NCBI RefSeq assembly: GCF_964355755.1
Contig: NC_092671.1
Span: 6,335,001-6,399,000 of the forward strand
Origin: Antedon mediterranea
Taxonomy: Eukaryota; Echinodermata; Crinoidea; Comatulida; Antedonidae
Reading direction: 5' to 3'
DNA length: 64,000 nucleotides
Translations under genes and position numbers: made by a program
The notes under the pieces: model-generated
Databases searched by the model: none
What the model saw: the letters and a program-made list of their open reading frames with translations, nothing else
What the model was told of the DNA's origin: nothing
Shown here: one piece after another, positions 1 to 64,000 of the stretch
How positions within the stretch are numbered: position 1 is the stretch's first letter
How the letters are laid out: every line of letters begins with the position of its first letter

Positions 1-287
1 ATAAAATGAACAAAATGTCTTTAAATAGTTTTTTTTATTCTTCTTAAATAATTAAAATACTCTCATAAAATAATCTTCACTTCATACATTATGATGTATT
101 ATAATTCTCAAAAAAAAATCTCAGAATTTGTAATGTATTAATTTAAATTTTCAATGAAAGAAATAAATGTTTATTTGAATTGAATTAAATTATGTTGTTT
201 GTGTTTTTGCCTTTCTATATTATACGTTTGTATTACCACCGTACAATCGATTGTAGGTGATCATCGTGCCAAACATGATTGTCTTGA

Positions 288-883
288 AGCTCAGGTACAG
301 GCATGAATTTTAAATATAATATTTGGTTAATTGTACATAAATCAAATATTTGTAACAGAAATCAAGACGAAAAAACATCAATTTCCCGTAATATGGACAA
401 ATACAAAATTTGGCAAAATTCTTACATAAAAACCAGTATAATTTTTTTTTCAGTAGTTAGGTAGTTAACCTAATGTAATAACATGTCTGGTGACTCCCTA
501 GATGGTGAAAAAAGATGGTGGATATACAGTGGATAATTTTTTCTATAGCATGAAAATAAAAATCTGAAGTTGAATAAAAATATCAGAAATGTAATATTTA
601 AGTTATAGTACCTATATTTAGTCATCTGATAACATTTTTACCACACCGTTTATTTTTCATAGCTTTTTAAAACGCCTCTCTATTTACAAAATTTGTGTAT
701 AAAAGAATAGAGATTTTACTGTGCAATTTGAACTATTCCCCCCACTGATTAGAAAGTGCTTATTTTCAACAAGCTCGTGTAACACAAATAAAATCCCAAA
801 AATTATGAAACATAGGGGAAACTATAGATCGATAATTATTGGAATGTATGATCAATAGAAATTTTTTTTCCCGCACCTGGCCT
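288..883. mobile_element. Non-autonomous DNA transposon, copy 1 (about 600 bp)
   Basis: This stretch is repeated at 56608-57159 with high identity and a few indels. The ends form an imperfect inverted repeat (AGCTCAGGTACAGGC against AGGCCAGGTGCGGGC). No coding capacity is visible. Confidence 0.7.
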
Positions 884-1134
884 TTAAAGTAAATATAGAA
901 AAAAATCGTAGTTGTGTAACCAAATGCCAAAAAATAACCTCTTCACTTTGATGTGACGGTTGTCGGCGTTACAGTATTTATTTAAAAAGTGATCTGACCA
1001 TTCGCCATGCTATATGTGTCTTTTCCGTTTGGTGCAGAATACAAGAAGTTATCAAAACTACTAAACAGCAGAACTTTTTGAAAACGCAAGTTGACTAACT
1101 ATTCGAAAGGCAATTGAAAAACAGAACTATTCGA

Positions 1135-1415
1135 CATTATTACAACTACTGTAGGCCTACATTATTACAACTACTGTAGGCCTACATTATTACAACTACT
1201 GTAGGCCTACATTATTACAACTACTGTAGGCCTACATTATTACAACTACTGTAGGCCTACATTATTACAACTACTGTAGGCCTACATTATTACAACTACT
1301 GTAGGCCTACATTATTACAACTACTGTAGGCCTACATTATTACAACTACTGTAGGCTTACATTATTACAACTACTGTAGGCTTACATTATTACAACTACT
1401 GTAGGCTTACATTAT
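1135..1415. repeat. 25-bp minisatellite, 11 copies
   Basis: Unit attattacaactactgtagg plus cctac, repeated head to tail at an exact 25-bp period. The first eight copies read gtaggcctac. The last three share a C-to-T change (gtaggcttac), showing local homogenisation. It lies in the 3' flank of the minus-strand membrane protein gene. Confidence 0.95.
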
Positions 1416-1504
1416 TTGAAGAATTGTTGGTATAAGATGTTGAAATAAAATGCTTTAAATTGCCTAAAACGAACCAATTAGACTGTATTTATTGTCTTTT
1501 TGAT

Positions 1505-1614
1505 TTTTTAAAATATTTTTGTCTGAAAATACAAGCAGTATATACGTATGAAATGCCATATGTGGCAAAATATCTTTTTACTAATATTAAGTCAAAACTT
1601 CGTCTGGAACACAG
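1505..1614. repeat. Dispersed repeat, copy 1
   Basis: About 100 bp containing catatgtggcaaaatat, actaatattaagtcaaaa and cagacta, matched by a diverged copy at 24318-24402. The origin is unknown. Confidence 0.5.
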
Positions 1615-1756
1615 ACTACGAATCTGAGCATTGACATCCGGGCGCTATTCGCTAAAAAATGATGAAGAAAAAACACATGCGTGTCACGTTCCATCGAAAA
1701 CGCCTTTTCGTTTGTTGTAGAATACAAAACAATTAACAGCAGAACAGAAACAACCT

Positions 1757-1762
1757 TTTATT
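1757..1762 (-). promoter_or_regulatory. Polyadenylation signal AATAAA of the type I membrane protein gene
   Basis: An AATAAA on the minus strand lies about 16 nt after the TAA stop at 1780-1778. It is the nearest canonical signal. Confidence 0.5.
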
Positions 1763-1777
1763 GAATATTTTCTTGAA

Positions 1778-4700
1778 TTATTTCTGTGCGAGCTGCTTTT
1801 CCGGCGTTACTTTACGTCTTTTTCTTGGTTTCAACAGCAGACCGTGTATCGCGCAAATACATCCAACCAGAAAAGCTACAACTACAGCTGCGGTCAACGT
1901 TGTCATGATTAAGAGACCTGTTGTCCAAGAATGACCTGAAAATAAACGTTTCGCATTATTATGTTTTTGTGGAACAAATAGAGTACTAAAACCATGGGCC
2001 TATACTATAGATGAGTTGTGTCGTTTGTTATCATTTATAACCAGGCTCACACACTGGGTTGTAGATATATTAATAAAAAAAATATATATATATGTACTAT
2101 CAAAATTTTTGTAGTACCATTCTCACAGCTGACGGTGAATTTCATTCTTCACTTACCAGCAGTGTTCAGACTCTACTGACGGCGGATAGTTCGTGAATAG
2201 AATAGGCTGTTTCTGGTATAAGTTTTGTTTGTATCGAGAGAAAAAAACTGCCAATACGTTGCAAAGTTATGATGCAGACTGCTCATTTGTATCAAAGAAT
2301 GGCATATTTTAATATAGTGAAGATTGTTACTACAACCGCTAATGTAGAACAATCCACCGCTAAGGTAAAAACACCAACATCTTATTTAGTCAACGGAAAT
2401 TACCTCACAGCTAAGTAGCTGTTGACCGTTCTACATTAGTTGGTGTTGATTTTGTATTCACTACATAAGCGGTTGGTGTTTCTATATTATCTGGCGTTTT
2501 CTATACATTAGCGGTTGTAACAAGGATTATTGTTGGTGTTGGCAATCATCGAAACTTACTAGGCTTGAATTCTTCCGTCGTGGTTGCGATAGCCAGTGTG
2601 TCTGTGATGCCACTGCTACTAATATTAGTCTCGGTCATCATTCCTACAAACAAATTAGGCAACCGTTTAGATATTCTCTTTATTTTGATTTACTTACCTT
2701 ATTGCTCTTTAGTAATCACGATAGTGTACATGAACTTCACAAATCTTAATTCTATCATTTTAGTCTCCAATGAGCAACAAACTTGATTTTTTAAATTACA
2801 GATATGATTAACGTCTTTCGAGAAGTCTTATAATTCATTCATTCATTTAAAAACAATAACAATATACAAGAACAAGCACGAATGTGCGATACTCGGGGTA
2901 CAGCAAAAGAAGATGTAATGACGTCATAATGACGTCACAAGACAGGATGTAACGTTACATACACATCAATAACCTCGCTACCAAATACGGCTATATTCCG
3001 AAAAGTTACGTCACATAACCGGAAATGGCATAATTACGGTAAATTATGAAATTGTGATTTTTTGCTATTTCCGGGAGCAGAAGTGACGTCAAATAAATAG
3101 GTTTTACTGTATATATTCTTATTCTCTAAGTCAAGACCTTTCAAATGACACCAAACACGGCTATATTGCGACGAAAATCGTTTGGCACCAAGGTACCATC
3201 TTCGAGACGTCATATATGGCTGCATCGGGTTTAAAATAAACAAATCCGACTCTATAGCTTCGAGGACATGTCCCTGTAGTATACCCATACCAAATACCAA
3301 GCTCAATACTACAACGAGTAAGGGAGGAATAGTACTTTATAAATCGATTGGTACCATGTTTATGACTTCATAATTCTGCATCCGGTAAGTACGAACATTT
3401 TCTCTCTATAGCTTTGTTCAACTATTACCCTAGTATAGGCATGCCATGTTTCAGAGCCGTCAGACGACGCGTAAAGAACTAGTAGGACTTGAAAGTTGGC
3501 TCAATAGTGTCCAGATGGAAGAAGAGTAAGAGGAGAAGATGAGCCTAGAACCGGGGTCCCCCGAATAAAAATGTATGAGAACAAGATTACAAGCAATAAT
3601 ATACTAGAAATAGGAGTTAATCAATGATTAAGGAATCAGATGAAGTTGTTAACGCACTTACAAATAAACTTAAAGTTATTATGTCAGATGTTAGCTACCC
3701 CTTAACCAGTAGGATTACGTTAAGCCGGTCTGGGCGCATTACATATCCTCGCTGGAACACTGAACGCCTACGTAGATCCTTTCTCCCATCTGCTATGAGG
3801 CATTTTAATGTAATGTGGAAAAGATAAACGCAATAAGTATCTTAGCTGTATTTTTAACTCAATTTGTATTTTTTGTGCCCTCTTTTAACTTTTTATATGA
3901 CATCTTTTATGTGATTTTATTCTTTTTTACTGTTTGTGCGACAATGTTTTTAGACAATTTTAATGTGTGTACTTTCAGCAAAAGTTTCAAGCCATTCATG
4001 AGTTTGACAATAAAGTTTATTGAATTGAATTGAATTGAATTAAATCGAAGTTGGTCTTCTTTAAAGAAATGGAAGAAAATTATTTAGCATATTTATTAAA
4101 ACTCGTCTCGTCGGGCCTCGTTGTATAATGCTGTCTGAGCTGGCTTTTTTAAGACAAAGCTCTCGATTCAGATACAGATGAATCCACATTTCATTACGTT
4201 TTTTACAGTTTTGGAACTGCGTATAATGTTTATTGTTGAACATCTTTGGAAAATCATTGCTAACTTATCACAGCAATTAGTATTTGAATGATTTATTTTA
4301 ATCTCTGTCCACACTATCCAACTTTATGTGACAACAAAATGTGATGTTTCCATATATGGACACGATGATGTCCTATCACTACCATATTTGGGCACATCAC
4401 ACTATTTTTGTCAAACTAGTTGTCAAACTAGTTTGATAGTGTAGACAGAGCTTTACGATACGATACTTACCTTGTGTATTTTCCTCGACTGTGTATTGAA
4501 TAACCGGGTTTGCCGTTTCACGATAAACTGTGTCGGTTGTTATAACTTGTAAATAATAAGAATATCAAAATTATATTTAATTCGTCACCAATTGCATATT
4601 TTTTGCCAATTAATATAGTTGAATTAAAAATAATTAATTGGTTAATCTAATATACGCGTCTGGAAGGTCATAAATCATATTTATAATTAGAATATTATAT

Positions 4701-6882
4701 ATAATTAATCTGTTGTAGTTTTCTTCGTAAATGTGACCTATTGACACATTTATGCTAGTTGATCGTCACTTAAAATCATTTGCTGTCGAATTTATCCTGA
4801 AACATATTAGTAGAGTAGAAATAGTATAACATAACCCAGTACTGCAGACTAGAAACGTTTGAATGTTTATGGCCACCATAAAGACATTCAAATGAAGATT
4901 AACGACGTTTTTGCGATTAAAGATATATTGTCCCCACATTTTTTGTTGAATATTGAATATGCCATTTTAAAGTCACTTAATAGTTATTCACTATTTTTCA
5001 AATTATTTACCGTGAAAAAATGTAATTTAAAGCAAAAAATACTGTTTATAATTAAGTGAAATGGTTATTTTTTGTTTTTTTTACAGAAGAGAATAACTTT
5101 ATTAAAACTGAAAATGGTCTACAGTATTTAAAGTCTGATTTCATTAATCTTTATTTTTCATGTTTTTTGGGAACAATACATCTTTAAAAGAAATACAGGC
5201 CTACACTTGGGTTAATTTTGTTGAATATTACTCGGATTTTACTCAATAGGCACACGCTTTCAATATATATAAAAACTCAATTTATACCCTAGTGTCATTG
5301 AGATAATGATTACGTCAGCTTACACAGAAAGGTCATGTTTTGTTTTTCTTTCTCTTTATACATTATTTTTACAGTTTGTGGTGTAATTTAATTTTACCTT
5401 CATCCCTCGATAGCGCTGTCAAGTGTTCGCCGTTGGTTTCAGTGGTATAAGAATCGGATGAAGTAGTTTGATCCAATCTTCTAATCTCTGTTGTGCTTCT
5501 CTTTTCAGTAAAACTTTCATCAAGTATAGCCGTTGTTTCAAATTCAATCAAATCCGTTGGAGTGGGGTTACCAGATTCTCCAGCCGGATTATGTTGAGGA
5601 GATGAAAACACATCAGATGTAATTGGTACGGTAATTGGATTTTCAATCATATCATTTGTTGGTGGGGTATGGTAATTTAGATTTTGCATTAGTCCCATAT
5701 AGAGTGATCTATAATGACCACAGTCAGCAAGTATGTGTGCACAGTCTGTACAATTCTCAAATATTCTTTGGTCTCGTTCCCACTGCCAAATGCAACGATT
5801 TAGTACACAATTTGCCTCAAGATTCTGAGTTTCATTACCAACCTCCACCGTGCATTCACTTCCAAATTCTTAACAAACAAATGTATACAATCAATTACAA
5901 TAATAAGTGTTGTAAAAAATCTCTATAAAGCCAAAATAAATTGATACTGCGCACAATAATTTTGCAATTGAAATATCAACCGATAGGATCCACCAATCAG
6001 TTTTTTTAGCGCGGCTGGCGTTCCATAGATTTTCCTCTTTCTATCCATACGCCAGCCATAACCGAAATAAATTCAGTTTAGCATGTTATAGTTTATTTCA
6101 TAGTTAAGATTAATTCGTTCAACATCAATTCCAATAGCGCACAATTGGTTTTTTTTTCTAATAGTTTTCATAACATTTCAGAATCATAATAGCATTAATT
6201 CTCGCTTTAACATAATGGATACATTTCTAAATAACATTTTCTAGTTTTATTGATTTTCTTACCTATTTTGCATCCTGAAATTGGTATCCCCACGTCATAC
6301 CAAAAGTACTTCAAAGTGTTTGTTAATTGAAATTCCCTTATTATGCTCCCATTCATATTTTGAACTTTAATAACTTCATTATCCATATATGAAATTGTAA
6401 CGTTTTCAGCTGTAACATTTGTTGTTGTGTTAAACTGCCCATTATCTGAACATTTAAATTCATACACCATTGAATCAAGTCTTCTTATTTGAATGTCAAA
6501 TACAGTCTCTTTTGTAAAATCTAACGTAAAGAATAAGTGCAACAGATAACTTGTGTCAATTGTAGCCAAATCCACGTCAATCCTAAAGTATGTATTCGAC
6601 GGCAAATGAATTACGCTGTAGTTACGGTTGTCAATTCCACATTCTACAGGTATATCTGTTAAAATAATACAAACAGTTTACAATTACAATAAATTCGGTA
6701 ATAGAAAGTTAAGGAGGAAACACAGGTTGACTTTAAGATTTAAGTAAGATATTAGGTTATTCAGTTGTTATTTTGTTAATATAGTAATTCAAATATAAAC
6801 AATTTTTACCTTTTGCTTCAGTATTGAAAAGGCCATTAATTAGGTTAAGAAAAACAACCCACCAAATCGCTTTCGTCACCAT
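1778..6882 (-). CDS. Type I single-pass membrane glycoprotein, unrecognised ectodomains
   Basis: I assembled five coding exons, all joined in phase 1: 6882-6810, 6655-6263, 5868-5398, 4545-4471 and 1935-1778. Together they give 1170 nt (389 residues plus stop). Exon 1 encodes a signal peptide (MVTKAIWWVVFLNLINGLF). Exon 2 (residues 25-155) is a beta-rich-looking domain with several NxS/T sequons. Exon 3 (156-312) starts with a compact Cys-rich segment containing CVLNRC and CTDCAHILADC, then becomes a Ser/Thr/Pro-rich stalk. Exon 4 continues the stalk. Exon 5 has a hydrophobic helix near 345-370 and a short basic tail (KPRKRRK) ending QLAQK. The start is the first ATG after the acceptor at 6887-6886. 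An upstream non-coding exon with a donor at 7770-7769 is possible. I do not recognise the ectodomain families. The role is inferred only as a cell-surface receptor or adhesion protein. Exon structure is well supported; function is unknown. Confidence 0.72.
2325..2521. mobile_element. Foldback / MITE-like element with ~20-bp inverted ends
   Basis: The left end reads acaaccgctaatgtagaa and the right end is its near-exact reverse complement (ttctatacattagcggttgt). The total is about 200 bp, in the last intron of the minus-strand membrane protein gene. Confidence 0.5.
3577..4042 (+). mobile_element. LINE 3' fragment (CR1/L2-like) ending in (TTGAA)n
   Basis: The reading frame at 3624-3827 ends in RRSFLPSAMRHFN, the typical C-terminus of a non-LTR reverse transcriptase ORF. 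It is followed by a T-rich 3' UTR, the hexamer AATAAA and a short TTGAA microsatellite tail. The rest of the element is absent, as expected for a 5'-truncated LINE insertion. Confidence 0.65.
4301..4452. mobile_element. TWA-duplicating MITE, copy 1
   Basis: The right end AGTTTGATAGTGTAGACAGA matches the family TIR and the left end is diverged (ATCTCTGTCC). TTA flanks both sides. It lies 17 bp inside the intron from the 5' splice site of exon 4 of the minus-strand membrane protein gene. Confidence 0.7.
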
Positions 6883-7014
6883 TATCTGTGTAATGCAAAG
6901 TTGATTCGATATTAAAAATAATTATGTTAAATTTACATACTAATAATTCAACATTTATTAGTTTCTATCAATGGTATAACAATACAATAAAAAAGAATGA
7001 TAATTTATAATGAG

Positions 7015-7400
7015 ACAATACAAAAAAAAACCATTAATAGAGGATCTTGCAAGAAGAGATTACTTGTCACGCAAGACCCATAAACAAAAGAAAAAAATAC
7101 ATTTGTATATAATTATTAAATAAAATAAAAAAGTCATGACAAAAACAGTTTGAAGGTCTAGTTTGAGTAAAATGATAATAAATGACTTTTAAGTTTTTTT
7201 ACGAAAAGTTGTGAGAGAGAAAGAGTTAACAATACTAGTATCTAATTGATTCCAAATTAGAGGGTTAGAAACATAAATAATCTGGGAAGAACTAGTTAAT
7301 CTTACAAAAGGAATAGTTAACTGAAACTTATGAACAGTACTTCTTAAATTATTATGAGACATTAAATTGCCCTAGGCCTATGCAAAAACTGAGTCGGACA
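7015..7400 (-). mobile_element. LINE 3' fragment with broken ORF
   Basis: The minus-strand translation reads YVSNPLIWNQLD then SFSLTTFRKK, typical of the last part of a non-LTR reverse transcriptase ORF. An extra A in a run of As at about 7192-7200 breaks the frame before KSHLLSFYSN and a stop. A hairpin pairing GGGTCTTGCG with GCAAGATCC lies downstream in the 3' UTR. Confidence 0.6.
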
Positions 7401-8689
7401 ATACATCTTTAATATGTTTTCTTTTTTTCTTGTGTATATTTCATTGCAGAACCATATTGAAAAATAAACATTTTGTGATCTTTTCTTTTCTGAATTATGT
7501 TATCCTGCCTAAATATGTTTAAATAAATAAAATAAATAAATAAATAAATTTAATATAAACCAAATCACGCACAAAAATGTCGGGTCAAAGTATGAAGACA
7601 TCGAGTTTTGATTTGAAATCTTTACTAATTATTTACTCTTTCGGTGTGTTCCGTATATTATAGAGAGTTTGCTTCTTTCCAATTACAAATCTTTACAGTA
7701 ATTCACGAAAAATGTTATTGATACAATAACAGAACCTATATTATTATGTATCCTTAAAAATAATACTTACATTTTGTTAGGTGGACACATAATAGGTACA
7801 TACTCCATTAAAGATCAGTGTGATGTGTTATAGTCGATGGTGATGATTGTGTTATATGCTATCAAGAGCGACTGTAAAAAAGTAGTTATTTATAATTGCT
7901 CCATATACTTGATTGTTACCGTGCGGAAGTTAGCTGCAACGTAACAATAATCTCAATATCGATTATCAATTTAAAGAATAAGCATTTAATAAACATGACC
8001 AATACCATGTGTTATTTTGTAATCAGTAAGGTTATATGAGGACTTATAAATTAATTGGTTGCATAGAGACTCACTTTATTACTCAATTGTTGATTGTTGA
8101 TCTATTTATAGTCTTAAGAAAAGTTATGGTGAATTGTTTGGATTTCAATAGCAGTACTTTTAGCAAAGAAATTTCTAATTATCCAAAATTGGAATAGACG
8201 GGTTTCTGATTTCAACCTGAAAGATCCGCGATATTATTAATATGCTTCGTGACCGAGAACACTGATTAAAATATAAAAAAGGTAATAATAAATATTAGGA
8301 GTGTGCATTTTTATTTCTGTCATTTCAAGAAAATCTGTTTTCATACAAAAAATGAATGAAATGAGCTTTTGTTTTTTAGTAAGTCAATGTAAACTGTTAT
8401 CTATATTGTTAAGCAACTTTCGTTAATTACTTACTGTTTATTCTATGGATATGAAGTCTGAAAAAAGAGAAATGAAATGAATAGAATGTTGAAATGATTA
8501 GTACCGTACTGTGCAGATTTACCGGCATACCCGGATGTATCTTTCGTCACTGTCAGCTTGCGATCCCAAAGACAGGATATATCTTATACTGTAGGCCTTC
8601 ATGTAATCGGAGAGTTTGTTTTGCTGTGGCAGCTTCAGCATTTTGGAACTACCCACCAATTTCAATGCGACTCTTTTAATAAGACCCAA

Positions 8690-9115
8690 CAGAATATTTT
8701 TAAGTTTTCAAAAAAGCGTTTTCATTAAATCTAACAATTTTACAATTTCATGTTACTTCAATAGAGAGCCTGTTTATATGCGACATTTAAGTAGGGCCTA
8801 TTAATAATTATGTCAATGGTATTAGATAGAATATTACAGGGTCACACTTGAAAATATATTAAAGAATTCTGTTATTAATGGTTTGATGTCTTTAATACTC
8901 AACAGCATATTTTTCTTTTCAAAAAAGCATTTTCATTAAATCAAACAATTTTGCAATTTCCTGTTACTTCAATAGAGAGCCTGTTTAAATGCGACATGTT
9001 TAAGTATTTATTAATGATGTCTATATGACGGTGTATTAGATGGAATATTACAATGATTATATTGTCACACGTGAAAATATCTTAAAGAATTCCGTTATTA
9101 ATGGTTTCATATCTT
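8690..9115. repeat. Tandem duplication of about 220 bp
   Basis: The segment starting ttcaaaaaagcgttttcatt at about 8707 recurs at about 8919 with point changes. Both copies contain caatagagagcctgttta and end near attaatggttt. Confidence 0.8.
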
Positions 9116-10314
9116 ATTATTGAAGTCAAACACACATCACATGATGATTTTAAATTGTAAATTGAGTTTTAAATAAAAAATAAATAATACAGATAAAATA
9201 CAAAAAGGAAGGAAAACCAACCCCAAGTTAAATCCACTGTTTACTTTGAAATAATAGTTGTATACATGTATAAATAAAATAATAATATGCTATAGTATTG
9301 TCAACTTTCTATATTTATTTTATTGCCAATAGGCCTAGTTATTTATGGCCAGAGGCCTACGCACAAATAAAATGGATTTGAATTATAATTATTATATATA
9401 TTATAATTATAAATAATATTTTATTTTAGATTATCAAACTGAATTTAATGGATTATTGTAGGCCTAAAACTAATTATTTTTTTATTAACTTATCCTGTTA
9501 CCGTGACAATACAGTGTAATTTTATATTCGAATAAAAGAATATTAATAATGATCATATTGGTACTGTGAGCGATGCATTTTGATATTTTATAATCTTTTT
9601 TATTGTCAATTTAGACATAATGAATATGTAGCCTATGGTGTAACAATTAAGTTACATTATCATATAAATTGAATGCATTTTGTAGAATCTTAATATTGTT
9701 TCACAATCGATTTGGTTTCCATGACAATAGTGTGGGCCTACATAGGCCTACAAATCGCACTGGTGATACTATTTGACATTATCTAATCTATTTTATTATC
9801 ATTGATTATATATTAGGCATAATGTAGGTTATGAATTATTGTTAATATTTTATATTACATTATCAACATTAAACGTTTGTAACGCGACAGCCCCGGTTGC
9901 AGGGAATATTAATTTACTAAGCACATATAACAACCCGTTAGGTGCCGTATTGCTCTGTTTCTATATGCCTACACACGTTGTAGGTTAATTAATATATAAA
10001 TACAATTAAAATACAATGAATTCAAAGTTATTTAAAACGGTTACAACAAATATGTAAAAACTCCAGAAACTAATCAAAACCAACAAATTTGAGTTTACAT
10101 CCTATCGTTTTCCATTTCGAATAAGCTGACCTCCCGGATTTCTTGACAAACTACAGTAAGTATTTATTTATTAGGAGAGTTGATATATAACTGTTTTGTG
10201 TTTTCTCAATAAGCAGTATTTACAATTTCATTTTCTTTTTACTAGGCCTACTTCCTATTTTTTTTATCAGTCACTTTTTTATAACCATAATTATTTTTTC
10301 GTATTCTGTTTTGC

Positions 10315-10340
10315 AACCACCACCACCACCACCACCACAG
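10315..10340. repeat. (CAC)n microsatellite
   Basis: About eight CAC triplets in a row. Confidence 0.9.
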
Positions 10341-11148
10341 GTCTATTGCATGCATGACTTTCTCTAAACGTATTGAAGAGTCTCAGTCTGATTATCTATC
10401 TTTATATAACCATGGAGAAATAACTCCATGATATAACATACATCGGGGTTGTTAAACACGTAGCGCAGAAAGCAGCGCCACCAATACCCATGTCACGATC
10501 ATCATCGACCGCTTTCAGTTTTGCTTTTGGAAAAAAATATTTGAGCGCCCTCTATCCACTGCACACAATAGGCGTGAGAACAAAACATTTTATGCTCCGG
10601 TGATCATACTGCACCTCCGCCCATAATGAATGAAAACCACAAAAGCGTTCAATATTAAACTGTGGGTTAACAATAATAAAACGTACACAAAAATACAACG
10701 CTAAAGAATCAACACAAAAACTTCTATGGACTGTGACTATATTATATCTTCACAACAGCAGACATTGAAGAAGGTGTGAATGAATTCTACTATGTTATTC
10801 ATGTGCTGCTTAATTTTGAGTACTGTAACTACTACTACTAGTATCTACGTTAATATGTAGGTTGTGTAACGGATAACCACGGTAACTAATCGAATATTTA
10901 CGGTATTATTGGTGATATATTTCGCAAGCGACAGGTGAATGTGGACAAAGTCATAACGCGTTAGCAATATGTGTAAACAGTTGAGTTATGTGCTAACATT
11001 TTGATTCTATAGCATAAATGTTGTTTCATGAATCATGTACGATATTAATAGGGCTATGTATCTTCGCTGTGCGAAAACCGCATTATTATGATGAAAACGT
11101 AGGCCAGAACCTGAGAAATGCAATACGGATTCTTTCTTTCATCTAGAA

Positions 11149-14100
11149 ATGAGGACAGGCAATTTTTATGTTACAGGGCTTATTCAAGTGGCTATGTTTG
11201 TTACTGCAGCAACATACCCTTCTGGGGCACCCGAAGATGCCTGTAGTAAAATGTCTCCTAATAAGGGTCATAACAATTCAAAACAGACATCAGCAAGTCC
11301 TTATACAATCTCGATGTCTTCCGCGTATTATTCACCTGGTCAAATAATTACAGGTAAAACATTGTATTTAGTATGTTTTGTAAAGGTATATGGTTATTTT
11401 CATTACACAGTATTTTGTTTGTAATATTCAATAACATATCAGTTCAATTAATTGGTTAAGCCTAGTATCATGTTTTAGAGTAGGGCTTGTTAGTAATTAG
11501 GCCTATTAAATAGCATTATTACGTACTTTTCATCAAAATTAATGTACCTCATTGTTGTGCTATGTCAACATAATGTCAATGACGGCGAAATGTCCCCAAT
11601 AATGGAGATAGCTATGCAAACAAGTAAGTAAGTATATATCTAATATTCAACTTGCTATCATTATCTGTAGGCCTAAGTTGTAATAAAACGTAGCACACAA
11701 TAATCTTACAATGCCTTTATAGTACAATAGAAAAATAGAATATTCTTTGATGAATCAGAACAGGTTTTGATTTAGGATTGTACACCCACACAAAGGTAGC
11801 ACAATACTAACATTATTATTCATATTTATTGCAGTTACAATAAGTGGGACCGATTATTTTAAAGGTGTAATGCTACAGGCCAGATCAACCGGTACAGAAA
11901 ACTCCATTTTACAAGGAAGTTTCAGTCGATTGCCGGAGACGCTTCAATACCTTACGTGCAATAATATATCCAATTCTACAGTTACTCACACAAATGCTAG
12001 CGATAAGCAACGCATTGAAGTAGATTGGGTTGCTCCTCAAGAATTTATTGGAAAAATTAAATTCTAGTAAGTTTAAGTGTTTTTTTTGGTGGAAACATCA
12101 TCATAAACGTTCTTGTTAACATTGTCAACATTCTCATAAACATCGGCATCTTGGCATTCTCTGAATAATAGTCACTCATCATCATCATCATGATTGATAC
12201 CACCATCATCATCATCATTTCATACAATATTTTTAGTTGTTCAATATTGAAAAATAATATTATTTGTATTGCTTTACTTTTAAGTGCAACAATTGTAAAA
12301 AATATATCAATATATTGGGTAGGACAGAAATCGGACGCCCTGAAGGAACAGGTTGTTGAATCGACAGACGAACCATACGTAACGTCAATATTAACTGAAA
12401 CATTTGAACCGGTTAGTCCTACTGTTCATATCACAACCGAAGATGATTTAATAGAAGAAGAAACAGTTACACCAGTTGATTTGAATAATTCGACTCTAGG
12501 ATATACAGACTATTTATTAAACATTACAAATAGAACGTTACCGCCGTCAGAATCTATGAATACGACAACTACTACGTATTCTATAGAATCTTCAAACATT
12601 ACTGAAAATACAACATTACCAAATGTCACGATTTCAACAACGATTATAACCGAGAAGCCAGATACTACGTCTGATTACTTCGAGGATCTCTTTACATATG
12701 TACCGGTACATCAAGAAACCCAAACGCAGGTAACTACTGCTAAAGAAATACCCTTTACATCGACCAAAAACGACTCTGAAGTCATTCCTACAAATCTTTC
12801 AGTGACTAGGTCTACGTTCAATAGAACTGTTACATTTTCAACTCAGTCTACCGAACAGACAAACTATAATCTCTCTGAGACAAGTCTTCCCCCTACTACT
12901 AGTGTGCAAGAAAAAATAACTTTTGAAGGTAATAGGCCTACAACAGAAATAACCACAGAAGTGATGCAATCTTTAGAAACAACAACTACAGTAGAATTAG
13001 AAGATTCAATAACTGAGGTTGTATCAGACTCAACGCTTTATGATGGTAAATATTATTCCCAGACAACAACTCCTCCTATAGCAACGGCAACGATCACCGC
13101 CGACATTGAGATTCACTCCGGAAATGCCAATACCATGGTAACCAATCTTGTAGGTGAGTTGCACCTGTCGAAAGATAAGCTTGATATTTAGAATTTTTAT
13201 TGCGCATTTGAATTGTAAAAATGGTAATTATAATAAACAAATTTGCCTAATTTGTTTTAACCTTTGTAAGATCAGAGCTTGCTTAATACCCCACCCTCGC
13301 TTTTCAAATACATCTCAACGGTTGAAATCCAACAATACGTATTTTGTCGGCCATTTTAAAATGATAATATCCTTTTAATTTAATTCGATTGTCTGTAATA
13401 TTGGAATTTGCGATCTGTATCTTGTTGTTACGTCAATTATTATCATGCTAAACATTTTCAGTTACAATCATTGATCGAAGTTATCTGCTGGTTTCTTGTT
13501 AGGATAATTGTTTGCAATCATCGTTATATTTCCTGTAATCAAGTATAATAATACGTATAGGATATTGAAAATTAATAAGTTTCTTTTTTTTTCATTTTTC
13601 AGATACTTCCGTAGTTTTTAAAATGACTATTACAAGTCTAGAATTCACAGATTCGTTGAATGACCCAACATCAAATGAATTCACGGAGTTAGCTGATAAT
13701 TTACAAACAACGGTGAATATTATTTTATAATTACAAGTTTGAATCACAATAAGTGTGTAAAGCTCTGTTTACACTATCAAACTTTAAGTAACACAAAAAT
13801 GTGATTTGCCTATATATGGTAGTGATATGGTCAAATATTTGGACACATCGCATTTTTTGACACATAAAGTTTGATAGTGTAGACAAATCTTAAGATCTTG
13901 ACGTAGGGGATCATCATATCTTCCGGCTAAACGTTACAGGCCCCTCATTATTACAGTCGTAACGTAATGCATATTTGTCTGATCTTATGACCGTATTATT
14001 CACAAATCATTCTTATGCGAGATATTTCCCATATGAGTATTTCAATTTCAAGTATATTGAACATTGTGCATTTAAATTCTTAAAAATATATGATTTTTTT

Positions 14101-17100
14101 TGGTGGAAAATCATTTAGTCATGGTAGACAAACAGAAATATATTGAAAAAAATGTAACCTGCCAGGAAAATAATATTATTGTAAATAAAGATCATGTATT
14201 GAAAATGCCAAACACCTGCATTTTAGATATTGGATTATACTCATCTACGTAGCTTTGTTAGAAAACCCATTACCTGTTATTACATAACGTTATGACATAA
14301 CGTACACGTTTTAATGCATATTAAATTACTGTTATTCATTTTATTTAGTGAAATTGATAAGAACGTGCATTATCATGATTTATTGCAACAGCTTTTGCTT
14401 TTATCAAATTGAATTATTAAAACTAATTTTATTTTAGATGGAAGACGTCTATTCTACGTGGGAAGGATTTCAAGAATGTAAAATTATTGGTTTCTCGTAA
14501 GTTGAACTGAACTGAACTCTTTTCATCCCTATATATTTTCCTTTATTCAACGAATAAAAAAACATTTATTATTTGTTTTTAAAACATCGACAATAACAAT
14601 ACAATTTAGTTGTTTTTCTAGTTGATTGATTCGATCAAATTTTCAAAGCCAAAAAAAAAAATAAAGAAAAAAAACCAAAGAAAAAAAAACAAACATTAAT
14701 AGGCCATTTCAATAAGATAAGGAGAATCGCATTAAATTTTGCTATAGTGTCTTGCGATACACCTACCAGCTATTGCATAACATGAAACAAATAAAAACTT
14801 TCATAACAAAACATTGTCAACAAAAAGAAGAAAACTGATTTAATGTGTTACACATTTTACGTTCGAACATGGAACTCCGTTTGAGTGACTTTTCAACTCT
14901 TGCAAATCTTTACCGTTATTTATGCAATAGTATTTGTTTCATTAATCCCCGGGAAGTTTATTTATTTTCACATTTATTTTGATCCATTCAACAAGTTTGT
15001 TTGTTTTTTTCTATATTTCCATTCACAAAAACATAAACATACATAAATAATCATTACAAAACAAAAGAACAAAAAGTTAATCCTTTTTTTTATTTTTCTA
15101 TGCTGTATTTCTCACATGTTCTTTTTTTTGCATTTATTTTGTTTCATTTAAGTTATTATTTGGACGTACCTTTATCATCAAAGTGTGTTACTGTTGTAAA
15201 AGTGAATTTATCAATAGATTATTAGTATAACAAACATGCTATATTGACGATCGATATCTTATTCCGGAATTGGCAATGTTGGTACAGTAGTAATATCTGT
15301 CCCACTGATTGACATTTTAATGATTCTATTGTTATTCAACAGTCTTAGTTGTCATAGTTTACCTACCGTCATACCTTGATTGATGGTGTAATCGTCTGTA
15401 TATTCAATGTATTCAGTAATTACAATAATCCTATAGATTTAATGAATATATAATTTATACTGGTAAATAACTTACGATGAGAGCTCGTAGTGGAGGGTAC
15501 CATGCACAAAATGAAACAACGTCATAAATTTTGTTCTTAAAATAGGTTAATAATTTGGCCAAATATTGTACATTCTCCCTGCAAATAAACTAAAAGCCTA
15601 TTATTCACAAGTACAGAATAATCAATAGTTTTCTTCCTTTTTTGTATTCACCCTATTGCACCTTCTTTCAAAAAATATTCCTAAAAACATCAATGTCATA
15701 GCACCCTATCCAAATGAGCAATAATAATGTGTCCCTCCATCCGCCTTCTGATGGAGATCAACAATCCTTTTTGTTGACAAAGATTTCCTTCTCTAGTAGA
15801 ACTTATTAAAGGAAATTAACTCGAGCGGCGTATTAACATGCAGCATGAATCCATTAAACCTTAACATAAAAACCGCCCTCTTTAGTTTGTATTGATGAAC
15901 CAGCGATCAAGACCAAATAATGAATTCCTCTGTGAATCAGTTTGTTGTCTGAATTTTGGAGTGCCATTTTGTTTAAAAATGTAATAACAATATGTTTATA
16001 CAAATAAATTCTTTTTATTTTCAAACCAGAAAGGGGAGTGTAATATCTGAAACAGAGCTTGTATTCGAAAACGCACTCAGTGATGAAGAAAAGTCTGCTA
16101 CTGTTGGCGAAATATACACACTGGTGGAAGAAAATGGTGGTATAGGAAACTTCACAGTCTCAAGTATACAGACACTGAGCAGTGAAGGTATAATTTATAA
16201 TCACTCTTCCTTGGTATGATTTGAAAAAAAATGGTGGTTCATGGGGCAGTACACTTGAGGTGATACGAATGAAAAATTATTTGGCCAGTTCACTAAAAGT
16301 ACTAGATATCTATGAAGAACTTGAGTTTTGTACTAACATAGTTTTACAAACTAGGAGTTGCTCTAGTTTTACAAACTAGGAGTTATTATTATTATTATTA
16401 TTTTATTTATATAGCGCTTTTCCAAATTAGTGTAAAATGATCAAAGCGCTTTACATCAGCAGACCCAACAATGAGTTACTTCTTAGGAAATAGATGTGTT
16501 TTGAGGACTTTTTTAAATTTTAAAACCGTGGTTTGTTCCCGAATCACAGACGGGAGTTCGTTCCACATCACCGGTCCAAATTTTGAGAAAGTATTATTTC
16601 CAGAGGTCTGCTTTTCGAGACAGTGATCCAATCTAGTGTGATCTATCTTGGACCTCAGGCCTCTCTTAGCACATCTATACACCCGTAAGAGATTACTCAG
16701 ATAACAGGGCGCATTATTATTTATACAATTGTAGACATGAAGTAACACTTTAAAAGTGATTCTACTTTCAACAGGTAGTCAATGCAATTGCTCCTAGTTT
16801 TACAAACTAGGAGTTGCTCTTATAGTTGTACAAACTATTAGTTGCTCTAGTTTACAAACTAGGAGTTGCTCTAGTTTACAAACTAGGAGTTGCTCTAGTT
16901 TACAAACTAGGAGTTGCTCGAGTTTACAAACTAGGAGTTGCTCGAGTTTTACAAACTAGGAGTTGCTCGAGTTTTAAAAACTAGGAGTTGCTCGAGTTTT
17001 ACAAACTAGGAGTTGCTCGAGTTTTACAAACTAGGAGTTGCTCGAGTTTTACAAACTAGGAGTTGCTCGAGTTTTCCAAACTAGGAGTTGCTCGAGTTTT

Positions 17101-19132
17101 AAAAACTAGGAGTTTAGGAGTTGCTCGAGTTTTGCAAACTAGGAGTTGCTCGAGTTTTACAAACTAGGAGTTGCTCGAGTTTGCAAACTTTTTTTCTGCA
17201 GTTTTTCAACTGACCAACACACTAGATTCGCAAGCAAGTGTAGACTAACTGTATTTTATTTTACATTTATTTATTTTACAGGTACGTATGAAGAGGTAGA
17301 TCACTGTTCACTTCTTCCTTGTCCAGTAAACTTAAATTGCCACGTAGAAGATTCAAAATGTGTCTTATCTTGTCAAGAAAATACAGATTTTTGTCAAAAT
17401 GGAGAATGTGAAGTTGACGAAGATGGCAAAAACTTAACTTGCAAGTACGTTATACGTTCATATAATAAGTACATTGAAACCGTTTATACCCTTCCATTAT
17501 ATTAACTTCTTTTTTATTCGGTTAAAAATTTATATTATTTGTAAATTCAATCTTGCAGGAACACCACAGTCGATGTTGAACCAGTAAAAACAGGATGTAA
17601 GTAAAATATAATTTCTCTAACGATATTTAGTTTATTGTGCCTAAATACTAAGCGAAGATTTTAATTTATAGTCGCTTGTGATAGTAAATTGGATTGTTAG
17701 TTTCTTTTTAAAAACTATTTGAAATGTTCTTTTTATCTTTTCATGTTAAACTTACTGTATAAAATGATAAATGTTACAAAGATGTACTTATCTTTTTAAA
17801 TCGAAATTTCTGTATATCAGAATAAAGTACCAATCTTTTATATTAATTAATAAAATTGTTAACTTTATATGTAGGATGTAAACGTCGGTTTACACAAACG
17901 TTAATATTATATTGAATTAAATGTTACAGCCAATGAGACGGTAATTGCAATGGTGCTAATTGGAGCAAGTTTTTTCCTGATTGTACTTTCGATAATATTA
18001 ATTGTGTTTATTTGTAAATTGTGGAGGAAACGACGTCGACGGTGGCGGTAAGTTGTTACATACTTTGTTTATTTGAATATATTAACATAATTAAAAAACA
18101 AGATGTTGTTTTTAATCTTTCCGGGCGCGCAGCGATATTTCTTTTCGTACATAAATTGGGGACCCCTCATGAAACGTCACAAAATAAACATGAATATTCA
18201 TTAGTCATATCATAAGGTGTGACGAAAGAATTGATGTTACTACAATTCACTAATGCAAACGCTTTCTGTCGAGCCGTCTGTGTAGTCGAATAGATTAAAC
18301 TATGAAATTTACATATCGATGTATCTGGTTCGATTCCCATAACCAACTTATTTTTACTTTATAGTCAGAGAGATTATTTATAGGGTTAGGTTTAGTTATA
18401 TTTAGGAAGTAGTTCGGCTATTTTTCACATAAGTGGTCCCCAACTTATGTATGAAAAGAAAAATCGCTTCCGGTCATCTGTGTTAAATCATTCTCTCAAA
18501 TGTTATGACACTAAATGAAGTAGACCTAACTAGAGAACAAAAGTAAAGAATTACTAAAAATATTTCCTGTGTATTGTTTATATTTTTTTGTTATAACTTA
18601 AACAGTGTGAAATAAGTAATGTATTAAAATATTTCTAATTCTTAGGAGGAGACAGAATCAAGACATTCAGTTGTTCGGTTTTGAGGCCAACAAACACACG
18701 CGTCTGAATGGCGGTATCCCAGTCACTGATGTATCAGCAACACGTGGCCGTTTTTTTGTCAACAGTGAACTAAATGAAGCGCCATTTTTTAGTAGTCATC
18801 CAGCAGAATCAAACTTAATGAGTGGCCGAGGGTCAATAGGCTCCACAAGTCAACATTCGGTGTTTGACCGAGCATTCTCCAGTGCTGCTCACAGTGATAT
18901 AGATGAACCTGACTATGATTATGACGTCATAAATAGGAACAGAAGTGTAAAGTTTTTGGATACTCCTCAAATTCTTGGTGATGAACAATCGGCTGAAGAA
19001 TTCGGAATTGAAAATTTCAGTTTCGGTGTACCGAAGTACGTCGATCGGGAAGACGACGCAGGTAGTTATAGAGTGCGGTGGGATTTCAAGGTCGATGATC
19101 CTGCCGTGCAGGATATGGACATAGCTCTATAA
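11149..19132 (+). CDS. Reeler / mucin-like / SEA / EGF-like transmembrane protein
   Basis: Ten exons join with consistent phases: 11149-11353, 11835-12066, 12285-13153, 13603-13712, 14438-14496, 16030-16187, 17282-17444, 17559-17596, 17930-18047 and 18646-19132. The total is 2439 nt (812 residues). A signal peptide (about 1-22) precedes a Reeler domain (about 32-163), recognisable by CSKMSPNKG, the YSPGQIITVTISG stretch, VMLQAR, YLTCNN, VTHTN and the closing YWVG. Residues about 165-435, nearly all in one large exon, are Thr/Ser-rich with many sequons (mucin-like). A SEA domain (436-545) follows and retains a G-S-V-I cleavage-type motif at 494-497. Next come an 8-cysteine EGF-like segment (545-598), a TM helix (about 616-640), an Arg-rich stop-transfer (KRRRRWR) and a 172-residue acidic tail with YDYDVI. 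It is probably a surface mucin that can be split into two subunits. Reeler is known in extracellular matrix and invertebrate defence proteins; its role here is inference. Confidence 0.86.
13761..13890. mobile_element. TWA-duplicating MITE, copy 2
   Basis: AGCTCTGTTTACACTATCAA at the left and its inverted form at the right, with TAA on both flanks. It is in the intron after the first SEA exon of the Reeler gene. Confidence 0.75.
16338..17192. repeat. 24-25-bp minisatellite, about 18 copies, split by a LINE
   Basis: Unit ctaggagttgctcgagtttt plus acaaa. Two copies lie before the LINE (16338-16383) and the rest after it (16790-17192). Early units read gctctag and later ones gctcgag, so variants are clustered. 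The array ends about 90 bp before the EGF-like exon of the Reeler gene. Confidence 0.92.
16384..16789 (-). mobile_element. LINE 3' fragment inserted in a minisatellite
   Basis: The minus-strand frame at 16748-16476 encodes CINNNAPCYLSNL, GPVMWNELPSVIREQ and LKFKKVLKTHLF, a reverse-transcriptase ORF C-terminus. Its 3' end carries TGTAAAGCGCTTTGATCAT, GCGCTATATAAATA and an (ATA)n tail at 16384-16400. Copies of the surrounding 25-bp minisatellite lie on both sides. Confidence 0.7.
18121..18475. mobile_element. TIR element enclosing a tRNA-like promoter core
   Basis: Ends of about 35 bp are inverted (agcgatatttcttttcgtac at 18131 against its complement at 18433-18467). Between them, 18283-18293 is a perfect RNA polymerase III A-box (TAGTCGAATAG) and 18327-18337 a B-box (GGTTCGATTCC). 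It lies in the intron between the TM and cytoplasmic-tail exons of the Reeler gene. Confidence 0.6.
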
Positions 19133-19150
19133 ATAAAAAGAAACAATAAA
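19132..19150 (+). promoter_or_regulatory. Polyadenylation signals after the Reeler-SEA gene
   Basis: Two AATAAA hexamers, at 19132-19137 and 19145-19150, directly follow the stop codon. They are very close to the stop, so the transcript may instead use a later signal. Confidence 0.35.
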
Positions 19151-19985
19151 ACATAACAAAACCCGCCGAATTAGCACCGTGAAACACCTTGATTATCAAT
19201 GTTTGTATGTCATATATTTTGAACTCGGAATTGTGTGTGTGAAAATATCTTGTGTTTTATATTCAGCAATGAAATCAAAATGACTATTTGAAAAAAGATA
19301 GGTTCGGATGTAGCAGAACATTTCGTGTTTTTGTGACGGATTTATGAAATGTTATAAGATCAAATGTTATTGTTGACGTTGTTACTGATGTCATCTGATT
19401 GAGATAATTTAAAAGTAATTTTTTTTCAGAATATAAATCCGCAAGTAAAAAAAATGTTGCTTACAAAAACGCATAATATAGTTTATAGGCCTAAAAAGAA
19501 TGATTTCATCAGTAGTTGGACTTGCAGCAATATGTATTAAATATTTATTAGAATTTTTTAAAATTAGCCTACTGTTTATGTTTTTTCCGCCTTATAAATA
19601 ATATTCAATGTTTGCCTCATATTTTCATCAATACTTACCTATGAGGAACATCGCTAACGAGAAATGGACAACAGACATACCTACAATTATTACTTTTAAT
19701 GCTCAGTTAAGATCTATCTAGTGACAGCAGCTGAACCAGATGCAAGAATACCGAAAAAGAGATACGTAAGCCCGCATGGAAGCAACTTTAGTATCAACAA
19801 CGCTTTATGGTAATTGTCATTAATCATTTGTTTTAACTCATATGAATATTATTTTACTGTTTGATCGATAAAGAAAGTAGGCCTACTATCACCCATTTGA
19901 TAATGCATTTAGAATTAGTAATGGTCATACACTTACAGGAAACGTCAAGTGAATGATTAAGGAACCACAGCGGAATGTTTTGTGT

Positions 19986-20016
19986 CTTGAAGAAGGGCGT
20001 AACCCCCAAACGTATA
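19986..20016. repeat. Short motif resembling Penelope-like retroelement ends
   Basis: The sequence gaagaagggcgtaaccccca followed by aacgt recalls the GAAGGG...CCCAAACGT motif often seen in Penelope-like and related invertebrate repeats. Nothing else of the element is visible. Confidence 0.25.
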
Positions 20017-20531
20017 GAATAATATATAAAATAGACATGATCTGGTACGTTGCAGAATAATATTATTAGAAAATTAATTTGTTTGCACTATTTATGGGTT
20101 TTAAAAATAACTCTTTTCTGTTACAGTGTGCAGACCCTCTCCGTCAGTTCCATTTTTATTGTATAAGTAATGTTTTATAATGCATGTATACACTTCCTGC
20201 CAAGTATGGGATGCTTGTCAAAGTCGTTTCTGGGAATTACCAGAAGAGAAAGTAAAACAATAATATGAGTTACTACGAGTCCCGAGACTATACAGTTTGT
20301 CCTACTTTTGTAATATCGATTGCAATTTACTTATTTATTTTATATAAATAATAACCATGCAGAAATACTGGAATAATAAGGCTTTCTGTGGGTGGGTCAT
20401 GATTCCTTTCTTATAGTCTATACCGAATAAGTGTTACAAACAAACCGTAAACAATTAAATTCTTGATTAATTTATCAAAACAAAATCAACAAGGTAAGCA
20501 AAAAAAAAAAACCCCCAAACAACACCAGATC

Positions 20532-20831
20532 CTAAAAAAGGCGGAGTTGAAAAAATAAAGAAAGAAAGAACAATTTGAATTTGTCATTGTCATTTAAATA
20601 ATCAAAATAAATAGACCTACCTTCCTCTCTAACATCGATATACAAATCATAACGTAAATCTGAATAATAATGATAATTAAATTCGTCTTCAATTTCGTTC
20701 CTATTGCAAAAGGTACATACCAGAGGGAAAGGTTCGGGTATGGCACCCTTTTTTATTTGAGCGCACCTCGACATTGAATAGTCGACAATGATTTCAGTGA
20801 CAAACGCGAAATTGTTCATAAAACTGGTCAT
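20532..20831 (-). mobile_element. Retroelement ORF C-terminal remnant
   Basis: An open frame of 99 codons includes CTFCNRNEIEDEFNYHYYSD then LRYDLYI. This matches the usual C-terminal zinc-knuckle-like end of LINE ORFs (C-x2-C-x-n-E-x-E-x-H). The second Cys/His pair is degraded and no other parts are present, so it is a decayed fragment. Confidence 0.45.
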
Positions 20832-23256
20832 TGAGCGTTCCTTTTTAACTGAGAGGCACTACGCGTATTTGGTTTTGTCCAGACGTAACCTTGATAACAA
20901 AAATTAAGTAGAGAATTTAAATAATAAAATTAAGTAAGCAAAACGCTCTCAAACGGACATTTATAAAATACAAAAAGTGTAAGCAATGCACCTAAGCGGA
21001 AAATATTCAATTTCTTTATATTATCCCTTGGGCTTAAGTTTGAAACTTACCGCTTTCTATAAGAATGACATTGCATCACCAGACTTTCCCAGAGTTAACA
21101 AATTGCAACTGTGTGATTCTATCACAAAAGTGATATGAAATCGATAGCAGACTGAAGCCAACCACGCGGATACTGTTCATCCCGGATCATATCCGTGATA
21201 GGGTTTTCCTTTTTAGATTATTAGGAACAAAGGAGAATACGAGAGTTTTCTATTTTATATTAGCAGAATAATGACTGCGATCGTCGGCGCTTTCTTAAAA
21301 CCCAAGAGTAATCGCCGACTGGAAATTAGTTAGTACTAACGATTTTCAAGATACACGTCATGTCTGATGATTTTCGGCTGTGGCTTTAATTTTTTTGGAT
21401 GTCGATTGTAAGCAATAATTGCTTTATTTAAATTAGGTGAAGAGTAGGGCTGGGTTATGTGAGTTGATATAATGACAGGTCTATTATTTTACAGGAATTA
21501 TACATGATGTAGGCCTATACGTACTAAAAAAGTATTAAACTCCTAATGATTGTTGTACAAGAATTGTGTAAGCCTATACATTTTATTTTTGTGCATTCTA
21601 AAAAGAAGTTAGTGGTCCATCTGATTTAACAAAAAAGAAAAATTCAGATCAAAGCTTGGAATAACAAAACATATTAGGCATCAGAAAGTCGGAAAACAAA
21701 TTTGCATAAAAGAACACAGCTCTCCTACGTTCCCAATTATAGTAACAATCCCGATTGCTTATAAAGAAATACCTTGGATTTCAACTGATTGAAATAGAAC
21801 AACCCCTTTGACACATCCATTTTCAGGGGACACTCCTTTCATATAAAACGAACTAGAGATTAACAATACGGTCACCCCCTCAAAGGTCAATCATGGGTCA
21901 ATCCATAAGAGGACAATTTGTGGATACTCCCATGTATTACCCTAATAACAAATGGATTCTACTTTATTTATCACAACAAGTCATATATAGGACTTTAGAA
22001 GATAAACGGTACCAAATTAAACTTAATTTAAGTATGATTCATATTACCACAAGGCGTCCTGTATTCACTCGGTTACATATGACGCACACTAGTTGGTAGG
22101 CCTACTCCAATATGTATGTCACCCGTGGCACACATCTCAGATAATATTGAGAAATGATTGAAATCAAGAATACAGAAATAAGTAACAACAGGAAAAAGTG
22201 TATCTTTATGATTCATGGGAAAAGTTAAAATTGAGCAAACGAATAAAGCGAGAAAAATTACAATTTACGTAATTATTTATTTATCATTAGTCCTTTTTGC
22301 CATTGAAACTTTTTGCTTTAAATTTAGAATTCTTATAGGAATAATAAAAATCTTGTTTGGACGATTGCTGTTGAATTTCTAATGAATTTTCATTAAAGCC
22401 AAAGGGACATCAACATCTAACATACGCCCATCATTGAAGATACAATGACCTAGATCAAGCATCTTAAAGGTTTCCAGAAACACTTTTCAGTATATTTGTC
22501 AATCGTCATCTTGGTTGAAGCAGATATCAAACGTAGATTACGTATTGGGAATTGTCCGGAAAGCTATGATATGAAAAGGGTTTAAGCCAGGCTATTAAGT
22601 TCAACGAAATATGGGTTAGCATATGTGCTATTAATTTTTTCTATCTATTACCTGAATTGCCTTGTTAAAAACTCGGGAGACTTAGGGTGGGACCATCGTG
22701 GGAAACAGACCGCAATGTGAATGATGGATGACTAAGAGGAAATAGATTATTTGTATTTTATAAGACAATAACTGCTGACATCTTGTATTGTTTGGTTCTA
22801 ATAAACAATAACGTTTTGACAAATGAAATTATCTTCCTTCCAATGCAACGTAATTGTAAACAAATTCTGGTAATAAAACACATTTAGCAGTTATAAATCT
22901 TTTTTGTAATCATCTAGTTGCACTCATTATCCGGATAATCATATCGAAGACGAATAGGCCTAAACGATTTGTCCACTCTTGTGGATTTACTAACATTCAG
23001 GCCTTTTTGTTAATTATAATTTTAATAAATAATAATAAATAAGTAATAAATAATAATAATTCTAATATAGGCCTAATCATACATCGTCGATTTCGTCATT
23101 ATCATCATCAGCCTGACCACCAGTAATCATGTTTGTATACAACGTATCATTTTAACTAATTATAAATATATGGACATTCTGAATTAATGCCTATTTTGAT
23201 AAAGTACAAAGAATGTGACGATGATATTGTTAAACCCTGGTAATTGTTACTGTATA

Positions 23257-23322
23257 AAGCTCTGTCTAAGAAGTGTGACGTACCCAAATATGGTAGTGAT
23301 ATGACATCATCATGTCCATTAT
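23257..23322. mobile_element. TWA-duplicating MITE, truncated copy 3
   Basis: It has the left terminus AGCTCTGTCT and the internal motif cccaaatatggtagtgatat, but the right end is missing. Confidence 0.55.
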
Positions 23323-23770
23323 AGAATAAATTTGTTGTGTAGAAATCGTTTTTAAGACTGATTGTGACTAATAGAGCATTAGTAAAATGTACTACTAGGC
23401 CTACTGTAGTTTCATTCAGGCCTAAACTAAATCAATAACCTCAAGCTTGCTTGGATCGATCTGTAAGTAAAAATGTTAGTGACATAACTACTGCATGATT
23501 TACGAGCAACAGATCTGTCAGATGTATTTCCCTGTGGTCTGATTGAATTCTCGTTAAAAGCAACGCTGCGCATGAGCAGAACAGGGTGCGCAATCACTAG
23601 AGTGTTTTAGCAGACTACAAATATATCAGATTTGATCATTATTACTGTCAGTATGAATGTTTTCGGTATTGAAGTATTTCGTGTAAATTACAAATTGTTA
23701 TCGTGCGGTTGTTGTCAGCTTGTGAGAAATAGACACTTGATTTAAGTGAAAGTGGATTTAACTGTGAAAA

Positions 23771-26700
23771 ATGGTTAATGAACGCAGGGTTGTTCTACCC
23801 GTCAGACGATGCAAATTTGGAAGTAGGCAGAACATTGTCAAACCCTACTATATTGCCGTTGTTTTATTCTTAGATATTATCCTGCGGAGCATGGCAGCTG
23901 GAGGTAAGTTCATGGATTTACTAGTAACAAATCCCAAGTAAGCCTAATACTTTTTCCCAACACTTAAGTTGGTTCTAATCACATAGAGATTATCATATTT
24001 TTTTAGAACCTATTTTCCGTTATAATTTTTTTTATATGGAACTACATCTATATGTCATTTTTTTTGTGGAATATAGTTAGAACATAGATGGTTTTATATT
24101 CAGAAATTATTTTTTAGTTTAAATGACTAACACTGCGTACTATTTTCTATAGGCCTATCTCTTTCAGTAATTATTAGTAAATACGTTACTGTATTATTTT
24201 ATTGAAGTTACTTTGGTATTAGACCAATCATAAGAGTTGCAAAGCCCCTGGTATTGAATTAGACTTGCCCCAAGTACGCATTCATTGTTTTTTTTTATTT
24301 ATTTGTTTTTATTTCGATTTTTGTCTGAAACGCCATATGTGCCAAAATATTTATCTTTTTACTAATATTAAGACAAAAATGCGTCTGAAACCCAGACTAG
24401 TATTGAATAGGCTTATAGGGTCAAATGTAAAGTAAAACGATAGGTAGGTCAAAGGTCGATGTATTGAGATTTTTTTTAGAAAGATTTTATAAAAATTGTT
24501 TTATTTATTCTCTTTATTTGTCGGCCTATTTTTATTTATACAGTAACTTAATATTAAAAATATTCAGTAATAAAAAAATATATGATGTATGTAACTGTTT
24601 CTATAAATTGATTGGATCGGAACGTCAATTAACGATGTGCGCTCGTGGTAAAACCAGCTAAGTACTGGCGTCATGGAGGTCGTTTTCAAGAAAAGGAAAA
24701 AAAACTGTTAATTTTGTTTTGGTAACATACGCTAAATGTTTACGGCGGCTAATTGACTGAAATGGATGTAATGACATGCAGTGATGAGAGTTATGAATAT
24801 AATATGTCTCTACTACAAGATTACCATCTGCCCAACAAAACAAAACGCGCGAGAACAATGATGTACTCATACGTGACCAATCCCGTGGTTGCGTATATCG
24901 CTTGCGGAAAGTAGAATGACTGTGAGGCAAGTTGTGATATTGTTTTGACAGAATAATATGTAATAATGCTACCTTTTTGCAAATCTTGGCGAAAAATCAC
25001 CATCAACCGACCCCCGACTGCGCAGACCTACGCCAACGATAAGGCAATATCATTGACTTGATTGGCCAATATTTTGGCAGTTATGTATTAGTGAGATGAA
25101 GCCAGTGGCGATAAAGCTATTATTTCTGCCAACTCCAACGGCTATTTTCATAAATAACAGGTACGCGCTGTGATGAACTTTCTTGTAATAGTGTCAAGTT
25201 TTGTTTCCTCATAGTGCTGTACAAATGCGCATCTGAGCAGTCATGTGACAAAAAAAAATTATCTGTGGGTGAACGACCCTCAGTTAAAAAAAAAGACGTT
25301 ATTACACAGTAGGAGTTACGGACAATTAGAGTATGATGAGTGTAACCCTCATTTGACACGTGCTTGGGGCGCTGAAACTTTTCAAACTGAAAATACCCGT
25401 ATTGTTAATATCCATATTAAGCTTTGTCTACACTATCAAAGTTTGTGTTACAAACAAATGTGATGTGCCTATATATGGACATGATGTCACATCACTACCA
25501 TATTTGGGGCATATCACTACCATATTTGGGCACATCACACTTTTTTGTCACATAAAGTTTAAAAGTGTAGACAGAGCTCAAGTTAAAGTAAAAAAAAAAA
25601 AAACTAAAAATAAATAAACGAAGTTTAAATTATTTTGTCATGTTTGTTTAATCAGTGATTATGATGCTGATATAATATGCTATTGCAATTGCTACTTCAT
25701 TGATTTACTATTAATTTTCATTTTTATTATCGATGCGATATGCTTTAAACATGTAATGATTTAAGTACTTATTTCATATTTACAGAAACATCAGCCCACG
25801 AAGATAGTCAAAGTAATTTGGAACTTTTTTCAATAGAAAATGTTCCTCTGTCTTTAATTGAAGAAATAGGTAGCATGTCCTGGTCGTCTGTGCTCAGTGA
25901 TTATGCAGCAGAAAACGGTTCACTATACGAAGGTTAGTACGGCAGTATATACTGATAACTCTTAACCAATAGGCCTAGGCCTATACAATCCCGACACACT
26001 TTAAACCATGAGAAACAGTAAATAGTGGAAACTATTCAGCAACAAGCAAAGAGTTTTCCACAAAATGTAATCATGTCTGTGCCAAATGTTTAGGAATTTG
26101 GATTTAAATCACATACCTCAAACTGCTGTTTACAAAATGATAACTAGGGTGTTTGACTAAACTCTAAAACTAAATTAAGTTCCTTTTTAATTATTAGGGG
26201 CCTATAACGTAAATTCGATATTCTATTCTAAAGCTCTGTCTACACTGTCAAACTTTATGTGAAACTTGTGATGTGCCCACATATGGACATTAAAAAATTA
26301 AAAAAAAACATGATTCATATCACTACACTACCGTATTTGGGCATATCAGTACCATATTTGGGCACATCACATTTTTTTGTCAAACTAGTTTAATAGTGTA
26401 GACAGAGCTTTAGAATAAAATATCGAATTTACGTTATAATTATAAAGGATCTCAATTTACTGTTAGGCCTCGTACTTTTACTGCTGTTTCCAATGTGAAC
26501 TAGGTTATTTTTCATTCAAAATATAACATATTATAGGCCTTTAAGTAAATTTGCAAATATTGTTTTTGTGTTGGTAGAGGTCGATCAGGATTATATGAAT
26601 CTTCACTTCTCAGTTGGACCCGACTCAGGCCTTGATCTTCAACATATTCAGGATGAAGTTCTTAAGCAGGTAATGTATATATGAGCTTCGTTGTACTTAA

Positions 26701-29700
26701 TATTGTATTTTTGACATTTCATAATTTTCAAGTCACGTTGGCCTGCAGATGACCGTCAATGTGCAGCTTGAAACAAACTCAATTGATTTAAACTAGGCTT
26801 ACATTAACTTTCTACTATGTTACCACAGGCAAATATTATGCTTAACACTTTTGGTGTACGCATAAACAAAAATTTAAATGAGTGAATGAGACGATTTATT
26901 AGTGATCAATTTATAGATTCATAATTTGTTTTTGTGTATGTATTTACAGTGACGTCACTGGTATTTTTAAAATCATTATTAGATTAGTGAGTTACTTGGT
27001 AGTGACCAGTCATTCAAGTCAGTTGCCTTGATTGCGTGTACGTAAGTAATAACTATACAACTTTTAAAGGCAATCCTTAAAGATGTATGTGAACATGAAA
27101 ATGAAGATTAATAGCCTAAAATCAGCCTTTAAATAGACCATTTTGCAGTTTAAAAATATTTCACTTATAAAAGCAAATGGTTAATTTTAACCAAAAAACC
27201 ATTGCATAACAGAAAATTTAAATATGTTTTACTTTAAATTTAGGTAAATCATTTTTGTTTCGATTTTTGGTAAAGTGAATTGGAAAAAAAAATGTTTTAG
27301 GGGGACAATATATATCTTTAAGGGGAAAATTACTTATTATCGATTTTATCATAATTATACTTTATAATTATATTTAACATTTTTTAAACGTTACCTACTT
27401 GAACAGTGGAAGAAAGTGAACTTATGGCGTACGACATTTGTTCTGTTTTAGACAAGAAGATCTTGTAATGTATTTACAGCTGAGGTACTCTATTACATTA
27501 GACTATGAACACCAGAAAAGGGTTATCAAAACAATGTATAATGCAGTAGAGTTAGACGGCTATCTTGGTCAACTCAACGTCTTCCACCTGTACGTACAGA
27601 ACACCCGAGGTAAGCCTACTGTGTAGTACTTCTAATATTTATTCCTTTAAATTTAAGTTTAGAAAACATTTGTTATTGTACTTTTTTAAATGTACGGTGT
27701 TTTTTTGTTTTTATTGTTTTTTTTAAATTATAGTGTTTAAATTTAAAGTGTTTAATTTAGTATAATAGATAATAGATGTTATATAGTTTATCATTTAAAT
27801 TGGAGGTTCTTTGGTATAAAACATCATCGTGATACGTTTAGCACGATAAGGAGAAATTGTTCATTTAGGATTCAATCTCCTTAATTTAATCTAATAATAA
27901 TGTTATTATGTACAAGATTTGGTTTAACTAGAATAGGCCTAATTACTTTTCTTCACCGTTCTCTCACGAGATCATGTGGGGTGATTAAGCTGATATTTGA
28001 TACGATCACGTTCACATAATAGCTGGTTTGATCAAGAAGTCGGTAAAAACATAATGAATGGTAAAGCAATTCAGCCATTACAAAATAATGATCACGCGTG
28101 CGCGCGCATACAAACGCATTGTGATACGTACCAGTTTTTCTGATCTAAGTTATCATTGAATATCTTTATATTACAGGATTTTATATACGTATTGATGACG
28201 TCTGTGACTTTGAAGGATGTCAGAGTGGAATTACGTGTGTCCCTACAGAAAATCAGTGTACTTGGAATTGTTCGTTAAACATCGGATACTGTCCTGAGAA
28301 TTCACAGTGTATTGATAAACAGACGAATGGCTTTATATGCAGGTATTTTGTTTCATTATGTCATTATGTGTTGCCGAGTAGCCGAGTGGTTAGGACACTT
28401 TACAGTCCACTCAAATGTCATGTAAATGGTTGAGGCTTAGTACAATGAGCCCCTACGTTCAGAATGAACATGGGACTCTTTACCTTTATGTCATCATAGA
28501 GGTAGACTACTATATGTTTGGTGTCCAATCCATGACACTACGATATCATCAACGACCATGGTGATAATGTAGATTGTTAAATATATAATAATACATTTAT
28601 TTTTGTTTTAGATGTGACCACGATACGAAACATAGTAGATGTGAGAATACGACTCAACCTATACCAACATCTGTCGGTACGTTAACATTTACAAATTGAA
28701 TGTATAAGTATCATTATCGTAAATGAAATATCTTGAGAAAAAGATCAGGTAAATTATGTACGAGTAGGCCTATTTACTAAACAAGCTATGCGCTAAGTCA
28801 ACCCATTAAAAAAATGGCCTACATTGTTTTATGTGAATGCTGTTTGCAATTGTATTTAAATTATTCTCTCAGAATCTCCATGGACAAAAATAATATTCAG
28901 TGTTACAGGGAGTGTATTACTGTGTGTTTTAGTCGTGTGTATTACGGTAAGAGTGCTACAAATCTACTACAAAAAACAGACAGGGATGTGTAGTGGGTGA
29001 GTAAAATTAACATTTGAAATGCTAGTAACCCTCTAACCTTGACATCTGTAGGCTACTAGAGGCCAGAGTAATATCAATACTTTCGAAACAAGTAGGCGTA
29101 CAACAAGAACAATTAAAATGCATTAAAACATTAGCATTGGCGTTCCCTGTTATAAAAAAAAAAAAAAAAATTTAATTTCTATAGAGGGCAGCATATATCC
29201 GGTTTAATTTTCCTTGCATCTTGATTGGTAATTTTGTTCCATTGTGACGGAAAAAGTCCTAAATGTTGTGTAAAAAATAATTACAAATCGCTTTGAATTT
29301 CTTAATTTAAAAAAAAACATGAATATTGTGCTGAATATAGTGATATATTCAACACAACTCTAAAATGTATATAGGAATGTTTTTTTTTATTTTGTATCTA
29401 TTATGTTGTGTTTATTGTTTTATGTTTTTTATGTAAAAGGGTCCTGCGAAAACAGAAGTGTAAACTTCTCTATGCAGGATCCTTGCCATCATTTATGCTA
29501 TGAAACTGTATTTATAAACGATGAGTAAATAAATGTGAATTGAATTGAATTGAATATATTTTAACGTAAAATAAAGATCATTTGATCTACATTTTTGTGC
29601 TCATTTTTCAACTTTCAGAAATCACGAACGAGTCATTGACTTCCAAAACAATTGTATAGCAACGACTGCTGCTAGTGAGACGGTAGGCGTTGATATATCC

Positions 29701-29844
29701 TGCAATCACGGAGAGTTTCAGTACCTTCTTCCAATGGAGTCAGACGTTGCAACGTTGCTTCCTACCAGCAGAAACTCTTTAACATGCGAAAATGGAGAAA
29801 TCAATAACGCTTTTCTACTTGTGGACAATCATGAACATTTTTGA
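23771..29844 (+). CDS. SEA / EGF-like single-pass membrane protein, paralogue of the upstream Reeler-SEA gene
   Basis: Nine exons with consistent phases were assembled: 23771-23903, 25786-25932, 26578-26669, 26829-26881, 27452-27609, 28177-28342, 28612-28676, 28873-28996 and 29619-29844. They total 1164 nt (387 residues). The small 53-nt exon at 26829 was placed by the required phases (0 in, 2 out) and by comparison with the neighbouring gene. It is the least certain exon. A hydrophobic stretch (YYIAVVLFLDIIL, about 27-39) would serve as signal peptide or anchor. A SEA-like domain covers about 94-194 and has no G-S-V-V-type cleavage motif. A 10-cysteine EGF-like region with a proper C-x-C ending (CRCDHD) covers about 195-260. 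A TM helix (about 278-301) and an 86-residue tail follow. Neither a Reeler nor a mucin exon is present. Probably a cell-surface protein; ligand unknown. Confidence 0.78.
24318..24402. repeat. Dispersed repeat, copy 2
   Basis: Diverged copy of the repeat at 1505-1614, in the first intron of the SEA/EGF gene. Confidence 0.5.
25420..25578. mobile_element. TWA-duplicating MITE, copy 4
   Basis: Both termini are present (AGCTTTGTCTACACTATCAA and GTGTAGACAGAGCT) with the internal gtgatgtgcc / gggcacatcac pair. TTA flanks the left end only. Confidence 0.7.
26204..26437. mobile_element. MITE copy 5 inside a longer palindrome
   Basis: The family element spans 26232-26409. It sits exactly between two further inverted arms: 26204-26230 (ataacgtaaattcgatatt...) and 26411-26437 (its reverse complement with one mismatch). 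The result is a nested palindrome of about 234 bp in an intron of the SEA/EGF gene. Confidence 0.7.
28371..28600 (+). mobile_element. tRNA-derived SINE fragment
   Basis: It begins gttgccgagtagccgagtgg, with an A-box TAGCCGAGTGG (28379-28389) like tRNA-Leu/Ser. The B-box region is degenerate. In an intron of the SEA/EGF gene. Confidence 0.5.
29385..29556 (+). mobile_element. LINE 3' UTR fragment with hairpin and (GAATT)n tail
   Basis: It contains the stem gggtcctgcg / tgcaggatcc and ends in aattgaattgaattgaat. It resembles the 3' UTR of the minus-strand LINE remnant at 7015-7400. It is in the last intron of the SEA/EGF gene. Confidence 0.5.
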
Positions 29845-30862
29845 CGTTGTGGTCACATGACGTGAATATTCCACTATTGAATATCCTCCTTGGGGGTAGC
29901 TTTGCGACGAACGATGACCTGAGAATTATGTTATATTAATTCATATTGCGCATGCGTGGAAGTTTGAACGTTGTTCCCCACTCTATTCCTGAACACATTG
30001 TTTTGTTTCTAGGTCGATTTTTAAGTTAGCAATATTTAAGATTGGTTATCTAATTTAAGGTTTGAAAAGAAATTTAGTTACATTAGTAACTTTCATGCTT
30101 TAGAGAATTGATGACTTTCGTCAAATTTAATACTAAATAATAAGTCATAGATTTTATGTATATGTATAAACGATTAAATAGTGAATTAAAAGAGATGTGA
30201 CAATTGAGGGATATATACTTTTTCCTCAGCTTGATATAATTTAGTTTATAGACTGACGGAATAAAAGAAAAGTAGGGTGTTTTATAAATTATATTTATTT
30301 TATTATGAACGTGTACTATATAGTAATAAAGAATCATTACAAATCGAATGCAATTACCTTTTTATTTTTGTATGTTTATAAGTTCCATCGAATTATAGAT
30401 AGGCGTTTCCAAATGTGTTTGGGTTGGGTTCATAACTTTTGAAAAAAGCAATACAATTGTGTTTAGCATTTCATTTTGCAGTTTTAAACGAATATGAATT
30501 TATAACAACATAATCGAACATTACACTAATGAAATAGACGTAATATAAATTTATATAATAATATAATAGGAGTAAGGATGTGTGTAAGTTGTAATTCTAT
30601 ATCGTATAGTGGTACCTTTTTGTTTTACTACTGTACATGGTATTGGCCGTTGGCCTCGTGTTAAGCTCATATCATTATATATTTATTTATTTTATCAACA
30701 TCTACTACAATCTATACTGATGTTAAGTTACAGCCATTGTACATATAATACGAAGTGAGTAAAAGAAGCCACACTTTCAATTCGCTAAATGAATAGACGA
30801 TAATTAAATGGTGACGTATTTAGCATCTTCTCTAATAATATACGGCTTCGTCGTTATCACAG
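29845..30862. other. Intergenic spacer between SEA/EGF and NIT-GC genes
   Basis: AT-rich with no repeats or coding exons recognised. AATAAA hexamers at 30260-30265 and 30325-30330 are candidate polyadenylation signals for the SEA/EGF gene. Confidence 0.45.
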
Positions 30863-30870
30863 TATAAAAT
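30863..30870 (+). promoter_or_regulatory. Candidate TATA box of the NIT-guanylate cyclase gene
   Basis: TATAAAAT lies 42 bp before the ATG at 30905, which would leave a 5' leader of only about a dozen bases. The sequence just before the ATG (ttatttcattatcag) could instead be a 3' splice site of a 5' UTR intron, in which case this is not the promoter. Confidence 0.35.
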
Positions 30871-30904
30871 AGAGAAACTGATTACTTTTTATTTCATTAT
30901 CAGC

Positions 30905-33900
30905 ATGGCAGTCGCAGACTTGGAATCGATATCGTAAGTTACAGTAGATTATTTTTACATATCATAAAACATAATATTTTTAATTCTATAACATTTTGAA
31001 AGTAGGCCTCCCTACTAATAATTGACGTAAATGAATTCCATCAGTAACCTATAGATAATTTTGTGTTGATCAATATTTTACTTAAAAAGCTGATTTACTT
31101 TTTAATATTATGTAACTTATTATACTTTTTAAACTAGTAATATTATATAATAATAAGGTTTTGGCATTTCAGGCATACCATCCCATCCCGAACCACAAGT
31201 TTTGAGTCAATACCTGAGGTAATTATTTAGTTGTAACATTGTAACGATTTTTATTTTAAACCTTTTCTAAGATAATGAACAAATTAAGAAACAATATAAA
31301 TAATTAGGTGATGATATATTATTATTTTTCGAAAGTATTTAGTGTATTTAATATTGATTCTCTCTCATTTTATGTTGTTTAAATGCATGACGAAATCAAA
31401 TTTTGATATAAAGTTTGCGGTACACCACGTAGTTCTAAAAAACTGTTGAGTTTCTCTCTCTTTCTCATTTCATGTTTCTCTCTCCCCCTCCTTTTATGTT
31501 TCTCTCTCTTTCTAATTTTATGTTTAAAACAAATCTTGATTAGATTATTTAAACAATTTTAAATAATGTATTAATTGTAGGTTGTTGGTACGATTGAGGG
31601 AAGATGTGACGGAGCAGCGCCTCTAACACCGAGTGGTAAAAAGAAACACATGGTTAAAATGCTTACTCTTATTCTGCTACCAATCATTGTACTGACAACG
31701 TTAGCTATCGCAGATTTCATTACAACTGTTCGACACAGTATGGACGCTACAGAAACATACAGAAACGTTCGTTTAAGTCAACAGGTAAATACAATTCTTT
31801 TATTATTTAAAATGCATTTAACTATTTTTGAAATATCTAAAACTATATTGTGCACTAAAAAATAAATAAATAGCCTAAAGAACAGTTTTAATATTAAAGG
31901 TAAGTGAAATTTAGATTTTGTATTACAGTATGTGCTGACGGAAAAAAGAGAATGTTTTATAATAATGGTAAAACACTACACTAATGATGTATGAATAATA
32001 CCGTAATGAATGTTGAACAAGGCCATATGCATGGCTGCAGTCGCGTGCTCAAGTTAGTGCTTACCAACCGACCGACCAACCGACCGACCGACATAGTGAG
32101 CTGTAGAGTCGCTAAAAATCCACTAAAAAGAAAAATTAACGCCCAATAAAGAAATCATTTAATTCAGTCATGTATACGTTAATTAATTAAAATGTTATGG
32201 AAAAAATAATATGTTTATATGTTTTATGGAAAAACATTAGGTCTATTTTTATAAGAAGCATGTCACAAAATGTAATGTGGTACTGACTTTCTTGATGTAA
32301 GAGTTAAGCCTATACTGATAATCTACCAGTTTGTTATATGAAGTCATCTAAAGCTCTGTCTACACTATCAAACTAGTTTGACAAAAAGTGCCCAAATGTG
32401 GTATTGATATGCCCACATATGGTAGTGATATCACATCATCATGTCCATATATGGGCACATCACATTTTATTGGTCACATAAAGTTTGATAGTGTAGACAG
32501 AGCTTAACGCTACTGTTTCTTGTGTAGATTGGTTCCCTTGTGCATAGTTTGCAACGAGAGCGTGACATGACTGCCCTCTACATCAGTTCACTATTGGGTG
32601 AAAACGGACCGGAACGAAAGACTTTTCTGATCAACACCTATCCAACAACAGACGAAGTTCTGCAGAGTATTGATGACTGGCCAGTGGAAGGAACAACGGC
32701 ACACCAGAAGTTTCATAATAAAGATGCTTTCATAAATTACCTTTTTAAATATCGCCTCACCCTGGAAAACCACAACATTACAATTTACGACGTAATCCAC
32801 TTCTACACAGACACGATTCAGATTTTCATTAATTGGCTTTCTCAAAGTGTTCGAAGATCTGGAGGACAAGGTATTTGGGAAACGCTGGTTGCCTTTCAGT
32901 TTGTGATTGTTGGTATGGAGCAAATCGGCATTGAAAGAACATTAGGTGCCGTCTTCTTTACAAAAGGTGGCTTTGACCAAAGAGACTATCTTTGGTATAT
33001 GAAAAAACGACAAGTCGGAGAAAGTTGTATAGGAACGTCTAAAATATACTCGCCCCTTGTAACTTCTATCTTAGATGAAAAACTGTCTTGGGTCGTCTAT
33101 GATTTTCAGACAGCAATATCGAAGATGAGAAAAGAAGTTGCACAAAATAACATCAACAGACTTCCATCTTGGCAGGAGGGGACTTGGTGGTTTGAAAACA
33201 TGACTATGTACATCGACACGTTGAATGAGATCCAAAGCGCAATGGCGGTGATTATTCTTTCAAGACTTGATGCGGCAGTGGAAACCGATCGAGCAGATCT
33301 TGCAATGAGCATCGGAATTTTGGTCGTTGTAATTAGTATTGGTATCGTTATAGTGAAATCAGTCGAAATTCTAACAGCCTCATGTCAAGGTTATACGCTT
33401 AAACTTGCCGAACAAACGCATTCTCTAAACCAGGAACGCAAACGTACAGATACGCTGCTGAACCAATTGCTGCCTAAATCTGTTGTGAAAAGTCTGAAAT
33501 GTAATCAAAATGCCATGCCTGAAGCTTTTAGTATGGCGACCATTTTGTTTTCAGACATCGTGGAATTCACTCGGATTTGTTCCGGAAGCACTCCCATTCA
33601 AGTCGTGGACATGTTGAATACTGTCTACACAGTATTTGATAGATTTATTGGAAAGTATGATGTTTACAAAGTTGAGACCATCGGTGATGCCTACATGATT
33701 GTATCGGGTAAATATCTTATCCGTAGTAAATTATTAGCATCCATCTTTGCACCTCTAATTGGATGTCACCTCTTTTCTCATATATTACTTTTTTGCATTA
33801 TATTTTCAGGAGTACCAAAGCGAAATGGAAATAAACATGGACGTGAGATTGCACTGATTGCGTTAGATCTGCTACAAAGTGTAAAAAGCGTTGTGATACC

Positions 33901-35735
33901 ACATAAACGCGGTGTCGCTATGACTGTTCGAATCGGTATACATTCAGGTATAGATGTTTGAATTATTATACACAAGAATGGGGAGAATATTTTCAGGAGT
34001 TGAAAAAATGGCTGTCCTATTTTAACTTGGCTTGTAAGACAGTCTGAATGAAATGTGCTTCCTATTTAATAGAATCACTGAATATAATTGTTTTATAACT
34101 CTGTAATTCTCAGTGTAATACTTTTTTGTAATGTTTGTTTTTATGGTAATACAATGCAAAAAGATAAAATTAAACTTAATCGAATAGGAAATAGAGCAAT
34201 TAGACTAGTAGGAGAGCACTTACCTGATGTTGAATCCTTGTATAAAGAAAATGTGTTAAAAAAAGTAAAAAGTATCATTGATGATGAAACACATCCTCTT
34301 CACAAACAATTTGCTCTCATTAATTCTGGCATAAGACTACGTGCACTTAATACCAAAACAAAACGGTTTAGGTGCTCGTTTGTACCAGGGAAGAGTTAGT
34401 AATTTAACTCTTCCCTGGTTTGTACCTAATGCTATACACTTATATAACTCCAGAGTACAAAGGTAAAATGTAACCGATAATTTTTATCTAATTTTAACAA
34501 TTTTTAGCCTCTTAACTTTTTGTGTGTTTTTTTGTAAATTGTATTTTATATTTTTGTATTTTGCCAGTTTTTAAATCACATTTCTGTTTTTTAAATGGAC
34601 AATAAAGTATATATGACTATGACTATATGATGACTATGACTATAATCTTTACCGTCCAATATAACTAATACTGAACGGCACGTGATCCAAAATTAACCAA
34701 TCAAGTATACACTCAGTTGTGTTAGAATAATATTTATAGATAATATAGATAATATAAAAATAATGTTGATTTCATGTGTGTACGGTACAATATTTAATAT
34801 CAAGAATGACAATACTATACTCTGCTGTATTTTTTAAGGTCCGGTCGTTGCTGGTATTGTTGGTTCTAAGATGCCCAGATATTGTTTGTTTGGTGATACT
34901 GTAAACATGGCTTCCCGGATGGAATCCAATGGACTTCGTAAGTACAATAACTTCATTAAGCCTATGTAAAAAACGCTTAATTAACACACAATGATCAAGT
35001 ACTGTTAGTATTGAGATTTGTTAATTAAAAGATAGGAATACTACGCAACTACAAAATACAATAAACAGTGATTGGCTTGGATTTAATTAACATCGAGGTA
35101 AGCTGTAATGGTTTCTTTGAAATAGAAGATAAACTGATATTTATGATATAATATTGAATAAAATCATCTAGTTGCAAATGGTATTTTGTTTTTACTGTTA
35201 TATGCTAAATCAATAAAAACTTTATTCGATTATCTGGTTGGTAAGGACGTAATGGTTAGAATATTGATGAATTATTAATCAACTGAATAATGATTGTACT
35301 TTATTTGTAGCAAATCGTATTCAAGTCAGCGAAGCGACGCACAAAATACTTTCAAATGTCGGTGGGTTTTCAATGACAAAGAGAGGAGGTATTTTGATAA
35401 AGGTAAAAGTAAACATCATTTAGGCTACCATAATAATTAACTGAAACCTTTTCCGAGGTAGTCCAGATTTACGTTGAATTTACTTTATAAGTTGGAAACT
35501 TTTATTTCGTTCTGTTGAAAGTTTTTTGTTGGATTTTAATTTCTTTCATTAACAACGAAAACATTTTATTACAAAGAGTAACTTGATTTGTATTGTTAAT
35601 CTATTTTAGGGATGTGGTCTTGTTAAGACTTATTGGCTGCATGGGAAGCAACAAGATGAAGAGAGTCAAGGTGGAAAGTCTTCACAAGGCGAGTTAAATC
35701 TACCAGGACAGTGTGTAGATGATAACAATGTCTAG
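30905..35735 (+). CDS. NIT-domain transmembrane guanylate cyclase (NIT-GC)
   Basis: Eight exons, all in phase: 30905-30933, 31173-31218, 31581-31784, 32528-33707, 33810-33947, 34839-34937, 35311-35402 and 35610-35735. They total 1914 nt (637 residues). The order is a short cytoplasmic N-terminus, TM1 (about 52-72), an extracellular NIT-type helical domain (about 94-345, with the motif [14 protein letters not shown] and [18 protein letters not shown]), TM2 (about 350-375), a signalling helix ending LLPKSVV, and a class III cyclase domain (about 428-615). Metal-binding Asp residues are in FSDIVEFT (D436) and ETIGDAYM (D480). The GTP-type residues are Glu476 and the Cys of [11 protein letters not shown], so it should make cGMP. 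There is no kinase-homology domain, unlike peptide-receptor cyclases. NIT domains are known as nitrate/nitrite sensors in bacteria, and NIT-GCs act in nitric-oxide signalling in some marine larvae. The ligand here is inferred. Confidence 0.92.
31440..31530. repeat. Pyrimidine-rich short tandem repeat
   Basis: The unit tttctctctctttct plus ttatgt-type spacer is repeated two to three times, 50-140 bp before the TM1 exon of NIT-GC. Confidence 0.7.
32064..32092. repeat. (GACC/AACC)n microsatellite
   Basis: Run of accaaccgaccgaccaaccg units. Confidence 0.85.
32352..32504. mobile_element. TWA-duplicating MITE, copy 6, next to a 3' splice site
   Basis: Intact element with AGCTCTGTCTACACTATCAA ends and perfect TAA flanks. 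Its right end is 23 bp from the start of the large NIT-GC exon at 32528, so the branch-point region may lie partly in the element. Confidence 0.8.
34088..34640 (+). mobile_element. LINE 3' fragment in a NIT-GC intron
   Basis: The frame at 34088-34399 encodes [35 protein letters not shown] and RFRCSFVP, which fits the C-terminal end of CR1/L2-type reverse transcriptase ORFs. It ends in a (gactat)n microsatellite. Same strand as the host gene. Confidence 0.65.
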
Positions 35736-36029
35736 GCAAGTTTCTAAACCACTTTCCAGAAATTAAGCATCATCATCAACGTGTCTGCAATTTATTTTGT
35801 CCACTGGAAATAGACTTTTAAATCAAACTAACTGCAAGAAATATGTTTTATAAAGTTTTTCCTCTGTGTTATTGTTTAATTTACCTACATTAAAACACAC
35901 CTGGTTTTGTAGACTATTTTAGTCTTCAAAGGTAAGCGTTGTGATTCACTGGAACTGCCACTGATCATCAGATGCCTGTGTCATCATTTACCAAAGACAG
36001 TGGTTCCCAAATATTGCCAGAAAACATTA

Positions 36030-36035
36030 AATAAA
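36030..36035 (+). promoter_or_regulatory. Polyadenylation signal of the NIT-GC gene
   Basis: AATAAA occurs about 295 bp after the stop codon, the first canonical hexamer I see downstream. Confidence 0.45.
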
Positions 36036-36069
36036 TAGAATATATATGTTGATGAAGTATGCCTATTAT

Positions 36070-36384
36070 ATATATAATACCACATTTATATAGCGCCCTT
36101 TTCATGAGTAATCATGCTCAAAGGCGCTTTACAAGCATTATTACCCCAGTATTTTTTGGGATCAAATACGTATGGAAACATACTCCCATAATGCAGCCGG
36201 TAACCAGCGCAAAGTTGTGTCTAGATCTAACTGGGTACCCATTTATACACCTGGGTGGAGAGAGGCAACGTAAGTAAAGTATCTTGCCTACGGATACAAG
36301 CAATGCGGCGAGAGTTGGATTCGAACCTATTAATAGTATGAAGTTAATGCATACCTTAAGGCAACTATGTACTGACTATCCAGC
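36070..36384 (-). mobile_element. tRNA-derived SINE, near full length
   Basis: Read on the minus strand it starts with a degenerate A-box region (GGATAGTCAGTACATAG), has a perfect B-box GGTTCGAATCC at 36327-36317, and ends GTAAAGCGCCTTTGAGCATG...GGGCGCTATATAAAT. The tail matches the LINE 3' end at 16384-16460. Confidence 0.7.
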
Positions 36385-36899
36385 ATTCCAAACCCATAAT
36401 ACCAGTGTGTGGTAGGTACTTACATGATTGGTATAATAATTCTTTCGAGTGTATATCGTGGTGTCTTAATGTCAGTGATCTTTAGTGTTTCTTTGATTAT
36501 TAATTTTTAATTCGATAAGTTATTTTAATAAACAATAGGCAAAGTGTCTGTCGATACAGTATTATTTATATTTAGATTGAAAGGCATGACTGATGAAATA
36601 TGAAATATTGTACTATAGGTTTTTGAAGATGATAATTGATGCCATTGTAAATTATTTGGTATTTTTTGTAATTTGATGTGCATTTTATAGACCACACGTT
36701 ACGTAAAACAACAAATAAACACCTTTTAATTGTTTCCACTATAAAATAATGATAACCCAATACATGTTAACACTATTTGGTAATAATTAAATGTTAAATA
36801 AAAGTTTATATTTTTCCCAATTTCAGAAAATTCCTGTACTAAAATAGTAGGCCTACAGATTTTTTTTATCGACAATTGATGACTCTTTTATTTTTTTGA

Positions 36900-38640
36900 T
36901 ATAACTTGTTACTATATCAGAATTTGACTTGCGCAGACGAACATAATGTACACTGCGCATATTACCTCAATATATTAAAAAATATAGATATATTGGCCAT
37001 TTTTGAAAAAAATCCCTGTACAGGAAAATTTTCGAAAAATGACAAAATTTAGACCTTTTTATTTGTTCACAAAACTGGTTGCTATGACTCTATAAGATAA
37101 TGATAACGCAACATATGCGCATATATGGCAATATTAATGCATAATAATTAAATTTTAAAAAGTCGATACATTGGCCATTTTTAAAAAAAATCCCTGTACT
37201 ATAGTGCAGGGAAATTTGCAAAAAATGGCCGATTTCCGACCCTTTTATTTTTTGACATAAATGGTTACTATTGCATAATAAACATGCGCAGAGACGAATA
37301 ATGGGTTCTGCGCATGTCAATTGTGCTATAGTAACCACTTTTGACATAAATGGTTACTATTGCATAATAAACATGCGCAGAGGCGAATAATGGGTTCTGC
37401 GCATGTCAATTGTGCTATAGTAACCAGTTTTATCGAAAAATAAAAAGTTCGAAAATTTGCCATTTTTTGGAAAAAATCCCTGTACAGGGAAATTTGCGGA
37501 AAATGGCCGATTTTCAACCCTTTTATTTTTTGACATAAATGGTTACTATTGCATAATAAACATGCGCAGAGACGAATAATGGGTTCTGCGCATGTCAATT
37601 GTGCTATGGTAACCAGGGGCGGATTGCTATAAGCGGTCTATAAGGTCTTAGCGCTTAGCCGGCTATAATTCGTGACGTAGCAAGTAGTCTTATATTATAG
37701 ACCATTGCTATACCGCGGTCTAACCTGTAAACGGTCTTTAAAATTAAAGCCTACTCGAAGGAGTCTTAAAACAGTCTTAAACCTCTCTTTTTGTTGCTTT
37801 TACGTATTATTTATCGTCAAAGATAACCAATTGAACGAGTTTTAAGTGTTAAATCAAATAATAACGGTGATTTTATTCTTATAGGCCTAGAATAGATTTT
37901 CTCGTGTATAAATGTACGTACTGTTATGATTTGTGAATTGAACAAGCGTGACGAACATTACCTTATTTGGTATTCTACGCGCAAAGTACGCCCTCAATTT
38001 GTTACTTTACGTGGTCTTATTTAAGACTGTTTTATAGCAATGGTCTATCAAGACCGTCTATCTGATAAAGCCGGCTTTAATCGGGGAGTTAAGACCATCA
38101 GTTAAGACTGTTTTATAGCAATCCACCCCAGTTTTGACATAAATGGTTACTATTGCATAATAAACATGCGCAAAGACGAATAATGGGTTCTGCGCATGTC
38201 AATTGTGCTATGGTAACCAGTTTTGACATAAATGGTTACTATAGTATAATAAACATGCGCAGAGTCGACTAATATAATGGGTTCTGCGCATGTCAATTGT
38301 GACCAGTTTTATCGAAAAATAAAAAGGTCGAAAATTTGCCAATTTTTGAAAAATCCCTGTACTTGAAAAATCCCTGTACTATAGTACATGGAAATTTGCG
38401 GAAAATGGCCGATTTTCGACCCTTTTATTTTTTGACATAAATGGTTACTATTGCGTAATAAACATGCGCAGAGGTTAATAATGGGTTCTGCGCATGTCAA
38501 TTGTGCTATAGTAACCACTTTTGACATAAATGGTTACTATTGCATAATAAACATGCGCAGAGACGAATAATGGGTTCTGCGCATGTCAATTGTGCTATGG
38601 TAACCACTTTTGACATAAATATATAAATATGTGTTATACA
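36900..38640. repeat. Array of foldback units (~89 bp) with longer ~200-bp spacers
   Basis: At least seven copies of a unit starting gacataaatggttactattg and ending gtgctatagtaacca. Each unit is self-complementary (TGGTTACTAT...CATGCGCAGA against TCTGCGCATG...ATAGTAACCA). Spacers carry aaaatccctgtac and tttgcggaaaatggccgatt. Related spacer fragments recur at about 39440-39540 and 39670-39740. Confidence 0.85.
37613..38127. mobile_element. TIR element (~515 bp) inserted in the foldback array
   Basis: It starts gggcggattgctataa and ends ttatagcaatccaccc, a near-perfect inverted pair, with CAG on both sides. Without it, the flanks rejoin as gtaaccagttttgacata, the exact junction found between other array units. 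This defines the insertion precisely. Confidence 0.78.
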
Positions 38641-40044
38641 GAATAAAGACACCTTTTAAGACATGATAATTATATTATAATTAATTCATTTTTGGAATTG
38701 TTTTTGTAGGCCTACAGACGACTATATACATTGCTAGCAATCACATTTCCCACATTTCTGTATATATTTAGTGTGTACATAGATTTGTAACTAAAAATAA
38801 GTTTAAAATATTGTTTTTCATGTTTCTTGTATTTTTACTTTAGTTTTAAGTATTAATTTAAGAGGGAGAGTATTCAATAATACTGTAATAATATCATTAC
38901 GGTGTTCACATAGTCTCTCCGGGGTATTTAATTCTAAATATTCCAGAAATAAAATGAATACTCAAATAATAACTAAACAAGTTTAAGTGAGTATTGAATA
39001 AAATAATTATTGACAATTATTCGTAGGGCAGTACCAAATTATTTTATGTTTAAAACAACAACATTACACAGCTTGCTGAGCAATTAACACCATTGTTGTG
39101 CACTTGAATGGGTTTCCTATGACATAATAGGTGTTAATATGTCAATTGAGTGAGTCTTTCATGGCATTTGTAGTTGAGTTAGTCTTTGGTGACAATAGTA
39201 ACACACACTTGTAATTGAGTGGTATTTTGATTTTTAAATTTCATATTTCTAGTTAAAATTTTGAATATCTGAATATACCACAAGGTGTATCATTCCCTTG
39301 TTTATGATTTTTGTATGTTACCTGGAAATTGAATAAAAAAAAAAAATAAAAATAAAAAAAATAAAATAGCCCAAAAAGCTAAAAAAGTGATTTTTGAAAA
39401 ATGTGTCAGTTGAGTCGTTCTTTCATGACAGGGCAGTATAGTACAGGAAAATTGTTTTTGTTCACAAAACTGGTTTCTATGACTCTATAAGATGATGATA
39501 ACGCAACATATGCACATATATGGCAATATTAATGCATAATAAATGAATTTTAATTTTGGTATTGGAATTAGTAATTAGTAGTTAGTAGTAATTATAGTAC
39601 ATTTTGCCTGCAGGTGTGTGTATACAGGCCCGTAGCAACTGTTTTTTGGGGTTCGGACGATATTTTGCCCATTTTTTGAACAAATTCCTGTAGGCTACTA
39701 TAGTACAGGGAATTTTTCGAAAAATGACCAAATTTCGTTTATATTTGGGACATTAAATTTAATGCGAGTGCATAATAAAATTAATTTTCTTACCGATCTA
39801 TATAAATCGCAAAAAAATCTATATTAACTTGATACTGAACTTTTAATATTACTATATATATATACTACTATTGCATGTTCATATTTTATTTAAACTATTT
39901 GCATTGCCGTTTAGGATATGGTTTCTTATCTTAAGTAAGTAAGGTGTTCAGATGCTAATAATAACCTTTGATATGTCAAGCGTGAAAGTATCAAATAATT
40001 ATATTCATCCTGATATAAACAATAAAATACAAAAATATTTATAA

Positions 40045-40236
40045 TAATAATAATATCCTGGATTTATATAGCGTCTAATGTTGTGAAACCTCTAAGCGCT
40101 GAACATTATTACCCCGGTAATTTTTTTTTATCAAACACGTATGGAAACATACTCCCATAATGCAGCTAGTAATCAGCGCAACGTTGTATCTTAATGTAAC
40201 CGGTAACTCATTTATAGACCTGGGCGGAGATTCAAG
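40045..40236 (-). mobile_element. Second, 5'-truncated copy of the same SINE
   Basis: It shares tatggaaacatactcccata, atgcagctagtaatcagcgc and the gatttatatagcg tail with the SINE at 36070-36384, but lacks the tRNA-like head. Confidence 0.65.
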
Positions 40237-40347
40237 GAATACATAATCATTACAGTACTACAATTATTACTACTCAGTAGAGGGCGCTTAGTTTGCAGAA
40301 AATTAATAATACTACATTTACTTTTTAAATCAAAAAGAAATGCAACG

Positions 40348-40690
40348 TTGTGTGCTTTATGATTATTATTATTATTATAAAATTAGTAATACAAATAAAT
40401 ATGAAACATCTTTTACATGTAAGATAAATTGGACGGATTTAATTATGCCTAAAGTTCTTAATATAAATATTAAATATCATAATTTGATGATTATTGTAAT
40501 AATATGAATGAATAATTTTGCACCATTGTGTTCTTTATGATTATTAAAATTAGTAATAAAAATAATTATAAACATCTTATTTAAGATAAATTGGACGGAT
40601 TTCATTATGCCTAAAGTTCTTAATATAAATATTAAATATCATAATTTGATTATTTTAATAATAGGAATGCAAAATTTCGGACGGAATATA
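40348..40690. repeat. Tandem duplication of about 175 bp
   Basis: The segment with taagataaattggacggatt and tgcctaaagttcttaatat occurs twice in direct order, and a third partial trace (attggacggac) follows at 40738. Confidence 0.8.
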
Positions 40691-41095
40691 ATATTAAAAT
40701 AATTATAAAATATAATGCAAAACATTTACATACTATAAATTGGACGGACTTAAATATATAAAATATAATATATAGAGTTGCCATAAACTTGACTATGCAT
40801 CTTTATCATAGTACGAAATAATTAAAAAAACCTTTTCTGGTGACTGCAAAAAAGTCAGGTTTGCAGTTTTCCAAAAGAATTAAAGTATAGTTGAGAATGT
40901 CTCGACGTTGTTTCAACTATAGCTATAGAACATTTATATCTATAACTAGATACAAACATGATTGTAGATGTTTAATAAGAGTCAAAAACTTTATCAATCA
41001 AGCCGAACAGCAAGTGTGAATTCCTGAATATGATTCTCAATATAGGTATTGGAGGTTGCACCTGAATATGTAAATCACTTACAACTTGCCAGGTG

Positions 41096-44000
41096 CTAAC
41101 TTACCACACAAACCTTACTTTGGTTGGATGTAGATTTCGTATGCATGTTCATGACACTCTCTGCCCGTTTATCACGTGCGTTCATGCGTATCTGTTCCGA
41201 TTGCATTTTAATGAGTTCCTGTTGTAAGTGTACGACCATTGCATTATTATCCTTCATTTGCTTCACCTGATTGTTTAGTTCTTCTCGTAACAGTTCGATT
41301 TCATTTTTTAAAGCATTTTCACGAGCCTATTTAAATCAAAATTGTATTAGTTGATCCTGTTTTGATTCTCTTTTTGTTTGTATATATCTGTTTGTTTTGT
41401 CTTATGTAAAAGGGTTTGCAACAACAATTCAAAAAGGAAATAAACTTACCAAAGCAGCATTACTGGCGCCCTCTATCAATGTTTTCCGCTGCGCTTCATA
41501 TTCTTGTTCAAATTCTTGAAGCTTTATTTCTGCATATTTTTTCTCTTCTTGTAACTTATGCACCTCAAGCCTCAACTTAGCTTCTTCTTCTTGGTTTTTT
41601 TTCACCTCTATCATATTAGACTCTTTTTCTTTCATAGGCTGAATCTTGCCATCAATACTCCAAGAGCTATAATATAAAAAAAGTGCAAAAAGCTCTGTCT
41701 ACACTATCAAACTAGATTGACAAAAAATAGTGTGATGTGCCCAAATTTGGTATGGTTATTTTCTTAAGAGATTGTTCTAATTTCCAAAATTAATTTCTTT
41801 CTCCATTTTGTAGGTGGGGACAACAAGTAACAAGTAAAATAATACCGGTTTCTATCCAAATTTTTAAAGATTATTGGAATAGGTTAAAGGATAATATTGT
41901 GAAAGCATAGCAATTTGCTTTTTATAATTTAACTCGAAAATGTAATCATCATCACGGGTAACCATACCTATCTATTTAGGCAACTTAGAAATACTTTACC
42001 TTGTTCGTCCTCTGCCTCTACCAGCCCTCATTCTCATTGGTCGATGTGCTCCAGGGACTTGGACCTTTGACTGCTTGTAAGGAGTTCCTCTATTTGGAGG
42101 ATGTCTAAGAATGAAAAAAATTTATTTTCATAAAAACACGAACAACAAATCATTCATTCTATTTCTTTATCTTTTAAAACCACAACAAATAGCAACATAA
42201 TAGGAGGGTTTTTTCAAATAGACAGACGAAAAACAAATCAGAAGCTAAGAACTTTGCGCCAAAACTGACAAAACAAAATAGATCATCTTATGGGTCACTC
42301 ACATTGATTTCTGGGGTCCAAATGTTAAACGGTTATGTCCAGGCAGCTGACTGAAATGATCAAAAAAATTGGTAAAATCAATACCATATATGAGGAGATG
42401 GCCATGGCTAAGTAAGGAAACACAGTTAGTACAAGTATATAGGTAAGTTATTAAGCTATTCTATCGGAGAAGGTTCAAGGCTTGGATAACTTGTCCTGAC
42501 ACCAGATCTATAGTGTCTCAGATAACAATTTTAAAAATAGAGGTCTAGTGTACACATGGCACAATCACTCGAAAAAGACATGGGCATATTTTGTGATGTT
42601 ACAGCAGTTTGTAGCCATGTTGTTGCTTGTTGTTTGAGTTGGGGCTACTCATAAAGTTGTACATTGATGTGCAGTACATTACCTATTATTGTCAGATTGT
42701 TGGGAGACATCAGTATTGTTGGGTCTCTCTTGGTTGCTTTTCTTAGATGCATTAGTTGAGTCATCTGATTTCTAGTAAACAAATCAAATTATTGAATTCT
42801 TTATAAAAACGCTTTTTAATCAATGTTATACTACACATTTGCCATTTTTTAAAGAAAATACACTATACTTAACTACAAAATACAAATTTTGTAATCTATG
42901 CAAGATACTATCATTAAATACATGGCAGATGAGTTAATTAAATTAAACAAATTGTTGTGCTTTCTTTTCTTTTTCAAAGTAATAGAAAGCAACAAATAGA
43001 TAGTAAAGAGACTAGAATTGTCACAGTAAGGGATTTGGAAGGTGACAATTTGAATATGCATTTTGAAAAAGCCATAATGACACAAACTTGATATGCTGTA
43101 GATATTTTGATTGATTCTTACCTCGCCAGTGTTGATATCATTGTCTTCATCTAGAGCTTTCAAACCTCTAGGTTTCTTTACACCTTAAAACAAACAAGCA
43201 CAAAAACATTTACAAGTGGATGAACAATAAAAAAACAACCAAGTAAATAGTTGCTATACCTTCACATGTAAGCAATGAACAATTTGGTATCATTCGTTAT
43301 CCTCTACAGGTAGTTTACAAAATGACAATGCCATGTTATGTTTTGTATAATAATTATAAGTAATTGATTCTTTAATGCAGAGTCAGTGCTGTGAGAAAAT
43401 TAAAACTTTAATAATTTTGGTGCAGATGTCTTATCTTGCTGCTGTGAAAAGATTGGCGGATTTGTTACTAAACTGACACACTATTGACGATAGCAAACAC
43501 ATGCCATTTTGCATCTAACTTGATTTTTCAACATATATTATGTTCCTCTTCATTTACCTAATCATTCAATTATTATTCTTTTTTCATTTATAATATAACT
43601 GATTTGAAGCAAACTAATTGTGTGATGTGAAAACAATAATCTTCTACAAATGCAAAGTACATTAAAGTGAAAATTGAGAATTTTGACAATGAATGCAGAT
43701 CCAGCAGTTGGTGGCAATAGATAATTTATAAAAAATAATAATAAAACAAACTATTTCCCTTCCACATTTCAAACTGATCGACTGAACGAATCTCGGATCA
43801 ACCATGAATACAGGCTTTCTATTTAAATGGTATATTGCATGATTTTTTATTGAAGATATTGAATATATAATGCCTCCTGCATATAATATCACATACAATA
43901 TATTAAATAAGATATTGTGTGTTATATTATTGTGTTATTAGGCTGACTATTCTAGTATTTTAAATTTTTAATTAATATACTATTTATAGATTTCTATAAG

Positions 44001-47000
44001 GCAATCATAAATAACATATCAAATATATTGTGTGGTTTACTAAATTAGGAAAATGTAAATGTAACGCTACTACAGGTATGCAAATTTATTTGCGTGATTA
44101 CTATTTTTAGAAATAAAAGTATCAAACACCTGTATGATAATGATAATGTAAATAATGGGATGCAGTGGATAGCATTTTACGCTTCTACCATACAAAAACT
44201 AACATACAATATAACATACAGATTTTATTTCCTATTAATTAACATGTAAATGAAGCAACATGCAATATACACAATGGAGTTACCATTACTAGAATCAAGA
44301 TGGTTCAAATCGGGTAGTTCACAAAGGTCTGCATGCATAATAAAAGATTAAATATAGAAAGAAATTATAATAATTGATTACAGTACACACATAGAAAAAA
44401 TGAATTGTAATAAAATGTATTAATATATTAAAGATAAGTTAAACAATAGTTCATGATTAAGTATTTATGATCTCATCAATTATGGATTACAATGTTATAT
44501 TACAGTATATAAATCCAAAGGCAAATTACTGAAGAAATGACAATGCCGTGGGTGTGAGTGACAGGATCTCAATGGAGAAAAGGAAAAAGATAAATTAAAA
44601 AAACATAAATGCCAGGAAAAAGTCCCAAGCTTTTAGCGAACACTTCGTCTACAATAGAATTAGAAAAAAAAGTGGGGAAGGTTGAAAAAAAACCAGGACT
44701 TGGAAAAACGTGAAGAATATTGGAAACAACCAGGATACTATCATCACAGAACAGAGGGGAATGAGATTAGAATGTGCGTATAGGCAATGTAATATATTTA
44801 TAATTTTTGCAATTTTAAAGGAATATAATCAGGGAAGAATCTTCTCTGATAATATAATGATTCATATATTGCGGAAATTTCAGTTATTATAATTTGAACA
44901 CACAATATTAAAAATGATATTTTGATATAGAAAGTGCAAACACGCAGGTTATATCCCCAGTTACATTTACAGAATTTTAACTTAAATTTATTAGTACATA
45001 CCTTTGAGCGCTGCAATGTCTTTGTTTATTTTAATATTAGCCATACTAGCATCGGGTAATAATGCCATTGCATTGCTTTCATCATCACTATCATCGGCAT
45101 CGTTATCATCAGCAACCTCTATAGTCTCTTTCATCTCTTTTTTTAGCCATGTAGGAATCTAAACAAAATTCCACAAATGGAAAAAAAAGAAAGAAAACAC
45201 AGTATTCAGACAAGTATTGCAATGGTTTGAATTGAATTGAAATATTTTATTTATACTGGGCGACCTCTTCAGTCAAAGACTGGTCTCCCAGAGGGCCCAG
45301 TTATGATCAGTGGCTGTGATGTAATAGTACAGCAGGGTAATCCCCTACTCGTCTCGAAAGATGTACTAGGTTCTTTAAAGTGCACACGAGCTAGATGTGT
45401 ACACGAGCTAGATGTGTACACTGGACCTACGGTTTACAGTCCTTATCCGAGAAGACTCGTTCTACCACCAGAACCATGGAGTGAGTTAGCCTTGAACCTC
45501 TGCCGATGTTATGGCTACGTAATTACGGTTCCACTGTCTTAACCGCTTGGTCACTCTCTCCTCCTTGTTGGAGCAAGTGTATAAGCAATGTAAATACATA
45601 AAAAAAAAAAATTAGACTCGGTTGTTCCTATTATTTTTGAGGAACACTGTTATTGTTTTTGTAGCCATCTTCTTCTGAAGACACTTGGCAGTCATTGACA
45701 AATATATTGTATGGTGTTTGCTCAAGATCCAAGTATATACCATGCTACACGTCTTTATTTTTGGTTCTTTGAATTTGATTTCTTTTTTCTGCCAACTTAA
45801 TTACTCCATAAACTTTCTTGTGTTGAATGTTTTCCTTGGCAATAAAGAATTATTATGTACAGTGGGACAAAACTATTAATGAAATAAAGAAGACAAACCG
45901 TTCCCAATGTATCCGCTTCAGAGGTTTCAGAGCTTGTGTAGTCATCTGCTGTGTATGATTTTCTTCCATTCTCAGACTGAGAGTTCTCTACACCTGGTTC
46001 TATAAGAGTCTGTCCACTACTGCACAGCAAAACGAAAAACATTAACAGGTAAAATAAATTGCTTAATATAAAAGGAAAGTATATCAAAAAGCAGCAAACC
46101 TGCACAATAAAATTTGAATAGAAAGTTTTTGAGATTCAAGCCAAAACTAACCAGTGGGGAAATAAGCAAGTTGGTAGAGATGAAAATAAAATGTACTTAC
46201 GTTCGCCTGGTCATGCCTTTTTTCTTTTTGCGGGATCGTCGTCTGGGTGGTGGGGGTGGTGCTGTTGTCTCAACTTGAAGCAGTAGACAATCGCCGTGAC
46301 CTAATACATTATTGAGCACAACTTGAAAACTTTCGCCTGTCTCAGCACTTTGTGACCCAGTGGAATCAAACCTAGAGTACAGAATTATGAGATGAACATA
46401 CAGTAGTGTGGGCCACTACATAGATGTTTTTGTAATTTATCAGATTGTATAGGACCTAATCTTATAAAACCATTTGATTTACCTTCAATTAATAATGTAT
46501 CTGGCAGTATAATATTCTAAATTAAATTGACTACAGACTTACATAAGGATTGGTGTTGGTTGTAAAATAACCTTTGAATCATTTTGTTTATCATCACTAG
46601 TGGTGCTGCCAACACTGGTTACCGTCTTTCTGCTAACTGAGCTTCCTACAGAAATCAATAATAAAGAACAAATTTGATTTTATTATCAAGAGCTAATAAA
46701 GGTTTGAGGAATATTTGGCACATTATCATGAATTATAATGTCATTTGACAATGATAATATCAACTACATTTTACAATTATTTTTTTATGAAATACATTAA
46801 AATGTAATTATTGACCTTCCATGAATACAATACTTGTACAGTAGTTCACAAAGTACATAAATCTTTGAAAGATCTATTAGTAACATTATAATCCAAAGAA
46901 TATCACAGACAGAAAACAAGAGGTGGGATTCTCAACTGCCGTTGATAGGCATAGACAATATTAAACAAACAAATTAATCCATGACAAAATGTGCTGAAAG

Positions 47001-50000
47001 TGATTTCTAACATATAATTTCAATAACATTCCAGAAACAGGTCATTGTACTTAATGAATTAAAAAAAAATTAAAAAGTAAATATTAGCTTTGGAAAAGCT
47101 CCAGAATATAACAGCTTTTGCAATAGAACATTTATCGCATTGTATTGAAAGTTTATAAAAGTTGTGATGGACTTTCTAATTGTCTGTCAAACCATGTGCC
47201 GAAAATACTCAGTGCCTGTAAAATGCATTTTTTGTGGTGATTTAGCATATTAAAATTTCCACTACCATTTTTACAGTTAACAATTTAATAGATTACATTA
47301 TAACCGCTTTAACACACATAATGTAGATGAATTAAAGGCGTGCAATGACTTTCACAATGAGATGGACATCTGAATAGGAGGTACAGTATTAAAGTAAATT
47401 TAAATGTTTGTGAGAAAATGTTCATTACTTTATTGTTCTAGTGCAACATAGTTCATAGTTCAACATAGTTCCCTAAAACAAAATGCCTCACATCAAAATT
47501 ATAAACCAGAACAGATACCGACTAAACATCAATACCAAACAAACTGTGCATCGTGAATCTTACCCTTTCGTAACTTATTCCGTGGTGAATCCATTGACCA
47601 AACAACGGATGCTTGTAGTAATAATTAATAATAATAAATAATTAAACAGAGTATTATTATTATTATTTAAAAATTGATTTTGTGTAGTTTTAGGTACTAT
47701 TGATAATTTGATGTTTTAATAATTTAAAAGATTTTCACGCCTACAATCTATAGTTATATTTAGAAACTTTAAACTGGAAAATAATTAATTTTGAAATGAA
47801 GACATTTATGAGAATAACATGCAAACATCCTACAACATTTATACAGCCTAGGACTGAGACTTGAGGATCCCCTTAAAGCTCTGTCTACACTATCAAACTA
47901 GTTTGACAAAAAAGTGTGATGTTTTTGTCACATAAAGTTTGATAGTGTACACAAAGCTTAAGAAATGATTGTAGTGTATTTGCATATATGCATTATCAAT
48001 CATTTAACTAAACATAAAATCATTCATATAAAAAAAAAATATACGTACCCGAAGGTCTTCTGTCGGTCACTGGTAAAGACTCCTTATCAACAAACAGGTT
48101 GTCTCCACTGACAAGACGTTGACGACTTACAGGCGTACTTTTTGTACCTATAAAAAAGAAAATTATATTTGCAATAAGAATATCAATTCACTCCATGTTA
48201 ATTGAGTGTTTAGTGATCCATAAATCTAGTTTAATTCCACCACAAATTGCATTGCGTTTTTTTCTTAAGCTCTGTCTACACTATCAAACTAGTTCGGCAA
48301 AAACAGTGTGATGTGCCCAAATATGGTAGTGATATGCTTAAATATGGTAGTGATATGATATTATGTCCATATACATGGGCACATCACATAAAGTTTGATA
48401 GTGTACACAGAGCTTTAAAGGTAATTCTAGCATTTATCATAGTTGAACATCACATTACTGTACACTATTGAATAATTTAATCATACCTCATATCATACTA
48501 CTAGATAGATAAAACTACTAATTTTGCCTTCATACAAATTTAGAAAGAATACCATTTCACTATAGAAATATTAAAAAAAAAGTTACTTTTAAACTATGGT
48601 TTTTATTTGATAAGTTTAATTTGTCTCTTAAATTGTAAAGTTTTTCAAGAAATATATCTATCTAACTGGCTGGCTGGCCACCAACTTCCACTCTCATATG
48701 GAAGGCTCGAAACACATTTTTGTCTAGACAGGACATTGTTTTCTTCTTCAAAACAGATACTTATGTTATATACTGGAAACAACACATTTAATAATAATAG
48801 CAACTGACAAAAGCTAATACTAAAACAACAATTTAAATACTGTTCATAATTTCATTGAACAAGTTCCCTTGGCAATCAATTATAAAGGATTCATAAACAG
48901 CAATTTTCTATCACATTTGTAAATAATAACTACAGTAAAAATCAGTTGATAGTTCATTGGCCAATCCTTGATATTATTATGCAATTGTTTTTTCCCCATT
49001 TGTCAAGAGTGTAAATTATCAAATTTGTTCATTACAATGCGTACAATAAAACATATCTTTTAAAAGCAAAAATTAGATATCTATTAAATAAAAATTATAA
49101 AGCTAATTTTAATTGTTAAAAAAGCAATATAATAATATATATAACATTTTAAAAATACAAATGTGTGAGTCTAGAAATCAATTTATGTGTAAGTGTGTCC
49201 AGTATTATTTAAATCCAAAGAGAAATTACTTAAAAAAGTGACAATGCTGTGGGTATCAGTGGTTGGATCTTAATGGAGATACAAATAAAATATTAAAGCA
49301 GAAAGCTAAATCAAAACAGTAAAGTAAAACTGCCGGGAAAAGCTTTGTCGGGGTAATGTAGATGCTATTTTAAAAAGCAAAAATATTAACACAATATATA
49401 TAATGGACTTTATTTAGGGGACACTTTCTGTGAACAAATGATTGAGGTAATATTTATGCCCAACCAATATTCAGAGGACACTGGTCTTGAAGGTGTCCCT
49501 GGGTTCTACTGCATTTCCCAAGGTCAGAATTAAACGTCCAGTGCCCTAAAGATTCTATCATTAATGACCATTATCACAAGTATCACAAATTAAAGAAGAT
49601 ATCTTTACACAGCTAATAAGTAATAACAGTAATTTGTATGTGCCTTTAGCTTTGAAAATCAGTTTTCAAATAACATACCATTTGATACATAAAATGCCAT
49701 CATATCATCAATCTCTTCTAATTATCGAATGGAAATATGCGCAATAGAGCATAAATAGAGTAAATAAAAATATATATATATTGAACAAGCTTTATAAACT
49801 GTATATTATAATAAATATCATAATACTGACATATACCAATATTCAAATTTCTGGATATTATTATATTATAATATTCATATATTACATTTACATATTTTAA
49901 CTATTTGTTCTTCTGTTCGATTGTTTCCTTTATTTTACTTGCCGATATCGGTTTTTTAATAAATACTGTAAAATCAAGAGTTTGTAAAAACGAACATTTT

Positions 50001-53000
50001 GAATAAAGAAAAAGGGAAGAAAAAACACATGGAGGTTCAAACTGTTTTATTATCCTTACCCTAAAATTTATAATTTTTATAAAAGCTTATAATCAAATAT
50101 TAAGTTATATAAAATCTAAATCAACATGGATAACTGCTGTATATCATTTTGGTTTGACTTAATAAAAAAAAAAAGAAAAATGACAAACCTTTTCCGTCCG
50201 AATACGAATGATTTGCATCATTCAAATCAAGGTTGCTACACATAGACGAAAGAGACTCAACACTAGGACTACGCACTGGTGGCTTTTCCCCTATAGGCGT
50301 GGTCATCGACATATCGTTACTGCTTTTAGTGCCCTCATCACTGGTAGGGGGCGAGATCTTGAAACCTCTACCCCACATGTACAGATGATTGTCATCTGTG
50401 CCAGCCACAGTGAAGTGTTCACTACAGGTTATCATCTAAAATAGAGCATTATGATTGTGATTTGTAAAACTATCAAACTAGTTTTTAAAAGTGTGATGTG
50501 CCCAAATATAGTAGTGATATGCCACATCATATTTTTTTGTCACATAAAGTTTGATAATGTAGACAGCTTAAGAATGTTAACATTTTGGAAACATTTTAGG
50601 CCAGCTGAAGGGGCTGGACTAGATTAAATTATTTTATTCTTTCTCAGATTCTACTAGGAATTTAAAGGAGTCATAATCTCCCTAATTACTGAAATCCTTG
50701 TCCACGCATTTGTTTCATCTCGGCTGGACAGTTGTAATTCCCTCCTGTATGGCTTACCAGCAAAGACCATAAACACCATCCAACAAATGAAAAAATCTAG
50801 TTCTAGGATTTTTAACCTCTCTAAATTGAAATAAATTCTTTACTTTAACAGATTTATCAGCCATTTGCCTGACTTGCGCTGGAGCTGTCCGTGATTTCAC
50901 ATCCCCTGTACCAAGTTGACCATCACTGTTTTTTCCAAATGTGTAGACAATGCCAGATTCAATGATAACTGCACTATGGTGTTGACCTAGCATCATGTCC
51001 AAGACGCGGAACGTCGACAAGGGTTTGATAATAGTTGGTACCTTACGGCCGTCAACTTCCGTCTGAATAAAACATCAAATCATAATCACTTTTTAGACTA
51101 CTGTTCGTATTTAAACTCTTTATAAAATAAAATCTAAATAAAATCATAATAACCATGCACAAGCTTAATTTTGCTTGCTCTGGTTTGAATCCCTCTTAAG
51201 TTATCAAAAGGAAAACAATAACAAAAGTTAATCTAAAAGAATCACATACACTTAAGCTCTGTATACACTATCAAACTAGTTTTACAAAAAAAGTGTGATA
51301 TGTGCAAATATGGTAGTGATATGATATCGACATGTCTATATATGGGCTCATCACATTGTTTTTTGTCACATAAAGTTTGATAGTGTAGACAGAGTTATGT
51401 AAAACCAAAAATATGAAGAGTTATGAACTTACTTTAGTAAAAATATTTTTCATTGCCATGAGGAAGCCTTGCCTGTTATTCAGTCCCAACTTGTTAAACT
51501 CATTGTTTCCACAGGCCAGGAGAGATCCCATGTCTGACAAGAACATCGTACCATCCCTACCACATTTAACCATACGGATGTAAACCGACTCTCCAGACAG
51601 GTCAACAGCTTGCGGTTCACAGTGGTTTTCTTCATCTCCTAGGCCTAGCCTTCCATCCTTGCCAACACCCCAGGAGAACACCTCGCCATCAGCTCCGACA
51701 GCCACGACATGATGTGGTCCACAGTCTATGGAGGTGACATCGATGCTTAGAAGAACCTCAATGAGTCTTGGTCTGGAGGCATTACTCCAGTCACCATGGG
51801 CAAGGCATCCTTTGCTGCCATCTCCACACGTCATCACGATGCCATTGTCACTGGCAAACACACTAAATCCATCCCCACAGCATGCCCTGTAGATAAAAAT
51901 AATAGAAAACATTTACAAAAACATCAAGAATAATGTGAATTTCACAAGCGTAAAGGAAAAGTTGATTTATTTTCCAATAAATATATAAACATATTTGATG
52001 GGAGTACTTTTTAACTGTAATTCAGAGATTAAGTTCAGAATTTGATAAAGTAGAACCCAACCTTTGGTACACTCCCAAGGAGAGAACAAGGGAAACGTAT
52101 AGTATGGTATATGGTATACATTTTTTGGGCTTGAAGGCGTTTTCTTAGTGTTTTACTAACATACAGTACTGTATCGTTAGTAAGTAATACTTACTTTGTG
52201 ATAGATTTTCCTTTCAGAGATTCAACAACCTCGGGTGACTGTCTAGATTTCAAGTCTCCGTGACCCAGTTGCCCTTTGTTGTTTTCACCCCAAGTAAACA
52301 CTGACCTTTCACACGTCACAACAATCATATGAGTGGAACAAATCGCCACCTGTGAACAAAAAAATAATAATAGAAATAATGATAATAAAATAAATAATTA
52401 TACAGTATTCCAAATCAAGACCAGATTGAAGAAACTAAAATAACATTTCAATTGTGCATATGTTATGTTTTACAATAACAAATACAGTAAGCCCCAAAAC
52501 TAGAATTTGGAAATTGAATATTGCGATTTCTGGAAATACAGATGTTTAGGCTTTGGGAGTATTAATGATTTAGATTCCAAAAGTTGTGATGCCCCAATCT
52601 TGAAAATAGGTGATAGATTATACCTGCTTAATTTTAATTCTAGATGGAAGATCCACTGGAAACATACTCAGGGTGAGTATATCAAAATGATATAAAACAG
52701 ACCTGGAAAAGAATAAAAAAACAAACAAATGAAAATATAATCATAGCAATACCTACTGTAGTTCATAATAAAAACACACAAGTACAGTAGATTAAAGGGG
52801 CTTTTACACCTGGTGCAGCAGGGTCGGCAAAAATAAAATCGAAAGTCATTGTTTTGTTTACACGCGGCTACATGCATATCGATTGGTGTATAGCCACGTG
52901 GAGCGTCGTGAACTGAGGTTAGATTTTTCTGCCTGCCTTTGGATGTTGCTTTTAGGCGCAAACATATATTTTGTATATATTCAGAGACATGTTTTTGTTA

Positions 53001-56000
53001 CTTTATACAGCGTTATACTCAACTATTAAACTGTACGTATACATAATATGTGCAGAGGTATTACTACTTGTAGAGCTATATTAAATAATACAAAAGCATT
53101 CGCTATTCAAATTACCGTGTTTTAGGCCTATGCCCGGTGTTATTGCTATCGGTGGTGGCCATCATATCATCCTCAAACTCTGACAAAGGGTCTTCAAACT
53201 GGCTTAGCAGGATTGGTAGACGTGCCAACATGAGTTCATTAGCAGACGGTCTGTATTCTGGTTCCCTTTGTAACATGTCTTGTATTAAGGTCTTGAATTC
53301 TTGGCTATAATTCCCCTTCACTGGAGTGAACTGACCCTGAATGTTAAATGAATGGATGTACAGTAACAATTTCAGCATAATCTAAAGTGGAGTGGAGCTG
53401 TAGCTTGGTAGTTAATGTCCTTGCATTCCAATCCAAAGGTCCAGGGTTCAATCCTGACCTAGTGCCAGGGTGGTAATTCACGACTCTTTCCAACTCCACT
53501 CCCTAAGCCTCAAATGAGACTTAGTTTATAAGCATGATAAATTATTAAATAGTTTGAGTTTATCCATCCTGAAATTGGGAAGCTACTCGTACCAGTAGTA
53601 TACATTTCTACTATTACACCTAAAAAATTCAAATATATTGTAAAACAAGAATTATAGTTCATTGTGAAAATAATGGCATTGTAGGTCTATACAGAATCCA
53701 CTGCAATCCAGTTTATTTAAAGAAAAATCAAGAAAAAGTTTTAATAATCAATTGAAGGTCAAAATGAAAAAAATTTAACAGAAAATAGTCATTCAATCAT
53801 TGTTTTTTTTTAAGGGTGCCATATTTTACCTTCATTATTTTGTTGACAAGTGCTGGTAAGTTGGTTCCTTCAAATGTCTTTTGTAGACATGCCATTTCAT
53901 ATAGTATACAACCTAAAGCCCATATATCAGATTTTTCATTGTATGGTTTGCCTTCACACTATCAAAAGTAACGAACATTTTCAAATATATATTGAAGATA
54001 TAAATATATTTGATATCAATACAATATCAGAACTATGTATCCACAAACCTAACATATTAATAACAAATTGAGTTTTTCATTAATCATAATAATTAATCAT
54101 TATAAGCGCATTGAGCACCTTTGGTGGCGAAGTGTGGTTTAGAAATCGTTATTACTATTTTAAAGGTTTCCTTACAATTTCAGGTGAGATGTAGTAAGGT
54201 GTTCCAAGAACTGTATTTGCTCCTCGGTTATTGGAAGACATCACTTTTGCAATCCCAAAGTCACCCATCTTGATGATTCCTTCTTTGGTTAGAAATATAT
54301 TGGCGGTTTTTAAATCCCTGTGTTCGTAAAATGTAAAAATAAATAAAATTTTGATCAATCTTATTTCAATAATTATTCTTCATAAGTAGAAATATTTTTG
54401 CATCCACCCCAAGTATTCTGTAATTCCCTGGTTCAAGTTATTTTTTTGTGCAGCATACCTGTGCAAGACATTGTGATCATGAATGTATCGGATGGCTGTC
54501 ACCATTTGTTGATACATAAGTAAAATCTCCCTTTCTTCAAGTTCTCGTTTTCTCTGCTGGTTGTTCAGAAACTGAGATAATGTTCTAGAAAATACATTTA
54601 TAATCTAAATTACTACATTTTTTTATGAACATTTTAATTATGGTATTCAAAAGGAGTTTCGTATTTCATAATTTTTATTTTCAGTCATAGAGTTGTCATA
54701 TTGACCTCCAATGTAAACTGCCGTTTTCAGTCATAATGTTCAAAATTTTCGCACATTTAATGTATGTGTATTTACACTACATTATGTCATGCACAGGGCT
54801 GAGACATGCAATTATTGCCAGCCTGATTCCCGTAATTGCTTACACAAAGGATACAGTAATGTAGAGTAGGATAAAAATTGTGTACTTCTGTATTGTTGGC
54901 CTGGAGCCCCTATAATAGTTTAAAGTGTACATGAAGTTAACAGTATAATGTTGTAACAATGGCCAAGGTCTAAGGTCTTGCCACATGATATCAACTAATT
55001 ATTTATAGATATAACTAATCCAGTATTGTGTTTGTACTTACCCACCATCAGCATATTCCATCTCTATCATCAGTGTACCATCTTCTTCAAATGAATCATA
55101 GTAACTGATGATATTAGGGTGATCAAGCATACTCAATACTCTAACCTGCAAAACAAATTGAAATAGAGGATTAAATCACTTGCTATACTGCATGTCAGAG
55201 CCACTTCAGTACTTCCAAACAGCGATATCTGCTATAACCTCATTCCGCTTATCATAGCATTTATGACCCACGATGCATTCTGATTCTTACCTCATTCTGG
55301 GCCATTTAAGAACCATGATGCATTCTGTTTCTTACCTCATTCTGGGCCATTTAAGAACCATGATGCACTCTGTTTCTTACCTCATTCAGTGCCATTTAAG
55401 AACCATGATGCTTTCTGTTTTTTACCTCATTCAGTGCCATTTAAGAACCATGAAGCACTCTGTTTCTTACCTCATTCAGTGCCATTAAGAACCATAATGT
55501 ATTCTGTTTCTCACCTGATTCAGTGCCATTTAAAAACCATGATGCATTCTGATTCTTACCTCATTCAGGGCCATTTGTCTCTCTACTGCTGTTAAATCAT
55601 GCATGTTTATTTCTTTTAAGATAACTAAGGAGTCATCATCTTTTTTGCGGTATAGGACTGCAGCTCCATAAGCTCCTGTAAAAAAAAGAACAAATCTCTT
55701 ATAACTGAGAAATAATATGTATATATCAAATCATTTATCCTAAAGAAATATAAATTCTGAAAGGGACTTTTAAACTATTAAAACCTAGCTGCTGTTTATC
55801 TAGCATGGAGATGAGAATTACCTATTACTTACAGTATTTGTGTTACTGTTTGTAGTCTGTATTCTAAATTTAAACTATGAGAAATAAGTTTAAACTAGCA
55901 ACAATGTCGATCAAGAAAAAGTTTTGAATCAAGATTATAACTTGTGACTTAATCCAATTGATATGCAGACCATAGGACATTGCTAAAAAGTGCAACTCTT

Positions 56001-58950
56001 TACACTTTCTGATGGAACACAAAAGGACACACAACAAGGTATAAATAATCTGTATATATTAAATTACCTTTTCCTACAGTTCTAATTTTCTCAAATCCAG
56101 CTAGCGTCTGTGGTTGAGAACTCCAATTTTTCAGTTTATCTGTCTTAAAATAAAACTCACCAACATTTCTTTAAAAAAATAACACCATTATAAATTGACT
56201 AAGGAGTCAATATTTCAACTTCATTCTCACATAGATTATGTTTACTATACTCCCAATTAAAAATTGAACAAAGGTGCTATTGTATATGAACTTGAAAGTG
56301 AAATATAAGGAAGATAAACAGCCTTAAGGTGTTAAAATAAAATATGATATTACAAGTTGATTTTGCATCATACTGTGATATGTTTTTAATCAATTTAATT
56401 CAAGATTTTCTTACCTTTTAACAGTTTCATTGCCTGCCTTTACATGAATGTCATTGCCATGGATTTCACGAGATATACCAACTGGCATCTAGGAAAATAG
56501 AGAAAACTGTTAGATTAATTGGCTCTGGGCTGAATAAATACATTTACAGTATGTAACATTTTATTCATTAAATTGTAAAAAAATAATAAATGCAAAAACT
56601 GATGTAAAGCTCAGGTACAGGCATGAATTTTAAATATAATATTTGGTTAATTGTACATAAATCAAATATTTGTAACAGAAATCGAGACGAAAAAACATGA
56701 ATTTCCCTTAATATGGTCAAATACAAAATTTGGCAAAATTCTTCCATAAAAACCAGTAATTAGGTAGTTAACCTAATGCAATAACATGTCTGGTGACTCC
56801 CTAGACGGTGAAAAAAGATGGTGGATATACGGTGGATAATTTTTGCTATAGCATGAAAATAAAAATCTGAAGTTGAATAAAAATATCAGAAATGTAATAT
56901 TCAAGTTATATTACCTATATTTAGTCATCTGATAACATTTTTTACCACACCGTTTATTTTTCATAGCTTTTTAAAATGCCTCTCTATTTACAAAATTTGT
57001 GTACAAAAGAATAGAGATTTTACTGTGTAATTTGAACTATCCCCCCACTGATATGAAAGTGCTTATTTTCAACAAGCTTGTGTAACACAAATAAAATCCC
57101 ATAGATCGATAATTATTGGAATGTATGATCAATATAAATGTTTTGCCCGCACCTGGCCTTTAAGACCGACGTTAATACACATTGCTTTATGTAATACCCC
57201 AAACTTTCACACTGTCTGTGAATAAATAGACACACAAAAGTGTCTAAAGTGTTAGTATGTATCATTTACATTGAGTAGAAACCTCTGAGAGCTCTTATTA
57301 TAATAAACACTGGAGTTTTGTAATAAAACAAAAAATAATAAAATTAAAAAATAGTGCCCTATAGAAGTAGAAGTTTGGCCAAGGGTGACCTGAACCTTAA
57401 AGTGTATAACAATACAATTCATTTTGACAAACATGGCTGGAAATTTGATGTTACGATATAAAACACATTAAAAAGGGGTATTTTCTTTATTTTCAGCTGC
57501 AATATACATAATACTGATCATGCATCTTACAAAGTATATTTTGTACCCAGCCTGGCGCACTGCTGGCTACCGTGGGTCTATAAAAGCCCTAATTCGAAAT
57601 TCCTTAGTTTCCAGTTTACTTTACTGTACTTACCAATACAATTTTCTCAATTTCAGCTGCAAGTTGCGCAATATCTGGCGTCTGTAAAGCATGGCATGCT
57701 ACAAAGTCTATTCGTTTATTATTGATTGAAGCATCGATGTAGTTTGTAGAAAGATTTGTAAAAAATTGCTTTGTACTTTCCGATGGATTTGTTACTGAAA
57801 GAGCCTGAAAAATAATTAAAACAAAAGATAAAGAGTGAAGCCTAGACCTACAGGAATAATATTGTAGACAAACTAATGCCAAAGACATTGATACACTTGA
57901 CTGCACAAGCAGTAGTCACAGAAGACAAAGATGTATAGTAACAGAGGCTTCCATATCGCAGTTTGCCAGTCATCGCAGGGAATATCCATTAATATACAAA
58001 TAATGAATGTTTATGAGTGCAATGGTACAAATAATGGCACGAGGTGAATGATGAAAGGTTATATCAACGAGGCAAAGCCGAGTTGATATAACCTTTCATC
58101 ATTCACCAAGTGCCATTATTTGTACCATTACACGAATACAAAACATTCATTATTTGTTTTATATAACATCTAGGCGTTTTTTTTTCGTACACAAAAATGT
58201 TTCAAAAAGTACTATTTAACGATCGTTGAATAGTGCGTACTATTGCACGCCATGTGACCCACATTCGTCCAATCAAATGAAAGGAATTTATATAGGTGTT
58301 ATATAATATTATTTAGGTCTTGAGCTGGCTGATGCAAGCATGTGGGCTGTTCTTTAAGAAAACCATACTAGTACATGGCATATTCCCCATATATTTCTGG
58401 AAGAAATGAACTGAAAAACACTGAGTACAAAACAAACCTCTTTTTGGTCGCCACTACTGCACATGACAATAGCACCTGGCTTTGTATGAACTGCACAAGC
58501 TACACTGTGCACCCGTTTGGTCCCTAACGTCTGGCTCACTTGATGTATAATTGCATCCAAAGATGTTCCCTCGTAACGATATTGCACTAATTTAACATTT
58601 GGAAGTATTGCATTTGCTATGGATGAGTAGTTTTTAATCTTACTCGAGAGAATCAATAACCTTAAAGGTTGATCATGTTCTTGGGAAGGCCAGGCATCAT
58701 TTACTTTATCATCCGGGCTTAGACCAATTGTACTCGAGTTTGTATCTTGGTCCGTAGTTAGATTTTCATCAGAGCGGCTGAGTGATTTTGACTCGGTAAT
58801 TTTTCCAGTACTTCCCATCGATGGTGCACCTGATTTCCCTGAAGCTCCTCCAGGGTCATACAAGGTGTTCTTTGATCCTAAGCTGCCTCTGCTCGAACAT
58901 TTTGACAGCTTCTGGACAGTTTCCGTATCACTTAAACTCTTGGTAGACAT
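41096..58950 (-). CDS. NEK9: NEK9-type NIMA-related kinase with N-terminal DUF4347-like domain
   Basis: 28 coding exons join in phase (4347 nt, 1448 residues): 58950-58438, 57804-57634, 56488-56415, 56168-56068, 55675-55560, 55145-55042, 54584-54459, 54317-54176, 53958-53830, 53336-53116, 52702-52624, 52349-52195, 51886-51433, 51062-50844, 50435-50189, 48147-48049, 47611-47564, 46645-46543, 46371-46201, 46019-45899, 45158-45002, 44328-44284, 43183-43122, 42771-42683, 42350-42303, 42104-42000, 41666-41450, 41326-41096. Residues 1-94 are Ser-rich. About 95-245 resemble DUF4347. The kinase (about 275-540) keeps VGKGAYG, Lys307, [11 protein letters not shown] (421) and [12 protein letters not shown]1 repeats (about 566-890) include NEFNKLGLN as in NEK9. 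Then come a long disordered region with PTWLKKE (matching the vertebrate PGWLRKE) and a C-terminal coiled coil (about 1310-1430). NEK9 is known in mitotic spindle and centrosome signalling. The ATG follows an acceptor, so a 5' UTR exon exists. The C-terminus may be spliced differently. Confidence 0.92.
41691..41755. mobile_element. TWA-duplicating MITE, truncated copy 7
   Basis: Only the left half remains (AGCTCTGTCTACACTATCAA to cccaaatttgg). It lies 25 bp from the acceptor-side start of the NEK9 coiled-coil exon at 41666. Confidence 0.6.
44513..44640. repeat. Dispersed repeat pair, copy 1
   Basis: aatccaaaggcaaattactg ... gtgggtgtgagtgacaggatct ... matches 49211-49345. Both lie in NEK9 introns, same orientation. 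Origin unknown. Confidence 0.5.
45225..45575 (-). mobile_element. tRNA-derived SINE
   Basis: The minus strand has an A-box TGACCAAGCGG (45553-45543) followed by GTTAAGAC, and a B-box-like GGTTCAAGGC (45498-45489), similar to tRNA-Leu/Ser. The 3' end is an AT-rich tail with TTCAATTCAATTC at 45230. In a NEK9 intron. Confidence 0.6.
47877..47958. mobile_element. TWA-duplicating MITE, internally deleted copy 8
   Basis: Only 82 bp: both TIRs joined with most of the centre lost. TAA on both flanks. Confidence 0.75.
48268..48414. mobile_element. TWA-duplicating MITE, copy 9
   Basis: Both termini are present with TTA on both flanks. The centre contains a partial duplication of the ccaaatatggtagtgatatg motif. 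Confidence 0.78.
49211..49345. repeat. Dispersed repeat pair, copy 2
   Basis: Diverged match to 44513-44640 (aatccaaagagaaattactt, gctgtgggtatcagtgg, ggatcttaatggaga, ccgggaaaagc). Confidence 0.5.
50467..50572. mobile_element. TWA-duplicating MITE, degraded copy 10
   Basis: Inner TIR parts (actatcaaactagttt, taaagtttgata) and the central gtgatgtgcccaaatat are recognisable, but the outer left end is lost. Confidence 0.6.
51255..51394. mobile_element. TWA-duplicating MITE, copy 11
   Basis: AGCTCTGTATACACTATCAA at the left, its inverted form at the right, and TTA on both sides. It is in a NEK9 intron. Confidence 0.75.
53391..53620 (+). mobile_element. tRNA-derived SINE
   Basis: A-box TAGCTTGGTAG (53401-53411) and B-box GGGTTCAATCC (53444-53454) at normal tRNA spacing, followed by an unrelated body. 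It is in a NEK9 intron, antisense to the gene. Confidence 0.65.
55229..55575. repeat. 45-bp tandem repeat copying an exon end and its 5' splice site
   Basis: About seven units of 45 bp (one with 44), plus a degraded one at the left. On the minus strand each unit carries AAATGGCnCTGAATGAG|GTAAGAA or a close variant, the same as the last bases of NEK9 exon 55675-55560 and its donor. The unit nearest the exon contains the genuine junction at 55560/55559. Confidence 0.9.
56608..57159. mobile_element. Non-autonomous DNA transposon, copy 2 (552 bp), in a NEK9 intron
   Basis: Second copy of the element at 288-883, in the same orientation. It is flanked by TAA on the left and TTA on the right, which fits a TWA target duplication. 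It lies in the intron between the second and third coding exons of the NEK9-like gene. Confidence 0.7.
57993..58163. mobile_element. Palindromic MITE
   Basis: Arms of about 75 bp (caaataatgaatgttt...aggttatatcaac) face each other across a short loop near 58075. The inner 55 bp are almost perfect. It is in the first coding intron of the NEK9-like gene. Confidence 0.75.
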
Positions 58951-58959
58951 GACTTGAGC

Positions 58960-60318
58960 CTTTAAGATAAATAAATAAAAACAATTTTGTTTCGGCTTTC
59001 CATTCACTTACCATTTACAGAACCTAGACTCTTAATAAAAGGTTTTTACTTTGATTGAGGGCCGGAGCCATAACATAGTGGTCGTATCTCTAACTCTCAC
59101 TCACACTGGGCAGTTGCTTGCTGTAAGTGAATATTTCTCTACTAAGGCCTCCCATAAAAGGCCTAGGCTAACTCTAGGTAAGAGGCTAGACCTATTATAA
59201 TAATTATTAATTTAACATTTAAAATAAAGGTTTACTTACTAGGCTAGGGCTACTTACTACTATACTAGCTGCTAGTACTAGTCTAGTAGGCCTCTATTAG
59301 TATTATTCTTGAAAAAGCTATTTTATCCGATTCAAATTCCTAATATTATTAGAATAGAAAGTACTTACTTGCTTTATATTTACTTCATTTCATGTGTCAC
59401 TTTTTGAATTAAGCCGCCTATTACTAGCATATTAGGCTTAAGCTTGGCCCCTGTTAGCTAGGTAGGCCCTAAAAGCAAGGACACCGATATTCTCAAGTCT
59501 GACATCGTGTGCATTCATGTGGGAGAAAAATCCATGACAACCAATAAACAACCTGACAGTCTGGCCTACAAAAACAAAAAATAAATGTTCGTGTTTTAAA
59601 TTTGTTCTCTGAACGCACTTTTTACCGTAATGAAGCCATTTTAGTACGTTTTGAAAAATATACCTTCTAGTTCATCTTCTATGTTGTCAAAATATCATGA
59701 ATCGGTTTATTAGGATGAAAAATAATTAGGAAAAAAATAACAAACAAATTTTAATAACATTTTCGTACTGCTGCTGAAAACGAGTAAATACAATAGCGCC
59801 CTCTTTAAAGAATATAACTTCATCTCTCTCTCTCTCCCTGATCATGATCGAGAGCTGTATTATTGTGTATTTATTATATTATTTAATTGATGGGTATTGT
59901 TATCTGGCACACTTTTAAAAAATAAAAAAGCAATATTCATAAAACCATTAAAAATTGAGGAGGCAGGAGCATTTGTTGTTGAGCAATTGTCTGTAAAGCA
60001 GATGAGATACATCTATATAGTACATACATATTGTTCTCAGAGATCTTTTTTAAGTGGGAGTTTCATGGAGTACTGATAAAATAGCAGAAATAAGAACAAA
60101 ACATTAACATTTTTTCTTTTTCTTTTGTTTTACTACAAACATAATATGAAGGTTATTACACAATACAAGAATAGTCCTACTACTAGGCCATACTCTTTTA
60201 CAAATATAGCATTTAAGTCAATAATACACAACTATAATAATCCTTCAGAATTCTATAAAAGATTTCTTCGCAAAGGAATAATAATAACTATAATTCACAT
60301 TGATTCATTAATCCTAGA

Positions 60319-60371
<53 letters not shown>

Positions 60372-61470
60372 AGATTCAATTTCCTTTACTAGGTTTATAG
60401 ATATAATTATTAATGCCCTAGTTTCTGTATTTTACAATAAGTAATTTAAACCAATATAAAGCCATACAGTATACTGAGTATATTAATAAATATTATTATG
60501 GTGCATTTAGATGTACTGTTTGAATAGTTGAGTAAGTATCCTAATCCTAATGAAAAATTTGAAAAATATTCTCCAATGCTACATCCAGACCCACAGAGTC
60601 ATGGTTTCTTACCTTACACACAAGGTGTGTAATCCATAAGTCAGTCAGTCAACGATTCACGTTCTGACATAATGGATCACAGTCATGATTTTTCCCATCT
60701 TTTAGATCATCTCATATTCTGTATTACATTGTTGGCCTACTTTTTAATTCCGATAAAGGTTGCTTGGAATACAGACATTATTTGTGAATGGACCAGTACT
60801 TGAATATGCAATATGTGTAATACAGTATATACATTTTAATTTGAACAACAATATTTTAAAAAGGCAAAATTTATATGTTACACCCTCAGTGGCAGATTCT
60901 TTTACATATGGAGAAGGAAAGAGAGGTAGTGGGTAGGTATAAAAACATAAATATATTTATAAATGTTAACAGAACAAAAACATAAAAATATGTATTATTA
61001 AGAACATCTCATATTCAGAAATGAAGAAAATTGTCTGATTTATAAGTAGAGATAAGTGGGAGGGGATACTATGCCATTGAACAATTATACTATTAGTTAT
61101 CCAAAATGCCATGTCACACAATAGGAAAATTTAAAAAAGAACCACCCAAAATAACAAACCAAAAAAATATCTCTAGCCATCTCACATTTTACAAAAAAAA
61201 AAAAGGATCACACCATTACACCTGCACTGGCAACAGTGGAGCTGCCACACAATCAATGATGGTAAATTAATGTAGCCTAATTATAATGCAATGGTTGATA
61301 ATTAAAACTAACTAAGGGTAAAACAATCTGAATAATGTTCAATATTAAATATATATTTTTAACATCAAATAGACATAATTGAAATCAACGACTCAATATA
61401 TTCCACCAAAACCATATATGGTATAAACTCCAAAGCAACCTCGTAAAATTGTACTTTGAATTCAGCTAGT
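58960..61470. other. 5' region of the NEK9-like gene and 3' flank of TMBIM
   Basis: The NEK9 start codon follows a 3' splice site (58961-58960), so its promoter and 5' UTR exon should be in this stretch. A donor-like GTAAGTAC occurs near 59370. The rest is AT-rich, with the AT microsatellite and a CT-rich patch at 59822-59840. Confidence 0.4.
60319..60369. repeat. (AT)n microsatellite
   Basis: About 24 uninterrupted TA dinucleotides. Confidence 0.95.
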
Positions 61471-63598
61471 TTAGTTTTTGCCTCCAAAAATGGCGAGGAT
61501 GAAGAGGAAGATGTACACAATATCGATGTACAGAGTGAGGGCGCCATAGATATGTTCTTCGGGGTCAAGCTCATGACGTTTTCCACCCATAATCAACTGA
61601 GTGTCGTATGCTAAAAACTGAAACAAAAAATATAATAATTAGCAAATGCATATATTTATTTTATTTTGCAAAACAAAATGACTTTAATCAGAATATATAA
61701 TCCAGTCTGCTAGAATCAGCTGGTAATGTTGTAAATAAATATCACCAACGAAACTAACTAGTGGCCGTATTCACCAATCATACTTGCATTAAAATTTTTC
61801 TTACATATTCAGTATTTCCCTTACATTGTATTCACTTAGATAGGGAGATTTCAAGGGTGTTTCCCTTAGCCTAAGTGTGAATGGTGAATACCGTCACTGA
61901 GGTATAAGTCATATGCGCAGTCTGAACACTCTATGACATGTTCATTGTGGCAAGGAGATTGATTTAATTGTAGTGCCTCGTTGGCTAGTGTTTTACCAGA
62001 ATTGACAAAATTACAAATACTAAAAACTTACCAAGCTGAAAAGAACAGCTCCAAGCCAGGCATATACTGTGTACAAAATCTAATGACCAAATAATATTAT
62101 ACATAGTAAATATTAAATCTAACATTCCTAGAAAGATTTGCTTAATCAAACTTTAGCATATTGCGAAGTCAATATATGTAGCTCCATTTTAACAAAACAG
62201 TATTTATTATATGTAGACTGTGTAATGTTGTGCTGCCCATTTTTTTTCATATTTATTGATCATAATTGGAATCACTCATTGTCATATGTACAGTACATAA
62301 ACATACGATGAAAAATATATTCAACAAATCTTCATCACATATAGCATTATAATTTATTAGTATTCCTGATATGGAATTACTGATACATATATAGCATATA
62401 ATAATTTATCTCATCTGTTTTGAAAGTTCAAAACGGATGTGCAATGGGTGTGATTGATTGAAAATTGCCATATGTACTGTAAAACCTGCTTGTTAAATTG
62501 GAAAAGCTGAATTCAACAATAAGAATGAGAATTTTCCATATAAAATCTGTCACTGCAATACTTGGTACAGTAAAGTATTTAAATCTGGTTTATTAAATGT
62601 GGAAATGTAAGCTCATTTCCTAGACAGAAACTCATGATTTTGTAAAGGTTTTTATGACAGGTTAAATGTCAGAGTAAAATTATTTTAAATAGTGTCCAAT
62701 ACAAAATTGTCTTCATCTTATCTATATTTCTTTCTACAAATTTGTAATGACTTATTGAACATTATGTCATGACTTTCCAGGGGTGGATCCAGAATTATAG
62801 ATTAAAATAAAACCGATTCAGTTCGGTTGCAGAAAAATAAATATAGTCATTATTTTATTTAAAAAAAGACATTGCTGTTAAATTTTAGGGGGTGCTAAAG
62901 CCTGTTTAGCCCCTGTCAAGATCAGTGCCTGCTTTTATGCCCTGGAAATATTTTAGTAAAATAGATTTTTCCAGGGTTGCAGTGAACTGTATGAACCCTG
63001 GAGTTGGCCTACATGTAAAACACAAAACTTCACATACATTAAACCTATGATCTTACCTCACTGTACGTAAAAATGGCAATGAATCCGAAGATGAAAAGAG
63101 AGAGACTGAACATGAATAGAAAGCCACCACAAAGGGTGAAGTCAAATTTGGTTTGCATTGAGAAGATGGTTACGCCAACAGTGATTCCCTACAAAATATC
63201 AAGAGAATAAAACAATACTATAACTTATTTATTTTTCAAATTGTAAATTAACTGATTGAAATACTGTAATTTAAAAGGTATACAGTCAACTCTCCCTTTA
63301 CCAGACACTATTGGGCTGACCTAAATGTCTGGCTTTCTGGAAAGTCTAGTATTCGGGATATGTTTCTAATGGTAAAAATGAATTTAGGACCTTTTGGACC
63401 TCACAAAAAGTCTGGTTTTGGGAGAGTTTCCGGTTTTCAGAGAGTCTGGTATTGGGAGAGTTGACTGTACTAAAACTGCATTGATAAATATAATCTGTAA
63501 AAGTAGAAACAAAAATCGCATATTCAAATTGAAAATGATATACATTACTTACACATGTGATTCCAAAGGCAATCAGGACAGAGCTTATGTCATAAAAT
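61471..63598 (-). CDS. Lifeguard / TMBIM (Bax-inhibitor-1 family) protein, 3' exons only
   Basis: Four in-phase exons are visible: 63598-63553, 63188-63057, 62079-62032 and 61617-61471. They encode the last 125 or so residues. The segment carries FSMQTKFDFT, several membrane helices (FMFSLSLFIFGFIAIF and others), LFLAYDTQLIMGGKRH and the closing helix YIDIVYIFLFILAIFG, which is the hallmark C-terminus of Lifeguard proteins (GRINA/FAIM2/TMBIM1 type). Family members sit in Golgi, ER or plasma membrane and restrain calcium release and apoptosis. The first visible exon begins with one base completing a split codon, so earlier exons lie past the right edge of the window. The exact family member (LFG1-4) cannot be decided from this part. 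Confidence 0.92.
61765..61893. mobile_element. Short MITE with inverted ends
   Basis: It starts ccgtattcaccaatcatac and ends gtgtgaatggtgaatac, nearly inverted. About 130 bp, in the last intron of the TMBIM gene. Confidence 0.55.
63282..63472. mobile_element. pogo-like MITE
   Basis: Starts cagtcaactctccctttacc and ends ggtattgggagagttgactg, flanked by TA on both sides. CAGT termini and a TA duplication are typical of pogo/Tigger (Tc1-mariner superfamily). In an intron of the TMBIM gene. Confidence 0.65.
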
Positions 63599-64000
63599 CT
63601 ACAAGAAATATTCAAATGTTCAGGCACAATAAGTACATGTAACACATGTTTGGATGTTGTTTTATGTTGTACAGGTAAAAATTACCGTTAAAAAATACCC
63701 CCAGAATTGATCACCAGAATTGCAAACGGGATTGCAGCTTTATCACTACATTTACAATAACATGTACTATCACAGAAAATTGCCTTTTCTCGAATTCTGA
63801 TTTAAAATTAGCCACATTTTAGGGAGTAAGTTGGAAGTACTGTACATAAGTAAGTAAGTCGAGTCTCGACCGCAGTTTATTAGTCTGAGCCCTGATTAGT
63901 GACGAGGTCAGATACCTAATTACTTCAGTTTGGGTGCTCGCATTGACACCCGCTTTCTCCCTTTTCCTTGAACAACTTTCACTTGTTTTTCATAGTGCTT
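63599..64000. other. Right edge, TMBIM intron
   Basis: No exon was found here, so the preceding TMBIM exon lies beyond the window. The last 160 bp (from about 63840) are GC-richer than their surroundings and may be another repeat. Confidence 0.35.

Follow-up and report, generated by a model that had tools for sequence, protein, structure and literature searches.

In mitosis, NEK9 acts upstream of NEK6 and NEK7 in their kinase cascade, and vertebrate NEK9 is described with an N-terminal kinase. In human NEK9 the kinase domain is N-terminal, with no domain listed before it, and the enzyme is autoinhibited by its RCC1 region (review, PMC12564199). The mainly bacterial DUF4347 family (PF14252) includes Tce1, a secreted effector candidate of the P. 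aeruginosa type VI secretion system with a different N-terminal domain, whose structure carries the PDB entry name "DUF4347 domain-containing protein" (9qpe_G); His186 and Cys240 of this protein are reported to line up with a known cysteine-protease dyad, and it has been termed a putative protease (2026, PMC13323088). Eukaryotic single DUF4347 domain-containing proteins have been listed in the snail Biomphalaria and the green alga Chlamydomonas (PMC6744689, PMC10451321), which places the domain outside bacteria as well; these proteins, which we liken to ours by description only, are small (24.7 kDa and 226 residues), with no kinase reported. Searching the literature for invertebrate NEK9 N-terminal extensions or NEK-caspase-like fusions returned nothing relevant, and of 5.39 million papers searched, the four that mention DUF4347 do not deal with NEKs.

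Here, we examine a 64,000-nucleotide stretch of Antedon mediterranea DNA (the window), in which a NEK9-type kinase gene has been predicted to carry a DUF4347-like domain at its N-terminus. As in vertebrate NEK9 (Nercc1), the modeled protein has a NEK kinase, then RCC1 repeats, then a tail, whereas about 275 residues including a putative folded domain stand before the kinase, which is N-terminal in the human enzyme (PMC12564199). Public predictions may already show this arrangement, though without discussion of it. The reading that we favor, and consider reasonably probable, is that the extension holds a strongly diverged DUF4347 (caspase-fold) regulatory domain.

Gene structure and kinase identity

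The gene is described by an open coding model on the minus strand with 21 exons and 1183 residues, in which no junction breaks the frame. From the N-terminus, the predicted order is a low-complexity segment, the candidate domain at about residues 94-262, the NEK kinase, RCC1 repeats, and the tail:

58438..58950, minus strand: exon 1, encoding a Ser-rich low-complexity N-terminus (residues 1-93) and the first half of the DUF4347-like domain; open frame, GT donor
Starting within 58438..58950, minus strand: DUF4347-like part of exon 1, where the Pfam match begins; His155 codon at 58486-58488
57634..57804, minus strand: exon 2, encoding the central part of the DUF4347-like domain; AG/GT borders, entry phase 0
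57694-57696, minus strand: codon of Cys208 in exon 2, within RIDFVACHA, aligned to the invariant bacterial Cys
56415..56488, minus strand: exon 3, with a 13-residue segment that is, by alignment, the counterpart of bacterial ADVAASxDLTG; AG/GT borders, entry phase 0
56068..56168, minus strand: exon 4, in which the domain finishes at about residue 262 and the kinase begins
55560..55675, minus strand: exon 5, entry phase 1
53116..55675, minus strand: exons 5-10, remainder of the NEK kinase domain
50189..52702, minus strand: exons 11-15, RCC1 repeats; open joins
45002..48147, minus strand: exons 16-21, low-complexity, basic and acidic tail; open joins, GT-AG borders
41099..41698, minus strand: exons that probably encode a C-terminal coiled coil and complete the kinase gene; heptad-like ORFs judged by eye

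Exons 1-5 are entered in phases 0, 0, 0, 2, and 1, with GT-AG at all borders and no stop. This agrees with the original prediction, which had placed three exons upstream of the kinase and joined them to it without a break through phases 0, 0, 2, and 1 at four junctions; the three exons were found and lead into exons 4 and 5, and every motif quoted for them is present. The same prediction had set the domain at residues of about 95-245, and while a domain is indeed apparent there, it is longer than claimed, running into exon 4 and nearly abutting the kinase. Bacterial contamination is ruled out as its source, as the domain is interrupted by in-phase introns and finished inside a kinase exon. When the genome was searched with the domain protein, only its own exons were matched. 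A PF14252 profile search of this genome at E values up to 10 found no match, as did searches of 14 control genomes, and because it missed even this gene it says nothing on further copies.

The kinase domain (Pfam Pkinase, E 1.2e-64) is of NEK type with its catalytic motifs intact, including HRDLK, DFG, and SPE, and among solved chains it is nearest to NEK1, NEK2, and NEK7. The RCC1 repeats lie C-terminal to it and in frame (RCC1, E 1.3e-60; RCC1-like domain, E 2e-65). In an approximate comparison with the human sequences, the kinase is about 52% identical to NEK8 and 45% identical to NEK9. The RCC1 motifs (e.g. NEFNKLGLN) and features of the tail are, in our estimation, reminiscent of NEK9, and the same genome contains a separate gene that we take to be NEK8, at about 74% identity to human NEK8 in the same comparison. 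As these identities are approximate, "NEK9" is a working label for the kinase in the window. The separate NEK8 gene (C6:30685000-30694000) shares kinase and RCC1 repeats with the protein described here, yet begins at the kinase (MENYEKLRIVGRGAFG), with no DUF4347-like extension.

Predicted fold and the putative His/Cys dyad

Searched against 24,736 Pfam models with hmmscan, residues 94-272 matched DUF4347/PF14252 at 20.3 bits (E 5e-4), with the alignment covering profile positions 1-144 of 164 and the score falling under the curated gathering cut-off of 24.6 bits; within the longer protein the score was 16.7 bits. The profile match proposed earlier is thus present, at a level below that at which Pfam would assign the family.

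An AlphaFold model of the domain, for which the alignment included 29 bacterial rows, shows alternating strands and helices (pLDDT 59.9, pTM 0.48). Its best match in the PDB is 9qpe_G (Foldseek E 7.4e-4; VIA-align Z 11.4, rmsd 3.4 over 156 residues, 14% identity), followed by SAVED-CHAT (Z 7.0). The comparison with DUF4347 structures suggested earlier gave a solved member of the family as the top match, from a model of low confidence, and the result is partly circular because bacterial DUF4347 rows guided the model; it is consistent with the DUF4347 assignment rather than independent proof of it.

Folded with its relatives, a bacterial DUF4347 domain gave a much firmer model (pLDDT 97.0, pTM 0.92), which matched 9qpe_G (Z 13.6), SAVED-CHAT (9.5), TPR-CHAT (7.6), and many caspases and legumains (about 7). 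These matches to CHAT proteins, caspases, and legumains indicate, at the level of a predicted structure, that the DUF4347 family has a clan CD (caspase/legumain/CHAT-like) fold, with the His and Cys following the third and fourth core strands as in clan CD peptidases. This caspase-like fold was found for the bacterial model and holds at the level of the family; it does not extend directly to the domain in the window, which has no sequence-level match in Pfam to clan CD peptidase families (caspases, legumain, CHAT) and is likened to them via the family model. One bacterial DUF4347 member weakly matches Peptidase_C80. DUF4347 is still listed in Pfam under "unknown function", though the bacterial family has, besides its predicted fold, a conserved His/Cys pair.

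In both HMM and MAFFT alignments, His155 (HTKPG) falls on the His of the bacterial HGxxG motif, and the invariant Cys of the bacterial YGC motif is matched by Cys208 (DFVACHA), which lies at the end of a core strand in the low-confidence model (pLDDT 59.9). The placement of these two residues on putative dyad positions is, together with the predicted clan CD fold of the bacterial model, what is new here. It raises the alternative that the domain is an active caspase-type cysteine protease that would cut, at a set time, either the protein of which it is part or NEK9 partners, coupling proteolysis to phosphorylation, as might be expected from the predicted clan CD fold of the family and from the solved bacterial DUF4347 protein, whose equivalent residues superpose on a known cysteine-protease dyad (PMC13323088). 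However, even that protein is no more than a putative protease, the domain studied here has Thr in place of the Gly of the His-Gly motif, most other conserved columns are altered as well, and a Cys and a His are both retained in 12% of realigned shuffles, so that retention by chance is not rare. We consider an active protease unlikely and a non-catalytic regulatory module the likelier of the two, with protease activity, judged from sequence, possible but unproven. The fuller proposal, in which a working caspase-type cysteine protease and a mitotic NEK9 kinase would share one animal polypeptide, with phosphorylation and proteolysis coupled in cis and the protease half lost in vertebrates, strikes us as slightly more doubtful again.

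Evidence for a probable remote homology to DUF4347

With the domain only about 15% identical to bacterial DUF4347 members, its match to PF14252 was compared with those of shuffled sequences. Nine shuffles of the same residues, searched against Pfam, reached a best E of 0.13, with unrelated families and never with DUF4347. Our own profiles were built from bacterial DUF4347 domains taken from plasmids and genomes; the first plasmid bait was an approximate consensus, and two fetched domains were then confirmed by Pfam at E 1e-58 or better. Against these profiles the domain scored 15.9-17.9 bits depending on weighting, the only respect in which the three settings differ, and ranked first against 20,000 shuffles, the best of which reached 12.1 bits, with a gap of about 5 bits under each setting. 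The reversed sequence ranked near the middle of the shuffles, and an earlier, narrower bacterial profile gave 15.0 bits for the domain and at best 12.3 in 2,000 shuffles.

Other measures were less favorable. With hhalign, the comparison to DUF4347 gave E 8e-4 at a probability of only 24.5%. A count of retained conserved columns seemed highly significant on a fixed alignment, an effect that was gone once shuffles were realigned to the bacterial set; because realigned shuffles keep about as many of these columns, retention was dropped as evidence. In combination with the sub-threshold Pfam score and the low confidence of the structural model, these results leave some room for a folded domain of another alpha/beta family, matched to DUF4347 by chance or by resemblance at the level of fold. 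Such an origin sits poorly with an E of 5e-4 across all of Pfam, with the first rank held under all three weightings, and with similarity that covers most of the profile, in order, and we view it as improbable, to a degree similar to that of the fused protease and kinase. Remote homology of the domain to DUF4347 is probable but not certain, and the proposal of a DUF4347-like domain on a NEK9-type kinase finds support from profiles and, with the caveats above, from structure.

Bacterial DUF4347 domains and the one described here share the order of profile motifs and predicted secondary structure, and a His and a Cys of each fall together in the alignments. In the plasmid records examined, the bacterial domains are found in large proteins whose annotations list repeats or Ig-like domains and never a kinase. 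A tblastn search of plasmids and phages with the domain, along with a scan of viral contigs, gave chance matches only, and a sequence search of the PDB gave none; NCBIfam returned only weak, unrelated matches (best E 0.009) and PADLOC none.

A candidate regulatory domain and its surroundings

Under our preferred reading, the diverged DUF4347 domain would act in the same polypeptide as the kinase. It is very improbable that its exons form a separate gene or a rare isoform, with the ordinary NEK9 starting at the kinase as in vertebrates: a phase-0 ATG at the beginning of exon 3 might offer an alternative start, but exon 4 has no Met and its ORF opens at 56170 (RNVGEFY) right after an in-frame stop at its 5' edge, so that the kinase cannot start within exon 4 and must be spliced from at least one upstream coding exon, while every junction preserves the frame and the similarity to DUF4347 extends over exons 1-4, meaning that the first exon of the kinase completes the domain. 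An isoform initiating at the exon 3 ATG, or at an unseen exon, is possible.

Only some 15 residues separate the end of the candidate domain from the kinase, which makes contact between the two, and a role for the domain as a regulatory module, likely. We propose that the domain packs against the adjoining kinase and may regulate it through autoinhibition, dimerization, or docking, a form of control that would complement that of the RCC1 region on the other side of the kinase; this mechanism is one that we infer from position only. If the assignment is true, the folded domain before the kinase would represent an undescribed layer of control on NEK9, and a mainly bacterial domain would sit inside a core animal cell-cycle enzyme. 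As the original prediction suggested, such a module might be specific to invertebrates or might have been ancestral and lost later. The predicted clan CD fold, for its part, would turn a domain of unknown function into one with a concrete two-residue test.

Several repeats were observed within the gene. A 45-base tandem array (7.1 copies, 89% matches) at 55258-55576 extends from the 3' end of kinase exon 5 into the following intron; because it spans the exon end, that end and the splice donor (CTGAATGAG followed by GTAAGA) are present several times, and alternative donors for exon 5 are possible within the array. In the intron after exon 1, and so inside the DUF4347-like region of the gene, a nearly perfect inverted repeat at 58012-58138 (62-base arms, 89% complementary, 3-base spacer) resembles a mobile element of the hairpin type. 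Introns of the gene also contain recurring short elements, probably a MITE family, that have terminal inverted repeats (AAGCTCTGTCTACACTATCAAACT), at 47876-47959, 48267-48415, 51257-51394, and approximately 50450-50600. Finally, 61471-61638, also on the minus strand and upstream of the kinase gene, holds the last exon of what is probably a gene of the lifeguard/TMBIM (Bax inhibitor-like) family.
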